In this document: positions 1 to 45,479 of the stretch, one piece after another | Position numbering within the stretch: the stretch's first letter is position 1 | Layout of the letters: every line of letters starts with the position of its first letter | NCBI GenBank assembly: GCA_022360675.1 | Contig: JAKSCJ010000321.1 | Location: 1 to 45,479, forward strand | Source: Lysobacterales bacterium | Lineage (GTDB): Bacteria; Pseudomonadota; Gammaproteobacteria; Xanthomonadales; Wenzhouxiangellaceae | Reading direction: 5' to 3' | Length of the DNA: 45,479 bases | Translations under genes and position numbers: made by a program | The notes under the pieces: model-generated | Databases searched by the model: none | What the model was told of the DNA's origin: nothing | Seen by the model: only the letters and a program-made list of their open reading frames with translations

Positions 1-1
1 C

Positions 2-364
2 CCGGACGCTACACATCGTTTCTTACCCAGTTTAGCCATGGATGAAAGCGGCAATATTGCGATGGGCTACAGCGTTTCCGACGCTGTCGGCACCTTTCCC
101 GGTTTACGTTACGCAGGCCGAACGACTAACGATCCTCGGGGAGTTCTCAGCCAGGGTGAATACAACATCATTGTGGGTAGTTCGCCCAATACCAGTGTGC
201 GCTTCGGTGATTACGCGGCACTCAATGTGGATCCTGAAGATGGTTGCACTTTCTGGTTTACTTCGCAATACAACGTCGTTGGTATTTGGAACACCCGCAT
301 TGCCACGTTCCGCTTCGATAACTGTGGCAGCCAAACCCTATTCACCGACGGCTTCGAAGCTTAG
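2..364 (+). CDS. C-terminal end of a secreted beta-rich protein (partial), DGFE tail
   Basis: The reading frame is open from base 2 with no start codon needed, so this is the 3' end of a larger gene. The peptide resembles the segment just before residue 590 of the two large secreted proteins at 25047-28064 and 28623-31151: a DESGNIAMGY stretch, a WADYA-like FGDYAALNVDP stretch, then DGCTFWF and WNTRIATFRF followed by a Cys. It is therefore a third member of that family. Unlike them it has no extra C-terminal domain. It stops shortly after the shared Cys with the tail LFTDGFEA. Tails of this DGFE type recur at the ends of secreted gammaproteobacterial proteins (from memory). Function of the family is unknown; an extracellular or cell-surface location is inferred from the paralogues' signal peptides. 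Confidence 0.75.
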   Translation, partial: PDATHRFLPSLAMDESGNIAMGYSVSDAVGTFPGLRYAGRTTNDPRGVLSQGEYNIIVGSSPNTSVRFGDYAALNVDPEDGCTFWFTSQYNVVGIWNTRIATFRFDNCGSQTLFTDGFEA

Positions 365-457
365 ATAAAAGCCGGTAATTATCCTCGCGGGCGCTCCCCA
401 ATCGTTTTTGCGTATAGGAGTTTCCCTCTCCTATTGCGCTACCGCGTCCCGCATGTT

Positions 458-484
458 CAGGGCTCCTTAGAGCCCTGTTTTTTT
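458..484 (+). terminator. Rho-independent terminator
   Basis: A perfect 8-bp stem (CAGGGCTC / GAGCCCTG) with a CTTA loop is followed by seven T. It lies about 95 bases after the stop of the partial secreted-protein gene and ends that transcript. A second, smaller hairpin (ATAGGAG / CTCCTAT, 415-434) lies just before it. Confidence 0.9.
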
Positions 485-555
485 ATCAACAAGTCTTTTT
501 GCCAACGAGCAGCACACCCGCAAGATTCAATGGCCCACAGGCAACCGCAGGCCCT

Positions 556-1503
556 TTAAGCCAGCAATTCGTCGTCGGAGCCCTCGTTGATATCGGCGAA
601 CAAAGGCGTGCTGAAATAGCGCTCACCGGTATCGGGTAGCATCGCTAAAATATGGCTGCCAGCTTCGGCTTGGGCCGCCACTTTCAGTGCAGCAGCAAAC
701 GTGCCGCCCCCAGAGATTCCGCACAAAATACCTTCCTCACAGGCCAAGCGGCGTGCTGTAGATACCGCTTCTTCATCGCTGATGGCGAAGAACTGGTCGA
801 CCACCGAGCGATCCAGCACATCGGGAATAAAATCGGGTGTCCAGCCTTGAATTTTATGCGGCTGCCATTCTTTACCTTGCAATAGCTGTGCATTCTCGGG
901 CTCGGCCGCCATCACTTTCAAATTGGGCATGGCCGCTTTCAAAACTTGGCCTGCACCGGTCATGGTGCCGCCTGTACCCCAGCCAGAAACAAAGTAATCC
1001 AGCGGGTTATCGGCGAAGTCCCGCAGAATTTCAGGGCCGGTGGTTTTGCGGTGATAGGCGGGGTTGGCTTGGTTTTCGAATTGGCGCGCCAAGAACCAAC
1101 CATTTTTCTCGGCCAGCTCGCGCGCCACCCGAACCATACCTTGCCCGCGTTCTGCAGCGGGTGTCAGCACCACCTTGCCACCCAAAGCGCGAATAAGCTT
1201 GCGCCGCTCGATGGAGAAGGTTTCGGTCATGGTGGCCACAAAAGGATAACCGCGCGCCGCACAAACCATGGCCAAAGCGATACCGGTGTTGCCAGAAGTT
1301 GCTTCCACCACGGTTTGGCCCGGTTTTAATTCGCCGCGCTGTTCGGCATCTTGAATAATGGCCCAGGCCAGTCGATCTTTAACCGAGGCCATCGGGTTAA
1401 ACGACTCCACCTTCACGTAAAGATGAATGCCTTCAGGCGCTAAACGGTTAATCCGCACCACCGGAGTACGGCCGATGGTGTCGACAATGCTGTTGTAAAT
1501 CAT
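556..1503 (-). CDS. cysK: Cysteine synthase A (O-acetylserine sulfhydrylase)
   Basis: This PLP enzyme makes L-cysteine from O-acetylserine and sulfide in the cytoplasm. It has 315 residues, normal for the family. The PLP lysine is K42 in MASVKDR. The asparagine loop TSGNTG follows near 70, and the phosphate-binding GTGGTMTG lies near 177. The segment ETFSIERRKL and the C-terminal LPDTGERYFSTPLF favour the CysK branch over CysM. The ATG at 1503 has AGGAG six bases upstream. It stands alone, convergent with the partial gene before it. No cys regulon site was recognised upstream. Confidence 0.93.
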   Translation of the reverse strand: MIYNSIVDTIGRTPVVRINRLAPEGIHLYVKVESFNPMASVKDRLAWAIIQDAEQRGELKPGQTVVEATSGNTGIALAMVCAARGYPFVATMTETFSIERRKLIRALGGKVVLTPAAERGQGMVRVARELAEKNGWFLARQFENQANPAYHRKTTGPEILRDFADNPLDYFVSGWGTGGTMTGAGQVLKAAMPNLKVMAAEPENAQLLQGKEWQPHKIQGWTPDFIPDVLDRSVVDQFFAISDEEAVSTARRLACEEGILCGISGGGTFAAALKVAAQAEAGSHILAMLPDTGERYFSTPLFADINEGSDDELLA

Positions 1504-1799
1504 TGCTGCTCCTGCACGGTTCTTGTTGTGGGTGGGTAATGTTTCAATAGCCCTATCATCGTGTTACGCACACTACCCTTAAAGTCGAAGGGCTACAGCC
1601 TGATGGATACTGGGTCTGCTGTAAACTAGTCGTTCGTCGCGGCTATTGCTGCGTCAAACGACCGTCAGCCCAGCTAAAATCATACACATAAATAGTGACA
1701 TCAAAAATCTGTCAGAATCAGACCATTAATTCGCGCATGCATTCCCATACCTGCACAACAGAAATTTACATTCATACACGCTCATATTTATACAAAGCG

Positions 1800-2705
1800 C
1801 TATTTTCCAGCCAAACGCACGCTACCAATATAAATACCCAACAGTGCCAACACGACACCCAACAGCTGCCACATGCCTAGCGATAATCCAAAAAAGAGAA
1901 AATCCCAACCCAGCGATAATGCGGGTTGTAGCAGTAATAACAAACCCGCAATGGCCGCCGCCACCCCCGGTAAACCCCGGGTGATTAACAGCCAGCCAAA
2001 CACTTGGCACACCACACCTAATGCCGCCAGCAGTAACCAATCTTGCGTACTGATTGTGAGATATTCTTGGCGAATATCCCAAGTACTCAAAGCCAATAAT
2101 GCAGCACACCAAACACACACTTGAAACAAACGTGCCGCAGCCGCCGGCGCATTGGGTTTAGATTGAAAATAACGCAGGCTCAAAATATAAGCCGAATAAG
2201 CCATAGCGGTAAGCAAACCGTAAATCACACCCCAGCGATTAATGCTGGAAAACTCACTCCAACTTAAACCAAACAGCAAACTCAAACCCAATGCAGCCAA
2301 GGTTAAACCGCCAATAAAGCGCGGCCCTGGGCGCTCGCTTTGTAAAACAAAGCCTGCGATGGGTAATAAAAACACCTGAAAGTTCGCCAGCAGGGTGGCA
2401 AGGCCCGGACCAATCCAATGAATACTGCGATGCCAGAACCATAAATCGAGCGCGAAGAAGAACGCGATTAACGCCGAGCTCGACCAGCCATGCTGCCAAC
2501 CCGATCGCCAGCGGCTTTGACCCAACATGAGCAGCAGCAAAGCCAAGGCTCCGAAGAACATACGGAATACCGCAGCGATATTGGGGTCGACCTGAGTCGC
2601 CTTAACAATGGGTGCGGCCAAGCTAATAAACAAAGCACCCAAGGCCAGAGAACTAGTGGCACCAAGCGTAAAGGACGACTGGGAATGCTTATCGGAACGG
2701 TTCAT
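1800..2705 (-). CDS. EamA/DMT-family inner-membrane transporter
   Basis: The 301-residue protein is strongly hydrophobic and can be read as about ten membrane segments in two similar halves, the EamA (drug/metabolite transporter) pattern. Early motifs are a LGALFISLAAPIVK segment and PNIAAVFRMFFGA. The second half ends in LLGVVLALLGIYIGSVRL. Substrate cannot be told; members export amino acids, metabolites or drugs. The start lies 36 bases after the ubiI stop in the same direction, so it is probably the last gene of the ygfB-pepP-ubiH-ubiI transcript. No strong ribosome-binding site is seen at the ATG. Confidence 0.8.
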   Translation of the reverse strand: MNRSDKHSQSSFTLGATSSLALGALFISLAAPIVKATQVDPNIAAVFRMFFGALALLLLMLGQSRWRSGWQHGWSSSALIAFFFALDLWFWHRSIHWIGPGLATLLANFQVFLLPIAGFVLQSERPGPRFIGGLTLAALGLSLLFGLSWSEFSSINRWGVIYGLLTAMAYSAYILSLRYFQSKPNAPAAAARLFQVCVWCAALLALSTWDIRQEYLTISTQDWLLLAALGVVCQVFGWLLITRGLPGVAAAIAGLLLLLQPALSLGWDFLFFGLSLGMWQLLGVVLALLGIYIGSVRLAGK

Positions 2706-2741
2706 GCCGCGCTTGTCTCAGCAAATAGTTTAGAGTCAATA

Positions 2742-3962
2742 CTATTTAACGGGCCGCCGGAACCACTTCGGCGCGCCCCTCTCAGTACCGGCGGCGTGAC
2801 GTAGAAAAAGCCCTTTTAAGGGTGGCAGCCGATCGACCAAAGACAAACCGATTCCCGCCCATTGCGCCGCCACCGAATCACCGCGTAGAGTTTGGCCAAT
2901 GCGGTCCACGCCACGTACCATCAGTTCGTCGTCGCTGCGACGCCAACGCTCGTAGCGGCGCAGCAGGCGTTCTAGCGTGACGGCTTGCGTGGGTACTTCA
3001 CCCTGCTCTGTCAATAATTCGGCCATGGCTGCTGCATCTTGCAGGCCGATATTTAAACCTTGCCCCGCCTGTGGGTGAATACGATGAGCCGCATCACCCA
3101 CTAAAAATACACGCTCATGCACATAGCGTTTGGCCAACATCAAACTAAGCGGAAAAACCGCCCGCTGACCGATGGCCGTTATTGGCCCAAACTGATGAAC
3201 ACTGGCTGCTTGCAGCTCAGCCATAAACTGATTGTCGTCGGCAGCCATGAGCCTCTGCGCTTGCTCGGCTTCTAACGTCCACACGATGGAAGAACGGCCA
3301 CCACTAATCGGTAAGAAAGCCAACGGGCCCGAAGCCAGGTACCGTTGCCAAGCCAAGCCTTGGTTCGCCCGTTCGGTATTCACAACGGCCACAATAGCTT
3401 GTTGCTCGTATGGTCGCTCTTCTAACTCAAAGCCTAACTGCTGACGAATGGGCGAACGAGCACCATCGGCCGCAGCTAATAACTGGGCCCGCAAACTTTG
3501 CCCATTATCGAGTTGTGCACTGACCGAGCGACTCTTACTCTGCACCTCGGTGACCTGCACACCTTCGTGCAAGCTCACGCCCAGTTGCTGACAACGCTGC
3601 CATAAGGTGGCACGCAGATGCTCGTTATCCACAATCCAACCTAGCGCTGGTAGACCTTGTTCATGGGCACTGAAGTTGACACAGCCACGGCCATCACGTG
3701 ATTCCACCTGCATATTTTGATACGCCGTGGGCCCACGGCGATCACTGGCGGGCCACGCCTTTAGATGCTCTAGAAAACGCCGGCTACCGATACTTAAGGC
3801 CGATACCCGCAGGCCAACATCGGGCACCGTCGCAGGCGCTTGGGGTGGGCGGCCTTCCACCACTGCCGCACTAAAGCCTTGCTGTTGCAGCGCTGCCGCC
3901 AACGCTAAACCCACATTACCGCCACCGGCAATTAATACATCGCAATCGTTTCGTCCGGCCAT
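2742..3962 (-). CDS. ubiI: FAD-dependent ubiquinone-biosynthesis hydroxylase, UbiI/VisC type
   Basis: This is a class A flavoprotein monooxygenase that hydroxylates the ring of a ubiquinone precursor; UbiI acts at C5 in Escherichia coli. An N-terminal FAD-binding DVLIAGGGNVG is present, and the second FAD motif reads GDAAHRIHPQAGQGLNIG, with a following D. The length (406 residues from this start) fits the UbiH/UbiI/UbiF family. UbiI is preferred over UbiF because the order pepP-ubiH-ubiI is conserved with enterics. An in-frame GTG at 3971 would add three residues. The ATG at 3962 was chosen, but neither start has a clear ribosome-binding site. Confidence 0.82.
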   Translation of the reverse strand: MAGRNDCDVLIAGGGNVGLALAAALQQQGFSAAVVEGRPPQAPATVPDVGLRVSALSIGSRRFLEHLKAWPASDRRGPTAYQNMQVESRDGRGCVNFSAHEQGLPALGWIVDNEHLRATLWQRCQQLGVSLHEGVQVTEVQSKSRSVSAQLDNGQSLRAQLLAAADGARSPIRQQLGFELEERPYEQQAIVAVVNTERANQGLAWQRYLASGPLAFLPISGGRSSIVWTLEAEQAQRLMAADDNQFMAELQAASVHQFGPITAIGQRAVFPLSLMLAKRYVHERVFLVGDAAHRIHPQAGQGLNIGLQDAAAMAELLTEQGEVPTQAVTLERLLRRYERWRRSDDELMVRGVDRIGQTLRGDSVAAQWAGIGLSLVDRLPPLKGLFLRHAAGTERGAPKWFRRPVK

Positions 3963-4079
3963 AGCGCCCACGCCCAGTCGTTGGAATTTAAAGAAAGAAA
4001 AGTTGGATCAGGCCCGTTGAATAAAGCCCGATCAATGCAACAAGCCCAATAACAGTCAGCCAAATGCCAGTCAGCGCCG

Positions 4080-5285
4080 CTAGGCGGCACGCCCGCGGTA
4101 ACCCATGGCACCCGTTACCAAGCGTCGTTGCATGGCAGGTACATATTGATGGGCCAACAATGCCGCAGAACCAAAGAAGCGGAACAACGCTGAAGGATGC
4201 CGATACAAGCGCACCAAGCCATCGGTATAGCGAATGGTTTCCAGTTGATCTTCATCACGAGTGCTTTGGTAAGCGCGCAGCATAGTGGCCGAGCCAATGT
4301 CTTCTTGTGCACATTCACGCAAAGCCTGAGCTAAAGCCACCGCATCGCGTAAACCTAAGTTAAAGCCCTGGGCCGAAATTGGATGAATGGTGTGTGCAGC
4401 ATTACCAATTAACACACTGCGCGGTGCCACCGGCTCGCGTACATGGACAAGCTTTAAAGGATACGCCGTACGTTGGCCCACACGTTTAAAGTGCCCTAAG
4501 CGATAACCATAGCGTTGCTGTAAGCCTGCTAAAAACTCCGCATCGTTCAGCTCGAGTAATTGAGCGGCGGCCTCGCGCGCCACACTCCACACTAAGCCCA
4601 TACGGCCTGGGCCGTGGGGCAGCAGCGCCAGCGGTCCGGTATCGGTAAAACGTTCGTAGGCGCAATGCTGGTGGTCTTGGTCGGCACTCACATTGCTAAT
4701 GACTGCGGTTTGTTGGTAGTCGTATTCATGAGCAGGCAAACCCATAATATGACGGACTTTCGATTGCGCGCCATCGGCCCCCACCACCATGCGCGTGGTA
4801 AAGCTTTGCTGCTGGGCAGAATCAGCGCCGCAGTGCAGATGCACTTCAGCATGTCCATCATGCACCGTTAAGTGCGCCAATTCGGCAGGACAAAACATTG
4901 TGCATTCCGACATGGCGGCCACCGCAGGAATCATGGCCATGCCTAAACGGCGCGCCTGCACCACAAAGCCAAATTCATTAATGCCGTGCTGCGATGCACG
5001 CAATTGAGTTTGGCCAAAACGCCCTTTCGCACTCACGTGAATACGTTCAATGGCGGTGGCTGCATCGGCCACTGCCGACCATAAATTGGCATCATGCAAC
5101 CAAGCGCAAGATACCCGATTCAGCACCAAGGTACGGTCGTCATAGCTGGGTTGCGCAGCGGACTGACGATCGACGGCCTCCACTAAAGCAATACGCAAGC
5201 CGCTATCGCGCAACGATAACGCTAAAGTGGCACCAACCAAGCCACCACCGATAATGGTGAGGTCGTAATCACAGGCTTGTGTCAT
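4080..5285 (-). CDS. ubiH: 2-octaprenyl-6-methoxyphenol hydroxylase UbiH
   Basis: This flavin monooxygenase of ubiquinone synthesis is paralogous to the next gene, ubiI. The 401-residue protein starts with the FAD motif TIIGGGLVGATLA and carries a second motif, GNAAHTIHPISAQGFNLG then LRD. The Asn in place of Asp in GNAAH is the pattern I know from UbiH and helps separate it from ubiI. It begins only five bases after the pepP stop, so the two are almost certainly co-transcribed and translationally linked. The known role is hydroxylation at ring C1 with O2 and NADPH at the membrane-associated Ubi complex. Confidence 0.87.
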   Translation of the reverse strand: MTQACDYDLTIIGGGLVGATLALSLRDSGLRIALVEAVDRQSAAQPSYDDRTLVLNRVSCAWLHDANLWSAVADAATAIERIHVSAKGRFGQTQLRASQHGINEFGFVVQARRLGMAMIPAVAAMSECTMFCPAELAHLTVHDGHAEVHLHCGADSAQQQSFTTRMVVGADGAQSKVRHIMGLPAHEYDYQQTAVISNVSADQDHQHCAYERFTDTGPLALLPHGPGRMGLVWSVAREAAAQLLELNDAEFLAGLQQRYGYRLGHFKRVGQRTAYPLKLVHVREPVAPRSVLIGNAAHTIHPISAQGFNLGLRDAVALAQALRECAQEDIGSATMLRAYQSTRDEDQLETIRYTDGLVRLYRHPSALFRFFGSAALLAHQYVPAMQRRLVTGAMGYRGRAA

Positions 5286-5290
5286 GATAT

Positions 5291-6622
5291 TTACGCTGCT
5301 TTAGACGGGTTCATGAGGGCTTCGATCTCGTGGATCGTTTTCGGTACATCGGCACTCAAAACATCGGGCTGCGCGCGGGTTACCGCCACGTCGTCCTCGA
5401 TACGAATACCAATGCCGCGCCAGCGTTCTTCTACATCTGTGCAGTCGGCGGGCACATAAATGCCGGGCTCAATCGTTAACACCATGCCGGGTTCTAGCTC
5501 ACGCGAGGCACCATCTACTGTGTAGTCACCCACATCATGAACATCCAAACCGAGCCAATGGCCAGTTTTATGCATGAAGAACTGACGATAACTACCGCTT
5601 TCAACACATTCCGACAAGCTGCCTTGTAATAGACCTAAATCTAATAAACCCTGGGCGATCACATTCACGGCAGCATCGTGGCCTGCCAACCATGCCTGGC
5701 CTGCTTGGGCTTTTTCGATAGCCGCAATTTGTGCCGCCAATACCACTTCATACAAAGCTTGCTGCGGCGAACTAAAACGGCCATTAACGGGGAAGGTACG
5801 CGTGATATCCGAGGCGTATTTTTCTACCTCACAACCGGCGTCTACCAAGACCAAATCGCCATCGCGCAACACTTGGTTGTTATCGATGTAATGCAAGATA
5901 CAAGCGTTATTGCCACCGCCCACAATGGGTAAATAAGAAACCTCGCTGCCTTGGCTGTGAAACTCGTGCATTAATTCAGCGCTGAGTTGGGCTTCGCTCA
6001 TGCCGGGACGACACACATTCATCAAACGTCGATGGGCGCTGGCAGCCAGCTGCGCCGATTGGCGCATGGCTTTGATTTCGGCACAGCTTTTAATTAAACG
6101 TTGTTCGTGCAGGGTATGACCTAAAGCGGCCAGTTGTTCGGGCGGGTGAGCCACTTTGCGATGGCCTTGATGCAAGCGGTTCATCCAGGTAATTACACGC
6201 TGATCAAAAGCTAATTGCTTACCTAAATTGCAATACACCTTCTCGCGCCCTTCCATTAAGCCAGGTACCACTTCATCGGCATCGCTAAAAGGAAAAGCAT
6301 CGTCAAAACCGTAGCGCGAGATCGCACCTTCTAAACCGGCGCGCGGACCATCCCAGCGCTCACGTTCGGGGTCGCGATCGCGGCAGAATAATACGGCTTC
6401 ACCCTGCTCACGCCCCGGTGCCAACACCAACAATGCGTCGGGTTCATCAAAGCCTGTCAGATACCAGAAATCGCTATCTTGCCGAAACGGGAAATGCACA
6501 TCGCTATTACGGGTTTGCAAACTCGCACCAGGAATAATGGCCACGCCATTGGGTCCGACCATTTCGGCAAGGTCTTGGCGGCGTTTGGCAAACTCGTTGG
6601 CTTGTATGATGGAATCAGACAT
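5291..6622 (-). CDS. pepP: Xaa-Pro aminopeptidase (aminopeptidase P)
   Basis: A dimanganese enzyme of the pita-bread fold that removes an N-terminal residue preceding proline. The 443-residue protein has an N-terminal creatinase-like domain (about 1-180) and a C-terminal catalytic domain. All five metal ligands are in place: D261 and D272 (in DAGCEVEKYASDITRTF), H355 (HKTGHWLGLD), E385 (LTIEPGIYV) and E409 (IGIRIEDD). The ATG at 6622 has GGAA about nine bases upstream. It heads the pepP-ubiH-ubiI group. The association with ubiquinone genes is conserved in gammaproteobacteria although no biochemical link is obvious. Confidence 0.94.
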   Translation of the reverse strand: MSDSIIQANEFAKRRQDLAEMVGPNGVAIIPGASLQTRNSDVHFPFRQDSDFWYLTGFDEPDALLVLAPGREQGEAVLFCRDRDPERERWDGPRAGLEGAISRYGFDDAFPFSDADEVVPGLMEGREKVYCNLGKQLAFDQRVITWMNRLHQGHRKVAHPPEQLAALGHTLHEQRLIKSCAEIKAMRQSAQLAASAHRRLMNVCRPGMSEAQLSAELMHEFHSQGSEVSYLPIVGGGNNACILHYIDNNQVLRDGDLVLVDAGCEVEKYASDITRTFPVNGRFSSPQQALYEVVLAAQIAAIEKAQAGQAWLAGHDAAVNVIAQGLLDLGLLQGSLSECVESGSYRQFFMHKTGHWLGLDVHDVGDYTVDGASRELEPGMVLTIEPGIYVPADCTDVEERWRGIGIRIEDDVAVTRAQPDVLSADVPKTIHEIEALMNPSKAA

Positions 6623-6709
6623 GATGGTTTCCGCTAAAAGGCGTTGATCTTGGGTTATTGTAGTGGCAGCCAGTGGCTAACAACATGACTTGAATCGGCT
6701 TGTAACAAT

Positions 6710-6777
6710 GCGGCATACAGCCAGCTGCATCAACAGAGCGGCATACAAGCAGAGCTTATAGAACCGGGCGGCATACA
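6710..6777. repeat. Three spaced copies of GCGGCATACA
   Basis: The 10-mer GCGGCATACA occurs exactly at 6710, 6738 and 6768, with start-to-start distances of 28 and 30 bases. It lies in the 230-base spacer between ygfB and pepP. Sequence between the copies is only loosely alike. This could be a decayed short tandem repeat or a set of protein-binding sites on one DNA face about three helical turns apart. No protein is known to me for this motif. Confidence 0.7.
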
Positions 6778-6854
6778 CGAGGACTCTGCTCATTACGGCA
6801 AGCATTTAACCACCGCGCACGGTCATGCAATCCAGTTAAGCTTCTTGTTGCCGG

Positions 6855-7445
6855 CTAAGCTTCATGTTGATGATTTTCCGCCTGCTGAGTATTCAGGCTG
6901 GACTGACGCATAAGCATCACGGCGGTGCGCACATATTCCAGCAACTCAGCATAGGACGCTTCCAGCTCGTTGGCATCGTCTTGATCAAGCAAGTTAGGGT
7001 CGACACGGGCAATTTGCTCCATATCGCGCAGCACTTCTTGTTCGTCGTCGCTCAAATTGCTTTGCTGGCCATGCTGCTTGGCCAGATCTTGGCGACCCGC
7101 ACCAAAACCCGCATTAAAGCCACCACACCACAGGCCTAAACAATGAGTGCGATCGGCCAGTGGCGTATCGTCATCGGGCAACATGGGCGAGAACGAAAAA
7201 TCTTCGCTATCGAGCTGCGTCGCCGACTCTAAAATTCCTTGTTGAATTTGCTGACGATGACTCGCTTGCCATTGCCATTCACCCAAAGGCTCTAAGGCTT
7301 GCATGATGCGTTCAAGCGCGCTGCCAGGAGCGGCCGCCAGTAATCCGCAAATTAACCCGTGCAGCTCGCTGGCATCGCCATCGGTGGCGCTGCCGCTGAG
7401 TTGACGCCATTCGTCCAAATGTTCAAAGATCAAGGCCATTACCAT
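6855..7445 (-). CDS. YgfB / UPF0149 family protein
   Basis: This is the small acidic YecA/YgfB-type protein found upstream of pepP in gammaproteobacteria. Recognisable parts are ASELHGLICGLLAAA near the N-terminus and a CLGLWCGGFNAGFG stretch in the middle. The open frame extends upstream to 7847, but that part runs antisense through the coiled-coil gene and zapA, so it is not credible. The ATG at 7445 gives 196 residues, near the family's usual 190; an ATG at 7475 (206 residues) is the alternative. The family's biochemical role is poorly defined. Co-location with pepP and the ubi genes is the conserved context. Confidence 0.82.
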   Translation of the reverse strand: MVMALIFEHLDEWRQLSGSATDGDASELHGLICGLLAAAPGSALERIMQALEPLGEWQWQASHRQQIQQGILESATQLDSEDFSFSPMLPDDDTPLADRTHCLGLWCGGFNAGFGAGRQDLAKQHGQQSNLSDDEQEVLRDMEQIARVDPNLLDQDDANELEASYAELLEYVRTAVMLMRQSSLNTQQAENHQHEA

Positions 7446-7509
7446 TATTTTCTCAGACTCAGGTAATGTTATCATTTGCGTTAATAAGAAGTCCTCAAGG
7501 TGATGGACC

Positions 7510-7731
7510 ATGAACGATGTGGATACCAGTCGGAATAATGTGGACCGACTCGAGCAGCAAATGAACCAACTGCTCGATATCTGCGAAAAACTACAAGAGG
7601 AAAACCGCTCGTTGCAGGCCCGGCAAGAAGCGCTGGTTGCCGAGCGTGCGGCTCTGGTGGCAAAAAATGAGCAAGCGCGCACTCGGGTAGAAGCCATGAT
7701 TTCGCGCTTGCGTGCACTAGAACAGGCCTGA
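7510..7731 (+). CDS. Small coiled-coil protein of the TIGR02449 type (cell-division neighbourhood)
   Basis: A 73-residue protein predicted to be almost entirely coiled coil. Heptad-like leucines run through LEQQMNQLLDICEKLQEENR and the following Ala/Glu-rich helix to the end. Short proteins of this kind sit directly before zapA in many gammaproteobacteria (TIGR02449), and they resemble ZapB in size and composition. The stop overlaps the zapA start by one base (TGATG), which indicates translational coupling. It is divergent from ygfB with a short shared promoter region. A role in division with ZapA is inferred from context only. Confidence 0.8.
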   Translation: MNDVDTSRNNVDRLEQQMNQLLDICEKLQEENRSLQARQEALVAERAALVAKNEQARTRVEAMISRLRALEQA

Positions 7732-8081
7732 TGAGTCAATCTTCCGAACCCATAGCTGTAACCATTCTGGATCGCGAATTCAGAGTATCCTGCGCCCCCG
7801 CCGAGCGTGAAGCCCTGCAACGTGCCGCTGTGCATTTGGATCAACAAATGCGCGATCTAAGGGAACGAGCCCGTGGCATGTCTGCTGAAAGTGTGGCCAT
7901 TATGGCGGCGCTAAACTTAAGCGACCAAGTATTAAAGATGCGCTTGGAGCTCGATCAACGCCGCGAGCTTGTCGACAACCGTTTGCAAAGCTTAGTCAGT
8001 CGATTAGACGAACAATTGGCTGAACATGAAACTTTCGCGGCCGAAGCAGTTGATGACACCCAGCCTCCGGCAGTAGACTAA
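7731..8081 (+). CDS. zapA: Cell division protein ZapA
   Basis: ZapA binds and bundles FtsZ filaments at the division site. The 116-residue protein has the expected N-terminal beta region (PIAVTILDREFRVSC, then an Ala/Glu-rich helix with LDQQMRDLRERARGMSAE) and a long C-terminal coiled coil that dimerises (VLKMRLELDQRRELVDNRLQ). It starts on the TGATG overlap with the preceding coiled-coil gene and is followed within five bases by the 6S RNA gene, the usual gammaproteobacterial order zapA-ssrS-fau. Confidence 0.93.
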   Translation: MSQSSEPIAVTILDREFRVSCAPAEREALQRAAVHLDQQMRDLRERARGMSAESVAIMAALNLSDQVLKMRLELDQRRELVDNRLQSLVSRLDEQLAEHETFAAEAVDDTQPPAVD

Positions 8082-8085
8082 TACC

Positions 8086-8274
8086 GCACCCTCTGCGTTG
8101 TGCGCCAGTGTATCGCATATGCCTTGTCCCTATTTATTGGCCTTGGGTAGGCGATGCAGGTGGTCTGTGTGCATGTTCGCCTGTGAGCGAAACGCCTTCG
8201 ACCCTGCTCTTAGCCCACCCACCTGAACCTTTGGTTCAAGGTCCCCGGTATGCAGCGGCTTCTGTGGAGGGTGC
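8086..8274 (+). ncRNA. ssrS: 6S RNA
   Basis: 6S RNA mimics an open promoter and holds sigma70 RNA polymerase in stationary phase. The ends pair perfectly over eight bases (GCACCCTC at 8086-8093 with GAGGGTGC at 8267-8274), giving a 189-nt rod. Inside, CAGGTGG (8157) can pair with CCACCTG (8218). The hairpin TGAACC-TTT-GGTTCA then matches the conserved 3' hairpin seen in E. coli 6S RNA, followed by a GTATGCAGCGGC stretch like its 3' arm. Position between zapA and fau is the canonical site. Exact ends are set from pairing and may be off by a few bases. Confidence 0.9.
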
Positions 8275-8326
8275 AATTCTTATATGTTCCATTCGAGTTG
8301 GCAGCCAAGCCAACCAAAAACGCTTA

Positions 8327-8446
8327 GGAATCGAGTAACGATTCCAAGGGCATAGAAGGGCAAACACAAAACCACATTCCAGGCGTTCGCGCGCCCGTTT
8401 TCTGTGTGCCCTGCTTTTCCAGACACCATGAGTAAGCACTGGAAAA
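8327..8446 (+). other. Hairpin cluster between 6S RNA and fau
   Basis: The spacer from 8275 to 8516 contains no gene but three inverted repeats in a row. The first is GGAATCG-AGTAA-CGATTCC (8327-8345). The second is a 16-bp near-perfect stem (8357-8372 with 8397-8412, two mismatches) enclosing a smaller GGCG/CGCC hairpin. The third is TTTTCCAG (8415-8422) with CTGGAAAA (8439-8446). None has a T-run, so they are not ordinary terminators. They may be 6S processing signals or a structured fau leader. The pairing is visible in the sequence; the function is unknown. Confidence 0.6.
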
Positions 8447-8516
8447 CGCCCATCTTCAATCAAACAGCACAGCATAGCCTCACGATTCCATCCACCACGA
8501 TTACCGAGGTGCGCTG

Positions 8517-9188
8517 ATGAATTTAGGCCAGCAAACGACGATGGATCAAGATTTTAAGCAGAGTTTACGCAACAAGCTGCGACAACAACGCGCGCAGCTG
8601 GACGCCACCACACGCCTTTGCTTAGAAGGCAAAATTAACCGCCATCTCCTCCACTGGCTCTGCAGCCGCCAGGAACAACACATTGCCTGTTATTGGCCGG
8701 TTCGCGGCGAGGTGGATGTACGCCCCAGCCTCAACCAGCTCAGTGCCAGCGACCGCCAGATCTACCTGCCCCGCATCTCAGAATCACAAGCGGGGCTAAT
8801 GCATTTTGTGCCCTGGGATCCCGAAACCATTACGGAACATTTAAACCGTTTTGGCATTCCAGAACCGCCGGATATCAACGCTCGCGACGCTGCAGATTTA
8901 GATATCATCCTGGCACCCCTGGTGGCTTATTGTCCCCACGGCGGCCGTTTAGGCGCGGGTGCCGGCTATTACGATCGTGCTTGCGCTAAAATCGATCGCC
9001 AGCGTACGTGGTTTATTGGCTTGGCCTATGGTTTTCAGATGGTTGAAGGCCTGCCCCAAGAACCCTGGGATATTCCGCTCGATGGCGTGATTACCGAACA
9101 AGGCTTCATCGCCTGCAATACTCGCATGGCCGAGGCATTACCTACGGCCAGCACGGATCAGGAGCACAATGAATGGCCTATTGGCTAA
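8517..9188 (+). CDS. fau: 5-formyltetrahydrofolate cyclo-ligase
   Basis: The enzyme converts 5-formyl-THF to 5,10-methenyl-THF with ATP, returning a stored folate to one-carbon metabolism. The 223-residue protein has an N-terminal basic helix region, an Arg/Lys-rich substrate site around YWPVRGEVDV, and the diagnostic ATP-binding loop GGRLGAGAGYYDR at 142-154. The ATG at 8517 has GAGG seven bases upstream; a second ATG at 8541 lacks this. It follows 6S RNA, as in many proteobacteria where the two are co-transcribed, and overlaps the EVE gene by 16 bases. Confidence 0.93.
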   Translation: MNLGQQTTMDQDFKQSLRNKLRQQRAQLDATTRLCLEGKINRHLLHWLCSRQEQHIACYWPVRGEVDVRPSLNQLSASDRQIYLPRISESQAGLMHFVPWDPETITEHLNRFGIPEPPDINARDAADLDIILAPLVAYCPHGGRLGAGAGYYDRACAKIDRQRTWFIGLAYGFQMVEGLPQEPWDIPLDGVITEQGFIACNTRMAEALPTASTDQEHNEWPIG

Positions 9189-9634
9189 TGAAAAGCGAAC
9201 CGGATGTGTTCGGTATCGACGATTTAAAGCGCAACCAAGTCGAACCCTGGGACGGTGTTCGCAATTACCAAGCACGTAATTTCATGCGCGACCATATGCA
9301 AGTGGGCGATGGCGTGTTGTTTTATCACTCCAACACCAAACCACCCGGCATCGCCGGTATTGCTGAGGTGGCCAGTAAACCTTACGACGACCCAACCCAG
9401 TTCGATCCCGAGGCCAAGTATTTCGACCCCAAAAGCAGCCTCGATAAGCCGCGTTGGCAATTGGTGGATATCAAATACATTCGCCATTTACAGCGCTATT
9501 TGAGTTTGGATGAACTCAAACAACATACCGATGTGCTAACGGATTTTCCCTTATTGCGCAAAGGTAATCGATTGTCGGTGATGCCGGTGGAAGCGGAGCA
9601 CTGGCAATACATCTTAAATCTGGAGCAAGCATAA
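9173..9634 (+). CDS. EVE-domain (thymocyte nuclear protein 1-like) protein
   Basis: A single EVE domain fills the 153 residues. It starts [16 protein letters not shown] and continues [26 protein letters not shown] and PGIAGIAEV. The PUA-like EVE fold binds modified bases in DNA or RNA; the physiological role of this housekeeping version is not settled. AGGAG lies four bases before the ATG. The start is within the end of fau and rpiA follows two bases after its stop, so fau-EVE-rpiA form a tight operon. There is no restriction gene nearby, so a defence role is not suggested here. Confidence 0.9.
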
Positions 9635-9636
9635 GC

Positions 9637-10296
9637 ATGTCGCTGGAACTCAAACAACAAGTGGCCGCCGAGGCCCTACGCTATGTCGAAAACGACATGA
9701 TTTTAGGCGTAGGCACCGGCAGCACGGTGAATTGCTTCATCGATGCCCTGGGCAACAGTGGCCGCGTGCTAGAAGGAGCCGTATCCAGCTCCGATGAAAG
9801 CACCAAGCGCTTGAAAGCTTTAGGCATTCCCGTGCTCGACGCGAATTCGGCCGGCCCCTTGTCTTTGTATATCGATGGTGCCGACGAAATCGACCCGCAC
9901 CTGCGCCTCATTAAAGGTGGCGGTGGTGCTTTAACACGAGAAAAAATCATCGCCGAGGCCAGCGAACGCTTTATCTGCATTGCCGATGCCAGTAAGCAAG
10001 TGGATGTCTTAGGTCGGTTTCCGCTACCCGTAGAAGTGATTCCCATGGCCCGCAGTTTAGTGGCACGGGCCATGGTGAAACTGGGCGGCCAACCGTTATG
10101 GCGCGAAGATTGCGTGACCGACAACGGCAATTGGATCTTAGATGTACACAATTTAGACATCATCGATCCCATTAAAATGGAACACGATATTAATCAGATT
10201 CCCGGTGTGGTCACCGTGGGTTTATTCGCCCGCCGCCCGGCTGATGTGGCATTGATTGCTGGCCGCAACGGCATCGAAGTGGTTAATGCTGAATAA
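9637..10296 (+). CDS. rpiA: Ribose-5-phosphate isomerase A
   Basis: RpiA interconverts ribose 5-phosphate and ribulose 5-phosphate in the pentose phosphate pathway. The 219 residues match the usual length. Visible are the phosphate loop [11 protein letters not shown], the SSDEST loop, the catalytic IDGADEIDP with the following [11 protein letters not shown], and the C-terminal [13 protein letters not shown]. Co-transcription with fau and the EVE gene is inferred from spacing. Its partner enzyme gene rpe lies 2.8 kb further on the opposite strand. Confidence 0.95.
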
Positions 10297-10352
10297 AACC
10301 AAGCTCGAATAAAACGTAAGCGAGCCGCTTCTCACAGCGTTATTTAATGCAC

Positions 10353-10385
10353 ATAAAAAAGCCCCACCACTTGCGTGATGGGGCT
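10353..10385 (-). terminator. Rho-independent terminator of the TonB receptor gene
   Basis: An 11-bp stem with one mismatch (AGCCCCACCAC at 10360-10370 with GTGATGGGGCT at 10375-10385) has an A-run on its left side. This reads as a T-run in the reverse transcript. It lies 60 bases beyond the TonB receptor stop. Forward transcripts from rpiA would meet the stem without a T-run. Confidence 0.8.
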
Positions 10386-10445
10386 AAGCTCAACATAGAT
10401 TTCGTTCGGGCCAAAGCCTTCCTGGCTTCAACCTTTTTATTCAGC

Positions 10446-12734
10446 TTACAGCTGAACTTTCACGCCCACAGTGGCTGAGCGATCTTTATTCGGGCGCGCA
10501 CCATAAGGCAAGCGGCCTAATAACGCTTCTTCATCGAAGATATTTTCGATCAAACCATAGACTTCCACATCGTCAGTCACTTGAACGTGAACGCTCCAAT
10601 CAACGGTGAAGGCATCTTCTAAACGCTCAAACTCGTTGCAGCTGGCAAACACGCAGCTATCGTCAACATAGTTAGCATTCACGAAGGTGGCCCAACGCTC
10701 TTGCTCAAAGCCTAATTGGATATTGAACTGGTGCTCGGGAATGTGCGGAATGGGGTCGCCTGCGGTCACATCGCCGAAGAACTCGGTATCGGCAATATCC
10801 GAATCGAATTCTGCATCGGTGTAGGTGTAGTTAATACGCAGCGGTAAGCCAAAGGCTGCATCGTTGGATAAATCGGTGCTCAGCAGCACTTCAGCACCCG
10901 CAATGGTGGCCGCATCGCCATTGAAGGCGTCGCCCGGCTCACAATCGCCACGGCTAGATGAGTTGGTGCAGAAACCTAACAGGTTTTGGTAATCGTTATA
11001 GAAGCCGATCACCTCGGCATTAAACCAACCATTGTTATAGCGGAAGCCAAACTCGTAGTTAATGCTTTTTTCTTCGCGCACACCGGCTTGGTTAGTGGGC
11101 GCGGTAAAGCCACGATGCACGCCTGCAATCAGGCTTAAGTCATCGGTGGCCGCAAACGTAATGCCTACACCAGGAATAAAGACATCTTGGTTATTGCTAC
11201 GACGATCGCGCACATTGGCTTCGCCACGGCGTGAAGGATCGTCGGTACGGCTGGCGCGGGTTTCGTAGCGTACGCGATCTTGATCAATGGCTTCGAAGCG
11301 AATACCCGGAGCAAAGGTCCAACGCTCGTATTCGATGGTATCGTGCAGGAAGAAGGCCCAAGCCTCGGCGCGTTGAATACGGTTACCCGCATTGCCCAAC
11401 AAACCGAGATCATCCAACACCAAGTTGCCGCCTTGCTGGCTGTAGGTACTGTTACGTTGCAGGCGATCTTCTTCGTCGCGATGGTAACGCGCACCAAAGC
11501 GTAATTGATGCTGCAAAGCGCCGGTTTCAAAGGCCCAATCCAAGCCCAATTGAACGCCACGAGAATAGTATTCGCGCGCATTAGAGCGCAGTTGAATGCT
11601 ACCTTCAGCGGTGTCGCCACCTTCTAAAATGGCTTGCAATTCAGCGGCTGTGAAATCGCCCAAAGATTGACCACGGTTAACCGCCTGGATCACATTGAAC
11701 CAGCTGGTGCGTGAAAACTCTTGTGCGTTGGCACTGCCGTCTAAATCGATACCTTCAGTCTTAAACCAGTTACGTTCGAACTCGTTATCGTAAGCCGTGA
11801 TGTTTAAGGCCACATCGTCATTAAACTCGATGCTGTACGACAAGCTGGCTTGGAAATGCTCGGAATCGAAGGTATCTAGCGCCGACAAACCATAGCGACG
11901 GAACGGATCACGATCAAAGTCGCCATCGGTTAAACCTAAGTACGAGGTGTTGTCGTCTTGCTCGGCGTATTGCAGTTTTAAATCCACCTGATGGTAAGGA
12001 CCATCTTGGTTACGCGGTGTATTCCAGCGCAACTTCACGGTGTAATCTTCTTTTTGGAAACCGGTATCGCCATTGCTGCGGTCGATATCTTGGTAACCAT
12101 CGCTACGCCAGATATGGCTTTCAGCCAACCAGCCAAATTGCTCGCCGCTATCGCCATAGTAACCATGGCCGCGCCAGGTGCTATCGGTACCTACTTCAAA
12201 GTTCAGCTGACCACCGGCACTGGTGGGAATCGGCGTAGAAATTAAATTCACCGCGCCGCCCACCGTGTACGGCCCTTGGGTAATGGCCGCGGGGCCTTTT
12301 AATACTTCCACCGCATGAATTCGGCCCGTGGTGGGGAAGTAATAAGCCGAAGGCGCCGCATAGGGAGCCGGAGCAATCAGAATGTTGTCTTCCAACAAGG
12401 TAATACGTGAACTACGCTCGCTGGCGGTACCGCGAATACTGATATTCGGGCGCAAGCCATAACCATCTTCCACTTGCAGCGACACGCCAGGTACTTGACG
12501 TAACACACGTTGAATATCGGTATAGCCCAAGCGCTCCAGGTCTTCATTGGTTAATACCGTGGCCGAGCCGCCCAGGCTTTCCACATCTTCAGGGGTACCA
12601 ACGATAAGTACAGGATCAAGCGCAAAAGCTTGTTGTGATTTGTTGTTCTCTTCACCCTGGCTCTGTGCTTGGGCAGCGTGGGCCATGAAGCCCAGGCTGG
12701 CAGCAATGACACTGCTCAGAAAATTCTTGGACAT
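10446..12734 (-). CDS. TonB-dependent outer-membrane receptor (iron uptake type)
   Basis: A 762-residue outer-membrane gated channel. The chosen ATG (12734) has GGAG six bases upstream and starts a clear signal peptide (MSKNFLSSVIAASLGFMAHA, cleaved near AQA-Q). An upstream in-frame ATG at 12827 lies in the promoter region and is rejected. A plug domain follows (DLERLGYTDIQRVLRQVPGV, then NISIRGT, VEVLKGPAAITQG and a GGAVNLIST motif), then a 22-strand-type barrel. The plug wording YGLRPNISIRGT with APAPYAAP resembles FecA-like receptors. Substrate is not identified; a ferric siderophore or citrate is likely because a strong Fur box lies 33 bases upstream. No TonB, ExbBD or ABC genes are nearby. 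Confidence 0.9.
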   Translation of the reverse strand: MSKNFLSSVIAASLGFMAHAAQAQSQGEENNKSQQAFALDPVLIVGTPEDVESLGGSATVLTNEDLERLGYTDIQRVLRQVPGVSLQVEDGYGLRPNISIRGTASERSSRITLLEDNILIAPAPYAAPSAYYFPTTGRIHAVEVLKGPAAITQGPYTVGGAVNLISTPIPTSAGGQLNFEVGTDSTWRGHGYYGDSGEQFGWLAESHIWRSDGYQDIDRSNGDTGFQKEDYTVKLRWNTPRNQDGPYHQVDLKLQYAEQDDNTSYLGLTDGDFDRDPFRRYGLSALDTFDSEHFQASLSYSIEFNDDVALNITAYDNEFERNWFKTEGIDLDGSANAQEFSRTSWFNVIQAVNRGQSLGDFTAAELQAILEGGDTAEGSIQLRSNAREYYSRGVQLGLDWAFETGALQHQLRFGARYHRDEEDRLQRNSTYSQQGGNLVLDDLGLLGNAGNRIQRAEAWAFFLHDTIEYERWTFAPGIRFEAIDQDRVRYETRASRTDDPSRRGEANVRDRRSNNQDVFIPGVGITFAATDDLSLIAGVHRGFTAPTNQAGVREEKSINYEFGFRYNNGWFNAEVIGFYNDYQNLLGFCTNSSSRGDCEPGDAFNGDAATIAGAEVLLSTDLSNDAAFGLPLRINYTYTDAEFDSDIADTEFFGDVTAGDPIPHIPEHQFNIQLGFEQERWATFVNANYVDDSCVFASCNEFERLEDAFTVDWSVHVQVTDDVEVYGLIENIFDEEALLGRLPYGARPNKDRSATVGVKVQL

Positions 12735-12766
12735 GATTGCTCCGAGTACGGTTCTTATTAGGAAAC

Positions 12767-12785
12767 TATAATGAGAATTATTATT
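12767..12785 (-). promoter_or_regulatory. Fur box upstream of the TonB receptor
   Basis: TATAATGAGAATTATTATT matches the 19-bp Fur consensus GATAATGATAATCATTATC at 15 positions. It lies 33 bases before the receptor start in an AT-rich region, where it would cover the promoter. A second AT-rich partial match follows at about 12790-12804. Iron-dependent repression of the receptor is the direct inference. Confidence 0.8.
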
Positions 12786-13012
12786 GTTATGATTTGCAAT
12801 TATCTTATTAACAAGAATAGTTTTCAATCTTATTTACGTTAATAAACGGCAATTATTTCTACAAGAAGCAATCAAACTTTTCGTAAACAATTGATTAAAA
12901 ACAACTTTAGAACATCAAAAAATATTAATTTTATGTAAACAACTGCCGCAAAAGATTCTAGCCGGAAGGTTTGGATAGAGATGGGTAGCAGGTCAGTGAA
13001 GCCAAACATAAC
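12786..13012. other. AT-rich intergenic stretch, no gene seen
   Basis: Between the Fur box and the rpe 3' end the sequence is very AT-rich and has no credible reading frame. It must contain the receptor promoter; I could not choose one -10/-35 pair with confidence. Confidence 0.5.
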
Positions 13013-13038
13013 GCAGGGTAGATTCAAACCTACCCTGC
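13013..13038 (-). terminator. Probable stem-loop terminator of rpe
   Basis: A perfect 9-bp stem (GCAGGGTAG / CTACCCTGC) with an 8-base loop lies 46 bases beyond the rpe stop. The reverse-strand sequence after it (GTTATGTTTGG) is only weakly T-rich, so termination may be incomplete or the stem may just protect the 3' end. Confidence 0.5.
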
Positions 13039-13084
13039 ATTGAATAAAGACCATTAGAACGAAATCTGAATACGGCGCAATAAA

Positions 13085-13750
13085 TTAAGCGATCGCCGAG
13101 CGCATTGCAGCGATGGTGCTCGCATAGTTATCACTACCAAAGATGGCCGAACCCGCCACAAAGGTATCAGCACCGGCAGCGGCAATCTGGGCGATATTAT
13201 CGGTCTTCACGCCACCATCAACTTGTAAGCGTACATCACGGCCACTGGCATCGATCCGCTCGCGCACCTGGGCAATGCGGTCGAGCACATAAGGAATAAA
13301 CGACTGGCCACCAAAGCCGGGGTTCACCGACATTAGCAATACCATATCCACCTGATCCAAGGTGGCATCCAAGTAACTCAGTGGTGTGGCGGGGTTTAAC
13401 ACAAGCCCCGGACTTACACCCGCCTGGCGGATTAATTGAATGGTGCGGTCCACATGCCGACTGGCTTCGGGATGAAAACTGATGCGCGAAGCTCCTGCTT
13501 TGGCAAAGTCGGGAATCAATGCATCGACGGGCTCGACCATTAAATGAACATCGATCGGAGCGGTAATGCCGTAATGACGAAGTGCCTGACACACCATGGG
13601 GCCAATGGTTAAGTTGGGTACATAGTGATTATCCATCACATCGAAATGCACCCAGTCGGCACCGGCATCTAACACCGCTTGAGTGTCTTCACCCAAGCGC
13701 GCGAAGTCGGCAGACAAAATTGAAGGCGCAATGATGGCGCTCTGCTTCAT
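13085..13750 (-). CDS. rpe: Ribulose-phosphate 3-epimerase
   Basis: Rpe interconverts ribulose 5-phosphate and xylulose 5-phosphate. The 221-residue TIM barrel shows the full set of family signatures: [52 protein letters not shown] and [10 protein letters not shown]. The metal-binding His and Asp residues fall in these strands. Its ATG overlaps the stop of the djlA-like gene by one base (TAATG), so the two are translationally coupled. Confidence 0.95.
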
Positions 13751-14619
13751 TAACGGAATCCTCTACTACGTTTCAGTTCATCGTAAGCGGCCCGAACGCG
13801 ACGCACTTTTTCTTCGGCCTCTAAACGTTCGGCTTCACTCAGGTTTTGCGCTGCTATTTTATCGGGATGAAAGCGGCGCATTAAGCCACGATAGGCTTGT
13901 TTAATATCATTCACGCTGGCTTCTTCGGCCACACCGAGTTCAGCGTAAGCGCCCATGGGCTCAACTTGGGCTTGTGGGCTTCGCTGTTGCGCTAAGCATT
14001 CCATGATCAACGCCTCGTTAGCACCGATACGACTCGCCAAACGGCTTAATACCGAGCGTTCTTCAGCCAACGGTTGGCGCCCATTACGCAATAAGGTGTG
14101 CACCAGTACTTGCAGAAAACTGGCCTGCATGCCCGGTCGGCGTACCGCCAAACTCTGGAAGCGCTGAAAATGACTAGGAAAAGCGGCATGCCGCATACCT
14201 TCTTGCCAGCGCCGCCCCACGGTAAAGGCATTAATGGAAAAATCCCGCTGCTCAGGCTTGAGTTTCATTTGATCCATGAGTTGCTCCACCGCATGAATAT
14301 CGGCTTCACTCACCCTGCCCGAGGCTTTTGCCAATTGCCCTAAAGCGGCAAACTGGCAATACAAATAGGTTTCGCGCACCGCACCGGGGCGCAGCGTCCA
14401 CCATCCATCTTGTTGTCCACGCCTAACGGCCCAAGCCAACAACATCACCAGCAAAGCCGCAGCAGGCCCACGCCAAGCCCAGGCTAAGCTAAAAATTAAA
14501 CTCCACGTTACAAAATGCAGCACCGTCGAAACACTCACAAGTAAGGGCGATCGCGCATATAATTTAGAACCAAACTGCCATCTATTCTCGCAAATCCTTA
14601 AAAGGACCGCAGCCATCAT
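13750..14619 (-). CDS. Membrane-anchored DnaJ-domain protein, DjlA-like
   Basis: The order of parts is a membrane segment (about residues 28-66), a helical TerB/DjlA-like region, and a C-terminal J domain with the HPD motif ([14 protein letters not shown]) in the last 65 residues. This is the DjlA layout, a co-chaperone that stimulates DnaK near the inner membrane. The start is uncertain. Paired ATGs at 14619 and 14616 follow a GGAAG but lie opposite the purC start, and the first coding bases then overlap the purC promoter. A frame extension to 14649 is unlikely. Followed by rpe with a one-base overlap. Confidence 0.72.
14535..14563 (+). promoter_or_regulatory. Candidate sigma70 promoter of purC
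   Basis: A perfect TATAAT (14558-14563) lies 55 bases before the purC ATG, with a weak TCACAA -35 seventeen bases upstream. The element sits inside the 5' coding part of the divergent djlA-like gene. A PurR site was not recognised. Confidence 0.5.
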
Positions 14620-15517
14620 GTCTTCCAGCTCGTCGGCTTCTCCTTCCATTGCTTTGCCTTTGATTCACAGCGGCAAAGTGCGCGATATGTACGACGCAGG
14701 GGGAAACCGCCTGTTGCTCGTCGCCAGTGACCGCCTGTCAGCATTCGATGTAATTTTGCCCAACCCTGTACCTGGCAAGGGCGAAATTCTGACTCAGCTA
14801 TCGAATTTCTGGTTCGAAAAAACACAGCACATTATTCCCAACCATTTAACGCATACCCCGCTACACGAGGTGCTAGACAACGCCGAGCTGGCCCAGCAGT
14901 TACAGCATCGTGCGATTGTCGTGAAACAATTACGCCGTTTACCGGTGGAGGCCGTGGTGCGAGGTTACATCATTGGCTCGGGCTGGAAAGATTACCAAGC
15001 CAGCGGTCAAATTTGCGGTATCCAACTCCCCGCAGGCTTACAACAAGCCGAGCGTTTACCCGAGGCTATTTTCACACCTTCCACCAAAGCTGATGTGGGC
15101 GATCACGACGAAAACATTAGCTTTGCTCAGGTGCAATCTTTAATTGGTGAACAACTGGCTCAACAAGTGCGCGAAGCCAGTATTCAACTGTATGAGTTTG
15201 CTGCCCAATACGCTCGGGAGCGCGGCATTATTATTGCCGATACCAAGTTTGAATTTGGTCTGGACGAGAACGATCAACTGGTGCTCATTGACGAAGCACT
15301 CACGCCCGACTCTTCTCGCTTTTGGCCCCAAGAAAGCTATCAAGTGGGCACCAGCCCCGAGAGCTTCGATAAGCAATATGTGCGCGATTACTTGGAAACG
15401 CTGGATTGGAACAAACAGGCTCCTGGGCCCGAACTTACCGAAACTGTCATCCAAGCCACCAAAGATCGTTACCGCCAAGCCTATGAGCAAATTACTGAGA
15501 CCTCCTGGGGCGACTAA
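14618..15517 (+). CDS. purC: Phosphoribosylaminoimidazole-succinocarboxamide synthase
   Basis: SAICAR synthase joins CAIR and aspartate using ATP in purine synthesis. The 299-residue protein is the long form (as in yeast Ade1 and many gammaproteobacteria), not the 237-residue enteric form. Motifs are HSGKVRDMYDAG at the N-terminus, LVASDRLSAFDVILP, VVRGYIIGSGWKDYQ, DTKFEFG and IDEALTPDSSRFW. The start has AAGGA eleven bases upstream. The gene is single and ends in a strong terminator, and its 5' end overlaps the start region of the divergent djlA-like gene. Confidence 0.94.
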   Translation: MSSSSSASPSIALPLIHSGKVRDMYDAGGNRLLLVASDRLSAFDVILPNPVPGKGEILTQLSNFWFEKTQHIIPNHLTHTPLHEVLDNAELAQQLQHRAIVVKQLRRLPVEAVVRGYIIGSGWKDYQASGQICGIQLPAGLQQAERLPEAIFTPSTKADVGDHDENISFAQVQSLIGEQLAQQVREASIQLYEFAAQYARERGIIIADTKFEFGLDENDQLVLIDEALTPDSSRFWPQESYQVGTSPESFDKQYVRDYLETLDWNKQAPGPELTETVIQATKDRYRQAYEQITETSWGD

Positions 15518-15554
15518 GCTCGACGGTACTGGTGGCAAGATTCCACTCAACATT

Positions 15555-15583
15555 AAAAAAGCGGCGTTCAGCGCCGCTTTTTT
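15555..15583 (+). terminator. Strong Rho-independent terminator after purC
   Basis: Twelve paired bases (AAAAAAGCGGCG / CGCCGCTTTTTT) with a five-base loop, 38 bases after the purC stop. The A- and T-runs on both flanks make it effective in either direction. Confidence 0.93.
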
Positions 15584-15655
15584 CGTGCTGCTTTTATCTT
15601 TTTCAGTCGCCGTGGCACTATAAGTGGCAGATAGCAGCAACGACTGGAGGGAGAA

Positions 15656-16126
15656 ATGCGCAGCATTCATCAATGGCTTGAGGACTACGGTGCCGATCAC
15701 CAAAATAAAACCAACAAGCGTATTCACTGGATTTGTGTCCCACTCATTGTTTGGAGTTTGCTGGCGTTACTGTGGAGCGCCCCCTTCCCCTTCGCGGCCC
15801 AATTAGGCGATATGCCGTTGAACTGGGCGGTATTGTTATTTGTTGCGGGTAGTTTGTATTACTGGTTTTTATCGTGGCGCTTGGCGCTGGGCATAATCAT
15901 CTTCAATGCCGTACTGCTGAGTATTTGCGCCTGGATTGAAATGAACGCCGGCTGGCCCTTGTGGGCAGTGGCCTTAACGGTGTTTGTCTTGGCTTGGATT
16001 GGGCAGTTTATTGGTCATCATATTGAAGGGCGTAAACCCTCGTTCTTCCAAGATCTTCAATTTTTGATGATTGGCCCGGCCTGGGTCATCAGCTACTTTT
16101 ACCGAAGAGTTGGCTTAAGTTTCTAG
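15656..16126 (+). CDS. Mpo1-like (DUF962) membrane protein
   Basis: A 156-residue membrane protein with about four hydrophobic segments. The family signature is complete: an N-terminal YGADHQNKTNKRIHWICVP with the conserved His residues, and a C-terminal WIGQFIGHHIEGRKP followed by SFFQDLQFLMIGPAWV. Yeast Mpo1, the founding member, is an Fe(II) dioxygenase that shortens 2-hydroxy fatty acids by alpha-oxidation. The bacterial role is inferred to be lipid-related. GGAGGGAG lies just before the ATG. It is a single gene after the purC terminator. Confidence 0.9.
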   Translation: MRSIHQWLEDYGADHQNKTNKRIHWICVPLIVWSLLALLWSAPFPFAAQLGDMPLNWAVLLFVAGSLYYWFLSWRLALGIIIFNAVLLSICAWIEMNAGWPLWAVALTVFVLAWIGQFIGHHIEGRKPSFFQDLQFLMIGPAWVISYFYRRVGLSF

Positions 16127-16292
16127 GCTTTGGCCTGCTCATGACCAAATCCCGTACGCTACGCACTAAAGAAATGCGTTAAAGGCTATGCTCGACATGC
16201 GATGCATCAGCGTGTTGGGCATAGCATTAAGCTCACTAATCCGTAAACTTCGTGCGATTTCGTACACAACTGGCGGCGATATTGTCAACAAA

Positions 16293-16322
16293 GTGTCATT
16301 TGCGCACTTGCTCATATGACAC
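16293..16322. promoter_or_regulatory. Inverted repeat upstream of the TetR gene, candidate operator
   Basis: GTGTCAT (16293-16299) and ATGACAC (16316-16322) form a perfect 7-bp inverted repeat with a 16-base centre. The 30-bp span is within the range bound by TetR-family dimers. It lies 83 bases before the regulator's ATG, just upstream of a TATAAG at 16337-16342 that could be a -10. Autoregulation is inferred. Confidence 0.45.
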
Positions 16323-16404
16323 TGCTATCGACTCGATATAAGTTTCCGTCATAATCATTCTTTACCCCTTGAATCTCGCCTTAGCCAGACTCTACTATCG
16401 AGCT

Positions 16405-16992
16405 ATGGCAGTTGGCAGACCTCTTCAATTCGATCCAGACCAAGCGCTCAACGCGGCATTAGCGGTGTTTTGGCAGCATGGCTACGAGTCCACCTCGTTA
16501 CAGGATCTCTTAAACGCGATGCAGCTCTCTAAGAGCAGCTTTTACCAGGCTTTCGGTAATAAGCAGGCCTTATTTGAGCGCTGTATTCAGCAATATCGGA
16601 ACGACACTCTGCGCGAGCTACGCGCAGCCATGGAAAACTGCGACGATCCACTGGCATTAATTGAGGGTTTGTATCGCGGCACGTTAATTCAGCGCGAGGC
16701 CAATGAATACCATTGGGGTTGCTTGGTGATGAATACGGCATCCGAATTCTCTCAGCGCAACCGCTCAATTGCCGAAGAAGTCACTCGTAGCGTGCAAGCA
16801 CTGACAGACGTTTTTGAAGCCCTTATTCTGCAAGGACAAGCCTCAGGCGCGATTCACCAGCGCCAAAGTGCAAAAAAGTTATCACAATATCTTATGAGCA
16901 ATTTAAGCGGCCTTCATACTTTGCTGAAAACCGGCATTAGTCATGAAGAAGCCGAAGCGATTATCGAAACGATTGTACTCTCACTTAAATAG
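16405..16992 (+). CDS. TetR/AcrR-family transcriptional regulator
   Basis: A 195-residue repressor-type protein. The N-terminal helix-turn-helix is clear: DQALNAALAVFWQHGYESTS, then LQDLLNAMQLSKSSFYQAFGNKQALF. The rest is the helical ligand and dimer domain with LMSNLSGLHTLLKTG near the end. The open frame reaches back to a TTG at 16369, but the ATG at 16405 (MAVGRPLQFD) is the natural start. There is no adjacent efflux or enzyme gene in the same direction, so the target and ligand are unknown. An inverted repeat upstream may be its own operator. Confidence 0.87.
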   Translation: MAVGRPLQFDPDQALNAALAVFWQHGYESTSLQDLLNAMQLSKSSFYQAFGNKQALFERCIQQYRNDTLRELRAAMENCDDPLALIEGLYRGTLIQREANEYHWGCLVMNTASEFSQRNRSIAEEVTRSVQALTDVFEALILQGQASGAIHQRQSAKKLSQYLMSNLSGLHTLLKTGISHEEAEAIIETIVLSLK

Positions 16993-17177
16993 CCAACGAA
17001 TCACCTACTTACCGATAGGTTGAGAAAAGTGTAGGGTTTCGCCTGAATAGCTATAAAACAACCAAATGATTTACTTTCTCATCCCCTAACCGAAAGCAAA
17101 CCTTTTAATCATACCCCATTCATCTCAATACGTCGAGTATTTACTCGATACTAACTGTTTTTGCTCTCAAAAACATC

Positions 17178-17206
17178 TGGACCACTCGGTACAGTTTGGC
17201 TATACT
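17178..17206 (+). promoter_or_regulatory. Candidate sigma70 promoter of a small RNA
   Basis: TGGACC (17178-17183) and TATACT (17201-17206) are separated by 17 bases; they match the -35 and -10 consensus at 4 and 5 of 6 positions. Transcription would start near 17213, directly before the GGA-rich structured stretch. No GacA-type TGTAAG-N6-CTTACA site was found upstream. Confidence 0.45.
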
Positions 17207-17212
17207 GAACTC

Positions 17213-17497
17213 ACCAGTTAGATATGACCAGCGCAACAAAGGATGTTGCACATTGTCAACGGAAGATTAGCTGGAAGCCTAGCGCTGCTTTTTGTCGAAT
17301 CAGGCGGCGTTAGGAAAAGGGAAGGTAGAGCATGAGCTTCACCGCAGGGACTCAAAGGATTGTGATTCGAGATCTAGGGATGGCGTTTTCCTCTTGCCTT
17401 AAATAAAGAGGATAACAAATGATCCTGCCACTGGAAGGCAAATCAGCGCCATGGAGGGCGCTTACCGGTCGGGCTTATGAGAGTAAGCTCGGCCGGT
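17213..17497 (+). ncRNA. Candidate CsrA/RsmA-sequestering small RNA (CsrB/RsmZ-like)
   Basis: Eleven GGA trinucleotides occur in 215 bases (17241, 17261, 17273, 17313, 17320, 17348, 17357, 17378, 17410, 17433, 17453), about three times chance, and none in the following 230 bases. Four sit in loops of short stems: GCGCAAC/GTTGCAC (17231-17251, loop AAAGGAT, one mismatch), TAGCT/AGCCTA with one bulge (17268-17281), TGCC/GGCA (17426-17440, loop ACTGGAA) and GCGCC/GGCGC (17446-17461, loop ATGGAG). A 14-bp stem at 17464-17497 closes the stretch; two of its pairs are G-U in forward RNA only, which sets the strand. This is the known layout of CsrA-titrating RNAs. A short reading frame (17419-17532) overlaps the 3' part and is an alternative. 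Confidence 0.45.
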
Positions 17498-17620
17498 CGT
17501 TACCTTCGATCTCAAGTCCAGAAATTACTTAAAACACCTAACGCATCTAGTTGTTTAGCGGCTTAATTGAGTTCAATTGAGCTTAGCCATTAAGCAAGCT
17601 GATGAGCAAACAATAAGTCG

Positions 17621-17702
17621 AAACACTTGGGTGTTTTGGGTCGGTAGTTCAAAAACTACCACCAAACTGTACACAGTTCCCCTTACAACTCATTTGTATG
17701 AG
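17621..17702 (+). other. Series of four short perfect hairpins
   Basis: Four stems follow each other without a reading frame: AAACAC-TTGG-GTGTTT (17621-17636), GGTAGTT-CAAA-AACTACC (17643-17660), AACTGT-AC-ACAGTT (17665-17678) and CTCAT-TTGT-ATGAG (17689-17702). They lie between the GGA-rich RNA and the next terminator-like stem and may be an RNA 3' region or a second small RNA. Confidence 0.45.
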
Positions 17703-17737
17703 CTAGCCCCTCGTTAACTACATTTTGAGTTGCGTTT

Positions 17738-17770
17738 TACGGCCGCGCATGCGGCCGTATATCTCTTCTT
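17738..17770 (+). terminator. GC-rich stem-loop, probable terminator
   Basis: TACGGCCGC and GCGGCCGTA pair perfectly over nine bases around a GCAT loop (17738-17759), followed by the pyrimidine-rich TATCTCTTCTT. It is well placed to end a forward transcript from the 17178 promoter. The T-run is interrupted, so strength is uncertain. Confidence 0.5.
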
Positions 17771-17956
17771 CTCCCGAATATATCTATACATTCCCGACAC
17801 TCATTTCAGCCACCTTATCGGCCATTTCATTGGCAGGCACACCAAAAACAACGGCTTATATCAGCTACTAAGCTCTGCTGCATTCAGCGGGCGATAGTCG
17901 GGAAGTCGTGCTTGATCGCCGTACTCGAGAAGACCAACAGCCCACGGTGTGGGCTG
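17771..17956. other. Intergenic stretch, one hairpin seen
   Basis: No credible gene. CAGCCCAC-GGT-GTGGGCTG (17938-17956) is a perfect 8-bp hairpin. On the reverse strand it lies 128 bases beyond the peroxiredoxin stop and is followed by TTGGTCTTCTC, so it may be a weak terminator for that gene. Confidence 0.4.
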
Positions 17957-17984
17957 CCCGATAGGATTTACCCGATAGGATTTA
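17957..17984. repeat. Perfect 14-bp tandem duplication
   Basis: CCCGATAGGATTTA occurs twice with no gap. First of three short direct duplications within 122 bases. Confidence 0.95.
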
Positions 17985-18016
17985 AGATAATGAGCAAAGC
18001 ACCCTATTCTTACAGC

Positions 18017-18042
18017 TCTGCTCTTAGATGGTCTGCTCTTAG
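18017..18042. repeat. 11-bp direct duplication
   Basis: TCTGCTCTTAG occurs at 18017 and again at 18032, four bases apart. Confidence 0.9.
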
Positions 18043-18046
18043 CTTC

Positions 18047-18078
18047 AGATCTTGATAAGCGGGAGATCTTGATAAGCG
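18047..18078. repeat. 15-bp direct duplication just after the peroxiredoxin gene
   Basis: AGATCTTGATAAGCG occurs at 18047 and 18064, two bases apart, immediately beyond the peroxiredoxin stop codon. Confidence 0.95.
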
Positions 18079-18083
18079 CCGCT

Positions 18084-18722
18084 TTATTTTTTCTTCATGC
18101 GGCCATGGGCATTTTGCTGATAGGCCTCGGCGGCGGCTACCAGAATGCTCGGCGCTAAGCGAACACTGTAATCGGGATTCGTGTATTGGAACTGGACGAT
18201 ACCGTCGGTACCCACGATAAAGGTGGCGGGCACGGGTAAACCGTGGTGAGATTCACCAGAGACTTTTTCTAAGTCCAAACCGTAACCTTGATAACGCTCC
18301 ACCGTACCTTCGTCGAGCTTAAAAGCGATGCCGAAGGTAGAAGCCACTTCCAGGCTGGCATCAGAGTAAATCTTGTAGTCCACCTTCTCTTTCAGGCTTT
18401 CGTACAGAATTTCCGGGCGATCGGCGCTGACAAACCACACATCAAAACCCATGTCTTTGAGTTGGTTTTCAGCGTTGCGCAACTCCGCCAAGTGCAGATT
18501 GCAGTACGGACACCAGCCACCGCGATAAAAAGTGAGCACAATCGGGCGATCAAGCTGCTCGGGGTTAATGCTGATTTCGCGGCCTTCCACATCTTTCATG
18601 GAAAAACCGGGAACCTTCATACCCGGTAATAAAGGATGTACCTCTTCGGCCGTGGGTGCCAGCTCTAGGGCACTAACAGAAACCGCCATACATAAACTGA
18701 ACAGTAATACGATGAAGCGCAT
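18084..18722 (-). CDS. Exported peroxiredoxin-like protein (AhpC/TSA family)
   Basis: A thioredoxin-fold protein of 212 residues. The start at 18722 has AGGA seven bases upstream and gives a signal peptide (MRFIVLLFSLCMAVSVSA). An upstream in-frame ATG at 18776 has no such support. The active site FYRGGWCPYCNLHL (C71 and C74) fits the AhpC/TSA-like peroxiredoxin group with a CxxC pair. The central part carries FVSADRPE and a VPATFIVGTDGIVQFQY strand. It probably reduces peroxides or protein thiols in the periplasm. It ends in a Lys-rich tail (RMKKK). Single gene; dsbB, another periplasmic redox gene, lies 1.6 kb upstream on the same strand. Confidence 0.83.
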   Translation of the reverse strand: MRFIVLLFSLCMAVSVSALELAPTAEEVHPLLPGMKVPGFSMKDVEGREISINPEQLDRPIVLTFYRGGWCPYCNLHLAELRNAENQLKDMGFDVWFVSADRPEILYESLKEKVDYKIYSDASLEVASTFGIAFKLDEGTVERYQGYGLDLEKVSGESHHGLPVPATFIVGTDGIVQFQYTNPDYSVRLAPSILVAAAEAYQQNAHGRMKKK

Positions 18723-18840
18723 AGTTTTTCCTTTGCAATAAGGAAGCAGTTGCAGGTGACCAAGAGACCTTGTCAACTAAAACTGCCTTACATCCTGCAC
18801 GATGAACACACCCCTATTTGGGGTTAACAGCCCTGAATGG

Positions 18841-18879
18841 ATATTTGGGCCACCAATACTGGTACGGCAGCCCAAATAT
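18841..18879. other. 10-bp inverted repeat with nested hairpin
   Basis: ATATTTGGGC (18841-18850) pairs perfectly with GCCCAAATAT (18870-18879); the loop itself holds ACCA-ATAC-TGGT. It lies 28 bases beyond the DAHP synthase stop. The T-rich side (TTATCTTTTCCC) follows it only in the forward direction, so it is not a standard terminator for the reverse gene; it may stabilise the mRNA 3' end. Confidence 0.55.
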
Positions 18880-18906
18880 TTATCTTTTCCCTACTATTTA
18901 ATGCCG

Positions 18907-20277
18907 CTATTTAATGCCACGCTTATGGCGCGTGATTACCATCGCCATTTCCAGTGCCTGCTCGTAGTTTAAACGCGGATCCACGTTCGACTTATAAGCC
19001 CGACTGAGATCCTCGTCACTCAAATCACGTGCGCCGCCGGTGCATTCGGTAACATTTTCACCGGTCAGCTCCAAGTGCACACCGCCTAAGCGGCTGCCCA
19101 TACGCTCGTGAATATCGAACGCTTGCTCCAGCTCACTTTGAATTTTAGTGAATTGGCGAGTTTTAAAGCCACTGCGTGCACTTTCGGTATTGCCGTGCAT
19201 CGGATCACACACCCACAGTACCAGTGCATTGCTGGCTTGAACCGTTTCGATTAATGCGGGCAGGTGATCAGCGATCTTATCGGCACCCATACGATGGATC
19301 AGCGTAATGCGACCGGGCTCGTTATCGGGGTTGAGCTGTTGCAGCAGATCACGCAGGTGCTGCGGCGTCATCGCCGGACCTACTTTGATCCCCAAGGGAT
19401 TGCGCAATCCACGGAAGAATTCCATATGAGCGCCGTCTAAGTCGGCGGTGCGCATGCCAATCCACGGAAAGTGGGTGGATAAATCGTACCAGCCCCATTG
19501 GCGCGGCACTTGGCGCGTCATGGCTTGCTCATAATGCAGATGCAAGGCTTCGTGGCCGGTATAAAAGTCCACACGCTTCAGGCTACCCACGGCCCGGCCC
19601 GATAAGGTCTCTAAAAAGCGTAAAGAGCTGCCCACATCATTGGTAATGCGTTTAAATTCATCAGCCAACGGTGAATGCTCGACCCAGCTTAAATCCCAGT
19701 ATTCAGGATGATGTAAATCGGCAAAGCCGCTGTCCACCAGCGAACGAACAAAGTTCATAGTCATGGCAGAACGCGCGTGGGCGCGCAGCAAACGCTGGGG
19801 ATCAGGAATTCGGCTTTCGGCAGTAAACTCGGGCGAATTGATGATATCGCCACGATAGCTGGGCAAGGTGATGCCATCGCGGGTTTCGCTATCGGAAGAG
19901 CGCGGTTTTGCATATTGACCCGCAAAGCGCCCTACCCGCACCACCGGCATTTCTAAGCCATGCACCAAAATCAAGCTCATTTGCAGCAAGACTTTTAAGC
20001 GATTGGTGATAATCGAACTGGTGCATTCGCTAAAACTCTCGGCGCAATCGCCCCCTTGCAACACAAAACGACGGCCCGCTTGGGCCTCGGCAATCTCTTC
20101 GCGCAATTGGTTCACTTCCCAAGAAGTCACCAATGGCGGCAGGCCAGCCAACTGGCCCAGCACGGAATCTAATGCCTGTGCATCGGGATAAGTAGCAAGC
20201 TGCTTCGCAGGGCGGGCTTGCCACGAATCCGGCGCCCAACCTTCAGGGAGACGCACTTCTGCCAATTGATTAGCCAT
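18907..20277 (-). CDS. Class II 3-deoxy-7-phosphoheptulonate synthase
   Basis: DAHP synthase condenses phosphoenolpyruvate and erythrose 4-phosphate, the first step to aromatic amino acids. This 456-residue protein is the class II (plant and Mycobacterium) type, unrelated in sequence to AroF/G/H. Signatures are FVLQGGDCAESF, a GQYAKPRSSD segment with the Lys-Pro-Arg-Ser PEP site, HHPEYWDLSWVEHS, GIKVGPAMTP, VLWVCDPMHGNT and GGVHLELTGENVTECTGG. In some pseudomonads class II enzymes serve phenazine synthesis, but no such genes are here, so a housekeeping role is likely. It starts 41 bases after the dsbB stop and is probably co-transcribed with it. Confidence 0.93.
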   Translation of the reverse strand: MANQLAEVRLPEGWAPDSWQARPAKQLATYPDAQALDSVLGQLAGLPPLVTSWEVNQLREEIAEAQAGRRFVLQGGDCAESFSECTSSIITNRLKVLLQMSLILVHGLEMPVVRVGRFAGQYAKPRSSDSETRDGITLPSYRGDIINSPEFTAESRIPDPQRLLRAHARSAMTMNFVRSLVDSGFADLHHPEYWDLSWVEHSPLADEFKRITNDVGSSLRFLETLSGRAVGSLKRVDFYTGHEALHLHYEQAMTRQVPRQWGWYDLSTHFPWIGMRTADLDGAHMEFFRGLRNPLGIKVGPAMTPQHLRDLLQQLNPDNEPGRITLIHRMGADKIADHLPALIETVQASNALVLWVCDPMHGNTESARSGFKTRQFTKIQSELEQAFDIHERMGSRLGGVHLELTGENVTECTGGARDLSDEDLSRAYKSNVDPRLNYEQALEMAMVITRHKRGIK

Positions 20278-20318
20278 AAGCTTTTACTCTTTCACAATCA
20301 TTCAATAACAATGCCGAG

Positions 20319-20822
20319 CTAGACCGCCCGGCGGGAGCGGAACAGCGCAATAAATGCCACAAGCAGCAGTAAGACAAACCAAACCAGCGACCAAAACGGC
20401 ATGCTGAAGCCTAAAAACTGCCAGTCAATCGTGGCGCAACTACCCGAGCCAGTAAACACCATTTTCAGGGTTTCCGCCAAGGGAAATTGATCCAACATGT
20501 AATCTAAACCGGGGCCGCAGGCGGGCACTTCATCGGGCGGTAAGCCCTGCATCCAAACATGGCGCCCGGCGATACCGATACCCACTAAACCACCGATACC
20601 AATGAGTACGGTGTAAATCCAAGCCCCAAAGCGTTGCGGGCCATGAATAGCAGCCACCAGGGCAACCAAACCCATCGACACAAAAGCAATGCGCTGGAAG
20701 ATACATAAAGGGCATGGATCCAGATATTCAACGTGCTGTAAATAATAGGCATAGCTCAGCAAACCCAAGCAGGCCAGGAAGATAAATAAATACAGCAAAC
20801 GCGAACTAAACAGTGCTTTCAT
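20319..20822 (-). CDS. dsbB: Disulfide bond formation protein B
   Basis: DsbB reoxidises DsbA and passes electrons to ubiquinone in the inner membrane. The ATG at 20822 (167 residues) has GAGG five bases upstream; the frame's earlier ATG at 20840 is not supported. Four membrane segments are visible. The quinone-linked pair is C37 and C40 (CPLC followed by FQR), and the second periplasmic pair is C102 and C129 (VPACGPGLDYML and GSGSCATIDW). All four essential cysteines are present. Confidence 0.93.
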   Translation of the reverse strand: MKALFSSRLLYLFIFLACLGLLSYAYYLQHVEYLDPCPLCIFQRIAFVSMGLVALVAAIHGPQRFGAWIYTVLIGIGGLVGIGIAGRHVWMQGLPPDEVPACGPGLDYMLDQFPLAETLKMVFTGSGSCATIDWQFLGFSMPFWSLVWFVLLLLVAFIALFRSRRAV

Positions 20823-21089
20823 AAAAACCTCAAAACTCAAGGGGCGTTATCGGTTGTGCGCCCGCTTTATTTTGAAGTTCGGGCTGCTTGCTTGGCATTG
20901 TAGCAAGCACACTCATAAACCCAATACCGTTCTATCTCGTATTCAACAGTAAACTCAGTGGCTTATCCCAAAGAGACCCTGCAAATAACTAAAAAATTCC
21001 ACCGGCCCGAAATGCCCACCACACCACCGCCACCCATGGTGTTGAATTCGTTACAAAGCTTGCCAGATAAAGGGTTTACTAAAAGCACC
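20823..21089. other. Intergenic region upstream of dsbB, no convincing gene
   Basis: Two perfect hairpins lie near dsbB: GGGCG/CGCCC (20842-20863) and GCTTGCT/AGCAAGC (20886-20908). A 41-codon reverse frame (20963-21088, GTG start) has a glycine run but no ribosome-binding site and is not called. Confidence 0.4.
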
Positions 21090-21120
21090 AAAAAGTAAGG
21101 CCAGTCGCTGGACTGGCCTT
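21090..21120 (-). terminator. Rho-independent terminator of the IPTL-CTERM gene
   Basis: AAGGCCAGTC (21097-21106) and GACTGGCCTT (21111-21120) pair perfectly over ten bases with a four-base loop. In the reverse transcript the stem is followed by ACTTTTTGG. It lies 34 bases after the stop of the gene at 21155. Confidence 0.88.
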
Positions 21121-21154
21121 CATTATTTAAGTAACAAGTGAAACTGAAATGGCG

Positions 21155-22045
21155 TTACCGGTACTGACGCCTACGCATGAGGTGATACACCGCAAACAGC
21201 ATGAGTATCGATGCCAATAAAGCTAAACCTACCTTGCTTAAAGCGGGAATCGCAGTGGGGCCAGGCAACTGCAAGGGCGGCACGATAACGGTGGCATCGG
21301 TATTGGCACCAATATTTGATGCATAAGTAGCGGTTTCGCCCGGCAATAAGGTCACGCTGAGCCACTGCTGGCCCGAGGTGAAGTCATCAGGACCGAACGG
21401 CAAACCGGTGTTATCGAGATCATCGACTGCGGCATCGCTCAGTAAGTCCCGAATACCCGGCCAGGGCAACACTTGGTAAGCATCATTGCCGCCGGTCACG
21501 ATATTCACAAACTCAGCACCATCAGCCACATTAATGTGCGTGGGATCAACGACCAAAGTTCCCACATCACCACCGAAGGTTCCAGCCACATCCGCATCGA
21601 CATAAACAAAGATATCGATAGCAATAGGCGCACTGGAAATATTACTGATGCTCAATACCGAATCCAGCGTGCCCGAAGGACCACCGGTGTCGGTAACAAC
21701 ATGGGTCAGATCAGCGGAAAAACCGCGTGTGTTCACATCCGTCCAGCTCAGCGTGGCCATATTGCCAGCATAGACTTCTGCATCCGGAGAGGGGAAATTG
21801 GTTTCTTGGGGATCACCCGATATTCGGTAATACCACCAATAGGAAAAGAGCTGGTCACCACCCGGACCCGTCCCGGCAAGATCTGCATTCGCAGCCCCGC
21901 CGGTTCCTAGTCCGTTGTAAGTAAAGCTCACTGCGCCATCGGTGATCGTACCGGTGGGTCCGCCGCCTTCTACTATCTCGGTTTTTTGAGCCCAAGCACT
22001 TGAAGCAACCAAGAATAGCAATGCAGCTTGTAATACACTTCGCAT
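21155..22045 (-). CDS. Exported protein with IPTL-CTERM-like sorting signal
   Basis: The 296-residue protein has a signal peptide (MRSVLQAALLFLVASSAWA) and a beta-rich, Gly/Asp/Thr-rich body without an enzyme motif. The C-terminus reads IPALSKVGLALLASILMLF and ends in RRRQYR: a short signature, one membrane segment, then a basic cluster. This closely follows the IPTL-CTERM signal (IPTLSEWGL type), a PEP-CTERM-like tail thought to be recognised by a sorting or processing enzyme. IPTL has become IPAL and the usual Glu-Trp is Lys-Val. GGAGG lies five bases before the ATG. It is divergent from hutH. Function unknown; cell-surface location inferred. Confidence 0.8.
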   Translation of the reverse strand: MRSVLQAALLFLVASSAWAQKTEIVEGGGPTGTITDGAVSFTYNGLGTGGAANADLAGTGPGGDQLFSYWWYYRISGDPQETNFPSPDAEVYAGNMATLSWTDVNTRGFSADLTHVVTDTGGPSGTLDSVLSISNISSAPIAIDIFVYVDADVAGTFGGDVGTLVVDPTHINVADGAEFVNIVTGGNDAYQVLPWPGIRDLLSDAAVDDLDNTGLPFGPDDFTSGQQWLSVTLLPGETATYASNIGANTDATVIVPPLQLPGPTAIPALSKVGLALLASILMLFAVYHLMRRRQYR

Positions 22046-22079
22046 ACATTCCTCCAGTTGACTTTTTCTTAAGGCCCCT

Positions 22080-22096
22080 ACTGCATATCATGCAGT
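22080..22096. promoter_or_regulatory. Palindrome in the divergent hutH promoter region
   Basis: ACTGCAT-ATC-ATGCAGT is a perfect 7-bp inverted repeat between the divergent starts of hutH and the IPTL-like gene. It could be an operator for either gene. HutC-type sites were not recognised with confidence. Confidence 0.4.
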
Positions 22097-22162
22097 GCTA
22101 ATTAAAGCAAGTTCTAAAGCAGATTGATGCTCGCGAACCGCTTTCAGGCATAATTTGTATCT

Positions 22163-23680
22163 ATGAATAGCTCAATTACTTCACACCTGCGTATCGCCCA
22201 CCTCAACGGCGATTTAGCGCAACGAATCGAATCGTTAAACAACGATTACAGTGCCGTTACCACCAGCCGCCAGCGCTTGGAACAACGCATGACCCAGGGT
22301 GATGCGGTGTATGGCGTGAATACTGGCTTTGGTATTTTGGCCAACCAGCGCATTGCCGAAGACGAACTCGAGCAATTACAGAAAAATCTCTTACTGAGCC
22401 ATGCCTGTGGTGTGGGCGCGCCGGTACCTTATGAAATCACACGTTTAATGTTGCGCTTAAAGCTGCACGCTTTAGGGCAAGGTTTTTCGGGGATATCAGA
22501 ACGAACATTCCTGCAGCTGCTAAAACTGATTCAACACGACATCACACCTTATGTTCCCAGCCGTGGCAGTGTAGGCGCGTCAGGGGACTTAGCACCACTC
22601 GCTCATTTGAGTTTGCCACTCATGGGCCTGGGTAAGGTTTGGAATCGCGAACACAGTGGCGCTGAAGACGCCTCAGTGGCATTACAGCGCGCAGGAATTG
22701 AGCCCATCCAACTGGGTGCGAAAGATGGCTTGGCTTTAATTAACGGCACCCAGCTTATGAGCAGCTACGGCAGCTATGTGATGCAGCGGGCACTCACCAT
22801 CATGAAAAGCGCCGATATTTTGGCCGCCATGAGCTTAGAAGCCTTGCAAGGCAGCTCTATGCCCTTTGAAGCCGAAGTTCATAGCATCCGCCCCCACCCT
22901 GGCCAAATTGATGTGGCAGCTAATATTCGCCACTTATTAAAAGACAGCGAAATTCTGCAATCCCACCGTGACTGCGGCAAAGTCCAAGACCCTTATTGCT
23001 TGCGCTGCGTTCCTCAAGTCCACGGTGCCAGCCGCACTGCGTTGCGTCATGTGATGTCGGTCATTGAAACCGAAATCAACTCAGTTACCGATAATCCTTT
23101 AGTGCTAAGCGATGGCCGAGTCATTAGCGGCGGCCACTTCCATGGCCAGCCCTTAGCGTTAACCTTAGATTACGCAGGTATTGCTTTAGCTGAATATGCC
23201 AGCATCGCCGAGCGCCGCGCTTATTTATTGTTAGAAGGCCACGATGGTTTGCCCAAACTATTAATGCAAGACACCGGCATTAACTCGGGCTTTATGATTC
23301 CTCAGTACACAGCAGCCGCTTTGGTTTCCGAAAACAAAGTGTTGGCGCACCCGGCCAGTGTCGATTCCATTCCCACCAGCCTGGGTCAAGAAGACCATGT
23401 CAGCATGGGCTCCATCGGTGCGGTGAAACTATTGCAGATTCTCGAAAACACCGAGCACGTGCTGGCGGTTGAAATGCTAAGCGCAGCCCAAGCTTTAGAA
23501 TTCCGCAAGCCTTTACGTCCCGGTCGTGGTGTGGAAATTGCTCATCAGTTTATTCGCCAACATGTCACCTATGCCGAGCAGGATTACCTAGTGGGCGACG
23601 ACATGAGCCGTTGCACCGAGTTAATTCGCAATGGCACATTGGTGGCTGCGGTTGAAGACGCCATCGGAGCTTTGCAGTGA
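22163..23680 (+). CDS. hutH: Histidine ammonia-lyase
   Basis: HutH removes ammonia from histidine to give urocanate. The 505 residues are normal for the family. The Ala-Ser-Gly triad that forms the MIO cofactor is at 139-141 in RGSVGASGDLAPLAHLS. Other signatures are YGVNTGFG near 50, VQDPYCLRCVPQVHGASR, NPLV and QEDHVSMGS. No good ribosome-binding site is seen at the ATG. The hutI start overlaps its stop (GTGA), so the two are coupled. Urocanase (hutU) and the later hut genes are not in the window. Confidence 0.95.
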   Translation: MNSSITSHLRIAHLNGDLAQRIESLNNDYSAVTTSRQRLEQRMTQGDAVYGVNTGFGILANQRIAEDELEQLQKNLLLSHACGVGAPVPYEITRLMLRLKLHALGQGFSGISERTFLQLLKLIQHDITPYVPSRGSVGASGDLAPLAHLSLPLMGLGKVWNREHSGAEDASVALQRAGIEPIQLGAKDGLALINGTQLMSSYGSYVMQRALTIMKSADILAAMSLEALQGSSMPFEAEVHSIRPHPGQIDVAANIRHLLKDSEILQSHRDCGKVQDPYCLRCVPQVHGASRTALRHVMSVIETEINSVTDNPLVLSDGRVISGGHFHGQPLALTLDYAGIALAEYASIAERRAYLLLEGHDGLPKLLMQDTGINSGFMIPQYTAAALVSENKVLAHPASVDSIPTSLGQEDHVSMGSIGAVKLLQILENTEHVLAVEMLSAAQALEFRKPLRPGRGVEIAHQFIRQHVTYAEQDYLVGDDMSRCTELIRNGTLVAAVEDAIGALQ

Positions 23681-24900
23681 GCAACGTCATCCGCGGTATA
23701 GGACAATTGGCCACCTGCCCCATAACGGGCGGCCAAGATCACATCGGTATCATTGAGGGCGCGGCGTTAGTTCAACAACAAGGCCGTGTGGTGTGGGTGG
23801 GTAAAGATAATGACTTACCAGCCGAATTCCAGTCACTCGATGCTCTCGATGCCCAAGGCGCTTTAGTGGTTCCTGGTTTGATCGATTGCCACACCCACCT
23901 TTGTTTTGGTGGTTGGCGTGGCGATGAATTCGAAATGCGTATTCAAGGCCAGAGCTACCAAGCCATCGCCGCGGCCGGTGGTGGCATTCGCAGTACCGTT
24001 GCCGCTACACGGAACACCAGTCAAGACGATCTCACCGCCAAAGCCAGTGCGGCCTTAGCCCAGATTATTCAACTCGGTGTCACCACTTTAGAATGTAAAT
24101 CGGGTTATGGCTTAAGTGTTGAACACGAACTCAAACAACTGTGTGTTTATCAAAGCTTGCAACAAAGCCAGCCTATCGAGTTGGTGCCCACTTTCTTAGG
24201 CGCGCATATCGTGCCTCCGGAATACAGCGAGCAACGCGATGTTTATGTGCGTTTAATTTGCGACACCATGTTGCCGCAGATCGCTGAAGAAAAGCTGGCT
24301 GAATTTTGTGATGTTTATATCGACACGGGTGCTTTTAGTTTAGACGAAGGCAAGCAGATTTTATCGCGCGCTAAAGCACTAGGCTTAGGTTTAAAAGCCC
24401 ATGCCGAGCAACTAAGCTATACCGGAGCCGCCGCCATGGCAGCGAGCTTGGGCGCGGCGTCTTTGGAGCACTTGGAATATTTAGATCACAGCGACTTACA
24501 AACCATACAACAAGCTGGCAGTGTGGCTGTTAGTTTACCGTTTGCTTCTCTGTATCTACGAGAACGCTATCTAGACTGCCGTTCATTAATTGAGCAAGGC
24601 ATTCCTGTGGCGGTGGCCACCGACTTTAATCCAGGCTCGGCACCCAGTTATCAACTACCGATGGCCATGACTTTAGCTTGCTTGAATCAACAGATGACAC
24701 CCGCTGAAGTTCTCAAGGCGTGCACGATTCACGCTGCCAAAGCACTACAACGCGAACAACGAATTGGTAGTTTATTACCCGGCTTTCAAGCTGACCTTGC
24801 CATCATTAACGCCCCCACAGTGAATCATTGGATGTATCACCTGCAAAGCAATGCATGTGTGGGTGTGATGAAAAACGGTAACTGGGTGCATCAAGTCTAA
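23677..24900 (+). CDS. hutI: Imidazolonepropionase
   Basis: HutI opens the ring of 4-imidazolone-5-propanoate to formiminoglutamate, the third step of histidine breakdown. The 407-residue amidohydrolase shows the metal motif LIDCHTHLCFGG, the family stretch GGGIRSTVAATR, KSGYGLSVEHELK, the ligand-bearing AHAEQLSYTGAA and VATDFNPGSAPS. Translation begins at GTG on the GTGA overlap with hutH. It catalyses step three while the step-two enzyme HutU is not next to it. A terminator-like stem follows 65 bases later. Confidence 0.94.
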   Translation: MSNVIRGIGQLATCPITGGQDHIGIIEGAALVQQQGRVVWVGKDNDLPAEFQSLDALDAQGALVVPGLIDCHTHLCFGGWRGDEFEMRIQGQSYQAIAAAGGGIRSTVAATRNTSQDDLTAKASAALAQIIQLGVTTLECKSGYGLSVEHELKQLCVYQSLQQSQPIELVPTFLGAHIVPPEYSEQRDVYVRLICDTMLPQIAEEKLAEFCDVYIDTGAFSLDEGKQILSRAKALGLGLKAHAEQLSYTGAAAMAASLGAASLEHLEYLDHSDLQTIQQAGSVAVSLPFASLYLRERYLDCRSLIEQGIPVAVATDFNPGSAPSYQLPMAMTLACLNQQMTPAEVLKACTIHAAKALQREQRIGSLLPGFQADLAIINAPTVNHWMYHLQSNACVGVMKNGNWVHQV

Positions 24901-24958
24901 ACAAATGGTGTTTAATCAATTTGATTCCAAACAATCCACCCAAACAAGCAGAGTCAGT

Positions 24959-24990
24959 ATAAAAACGAAGCGGGCGCAAGGCCCGCTTCG
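24959..24990 (-). terminator. Rho-independent terminator between hutI and the secreted-protein gene
   Basis: CGAAGCGGGC (24966-24975) and GCCCGCTTCG (24981-24990) pair perfectly over ten bases. The A-run on the left gives GTTTTTAT in the reverse transcript, so it ends the gene at 25047. Forward transcripts from hutI meet the same stem without a T-run. Confidence 0.85.
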
Positions 24991-25046
24991 CTCCGATCAA
25001 TGATTACCGTTGTAAGCACTCGGTATCATATCTATATCCCGCTCGA

Positions 25047-28000
25047 TTACTCTTCCACCGGACAGATATTCACATCATCCAAGCCGGCTTCAACTAAGTC
25101 GCCATCCGCCGGGCCATCTTCGGCACGTACACGAATTTGAACTTGCGAGCCCGCAGGAATAGCCGTTTCAGGCGCATCGGTCCAAACCGCATTGGATTGC
25201 TCATCGGCATTCAGAGCCACCGCGCGGAAAGTGCTACCACCATCAGTGGAAACTTCTAAGGCGAAGAAGTCACGAGCATCGTCACCGGTATCACGTTGAC
25301 CATGGAAGTACGCCATGTTCAATGTGGAATCTTCAGTAACATCCACAACAGGCGATAACAAGATGCATTGGCCATCGTCCACATCATCCACACCCACTGA
25401 GCTATTAGGTGCGGTGAACATGGCACTACCGCTACCTGAAGTGTTGTCGCCGCCCACTTGGGTGATTACGCCGCCATCACTTTGTTCGCTAGGTGTACCG
25501 CGAATGAAGTTACCGGTGGCACAGGTGGAGTTATTGGGCACAAACCAGCCTTCGGAATCGGTATCGAAGTCTTGTTGCAATGCACATTGACGCGGTGGTT
25601 CTTCTACATCTTCAAAGACACGCACACAACGGAAGCGGCCTTCAGCTTCTTGCGGCGGCGCATCGCGATCATTCACAAACAATAAGCGCATGCTGCTGCC
25701 GGTGAAGGTTTGGCCCACCGGTACACGGAAGGTTTCGAAGTTACCCGAACCACTGTATTGCGGCTCGAAAGTAAAGCCAAAGTTTTGCGTACCAAAGAAA
25801 CGGAAGATGCGATCGGCACTTAAGATATCGTCTTCATCAAAACCGATACCATGAATCTCACCTTGCAAGTTACTGGCAAACTGGAATTCCACCACAGTAT
25901 CTGGAGTCACTTCAAACGTTTGTACCGAAGCGCGCCAGCGATTGCCTTGCAATGCCAAGGTATCGCCACCGTCTTCTACCGTCACTGAACCTGTAGCGGT
26001 ATTGTCTTGGTTAGAGAAACTGGTGGTGGCAAAGGCATTAAAGTTAATAGAACCCGCAGGGCAGTTACCGGTAGGCGGTGCGGTTACCGTAACGGTTTGT
26101 GAAGCGCTATCGCTTGCGCCGTCGTTATCGGTCACAGTTAACGTAACGTTGAAGCTACCAGAGTTGCTATAAACATTGCTGGTGGTCACACCGCTACCGT
26201 TCGTGCCATCACCGAAGTCCCAACTATAGCTAACGATATTGCCATCGCTATCGCTGCTGGCATTGGCATCGAAGTTACAGCTCAACTCATTACAACTGAA
26301 GTTGAAGTCGGCGACAGGCGGTGTGTTGCCATCGTTACCACAGGAAGGAATACGGAACGAACAAACACGTGTATTCCATTCGAAGTTACCCGTGGTTTGT
26401 ACGTATTCATTCGAGATCCAGAAGGTACATTGATCTACAGGATCCATACTGGCTGAAGCATAGTCGGCCCAGCGATTAATACCTTGTGCAGAGCCCGTAC
26501 CATTCACACAAACCGACTCTTGTTGAACGGCACCCGGGCCATCTACACCACGCTCATGCACGGTGAAGAAAATAGACGGGAAGGTGCTGTTGCTGGCACG
26601 CGTATAACCAATACCTACGTTACCATCTTGGTCGATGGTGGCAGAGCCCATCCAGCGGTTTTCACCATCACCAAAATCAATCACACCTAGTTGATCGCCA
26701 TTGTCGGTAATGCTGGTGCCGTTATTGGCAGGATCAATATCAATACCAATCCATTGCACGCCAGCGCGATCGCCGCCAACATCCACATTCGTGGTGCTCA
26801 CGCCACGTAATACCCCTTCATTGGGGAAGAAACGTAAGTTAAAGCGATACAAAGTCATGGCCGCTAAAGAATCTAAATTTTGCGGACCAGGTTGCTGGAT
26901 ACAATCGCGACTGAAGCCACATAAGTTTTTATCGAACGGTGGCACTGCCACGCTATCGATTTGGCTCAATGTGGAGGCATTGGGATTATCGAAATTAACA
27001 CAGGCTTCCCACATGCGATAACGATCGGGACCAGGTCCACCAAAGGCTTCCACGTCGGTCGCATGTACTAAGTAGTTACAAGTACCGGCAGGAGGTAAAC
27101 TGGGGCCTTCTAAGTTACCGGCCATAACACCAAACTCCAGCGGATCGCCACTGGTGGAATTGGTGAATTGAACGAAGCCCGCATTGGGATCGCCCGCCAA
27201 CATAGAAGTACGGTCAAAGATGGTTAAGTTCACACCCGCAAAGCTTAAAGGATTACCGGCAAACTCGTGGGTAGTCATGTAATAGCCGTCGGGCCATACA
27301 CCGATCTTTGGATAATCGTTAAAGGCACCGGGGCTCACATTGAAGTCGTATAGCGTATACGGGCCCGCCGGATCTTCACCATCGGAGATCGCCACACACT
27401 GGTGACCATCGGGCAGTACCGTACCGGTAAACTGGCTAAACAACCAACGACCGGCTAAGTGATCATAAAGTACGATAGGGTCGCCAGCGTTTTGGTTTTC
27501 ACAAACCCCACCAAACCCTTGCCAAAAGATATTGCCCGGGAATGGACCACCGGCAACAGAGCCATCGTCTTTATTGAAGAAAACCCAGCCTAAGTTCACA
27601 TACATCACGTAGTGATCGATACCCACGTCACCATTGGTATCGGGTGGTGCAATACGACCACCTACCAACGCTACGTTATCGTCGTTGGAATAACCTTCAA
27701 TACTTAAGATCGCACTGGGTGCACGGGTCGCCGAGCTGTTACTGCGCTCTCTGGCCAATACATTATCGCTAGGAGCGTTTTTCTCCAGCAATGCATTGAG
27801 TTCAATATCGCGGGGTAGCGCATGGCGATTAATCTCACCACTACGCGGAATAAAATCGCCAGGTTGTTTACCCGAACGTTTAAGCAACTCTTGTAATGAA
27901 GGTGCGCGTCCGGTACGTACTGCGGCTTGGCTCTTAGCTTCAGGTGGTGCCACTACACCCGGGTCACTACCTTTACTTTCGCTAAGTTGGGCATTGGCAT

Positions 28001-28064
28001 TTGTGCCCAGTGCAGCTAATAAAACAGCAGCACAACAAACACCAGCCTTTAAGTCAAAGTGCAT
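25047..28064 (-). CDS. Large secreted multidomain protein with PKD domain
   Basis: About 1005 residues. The ATG at 28064 has GGAGG nine bases upstream and starts a signal peptide ending near GTNANA; ATGs at 28070 and 28088 are alternatives. A pro-like segment (RTGRAPSLQELLKRSGKQPG) is followed by a beta-rich module of about 460 residues containing PPDTNGDVGIDHYVMYVNLG, GDPIVLYDHLAGRW and DYPKIGVWPDGYYMTTHEF; this module is shared with the gene at 28623. A PKD domain (SYSWDFGDGTNGSG) follows, then a domain with NRWRASVQTFEVTPD, and a C-terminal jelly-roll-like domain ending CPVEE. No catalytic site was recognised. Likely extracellular; polysaccharide or protein binding is possible but not shown. 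Confidence 0.82.
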   Translation of the reverse strand: MHFDLKAGVCCAAVLLAALGTNANAQLSESKGSDPGVVAPPEAKSQAAVRTGRAPSLQELLKRSGKQPGDFIPRSGEINRHALPRDIELNALLEKNAPSDNVLARERSNSSATRAPSAILSIEGYSNDDNVALVGGRIAPPDTNGDVGIDHYVMYVNLGWVFFNKDDGSVAGGPFPGNIFWQGFGGVCENQNAGDPIVLYDHLAGRWLFSQFTGTVLPDGHQCVAISDGEDPAGPYTLYDFNVSPGAFNDYPKIGVWPDGYYMTTHEFAGNPLSFAGVNLTIFDRTSMLAGDPNAGFVQFTNSTSGDPLEFGVMAGNLEGPSLPPAGTCNYLVHATDVEAFGGPGPDRYRMWEACVNFDNPNASTLSQIDSVAVPPFDKNLCGFSRDCIQQPGPQNLDSLAAMTLYRFNLRFFPNEGVLRGVSTTNVDVGGDRAGVQWIGIDIDPANNGTSITDNGDQLGVIDFGDGENRWMGSATIDQDGNVGIGYTRASNSTFPSIFFTVHERGVDGPGAVQQESVCVNGTGSAQGINRWADYASASMDPVDQCTFWISNEYVQTTGNFEWNTRVCSFRIPSCGNDGNTPPVADFNFSCNELSCNFDANASSDSDGNIVSYSWDFGDGTNGSGVTTSNVYSNSGSFNVTLTVTDNDGASDSASQTVTVTAPPTGNCPAGSINFNAFATTSFSNQDNTATGSVTVEDGGDTLALQGNRWRASVQTFEVTPDTVVEFQFASNLQGEIHGIGFDEDDILSADRIFRFFGTQNFGFTFEPQYSGSGNFETFRVPVGQTFTGSSMRLLFVNDRDAPPQEAEGRFRCVRVFEDVEEPPRQCALQQDFDTDSEGWFVPNNSTCATGNFIRGTPSEQSDGGVITQVGGDNTSGSGSAMFTAPNSSVGVDDVDDGQCILLSPVVDVTEDSTLNMAYFHGQRDTGDDARDFFALEVSTDGGSTFRAVALNADEQSNAVWTDAPETAIPAGSQVQIRVRAEDGPADGDLVEAGLDDVNICPVEE

Positions 28065-28140
28065 GGTCATTATCCTCCCAGAATACATCCATGACTTGAG
28101 ATCGACACGGTCGATTTCATTAAGAATACTGGTTTCCGTG

Positions 28141-28210
28141 TATCCTCATTAGGTGGTTATAAAGCTTTTTAAAATCGCACCCCACCTTAGGTGCTGGCAG
28201 TAGTTACTGC
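28141..28210 (-). ncRNA. Candidate structured 5' leader (copy A), hairpins plus pseudoknot
   Basis: In reverse RNA, going 5' to 3': hairpin P1 (GCAGTA-AC-TACTGC, 28210-28197), hairpin P2 (GCACC/GGTGC, 28194-28177) with loop TAAGGTGG, a 20-base AT-rich link, then CCACCT (28156-28151), which complements AGGTGG in the P2 loop, then GAGGATA. Copy B at 31231-31298 has the same order with different but still pairing P1 and P2 stems. CCACCT can instead pair locally with the AGG three bases later, so two states are possible. It lies 87 bases before the start codon of the secreted-protein gene. I match it to no known riboswitch. Confidence 0.5.
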
Positions 28211-28238
28211 AGATATGCAACAGAAGCCAGCGAAGCCG

Positions 28239-28244
28239 ATATTA
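28239..28244 (-). promoter_or_regulatory. Candidate -10 element (TAATAT) before leader A
   Basis: TAATATCGG lies 29 bases before hairpin P1. The paralogous leader has TAGTATCG at the matching place. No convincing -35 was found. Confidence 0.3.
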
Positions 28245-28554
28245 GCACAGCATTTTAAAAAACAGAATGATAATTACCCCAACTGTCAACCAGCTAACGT
28301 TTGATTTTAATTGAGAAAATTAAAATATATATTTTATAAGTTACTGATACCCAGACAGATCATCATCTCAAAAAAACATTCTTATTCATCTCAATAAACA
28401 CGATATAAAAAGCCATTATTGCTAACAGTTTCATCTTATCGTTTTCGTTTATATTTTCTTTTATCAATACATTAAAAAGATATTTATAGTTATCTATACC
28501 ATCACTATCGCAACATCACATATAGCATCGATAAACAGTGTCGCCATCAACATA
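28245..28554. other. AT-rich intergenic region, no gene
   Basis: Very AT-rich sequence without reading frames, between leader A and the terminator of the upstream paralogue. A weak 11-of-19 Fur-like match lies near 28264-28282; it is not called. Confidence 0.5.
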
Positions 28555-28584
28555 AAAAAAAGCCCGCACGAGGCGGGCTTTTTT
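28555..28584 (-). terminator. Rho-independent terminator of the second secreted-protein gene
   Basis: GCCCGC-ACGAG-GCGGGC (28562-28578) is flanked by seven A on the left and six T on the right, so it can act in both directions. It lies 38 bases beyond the stop at 28623. Confidence 0.9.
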
Positions 28585-28622
28585 ATTTTCACCAAAATGT
28601 CTGTAAAGCTAATGATTGCTCA

Positions 28623-31151
28623 TTAGTTACCGATCACCATAAAGCCAACCACTTCAGTAGTGTGGTTGATTTCGGTATCACGTGACTGCTCTTCTTCCAC
28701 TTTAACTTCAACACCATCAGCATTTAAATTACGGAAACGTAATGCAGAGGTATCACCACCATCGCGGGTTTGCATACCGGCGATAAAGTTAGGTGCATTG
28801 ACCGCTTGACCAAAGGCGATTTGGAAGAAGTTATGCGTCACGCTGTCGCCAGTGCGACCAACAACGATATTTTGACCATTCACCTGAGCACTGCCGGCAC
28901 TAATGGCAATATAGTGCAGGGTTTCATTGGCATGGCCACTGCCACGAATTTGCTCTTCTTCCTCGATACGGTGAGCAAAGCTATTCGCTGAGATGTTACG
29001 AATACGAGGAATCACAGCGGTGGCTTCATTAACGGTACCTACTTGAGTCAGTACCACCGGTGCAGCGGCAAAGCCTTGACCAAAACTCAATACCGATTCA
29101 CTGCTGTTTGAAGAGACCGTACCGGCTTCAATCTGCAAACCACCAATAGTCGATTGACCCGATTCAACCACCACATAGCTGATGGACTCGGTGATGTGAC
29201 GGCCATCTAAGTATTCCCATTCATCAATCTGGAATTCAAAGCTTGAAGCCGTAACATTACGCACACGAATGCTGGTGGGCTGGGTTCCATTAAAGCTGGG
29301 TGGACCCATAACCACTACGGGGTTATTAAAGCTTTCAGTCAAGTTAACTAAGTGCCATTCCGCACTGTTTTCTTGATCGACAGAAACGGTGCCGGTTTCG
29401 AATGTGGCATCATCACCGCCGCCGCCGTTATCGCCACAGGAAGGAATGCGGAAAGAACAAACTCGAGTATTCCACTCAAAGTTACCTGTGGTTTGCACAT
29501 ACTCATTGGCAATCCAGAAGGTGCATTGATCGACTGGATCCATACTGGCTGAGGCATAGTCGGCCCACCGGTTGGCACCTTCATGAGAACCGGTACCGGT
29601 AACACAAACAGACTCTTGTTGAACCGCGCCAGGGCCATCGACACCGCGCTCGTGTACGGTGAAATAAACACCGGGGAAGGTGGAATTACTGGCGCGTGTA
29701 TAACCGATGCCCACGTTGCCATCTTGGTCGATAGTCGCCGAACCCATCCAGCGGTTTTCGCCATCGCCGAAGTCAATCACACCCAGTTGATCGCCATTAT
29801 CAGCGATAGCTGTGGCATTGTTGGCGGGATTAATCTCAATACCTGCCCATTGCACACCTGCACGATCAGCGCCCACATCCACATTCGTGGTGCTCACACC
29901 ACGCAGCAGGCTATCGTTGGGGAAGTAACGTAAATTAAAGCGATAGAGTGTCATTGCCGCCAGCGAATCCAGGCTCTGCGGGCCTGGCTGCTGGATACAG
30001 TTACGGCTAAATCCACACAGATTTTTATCAAAGGCCGGGACATTGATACCGCTAATTTGGTTCACCGTAGAAGCACCGGGGTTATCGAAGTCGATACAGG
30101 CTTCCCACAGGCGGTAACGGTCAGCACCTGACACACCAAAGGCTTCCACATCGGTGGCATGCACGAGGTAGTTACAGGTGCCATTGGGTGGTAAATCTGG
30201 CCCTTCCAAATTACCCGCTATCGTGCCGAAGGTCAGTGGATCGCCATTGGTCACATTGCTGAACTGAACAAAACCAGCATTCGGATCACCGGCCAGCATC
30301 GCATCACGATCAAATACCGTGAGGTTCACCCCTTGGAATTGCAGATTGGGGCCACCGAACTCGTGGGTGGTCATGTAGTAGCCATCGGTCCATAAACCGA
30401 TTTTCGGGTAATCGTTAAACGCACCAGGGCTCACGACGAAGTCGTACAAGGTATATGGACCCGCAGGGTCTTCACCATCAGAAATCGCCACACACTGGTG
30501 GCCATCGGCAATGGCAGTGCCTGTGAACTGACTGAACATCCAGCGCCCAGCTAAATGATCGTATAAAACAATCGGGTCGCCAGCATTTTGGGTTTCACAA
30601 ACCCCACCAAAGCCCTGCCAGAAAATATTACCGGCAAAGGGGCCGCCAGCAACTGAGCCGTCGGATTTGTTGAAAAACATCCAACCCAAGTTGACATACA
30701 TGGCGTAATGATCGATACCAACATCACCATTGGTATCGGGAGGAGTGACTCGGCCACCCACCAAGGCGGCGTTATCGTCATTGGAGTAGCCGTCGATGCT
30801 CAAAATAGCGGCCGGCGCTTGAGCACGTGAAGTGTTGCTTCGTTCATTCGCCAGCACATTGTTTGTGGGGCGTTGGTTATCGAGCAAAGCATTGATTTCT
30901 ATAGAGCGTGGTAAGGCGTGGGTATTAATTTCGCCTTCCTTCTCCACTAGCGTGGGTGCACGGCCACCGGTGCGCTTTTGGAGTTCAGATAATGCTGGTG
31001 CACGACCGCTACGGACTGCAACATTAGCAGTGCCGCTTACAGGGCGTGTTCCATCACTATTTTTTTCATCGAGGGATTGAGCTGTTGCTGCAAAAGAATA
31101 CGAAAGAAGAAAACTGGCACAACATAAGCCAGTTATCGCTCGTAAATTCAT
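28623..31151 (-). CDS. Large secreted protein with three C-terminal beta-type repeats
   Basis: 842 residues; the ATG at 31151 has GGGAGA upstream and a signal peptide (MNLRAITGLCCASFLLSYSF, then AATA-Q). Residues to about 570 are closely alike to the protein at 25047, including PPDTNGDVGIDHYAMYVNLG and DYPKIGLWTDGYYMTTHEF. The C-terminus is entirely different. Three tandem units of about 85-90 residues each run from an ETGTV- or VGRTG-type start through an F..P.V strand and an RxRN motif (VRVRN variants, PRIRNISANSF, LRFRNLNADG) to an EEE/DEW and H-x-x-E stretch. These look like carbohydrate- or surface-binding beta-sandwich repeats, but no function is proven. It arose by tandem duplication with exchange of the C-terminal module. 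Confidence 0.82.
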   Translation of the reverse strand: MNLRAITGLCCASFLLSYSFAATAQSLDEKNSDGTRPVSGTANVAVRSGRAPALSELQKRTGGRAPTLVEKEGEINTHALPRSIEINALLDNQRPTNNVLANERSNTSRAQAPAAILSIDGYSNDDNAALVGGRVTPPDTNGDVGIDHYAMYVNLGWMFFNKSDGSVAGGPFAGNIFWQGFGGVCETQNAGDPIVLYDHLAGRWMFSQFTGTAIADGHQCVAISDGEDPAGPYTLYDFVVSPGAFNDYPKIGLWTDGYYMTTHEFGGPNLQFQGVNLTVFDRDAMLAGDPNAGFVQFSNVTNGDPLTFGTIAGNLEGPDLPPNGTCNYLVHATDVEAFGVSGADRYRLWEACIDFDNPGASTVNQISGINVPAFDKNLCGFSRNCIQQPGPQSLDSLAAMTLYRFNLRYFPNDSLLRGVSTTNVDVGADRAGVQWAGIEINPANNATAIADNGDQLGVIDFGDGENRWMGSATIDQDGNVGIGYTRASNSTFPGVYFTVHERGVDGPGAVQQESVCVTGTGSHEGANRWADYASASMDPVDQCTFWIANEYVQTTGNFEWNTRVCSFRIPSCGDNGGGGDDATFETGTVSVDQENSAEWHLVNLTESFNNPVVVMGPPSFNGTQPTSIRVRNVTASSFEFQIDEWEYLDGRHITESISYVVVESGQSTIGGLQIEAGTVSSNSSESVLSFGQGFAAAPVVLTQVGTVNEATAVIPRIRNISANSFAHRIEEEEQIRGSGHANETLHYIAISAGSAQVNGQNIVVGRTGDSVTHNFFQIAFGQAVNAPNFIAGMQTRDGGDTSALRFRNLNADGVEVKVEEEQSRDTEINHTTEVVGFMVIGN

Positions 31152-31230
31152 GAATTGTCTCCCAAATTACGTCCTTGAAAAGAAGCTTGTATGCTTCCTT
31201 ACGAAATAGATCAATAAATTGATCCTTCGA

Positions 31231-31298
31231 TATCCTCTGGGAGGTGGCTGTATTTACTCAGTGCGCATTCCACCTTAATGCTGGCTCTGCGAGAGCCA
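31231..31298 (-). ncRNA. Candidate structured 5' leader (copy B), hairpins plus pseudoknot
   Basis: In reverse RNA: hairpin P1 (TGGCTCT-CGC-AGAGCCA, 31298-31282), hairpin P2 (GCATT/AATGC, 31281-31265) with loop AAGGTGG, a 17-base link, then CCACCT (31247-31242), then GAGGATA. Compared with copy A, P2 changes two C-G pairs to T-A pairs while the loop and its distant complement stay the same, and P1 changes nearly every base yet still pairs. CCTC can also pair locally with GAGG (CCTC-CCA-GAGG), competing with the pseudoknot. It starts 91 bases before the start codon, almost the same distance as in copy A. Confidence 0.5.
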
Positions 31299-31321
31299 AG
31301 TAGCTCCGAGCTATGCACTCG

Positions 31322-31327
31322 ATACTA
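31322..31327 (-). promoter_or_regulatory. Candidate -10 element (TAGTAT) before leader B
   Basis: TAGTATCG lies 24 bases before hairpin P1 of copy B, corresponding to TAATATCG before copy A. If used, the RNA would begin a few bases before P1. No clear -35. Confidence 0.3.
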
Positions 31328-31495
31328 ACAGCAACAGAAATTTAGTAACGAATGAAACAAATTATTTGAATAAGAGCTAAGTTGGCTAATTCTTGTTGAG
31401 CCCGCGCCATTACAGGTTTTTCAGTGGGAAAATAGGCGAACTTTCATTCCAGATACTCTTGACAAACTGTTTTTAGCAAAAAAATCAATCAAACG
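31328..31495. other. Intergenic region, nothing else recognised
   Basis: AT-rich spacer between leader B and the terminator of the ribosomal cluster. No reading frame or repeat that I can support. Confidence 0.4.
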
Positions 31496-31524
31496 AAAAA
31501 AAGCCCGGCTTTGCCGGGCTTTTT
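31496..31524 (-). terminator. Terminator at the end of the ribosomal-protein cluster
   Basis: GCCCGGC-TTT-GCCGGGC (31503-31519) has seven A before and five T after, 24 bases beyond the rplQ stop. It ends the alpha operon transcript and may also work in the other direction. Confidence 0.92.
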
Positions 31525-31548
31525 CATTCTGAAAATAAGCGCTATAGC

Positions 31549-31932
31549 TTATTCTGCAGCTGCATCTTCCTCAACGGGACGATCCACCAGCTCAACATAA
31601 GCCATGGGTGCATTGTCACCATCACGGAAACCGCATTTCAGAACACGCAGGTAACCACCAGGGCGGGTTGCGTAACGCGGACCCAGCTCGGTGAATAGTT
31701 TACCTACGGCTTCTTTATCACGTAAACGCGAGAACACCAAACGGCGGCGAGACAGATTATCTTCTTTCGCCATGGTGATCAGCGGCTCTGCAACACGACG
31801 CAATTCTTTGGCCTTGGGCAGAGTGGTTTTAATGGCTTCGTGCTTAATCAGCGACGCCGCCATGTTACGGAACATAGCGCGACGATGAGCGCTTGTCCGA
31901 TTCAGTTTACGTCCAGCTTTTAAATGACGCAT
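31549..31932 (-). CDS. rplQ: 50S ribosomal protein L17
   Basis: L17 of the large subunit, 127 residues as in E. coli. It begins [20 protein letters not shown], the diagnostic N-terminus, and has the usual [24 protein letters not shown] near the C-terminus (core [11 protein letters not shown]). It is the last gene of the alpha operon, 24 bases after rpoA, and is followed by a strong terminator. The acidic tail EEDAAAE is species-specific. Confidence 0.97.
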
Positions 31933-31956
31933 CGTTGTGCTCCTGACAGTACTAGA

Positions 31957-32946
31957 TTACTCGATACCGGGCAAACCAGCGGGTGGCCAGTTTTCAACCA
32001 CCATGCCCAGGCTCAGGTTATGAGTTGCCAGTACGTCTTTAATCTCAGTGAGTGATTTCTTGCCCAGATTAGGCGTTTTCAGAAGTTCAGTCTCAGTGCG
32101 CTGTACCAAATCACCGATATAGAGGATATTCTCAGCTTTCAGGCAGTTGGTAGAACGAACCGTCAATTCAAGCTCGTCGATGGGACGCATCAAAATAGGA
32201 TCGATGGTGCCACGATTGCTTGTCTTGCTTTGTTCTTCACGCGCTACGAAATCAACGAATACAGACAATTGATCTGCCAGGATATTAGCGGCTAGTTTCA
32301 CCGCTTCCTCGCAGTCCATGCTGCCGTTGGTTTCAACGTCTAAGATCAAACGATCCAAGTCGGTGCGCTGTTCTACACGAGCTGCTTCAACTGTATAAGA
32401 CACACGATGCACCGGGCAGAAAGAAGCGTCCAGCTGCAAACGGCCGATGGGGCTGCTTTCTGTTTCATCAATTTTCAAACGCGCAGCAGGTTGATAACCC
32501 ACACCACGTTCGATAATTAAACGCATGGAAATTGCGCTGTCTTTAGTCAGATGACAAATCACCAGATCAGGATTCATGATCTCGACATCGTGCTCGGTCT
32601 CGATATCTGCAGCAGTAACCGGGCCCATACCTTTCTTATTCAAAGAAAGTTCGGCACGGTCTTTATTGTGCATTTTTACTGAAATCTGTTTAAGGTTCAG
32701 TAATACTTCGATGATATCTTCCTGTAATCCCTCGACAGCAGTGTACTCATGCAAAACGCCATCGATTTCCACTTCGGTGACTGCACATCCGGGGATTGAG
32801 GACAGCAGAACTCGGCGCAAAGCATTGCCAAGTGTATGACCAAAACCTCGTTCCAGCGGCTCAAGTACAATTCGCGCACGCTGGGGTGAGAGCTGCTCCA
32901 CCAGAGCTGCTTTGGGTTTCAGCATATTGGCGGGAATCGCACTCAT
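31957..32946 (-). CDS. rpoA: DNA-directed RNA polymerase alpha subunit
   Basis: The alpha subunit nucleates core RNA polymerase assembly and contacts UP elements and activators. The ATG at 32946 (AGG five bases upstream) gives 329 residues, the E. coli length; the frame extends to 32988 without support. The N-terminal domain carries [19 protein letters not shown]; the C-terminal domain carries [19 protein letters not shown], with the Arg that contacts DNA, and [16 protein letters not shown]. It lies between rpsD and rplQ in the alpha operon. Confidence 0.97.
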
Positions 32947-33005
32947 AACACCTACCATGAATAATGCTCTCCGGAAAGAGCCGGGCAAGAAGCCCGGCCA
33001 TAGGA

Positions 33006-33632
33006 TTACTTGGAGTACAACTCCACGATCAGATTTTCGTTGATGTCCTGGGGTAGATCAGAACGATCAGGCAGCGCTTTCACAGTGCCTTGCATCTTGC
33101 TTTGATCAACTTCAACCCAGGAAGCAACGAGATCCATTTCTTGACTGAGGCTGATAGCCTCTTGGATTCGAAGCTGCTTGCGTGCTTTTTCGCGAATCGA
33201 AATCACGTCGGAAGCTTTCACTTGGAACGAAGGAATGTTTACGGTGCGGCCATTCACTTCGATCGCTTTATGACTAACCAGCTGCCGCGCTTGAGCGCGA
33301 GTAACTGCAAAGCCCATGCGATAAACCATGTTATCTAAACGGCTTTCCAGTGCTTGCAATAAGTTAGAACCAGTAGCTCCACGACGGCGCGCTGCTGCTT
33401 TGTAATAGTTACGGAACTGGCGCTCTAAAACACCATAGGTTCGACGTACTTTTTGCTTTTCACGCAGCTGCAAAGCGTAATCGGATTGCTTTTGACGGCG
33501 GGCAGCGCCATGTTGTCCAGGTGCTTGGCTCAGTTTGCATTTTGATTCTGCGCCTCGAGCCGGGCTTTTCAGACCCAGGTCAACACCTTCGCGACGTGCC
33601 AGCTTACAAGTAGGACCAATATATCTTGCCAT
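33006..33632 (-). CDS. rpsD: 30S ribosomal protein S4
   Basis: S4 starts 30S assembly by binding 16S rRNA and, in E. coli, represses the alpha operon translationally. The 208-residue protein begins [20 protein letters not shown], has an S4 RNA-binding domain around [20 protein letters not shown], and ends with [10 protein letters not shown]. It lacks the four-cysteine zinc knuckle of some S4 forms (two Cys only). Confidence 0.96.
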
Positions 33633-33645
33633 TTCAGGTCACTCC

Positions 33646-34035
33646 TTAAACACGACGCTTCTTAGGCGGACGACAACCATTATGAGGAATGGGTGTCACG
33701 TCAAGAATGTTAGTGATGCGGTATCCTACAGCGTGCAGGGCGCGGACAGATGACTCACGGCCAGGACCTGGACCATTAACCCGAACTTCCAGGTTTTTCA
33801 GTCCATAATCCAAAGCGGCACGGCCTGCGGTTTCAGCTGCTACCTGTGCAGCGAAAGGCGTGCTTTTACGAGAACCGCGGAAGCCTGCACCCCCAGCGGT
33901 CGCCCAAGACAACGCGTTGCCTTGGCGGTCGGTAATCGTGATGATCGTATTATTGAACGATGCATGCACGTGCGCGATGCCGTCGGTGACGACTTTACGC
34001 ACTTTTTTGCGTGATGATTGAGCCGGCTTGGCCAT
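33646..34035 (-). CDS. rpsK: 30S ribosomal protein S11
   Basis: S11 forms part of the 30S platform near the 3' end of 16S rRNA. It has 129 residues, the E. coli length. Signatures are [20 protein letters not shown], the [15 protein letters not shown] stretch, [13 protein letters not shown] and the C-terminal [13 protein letters not shown]. It sits between rpsM and rpsD. Confidence 0.97.
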
Positions 34036-34051
34036 GCGTTCAACTCATTAA

Positions 34052-34408
34052 TTACTTACGGATGGGACGTCGCGGACCTTTACGGGTACGCGCATTGGTA
34101 CGGCTGCGCTGACCACGCACGGGTAAACCCCGGCGGTGGCGTAAGCCACGGTAGCAACCTAAATCCATGAGGCGCTTAATGCTCATGGCTACTTCACGGC
34201 GCAAATCACCTTCAACGGTGAATTTGCCAACCTCGGCACGGAGGGCTTCAACCTCGGCTTCGGTAAGATCACGAATCTTTGTTGACGGTTCAATTCCTGC
34301 ACCAGAGCAAATTTCATATGCTCGGGTACGACCAATACCAAAAATACTGGTCAGCGCAATCCAGGAATGTTTTTGAACCGGCAGATTGACTCCGGCAATA
34401 CGAGCCAT
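34052..34408 (-). CDS. rpsM: 30S ribosomal protein S13
   Basis: S13 makes the intersubunit bridges of the 30S head and touches P-site tRNA with its C-terminal tail. It has 118 residues as in E. coli. It begins [20 protein letters not shown] and ends in the conserved [20 protein letters not shown]. It is the first gene of the alpha operon, 75 bases after rpmJ. Confidence 0.97.
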
Positions 34409-34483
34409 TATCTAACTCCTGACGGCTACATCAAGCGCAGCAAAACGATAAATTATATCCAAGCTAAACATTCAACGCAAGGC

Positions 34484-34597
34484 TTAACCTTGACGTTGTT
34501 TGTGTTTAGCTTCCTTACAGATCACGTAAACAATGCCTTTACGGCGAACAATCTTGCAGTTTCTGCAGATCGGTTTTACGGATGCCTGAACTTTCAT
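34484..34597 (-). CDS. rpmJ: 50S ribosomal protein L36, zinc-binding form
   Basis: A short gene between secY and rpsM. Translation gives 37 residues starting [17 protein letters not shown] and ending KHKQRQG, one residue shorter than E. coli L36. The zinc ligands C11, C14, C27 and H32 are all present, so this is the zinc-containing (C+) form. The ATG at 34597 lies 22 bases after the secY stop, with GGAG at an acceptable distance. Confidence 0.95.
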
Positions 34598-34619
34598 TTC
34601 AGTAACTCCTCAACACAGC

Positions 34620-35978
34620 TTACCGGCGCACCAAGCCGGAACGGCCGTAAGACTTCAGATTCGCTTTCTTCAGTACGCTTTCGTATTGGTGCGAAACCAG
34701 GTGGTTGTTCACCTGAGCAATGAAGTCCATGATGACGACAACAATGATCAACAATGAAGTGCCGCCAAAGTAAAAAGGCACACTCCACTGCATGATCAGG
34801 AATTCCGGCAATAAGCAAACTGCAGTTAAGTACATGGCACCAAAAGCGGTTAGGCGTGTAAGCACACCATCCAGGTAGTTAGCAGTTTGTAAGCCGGGAC
34901 GAATACCCGGAATAAAGGCATTCGACTTTTTCAGGTTATCTGCAGTCTCACGCGAATTGAAAACAATTGCGGTGTAGAAGAAGCAGAAAAAGATAATTAA
35001 GCCGCCGTAGATCAACAAATAAACTGGTTGACCTGGGCTTAATAAACCCGCCAATTTTTGCAACCAGCGAGCCTCACCACCCTGGCCGAACCAAGAAGAT
35101 AAAGTCGCAGGAAATAGCACCAGGCTAGATGCAAAAATCGCGGGAATAACACCTGACATGTTGACTTTCAACGGCAGGTGAGAAGTTTGGTTGTTATATG
35201 CACGGCGCCCTTGGCGTTGGGCATAGTTCACGGTAATGCGACGCTGACCACGTTCAACAAATACCACAGCTGCAGTCACGACCACAGTAAGAACTACCAA
35301 CAACAGCACTAATAAAGTGTGCAGTTGGCCTGTGCGTGCTAATTCTAAAGTGTTACCGATAGCGGCAGGTAGGCCTGCAACGATACCGGCAAAAATCAAC
35401 ATCGAGATACCGTTACCGATACCTCGTTCGGTGATTTGCTCACCAAGCCACATTAAAAATAGCGTACCCGCAGTCAGGGTAACGACCGCAGTAAAGACAA
35501 AGCTAGGGCCAGAAACCATGACTAAGGGAATGCCCTGAGTCGAGGTTTGGCTTTGCAGCGCCAGTGAAATACCAACGGCTTGGAAGGCCGCCAACACCAC
35601 GGTTAAATACCGAGTGTATTGGGTGATCTTCCGGCGTCCGCTTTCACCTTCTTTACGCATCTGCTGTAACTGCGGAACCGCAGTGGTCATCAGCTGCAAG
35701 ATGATGGACGCTGAAATGTAGGGCATCACCCCCAGCGCAAATAATGAGAACCGGCCTAAGGCACCACCGGAGAACATATTAAATACGTCTAGGATGGTTC
35801 CTTGCTGCTGATCCATGAATTGCAGCAAGGCAACCGGATTCACTCCTGGAACCGGGATAAAAGTTCCTAAGCGGAAAACCACTAACGCACCAATTAAGAA
35901 CATGATGCGCTGGCGCAACTCTTTGAGTCGCCCCAGGCCTCCTAACATATCCGCCATTTGTGAGGGTGAGCGGGACAT
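34620..35978 (-). CDS. secY: Preprotein translocase subunit SecY
   Basis: SecY is the channel of the Sec translocon with SecE and SecG. The 452-residue protein shows ten membrane segments. Signatures are [20 protein letters not shown], the plug region after [22 protein letters not shown], the cytoplasmic loop [12 protein letters not shown] and the IRPG-x-x-T motif ([12 protein letters not shown]). Its ATG overlaps the rplO stop by one base (TAATG). Confidence 0.97.
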
Positions 35979-36409
35979 TATTCGATGCTTCCGCCAGCCT
36001 TGGTGATGGCTTCTGCAGCACCTTTGGTCAAGCTCAGACCAGTGATCTTGAAGCTGCGTTCTACTTCACCAGTGTTAACGATCTTGACGCGCTTAATGTC
36101 TTTTTTGATCAAACCAGCGGCTTTCAGTACTTCGAGGTTAACCTCGTCACCTTGCAGGGTGTTTAACTGATACAGACGCAGCTCAACCAGGTCAGCGTTA
36201 GCGCTGGAACGGAAACCAATTTTCGGTAAGCGACGTTGGATCGGCATTTGACCGCCTTCGAAGCCTACTTTATGGAAACCACCGCTACGAGATTTCTGAC
36301 CTTTGTGGCCACGACCGCAAGTTTTGCCTAAACCGGAACCGATACCACGACCTACACGAGCTCGCTTGGTGCGGCTTCCTTCTCCTGAGCGTAGCGCATT
36401 CAGTTTCAT
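35978..36409 (-). CDS. rplO: 50S ribosomal protein L15
   Basis: L15 is a late-assembling 50S protein. The ATG at 36409 gives 143 residues starting [20 protein letters not shown]; an upstream TTG in frame is not the start. The glycine- and arginine-rich [20 protein letters not shown] and [15 protein letters not shown] are diagnostic. GGAG lies nine bases before the start. Confidence 0.96.
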
Positions 36410-36442
36410 TGTCTGGAACTCCAAATCAGCCTGCGGGGAAGA

Positions 36443-36628
36443 TTAAACTTCTTCCACGCGCAGTAAGTACTGAACTTTGTTAATCATACCGCGAACCGCA
36501 TTAGTGTCTTCTAAAACGACAGTGTGGTTCAAGCGACGTAAGCCAAGACCACGTACGGTATCACGGTGATGGTGAATGGTGCCGGCTAAACCGCGCACCA
36601 AAGTCACTTTAACTTGTTTGTTAGCCAT
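36443..36628 (-). CDS. rpmD: 50S ribosomal protein L30
   Basis: L30 of 61 residues, starting [20 protein letters not shown] and carrying [20 protein letters not shown]. The start at 36628 lies inside the end of rpsE (8-base overlap); a longer in-frame version would overlap more and is not supported. The overlap implies coupling with rpsE. Confidence 0.95.
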
Positions 36629-37130
36629 GGTTCGCCAGAATCTCCTCAACTGATTTGCCACGCTTACGGGCGATAGACTCAGGTGAAGCGATATCCCGCA
36701 GACCCTTAATGGTAGCGCGTACCAAGTTGATCGGGTTGTTTGAGCCCACGCTTTTCGCCAGTACGTTTTGCACGCCTACAGCTTCAAATACTGCACGCAT
36801 CGCACCGCCAGCGATTACACCGGTACCTTCAGAGGCCGGCTGCATGTAAACACGAGAACCACCATGGCGAGCTTTTGAAGCATGCCATAAGGTGCCGTCT
36901 TTCAACGGAATCTCGAACATGTTGCGACGAGCTTTTTCCATCGCTTTTTGGATAGCAATGGGTACTTCACGGGCTTTGCCATAACCAAAGCCGATGTTGC
37001 CATTACCATCACCAACAACGGTCAAAGCAGTAAAGCCGAACTGACGACCACCTTTCACCACTTTGGCTACTCGGTTGACGGCAACCAGCTTTTCAATCAG
37101 ACCATCATTATCAATATCTACTGAAGACAT
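36621..37130 (-). CDS. rpsE: 30S ribosomal protein S5
   Basis: S5 lies at the mRNA entry channel and influences decoding accuracy. The 169 residues include the N-terminal double-stranded RNA-binding type domain ([20 protein letters not shown]), [19 protein letters not shown], and the C-terminal [20 protein letters not shown]. It overlaps rpmD by 8 bases. Confidence 0.97.
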
Positions 37131-37147
37131 AGCTTGTCCGTCCTGCG

Positions 37148-37504
37148 TCAGAATTTAAGGCCAGCTTCGCGAGCGGCTTCAGCCAGCTCTTTGATGCGAC
37201 CATGGAATTTGTATCCAGAGCGATCAAAAGCAACGGCTTCAATGCCTGCTGCCAGTGATTTCTCAGCTACGGCTTTACCTACCACTGCGGCGGCAGCGCG
37301 GTTGCCGGTGCCTTCCAGAGAGCTACGCAGTGATTTTTCTACGGTAGACGCAGATGCAATCACTTTGTCGCCTTCAGCAGAGATAATCTGAGCGTAGATA
37401 TGCTGGGCACTGCGGTAAACGCTCAAGCGCGGCATGCCTAAACGGCGAATGCGCGAGCGGGTTTTGCGTGCGCGGCGTAAACGTGCTGTTTTCTTGACGT
37501 TCAT
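37148..37504 (-). CDS. rplR: 50S ribosomal protein L18
   Basis: L18 binds 5S rRNA together with L5. It has 118 residues. It starts [20 protein letters not shown], has [17 protein letters not shown], and ends in the standard [20 protein letters not shown] followed by EAGLKF. Lies between rplF and rpsE. Confidence 0.96.
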
Positions 37505-37520
37505 ATCAAAACCTTACGAA

Positions 37521-38048
37521 TTAAGCCTTTTTGGCTTCCTTCATTACGATGTGTTCATCGGCATAACGGACACCTTTACCTTTGTAAGGCTCAGGTGGGC
37601 GATAAGCACGGATGTTTGCGGCAACCTGGCCAACTTGCTGTTTGTCGATACCACGAACGACAATTTCAGTTTGGCTAGGGGTTTCAATGCTGATGCCTTC
37701 AGGCACTTGGTACTCAACAGGGTGAGAAAAGCCTAATGACAGATTCAGCTTGCTACCTTGTGCTTGTGCACGATAACCCACACCAACCAGCTGCAGTTTA
37801 CGCTCGAAGCCCGAAGTAACACCGGTAACCATATTGTTTAACAGTGCACGTACGGTGCCAGCCAGAGCCAGGTCGTTACAACCTTCGATCTGGACATTCA
37901 GCTTGTCTTCTTCGTGGGATACGACGACCTCTGAATGCAATTCCATAGTTAAAGAGCCTTTGGGACCTTTAACTGTTAATTGCTGGCCATCTTGCTTGTA
38001 TTCAACGCCTTTGGGCAATGAAATGGGTTGTTTCGCTACGCGTGACAT
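37521..38048 (-). CDS. rplF: 50S ribosomal protein L6
   Basis: L6 sits near the factor-binding site of the 50S subunit. It has 175 residues with two similar domains. Signatures are an N-terminal [36 protein letters not shown] and the C-terminal [20 protein letters not shown]. Ordinary spc-operon position. Confidence 0.96.
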
Positions 38049-38059
38049 GTCATTGCTCC

Positions 38060-38455
38060 TTAGGAAACGAGGCAGAGCACTTCGCCGCCAAAGCCTTCTT
38101 TACGCGCTTGTACATCACTCATGATGCCTTTAGACGTACTGACAATGGCGATACCCAAACCACCGCGTACCTTGGGAAGATCATTTTTTCCACGGTACTG
38201 ACGCAGACCAGGACGGCTGTAACGTTGAATCGTATCGATTACGCCTTGGCCATCCAAATATTTCAGATCAATAACCAGTTGCTTCAAGCCTTCGCTGTCA
38301 GCAGTACTGAAATCTGAGATGTAGCCCTCGTCTTTCAGGACACGCGCTACACCTTCTTTAGTTGAAGAATGACGCACCGTGACCGCAGATTTGAACACCG
38401 CCTGGGCGTTACGAATCCGGGTCAACATATCGGCGATTGGATCGCTCATGCTCAT
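38060..38455 (-). CDS. rpsH: 30S ribosomal protein S8
   Basis: S8 binds 16S rRNA helix 21 and, in E. coli, represses the spc operon at the rplE start. It has 131 residues, beginning [18 protein letters not shown] and ending in the conserved [20 protein letters not shown] stretch. I did not attempt to fold the rplE start region for the S8 target. Confidence 0.96.
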
Positions 38456-38495
38456 GTTCGTCTTTACCTTTCGCTTTCGTCCGCTTTAAGCGCTA

Positions 38496-38801
38496 TTACC
38501 AGCTGCTCTTGCGTAAACCAGGGATATCGCCGCGCATCGCTGCTTCACGCAGCTTATTGCGGCCCAAACCAAACTTACGATAGTAACCGCGCGGACGACC
38601 AGAAACGCTGCAACGGTTACGCTGCCGACTCTTGCTAGAGTCACGCGGCAATTTGCTCAGTTCGATGATCGCTTCTTGCTGTGCTTCGAAGCTGGTTTCA
38701 GGATCAAGAATGATTTTTTTCAGCTTTGCACGTTTTTCAGCGTGTTTTTCAACCAGCCGAGAGCGACGTGCGTCGCGTTGAACCATGCTTACTTTAGCCA
38801 T
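38496..38801 (-). CDS. rpsN: 30S ribosomal protein S14
   Basis: S14 of the 30S head. It has 101 residues, the long form without the zinc CxxC pairs of short S14. It ends in [20 protein letters not shown] and the usual [18 protein letters not shown]. The order rplE-rpsN-rpsH is standard. Confidence 0.96.
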
Positions 38802-38812
38802 GATATAACTTC

Positions 38813-39355
38813 CTATCGCGCCCGGAATGGGAAACCGAAAGCTTCTAATAATGCTTTGGCTTCTTCGTCAGTTTTAGCCGTAGTGGCAATGGAAATATCC
38901 ATACCGCGTACCGCATCCACTTCGTCGAAATTGATTTCCGGGAACATGATCTGCTCGCGCACACCCATGTTGTAGTTGCCACGGCCGTCAAAAGACTTCG
39001 GAGACATTCCACGGAAGTCGCGAATACGAGGAATCGCAACTGCAATCAGGCGATCCAGGAATTCGTACATATGATCACGGCGTAACGTGACTTTTACACC
39101 AACCGGCCAGCCATCACGAATCTTAAAGCTCGCAACTGATTTGCGAGCCAATCGTACGATGGGCTGTTGACCGGCAATTTTAGTCATGTCGGCCACTGCG
39201 GCGTCGATGATTTTCTTATTACCCACTGCTTCACCAACACCCATGTTCAGGGTGATTTTGGTGATTTTGGGAATTTCCATAGGGTTTTTGTAACCAAAAC
39301 GCTCTTGCAGAGCGGGAGCTACGGTCTTTTTATGGAAATCTTGCAACCTAGCCAT
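38813..39355 (-). CDS. rplE: 50S ribosomal protein L5
   Basis: L5 binds 5S rRNA and contacts the 30S head and P-site tRNA. It has 180 residues. Recognisable are [40 protein letters not shown] and the C-terminal [19 protein letters not shown]. Eleven bases separate it from rpsN. Confidence 0.96.
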
Positions 39356-39365
39356 GGTTACTACC

Positions 39366-39683
39366 TCAAATGTCCACTACTTCGCCGGTTGATTTGAAAA
39401 TGCGCACTTTACGGCCGTCTTCTAACGTCCGGAAGCCCACACGATCACCCTTTTGAGTCGCCGCATTAAACAGCATCACATTAGATGTGTGAATCGGCGA
39501 TTCTTTTTCGATGATTCCACCCGGTTGGTTACGAGTGTGATCAGGTTTGGTGTGGCGCTTAACAACGTTGACGTTTTCGACTAACAGACGATCGTCTGCC
39601 AGTACTTTCAATACGTTACCGCGTTTGCCTTTGCTGCGCCCTGTGGTGACGATAACTTCATCACCTTTGCGAATGCGTTGCAT
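39366..39683 (-). CDS. rplX: 50S ribosomal protein L24
   Basis: L24 is an early 50S assembly factor. It has 105 residues with a KOW motif at the N-terminus ([20 protein letters not shown]) and [19 protein letters not shown] in the middle. Ten bases separate it from rplE. Confidence 0.95.
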
Positions 39684-39697
39684 CTTCCTCTCCCGGC

Positions 39698-40066
39698 CTA
39701 CAGCACTTCAGGTGCCAGTGAAACGATTTTCATGAAGCGCTCAGTGCGCAATTCACGAGTCACTGGGCCAAAAATACGGGTGCCGATAGGCTCTAACTTA
39801 CCGTTTAACAGGACAGCTGCGTTGCCATCGAAACGGATGAGCGAACCATCCGGGCGACGAACGCCTTTAGTAGTACGAACTACTACGGCGCTGTAGACTT
39901 CGCCTTTCTTCACTTTACCGCGGGGGATTGCGTCTTTGACGCTGACTTTGATTACGTCACCAACCCGCGCGTAACGGCGTTTTGAGCCACCCAGCACTTT
40001 AATGCACATCACTTTACGTGCACCACTATTGTCGGCTGCTTCCAGCACTGTTTGCATCTGGATCAT
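39698..40066 (-). CDS. rplN: 50S ribosomal protein L14
   Basis: L14 forms an intersubunit bridge and binds the silencing factor RsfS. It has 122 residues: [39 protein letters not shown] and the C-terminal [20 protein letters not shown]. It is the first spc-operon gene; only a 21-base spacer separates it from rpsQ, so read-through from the S10 genes is likely. Confidence 0.97.
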
Positions 40067-40087
40067 TGTTTTATCCTCCGCGCCCGC

Positions 40088-40348
40088 TTACTGAGCTCGC
40101 TCGACAATTTCAACAACCTGCCAGCTCTTCGATTTGGAGAGCGGACGGCATTCCACGATACGCACGGTATCGCCTTCGGTGCAGCTGTTGTCTTCATCGT
40201 GGGCATGCACTTTGGTAACACGGGTAATGTATTTACCGTACAGGGCATGCTTCACGCGCCGTTCTAGTTGAACGGTGACAGTTTTGTCCATTTTGTTGCT
40301 GACAACGCGGCCCACCTGGGTACGCTTAACTTCACTAACCGTGCTCAT
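40088..40348 (-). CDS. rpsQ: 30S ribosomal protein S17
   Basis: S17 binds 16S rRNA helices 7 and 11. It has 86 residues with the OB-fold signature [19 protein letters not shown] and [20 protein letters not shown]. Its ATG overlaps the rpmC stop by four bases (ATGA). Last gene of the S10 group. Confidence 0.96.
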
Positions 40349-40545
40349 GAGGCATCGCCTCCGCGTTTCTCGTTAAGTACAGTGCGTATACGAGCAATGT
40401 CACGACGGACGCGGCGCAGTTCATGAGTCTTGGTGAGCTGGCCAGTACCTTTTTGCATACGCAGGTTGAATTGCTCTTTCAGCAATCCTTCCAGTTCTTC
40501 ATTCAATTCGGCTACGGCTTTGCCGCGGATTTCTTCAGCCTTCAT
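40345..40545 (-). CDS. rpmC: 50S ribosomal protein L29
   Basis: L29 lies near the exit tunnel where SRP and trigger factor dock. It has 66 residues from the ATG at 40545: [20 protein letters not shown], a central [20 protein letters not shown] and [11 protein letters not shown]. The preceding GTG at 40548 is less likely because the ATG forms the usual one-base overlap (TGATG) with the rplP stop. Confidence 0.95.
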
Positions 40546-40958
40546 CACAGCATCGACCTCGTTACGAAGGTGGTCTTCACTGAAAGTTTGGCGGAAGCAC
40601 GACGGAATGCCTCACGTGCCAAATCTTCGGATACACCTTGGATCTCGTATAAAACGCGACCAGGTTGGATCGGGGCTACCCAGTATTCGACGTTACCCTT
40701 ACCTTTACCCATACGAACTTCGACAGGCTTTTTGGTAATGGGTTTGTCGGGGAACACACGGATCCACAATTTACCGCCACGTTTTACGTGACGAGTAATG
40801 GCACGACGTGCCGCTTCAATTTGACGAGCGGTGATTTGACCGCGCGTCGTGGCCTTCAGACCGAACTCGCCGAAGCTGACTTTGTTGCCAACTTGCGCCA
40901 AGCCACGGTTACGGCCTTTATGCATCTTTCTGAATTTTGTTCGTTTGGGCTGCAGCAT
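40545..40958 (-). CDS. rplP: 50S ribosomal protein L16
   Basis: L16 organises the A-site tRNA elbow region of the 50S subunit. It has 137 residues, beginning [19 protein letters not shown] and including [20 protein letters not shown] and [20 protein letters not shown]. It overlaps rpmC by one base and follows rpsC by ten. Confidence 0.97.
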
Positions 40959-40968
40959 GGCTCAACTC

Positions 40969-41643
40969 CTAGCGGGCGGTGCGCGCCTCACCCTCTTCTT
41001 TTGGGGTGCCGTACAAATCAAACACCTCACCCTTGTAGATCCAAACCTTGATGCCTAATACACCATAAGTGGTTTGGCCAACGGCGGTGCCATAATCAAC
41101 ATCAGCACGCAGAGTGTGCAGAGGTACACGACCTTCGCGGTACCATTCTGAACGTGCAATATCTGCACCATTCAGACGACCAGCTACGGCCACTTTAATA
41201 CCTAATGCACCCAGACGCATCGCGTTGCCCACTGAGCGCTTCATCGCGCGGCGGAACATAATACGGCGTTCTAGTTGGTCGGCAATGCTTTCTGCAACCA
41301 GCTGTGCGTCCAGCTCAGGCTTGCGTACTTCGCTCACACTGATGTGAGTCGGGACGCCAGTCATGCTGGAAACGATACGGCGCAGACGTTCGATGTCTTC
41401 GCCTTTCTTACCAATCACAATGCCCGGACGAGCGGTGTGAATGGTAATACGTGCAGTTTTTGCAGGACGCTCAATGTGAATACGGCTAACAGCAGCGTCT
41501 TTCAGGCGGTTCTTGATGAAATCACGAATCTTAAGATCCGAATTCAGCAAACCAGCGTATTCGCTATTGCCTGCATACCACTTGGCATTCCAATCTTTAG
41601 AAATACCAAGACGGATTCCGGTTGGATGGACTTTCTGACCCAT
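40969..41643 (-). CDS. rpsC: 30S ribosomal protein S3
   Basis: S3 shapes the mRNA entry tunnel. It has 224 residues, slightly shorter than E. coli (233) at the C-terminus. It begins [19 protein letters not shown], has the KH domain around [19 protein letters not shown], and later [17 protein letters not shown]. Confidence 0.97.
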
Positions 41644-41652
41644 GATTGATCC

Positions 41653-41985
41653 TTACTCGTCGCTGACTGTCACAGTGATGTGACTGTTGCGCTTGACAAT
41701 GCGGTTATAACGGCCTCGTGCGCGTGGCATGCCACGTTTCAATACAGGGGCCTCATCCACGAAAATCCGTTGGATTTTCAGCTCGTCGATATCTGCGCCG
41801 TCATTGTGCTCAGCGTTGGAAATCGCTGACTCCAGCACTTTAAATACCAGTTGCGCCGCTTTCTTGTTGGTATTCATCAGAACGTGGCGGGCATGCTCTA
41901 CAGGCATACCGCGCACCAGATCTGCAACCAAACGCGCCTTTTGTGGCGAGATGCGTGCGTTACGGTGAATTGCTTTCGTTTCCAT
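41653..41985 (-). CDS. rplV: 50S ribosomal protein L22
   Basis: L22 lines the peptide exit tunnel. The ATG at 41985 (GGAG six bases upstream) gives 110 residues, the E. coli length; the GTG at 41997 is rejected. Signatures: [38 protein letters not shown] and the tunnel hairpin near [20 protein letters not shown]. Confidence 0.96.
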
Positions 41986-41996
41986 CTCGGACTCCA

Positions 41997-42269
41997 CTAC
42001 TTGGTTTTGCGGTCGCCGGCATGGCCTTTGAAAGTTCGCGTAGGCGCAAACTCACCCAGCTTATGACCCACCATATTTTCATTAATGATGACGGGTACGT
42101 GCTGGCGACCATTGTGGATAGCAATAGTCAGACCTACCATTTCAGGCAGAACCATAGAACGACGCGACCAAGTTTTAATGGGGCGTTTATTGTTTGTCTC
42201 TACTGATACTTCCACTTTTTTCAGTAAGTGGTGATCGACAAACGGACCTTTACGTAACGAGCGTGGCAT
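41997..42269 (-). CDS. rpsS: 30S ribosomal protein S19
   Basis: S19 of the 30S head, 90 residues. It begins [20 protein letters not shown], then [20 protein letters not shown] and [20 protein letters not shown]. Normal S10 position between rplB and rplV. Confidence 0.97.
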
Positions 42270-42286
42270 GTTGGCACCTATAACTC

Positions 42287-43111
42287 TTAACGACCGCGGC
42301 GGCGCACAATGAGACGATCTGTGCGTTTGTTGCTGCGCGTCTTATAACCTTTTGTGGGCACACCCCAGGGAGTAACCGGATGACGACCGCCAGAAGTACG
42401 ACCTTCACCACCACCGTGAGGGTGATCGACCGGGTTCATAGCCACACCGCGAACGGTGGGACGAACACCACGCCAACGAGTGGCGCCAGCTTTACCCAGC
42501 TTCTCTAGACTATGTTCACCGTTGGATACTTCACCCATGGTGGCACGACAGCGAGCGTGCACTTTACGCATTTCGCCTGAGCGTAAACGTAAAGTGGCGT
42601 ACTGACCTTCACGTGCAACCAATTGAACTGAAGTACCCGCACTGCGTGCCAATTGCGCGCCTTTATCCTGTTTCAATTCAACACAGTGAACTGTGGAACC
42701 CACAGGAATGTTGCGCAGAGGCAGGCAGTTACCAGGTTTGATCGGCGCTTCGCGACCACTCATAACCTGATCACCAGCGCTGATGCCACGCGGTGCAATG
42801 ATGTAACGGCGCTCACCGTCTGCGTATAGCAATAATGCTAAGTGTGCAGAGCGGTTGGGATCGTATTCGATACGTTCCACAGTGGCCGGAATACCATCTT
42901 TGATACGTTTGAAATCAACAATACGGTAACGTTGCTTATGACCACCACCACGATGACGAGTGGTAATGCGGCCATTGTTATTACGACCACCAGATTTTGA
43001 TTTCTTTTCCAGCAGAGCCTTATGCGGGCCGCCTTTGTGCAGGTGACTGTGCTTAACTTGCACTACACCACGGCGTCCGGGCGATGTTGGTTTAGCTTTT
43101 ACTACTGCCAT
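42287..43111 (-). CDS. rplB: 50S ribosomal protein L2
   Basis: L2 is needed for subunit joining and lies close to the peptidyl transferase centre. It has 274 residues. The conserved loop [20 protein letters not shown] carries the His (229-like) important for activity; [18 protein letters not shown] lies near residue 55. Ends in the usual basic RLIVRRRGR. Confidence 0.97.
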
Positions 43112-43122
43112 GTCTACAACCC

Positions 43123-43425
43123 TTAAGCCTGCTCGGCGCCCATTAGCTCAATGCTATGGCCATCTTCCAAGCGTACGTAAGCTTTCTTCCAGCTAGCCTG
43201 GCGGCCACGACGGAAGCGAAACTGCTTGCTTTTACCTGGTACGTTAACAACTTGTACAGACTGTACTTTGACATCGAACAGGGATTCTACGGCTTCGCGA
43301 ATCTCTGCCTTGTCAGCACTGCTGGCAACTTCAAAAACGTACTGGTTCGAATCTGCGTTTACGCGTGCGGTCTTTTCAGACACATGCGGGCGCAGCACGA
43401 TATTGTATTTACGACCCAGGTTCAT
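43123..43425 (-). CDS. rplW: 50S ribosomal protein L23
   Basis: L23 lies at the tunnel exit and docks trigger factor and SRP. The ATG at 43425 gives 100 residues, as in E. coli; an in-frame GTG at 43434 is not supported because GGAG fits the ATG. Seen: [40 protein letters not shown] and [11 protein letters not shown]. It overlaps the rplD stop by four bases (ATGA). Confidence 0.96.
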
Positions 43426-44024
43426 GCCAGCCACTCCTGTAGTTTGTTGACTGCATCTGCGGTCACTACGACGCGCTCTGCGCCAACCAGGCTCACAGGA
43501 TCCACTGCGTAAGCTTCAACAACATGCACATGAGGCAGGTTGCGAGCAGCCAAGAACAGATTATCGTTAACTTCAGAAACGATGATCAGTGTGCGTTCTT
43601 TAGCGTTGAAATCGACAGCATTTAATAAAACCTTAGTTTTAGGCTCTGCGATTTCCAAGCTTTGGATCACGTTAATACGATCCTGGCGGCGTAATTCAGA
43701 CAAAATAGTCTGCATCGCACCACGGAACATTTTGCGGTTTACTTTTTGCTCGAAGTTACGAGGCTTCGCAGCAAAAGCACGACCACCGCCGCGCCAGATA
43801 GGACCGCGTGTGGTACCAGCACGAGCTCGGCCGGTGCCTTTTTGTTTCCAGGGCTTCGCTTTGCCGCCGACCACTTCAGCACGAGTTTTTTGTGCTTTAG
43901 TGCCGCTGCGAGCGCCAGCCATATAGGCTACGACGACCTGGTGTACTAAATCTTCTACATAAGGACGGTCGAAAACTGCATCTGAAACTTCGATCGCTTC
44001 GCCGCCGTTGACTGTAAGTTGCAT
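43422..44024 (-). CDS. rplD: 50S ribosomal protein L4
   Basis: L4 has a tunnel loop and in E. coli regulates the S10 operon by attenuation. It has 200 residues. The tunnel loop reads KPWKQKGTGRARAGTTRGP with the preceding GSGTKAQ-like SGTKAQKTRAEVVGG. The leader on which L4 would act is missing here, since only 33 bases separate tuf and rpsJ. Confidence 0.96.
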   Translation of the reverse strand: MQLTVNGGEAIEVSDAVFDRPYVEDLVHQVVVAYMAGARSGTKAQKTRAEVVGGKAKPWKQKGTGRARAGTTRGPIWRGGGRAFAAKPRNFEQKVNRKMFRGAMQTILSELRRQDRINVIQSLEIAEPKTKVLLNAVDFNAKERTLIIVSEVNDNLFLAARNLPHVHVVEAYAVDPVSLVGAERVVVTADAVNKLQEWLA

Positions 44025-44035
44025 GGTCTAACTCC

Positions 44036-44674
44036 TTAAGCCTTAGACGCCGGCTTAACGATGACGTGCTGGCCAGCAGCGCCAGGAACTGCGCCACGAA
44101 CTAACAGCAAGTTGCGCTCTGAATCAACCTTGATCACCTCAAGATTGAGCGCCGTCACTCGTTCGCTACCCATATGACCGGACATTTTCTTACCCGGGAA
44201 TACACGACCTGGTGTTTGGCGTTGGCCAATGGCACCAGGCGCACGGTGAGACAGTGAGTTACCGTGGGTGGCGTCTTGGGTGCAGAAGTTATGGCGTTTA
44301 ACGGTACCGGCAAAGCCTTTACCTTTACTCACGCCGGTCACATCTACCAAGTTACCTTGTTCGAAGTGTGAAACAGTCACTTCAGAACCAGGTTGCAGAT
44401 CTGCACCTTCGCCTTCACCTAAGCGGAATTCCCACAAGCCTTCGCCAGGCTCTACGCCGTGCTTGGCGAAGTGGCCAGCTTCTGCTTTAGTCAGCAGACT
44501 TTGGCGGCGGGCACCTAAGGTGACCTGAATAGCGCGATAGCCATCAACTTCCAGATCGCGAACTTGAGTTACGCGATTGGGAGCCACTTCAATCACAGTT
44601 ACAGGCACGCTTGCGCCATCTTCGGTGAAGATGCGGGTCATGCCACGTTTGCGTCCAACTAATCCGATACTCAT
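44036..44674 (-). CDS. rplC: 50S ribosomal protein L3
   Basis: L3 is an early assembly protein with a long loop reaching the peptidyl transferase centre. It has 212 residues. It starts [20 protein letters not shown]; the loop carries [19 protein letters not shown], including the Gln that PrmB methylates in E. coli, and then [13 protein letters not shown]. Confidence 0.96.
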
Positions 44675-44686
44675 CGTGGCGATCCT

Positions 44687-44998
44687 TTAAGAGAGCTTGA
44701 TCTGAACATCAACGCCTGCAGCCAGATCTAGCTTCATCAGTGCGTCGACGGTCTTGTCGTTAGGATCAACGATATCCATAAGGCGCTTATGAGTACGCAG
44801 TTCGTACTGGTCACGAGCATCTTTATTCACGTGAGGTGAAATCAAGACTGTGTAGCGCTCAATTTTTGTCGGCAGCGGAATCGGGCCACGTACACGTGCG
44901 CCTGTCCGCTTAGCAGTTTCAACGATTTCCAGCGCCGAGCGGTCGATCAAACGGTGATCGAATGCCTTTAGGCGGATTCTGATTCTCTGCTGAGCCAT
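44687..44998 (-). CDS. rpsJ: 30S ribosomal protein S10 / NusE
   Basis: S10 of the 30S head; as NusE it also binds NusB and NusG in antitermination. It has 103 residues, the E. coli length: [40 protein letters not shown] and the C-terminal [19 protein letters not shown]. First S10-operon gene, only 33 bases from the tuf stop. Confidence 0.97.
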
Positions 44999-45031
44999 AT
45001 TTCGTTACTCCGAACCCTGTGCTGAAACCGA

Positions 45032-45479
45032 TTAATCGAGGATTTTGGCTACTACGCCAGCACCCACGGTACGACCACCTTCACGAATCGCGAAGCGTAA
45101 GCCTTCTTCCATCGCAATCGGTGCAATCAGGGATACTGTCATCTTCACGTTGTCGCCCGGCATTACCATTTGCACGCCATCAGGCAGCTTCACAGCACCG
45201 GTAATATCGGTTGTACGGAAGTAGAACTGCGGACGGTAACCGTCTAAGAACGGAGTATGACGCCCACCTTCGTCTTTGCTTAATACATACACCTCAGCTT
45301 CAAAATTGGTGTGAGGTGTGATGGAACCCGGCTTAGCCAATACTTGGCCACGTTCCACTTCGTCACGCTTGGTACCGCGCAGCAGTACGCCCACGTTGTC
45401 GCCTGCACGACCTTCGTCGAGCAACTTGCGGAACATTTCAACGCCGGTGCAGGTGGTTTTGGTGGTGTCGTTGATACCA
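45032..45479 (-). CDS. tuf: Elongation factor Tu, 3' part (runs off the window)
   Basis: EF-Tu brings aminoacyl-tRNA to the ribosome. Only the C-terminal 148 or so residues (end of domain 2 and domain 3) are inside; the frame stays open through base 45479. Upstream of the first Met the frame reads [20 protein letters not shown], as in EF-Tu domain 2. Domain 3 shows [40 protein letters not shown] and the end [14 protein letters not shown]. It is the tuf copy that precedes the S10 genes. Confidence 0.97.

Follow-up and report, generated by a model that had tools for sequence, protein, structure and literature searches.

On balance, we lean towards the view that the leaders of two neighboring paralogous genes for secreted proteins in a Lysobacterales bacterium are 5' untranslated regions (UTRs) under CsrA/RsmA-type translational control, which also carry a lineage-restricted structural element. 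The window, which is the whole stretch of DNA analysed (45,479 nucleotides, contig JAKSCJ010000321.1), had previously been read from its letters, and this first-pass annotation described the leader of one of the genes as a pseudoknot-like RNA with the features of a switch. Judged from its sequence, the leader is real and probably functional. It resembles a common type of leader, one controlled by a protein, to which an unusual fold has been added, more than it resembles a new riboswitch. A GGA array of the CsrA/RsmA type, missed by the first-pass annotation, appears to account better for GAGGATA and the sequence below it.

The two genes and their setting

Copy A (25047..28088, minus strand) encodes a secreted beta-propeller-like protein, and copy B (28623..31151, minus strand) encodes its paralogue. 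The C-terminal parts of the two proteins are unlike: that of A has a PKD domain, and that of B gives an H-type lectin match below threshold. Over the aligned residues, 468 of 678 are identical (69%), and four-fold degenerate sites are nearly saturated, with 88 of 221 identical (40%). At the sequence level, the duplication is an old one. AlphaFold2 produces a confident, mostly beta model of the shared 485-residue domain (pLDDT 90.5), and its Foldseek matches are mostly beta-propeller proteins, GH43 enzymes and sialidases among them, at low TM-scores. A beta-propeller fold class is plausible for the modelled domain, for which no Pfam or NCBIfam model was found. The family is multicopy with variable C-terminal modules, and its members lie at 25047-31151 of the window and on contigs C217, C333, C388, C488, C226 and C61 of the same genome (G000). 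Related genera also carry several paralogues per genome. A scan of the genome contigs gave mostly relatives of the C-terminal domain.

A strong intrinsic terminator precedes each leader (31525-31497 before B and 28584-28556 before A), and therefore copies A and B are probably each on their own transcript. A ribosomal alpha-operon-like cluster is located directly upstream of copy B, with a strong terminator between them (31152-31548). The window also contains 6S RNA (SsrS) at 8087-8274 on the plus strand, with a score of 69.2 bits, which is above the Rfam gathering score.

Organization of the leaders

The leader of copy A lies upstream of the open reading frame (ORF) at 25047-28088 on the minus strand, and that of copy B lies at about 31320-31152. 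All the leader features below are on the minus strand. An extended -10-like box, conserved between A and B as TGNTARTATCG, lies just 5' of the element in both (TGCTAATAT at 28239..28247 in A and TGTTAGTAT at 31322..31330 in B); we infer that it acts as a promoter and that transcription starts just after it. Candidate sigma-54 and NtrC sites, judged by eye, were rejected for spacings that do not fit.

The layout described in the first-pass annotation is present in both copies at verified minus-strand coordinates. From 5' to 3' in the RNA, it consists of P1, P2 with the loop (T)AAGGTGG, a spacer of 20 nt in A and 17 nt in B, CCACCT, 3-4 nt and GAGGATA. The P1 hairpin spans 28195..28229 in A and 31282..31298 in B. 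It had been said to differ in nearly every base, but its base TGGC/GCCA (28229-28226 with 28198-28195 in A and 31298-31295 with 31285-31282 in B) is identical in the two copies, and only the upper part and the length vary. P2 of copy A (28177..28194) is formed by GCACC (28194-28190) and GGTGC (28181-28177) around the loop TAAGGTGG (28189-28182), and P2 of copy B (31265..31281) by GCATT (31281-31277) and AATGC (31269-31265) around the loop AAGGTGG (31276-31270). As had been noticed, two of the pairs are C-G in A but T-A in B. The loop and its distant complement had been called unchanged. The loop core, CCACCT and GAGGATA are indeed invariant, but the P2 loop is one nucleotide shorter in B (7 nt) than in A (8 nt), the T of TAAGGTGG being part of a pair in copy B. 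CCACCT (28151..28156 in A and 31242..31247 in B) is complementary to AGGTGG of the loop and would form stem S2 of a pseudoknot. GAGGATA (28141..28147 in A and 31231..31237 in B) provides a distal GGA, which is a candidate CsrA site. Tiny possible upstream ORFs are seen right after the AAGGTGG loop, at 28169-28180 in A (GTG CGA TTT TAA) and at 31254-31268 in B (ATG CGC ACT GAG TAA).

CsrA/RsmA-type sites near the start codons

Both ribosome-binding sites carry TCANGGANGTANTNTGGGAG, as TCATGGATGTATTCTGGGAG in A (28094-28075) and TCAAGGACGTAATTTGGGAG in B (31178-31159), in which an Rsm consensus is followed by the Shine-Dalgarno sequence. The published Rsm motif consists of ten bases, 5'-(A/U)CANGGANG(U/A)-3' (PMC4353343). 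Both leaders carry this consensus at or near the ribosome-binding site (UCAUGGAUGU and UCAAGGACGU), and A and B are unlike only at its two N positions. The match is perfect in both and lies immediately 5' of the Shine-Dalgarno sequence, within which a further GGA is located. In the whole genome, TCANGGANGTANNNTGGGAG is found only at A and B, even with up to two mismatches allowed. Each leader contains five GGA between CCACCT and the start codon. Five GGA within the 110 nt before the start are found in only three of 160 sampled genes, A and B among them (mean 1.4), and CANGGANG before the start in four of 160, again including A and B; these backgrounds, like those given below, are samples of genes and not whole gene sets, and GGA sites by nature overlap the Shine-Dalgarno sequence.

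Consistently, (A/U)CANGGANG(A/U) lies within 35 nt of the start in five of 11 close homologue leaders from three genomes, namely A, B and three from a sister genus (L064, L065 and L067), the other six having no Rsm consensus near the start. The same consensus near the start is found in one of 440 other sampled genes of the three genomes. Fisher's test gives about 1e-8, computed on 5/10, but this value serves as a guide only because the homologues are related and not independent. The leader of another close homologue, L068 (G007:C31:2500-3900), contains CTGATCAGGAGGATCAG, a hairpin whose loop includes GGA, which likewise resembles a CsrA site.

The CSRA_TARGET criteria for CsrA targets (PMC4066749) were re-implemented for this analysis. 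Both leaders pass, as do 25 of 441 sampled genes (~6%). An A(N)GGA site lies within -30 to +5 of the start at -26 and -11 in A (start 28064) and at -23 in B. At least three sites with at least two pairs 10-60 nt apart are provided by -81, -73, -26, -14 and -11 in A and by -84, -74, -47 and -23 in B. For individual GGA bases, the predicted probability of being unpaired varies between 0 and about 1, and several GGAs are predicted to be paired. The motifs, their enrichment and their conservation can be read directly from the sequences, and the CsrA hypothesis was framed after the sequence had been inspected.

The genome encodes two canonical CsrA proteins (MLILTRRVGE...), one of them after an aspartate-kinase-like gene. 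Together with four more divergent ones, there are six CsrA-family ORFs (L145, L146; contigs C264, C226, C422 and C120 of G000). One divergent CsrA-like ORF (C226:11240-11338) lies shortly downstream of a paralogue of the secreted-protein genes (C226:9771-11072) and runs towards it. A search for CsrB/RsmZ with the Rfam models, which are narrow, returned nothing above threshold.

The pseudoknot-like element

H-type geometry is workable in both copies, with S1 of 5 bp, S2 of 6 bp, L1 of 2 nt in A and 1 nt in B, L2 of 0 nt and L3 of 20 and 17 nt, respectively. A strict H-type pseudoknot (5 bp + 6 bp) arises in 195 of 20000 and 225 of 20000 shuffled leaders (~1%). Two compensated pairs lie in S1, and S2, formed by the loop and CCACCT, never varies and thus contributed none, only two sequences being compared. 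An H-type pseudoknot in both copies is plausible from this modest evidence, which comes from two sequences.

The first-pass annotation further proposed that pairing of the loop with CCACCT and a local hairpin formed by CCACCT exclude each other as in a switch. The energy of the AGGTGG/CCACCT helix is -8.5 kcal/mol in A and -7.2 kcal/mol in B, whereas the competing hairpin has 3 bp in A (CCT/AGG, -1.4 kcal/mol) and 4 bp in B (CCTC/GAGG, -3.5 kcal/mol). Because the competing hairpins are far weaker than the helix, a balanced switch is not indicated by these predictions, least of all in A. In copy B, CTCCCAGA, which overlaps the end of CCACCT, can pair with TTTGGGAG at the Shine-Dalgarno sequence. 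A counterpart of this pairing was not found in copy A. The two leaders have no expression platform in common.

The element had been said to match no known riboswitch class, and this is borne out: no Rfam family comes near threshold at either leader with gathering or permissive thresholds. A covariance-model search for further homologues with compensatory changes had been suggested. The model built here, R1, treats P2 as pairs and the remainder as sequence. It matches A and B only in their own genome, in 43 genomes of the family and in samples of 299 genomes of the order, 369 of the class and 398 of the phylum. These samples overlap somewhat, giving roughly 1,000 distinct other genomes of Pseudomonadota, none of which is of the same genus. 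One borderline class-level R1 match (G518; E 0.0097 per genome, 369 genomes) was rejected, as it reads as coding sequence and chance would be expected to give such a match. A search of the 43 family genomes with the exact motif likewise gave A and B as the only leader-like matches; two other matches that were inspected look like coding sequence, one in an RHS-like gene (L086) and one in a transporter-like frame (L100). On viral contigs, 20 exact pattern matches are at or below chance by a rough estimate. The pairing blocks (AGGTGG..CCACC) are absent from the leaders of homologues in sister genera and from those of the other paralogues in the same genome. Within the set of genomes examined, only these two genes have the fold. 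The data give no support to a new and widespread ligand-like switch. The element does not qualify as a new riboswitch class because recurrence with compensatory changes is absent beyond A and B, no same-genus genome being among those searched.

Proposed mechanism and alternative explanations

Under CsrA/RsmA-type control, a CsrA dimer would bind the consensus site close to the ribosome-binding site and reach across to the Shine-Dalgarno sequence or to a GGA further upstream; GAGGATA would be such a distal site. CsrA bridged in this way would block translation initiation, as in glgC. The secreted beta-propeller-like proteins would then be switched on when CsrA is titrated away, which is normally the task of small RNAs. 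In the 5' part, P1, P2 and the pairing of the loop with CCACCT would most likely form an H-type pseudoknot that acts as a structural cap and may keep the Shine-Dalgarno-like AGGTGG and the anti-Shine-Dalgarno-like CCACCT off the ribosome-binding site and GAGGATA. Binding, repression and this role of the knot are what we infer from the sequences. It is improbable that P1, P2 and the loop/CCACCT helix form a new small pseudoknot RNA that gates CsrA access to GAGGATA, thereby placing two inputs on one leader. If so, the inputs would be a ligand, a protein or a folding event, plus the level of CsrA.

The blocks GCCAGCA, AAGGTGG, TGCG, CCACCT and GAGGATA are invariant between A and B, with poorly alignable sequence between them. 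It is well supported by the comparison of the two copies that selection, and not recent duplication or conversion, has kept these blocks, because 6-7-mers are invariant though four-fold sites are only 40% identical. In this respect the selected RNA fold claimed earlier stands as selection on the leader, but the compensated pairs carry less weight than was assumed then. With free change on both sides of two C-G pairs, the chance that both still pair is p 0.11 for Watson-Crick pairs and p 0.20 for standard pairs, including G-U. The leader might be functionless, its similarity being a residue of the old duplication, as there are only two copies and the match of the 23-nt core lies within shuffles at strict scoring (174/2000). 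This is very unlikely, however, since the invariant 6-7-mers extend across the leader to the start although neutral sites are nearly saturated, and the colinear alignment of the two leaders is beaten by only 3 of 2000 shuffles. Alternatively, the leader may be under selection for something other than a pseudoknot: the blocks would be protein-binding sites in DNA (an operator) or RNA, and their complementarity would be partly due to chance, with or without CsrA acting downstream. The location of the blocks just after the inferred promoter, the lack of covariation evidence from the unvarying S2 and the p values above are in agreement with this idea. However, random blocks would show a perfect 6-nt complementarity like that between the invariant ones with a probability of about 0.004, and P2 pairs perfectly around the loop in both copies, with a short L1 and no L2. 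We consider protein-binding sites without a pseudoknot rather unlikely.

An independent pseudoknot regulatory RNA, either a riboswitch or a protein-binding aptamer, could control expression alone, in which case the GGA motifs would be incidental. The H-type geometry in both copies, the two compensated P2 pairs, the invariant loop and complement, and the conservation of the blocks against saturated neutral sites would all be expected of such an RNA. It is nevertheless unlikely, because neither an Rfam match nor more copies in its own genome and roughly 1,000 others were found, no link from the knot to the Shine-Dalgarno sequence is common to A and B, and the conserved Rsm consensus at the start is left unexplained. 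Translation or stalling on a tiny leader ORF starting from the loop region could also control the fold, and indeed a start codon and a Shine-Dalgarno-like AAGG are at the same aligned place in both leaders. However, a mere 4 nt separate AAGG from the start codon, the peptides MRF (A) and MRTE (B) have two residues in common, and TGC is needed for P2 pairing anyway, making such an ORF the least probable explanation.

Significance and relation to known systems

CsrA/RsmA-type control, if it operates here, would bring a family of secreted beta-propeller-like proteins that is uncharacterised and often multicopy under the control of CsrA/RsmA, and the consensus site is seen again close to the start in homologues from a second genus. 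Should the CsrA reading fail, the leader would still be a selected one with a lineage-limited structure.

Repression of E. coli glgC by CsrA provides the precedent, together with the SELEX consensus (PMC7652899), and a validated Rsm site, motif B, is known in P. putida cfcR (PMC6849547). The repressed leaders of glgC, of Pseudomonas protegens hcnA and of cfcR have several GGA sites in the 5' UTR and a consensus site at the Shine-Dalgarno sequence or immediately 5' of it, with spacing within 10-60 nt, as do A and B (PMC6849547, PMC7652899, PMC4066749). The 8-mer of motif B in cfcR is the same as CATGGATG of copy A. In contrast to these leaders, the consensus site in A and B is predicted to lie outside a clear hairpin loop, and a 5' pseudoknot-like element comes before the candidate sites.

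H-type pseudoknot riboswitches such as preQ1-I, SAM-II and similar ones have a short L1, no L2 and a longer L3, and their S2 is formed by a loop and a downstream strand. A and B are alike in all these respects. However, S2 lies at the Shine-Dalgarno sequence in the preQ1-I and SAM-II types, whereas in A and B about 80-90 nt separate its end from the start, and the A/B element has no Rfam match and two copies only.

For structure-gated binding of CsrA, the nearest described relative is the moaA (Moco) leader, in which CsrA sites are located inside the aptamer and are activating (PMC7652899). In A and B, the GGA sites are downstream of the fold, and there is no match to the Moco motif. The likeness is the combination of a structured element with CsrA sites, which are candidate sites in A and B, and the pseudoknot-like fold upstream of them is a candidate for structure-gated CsrA binding.
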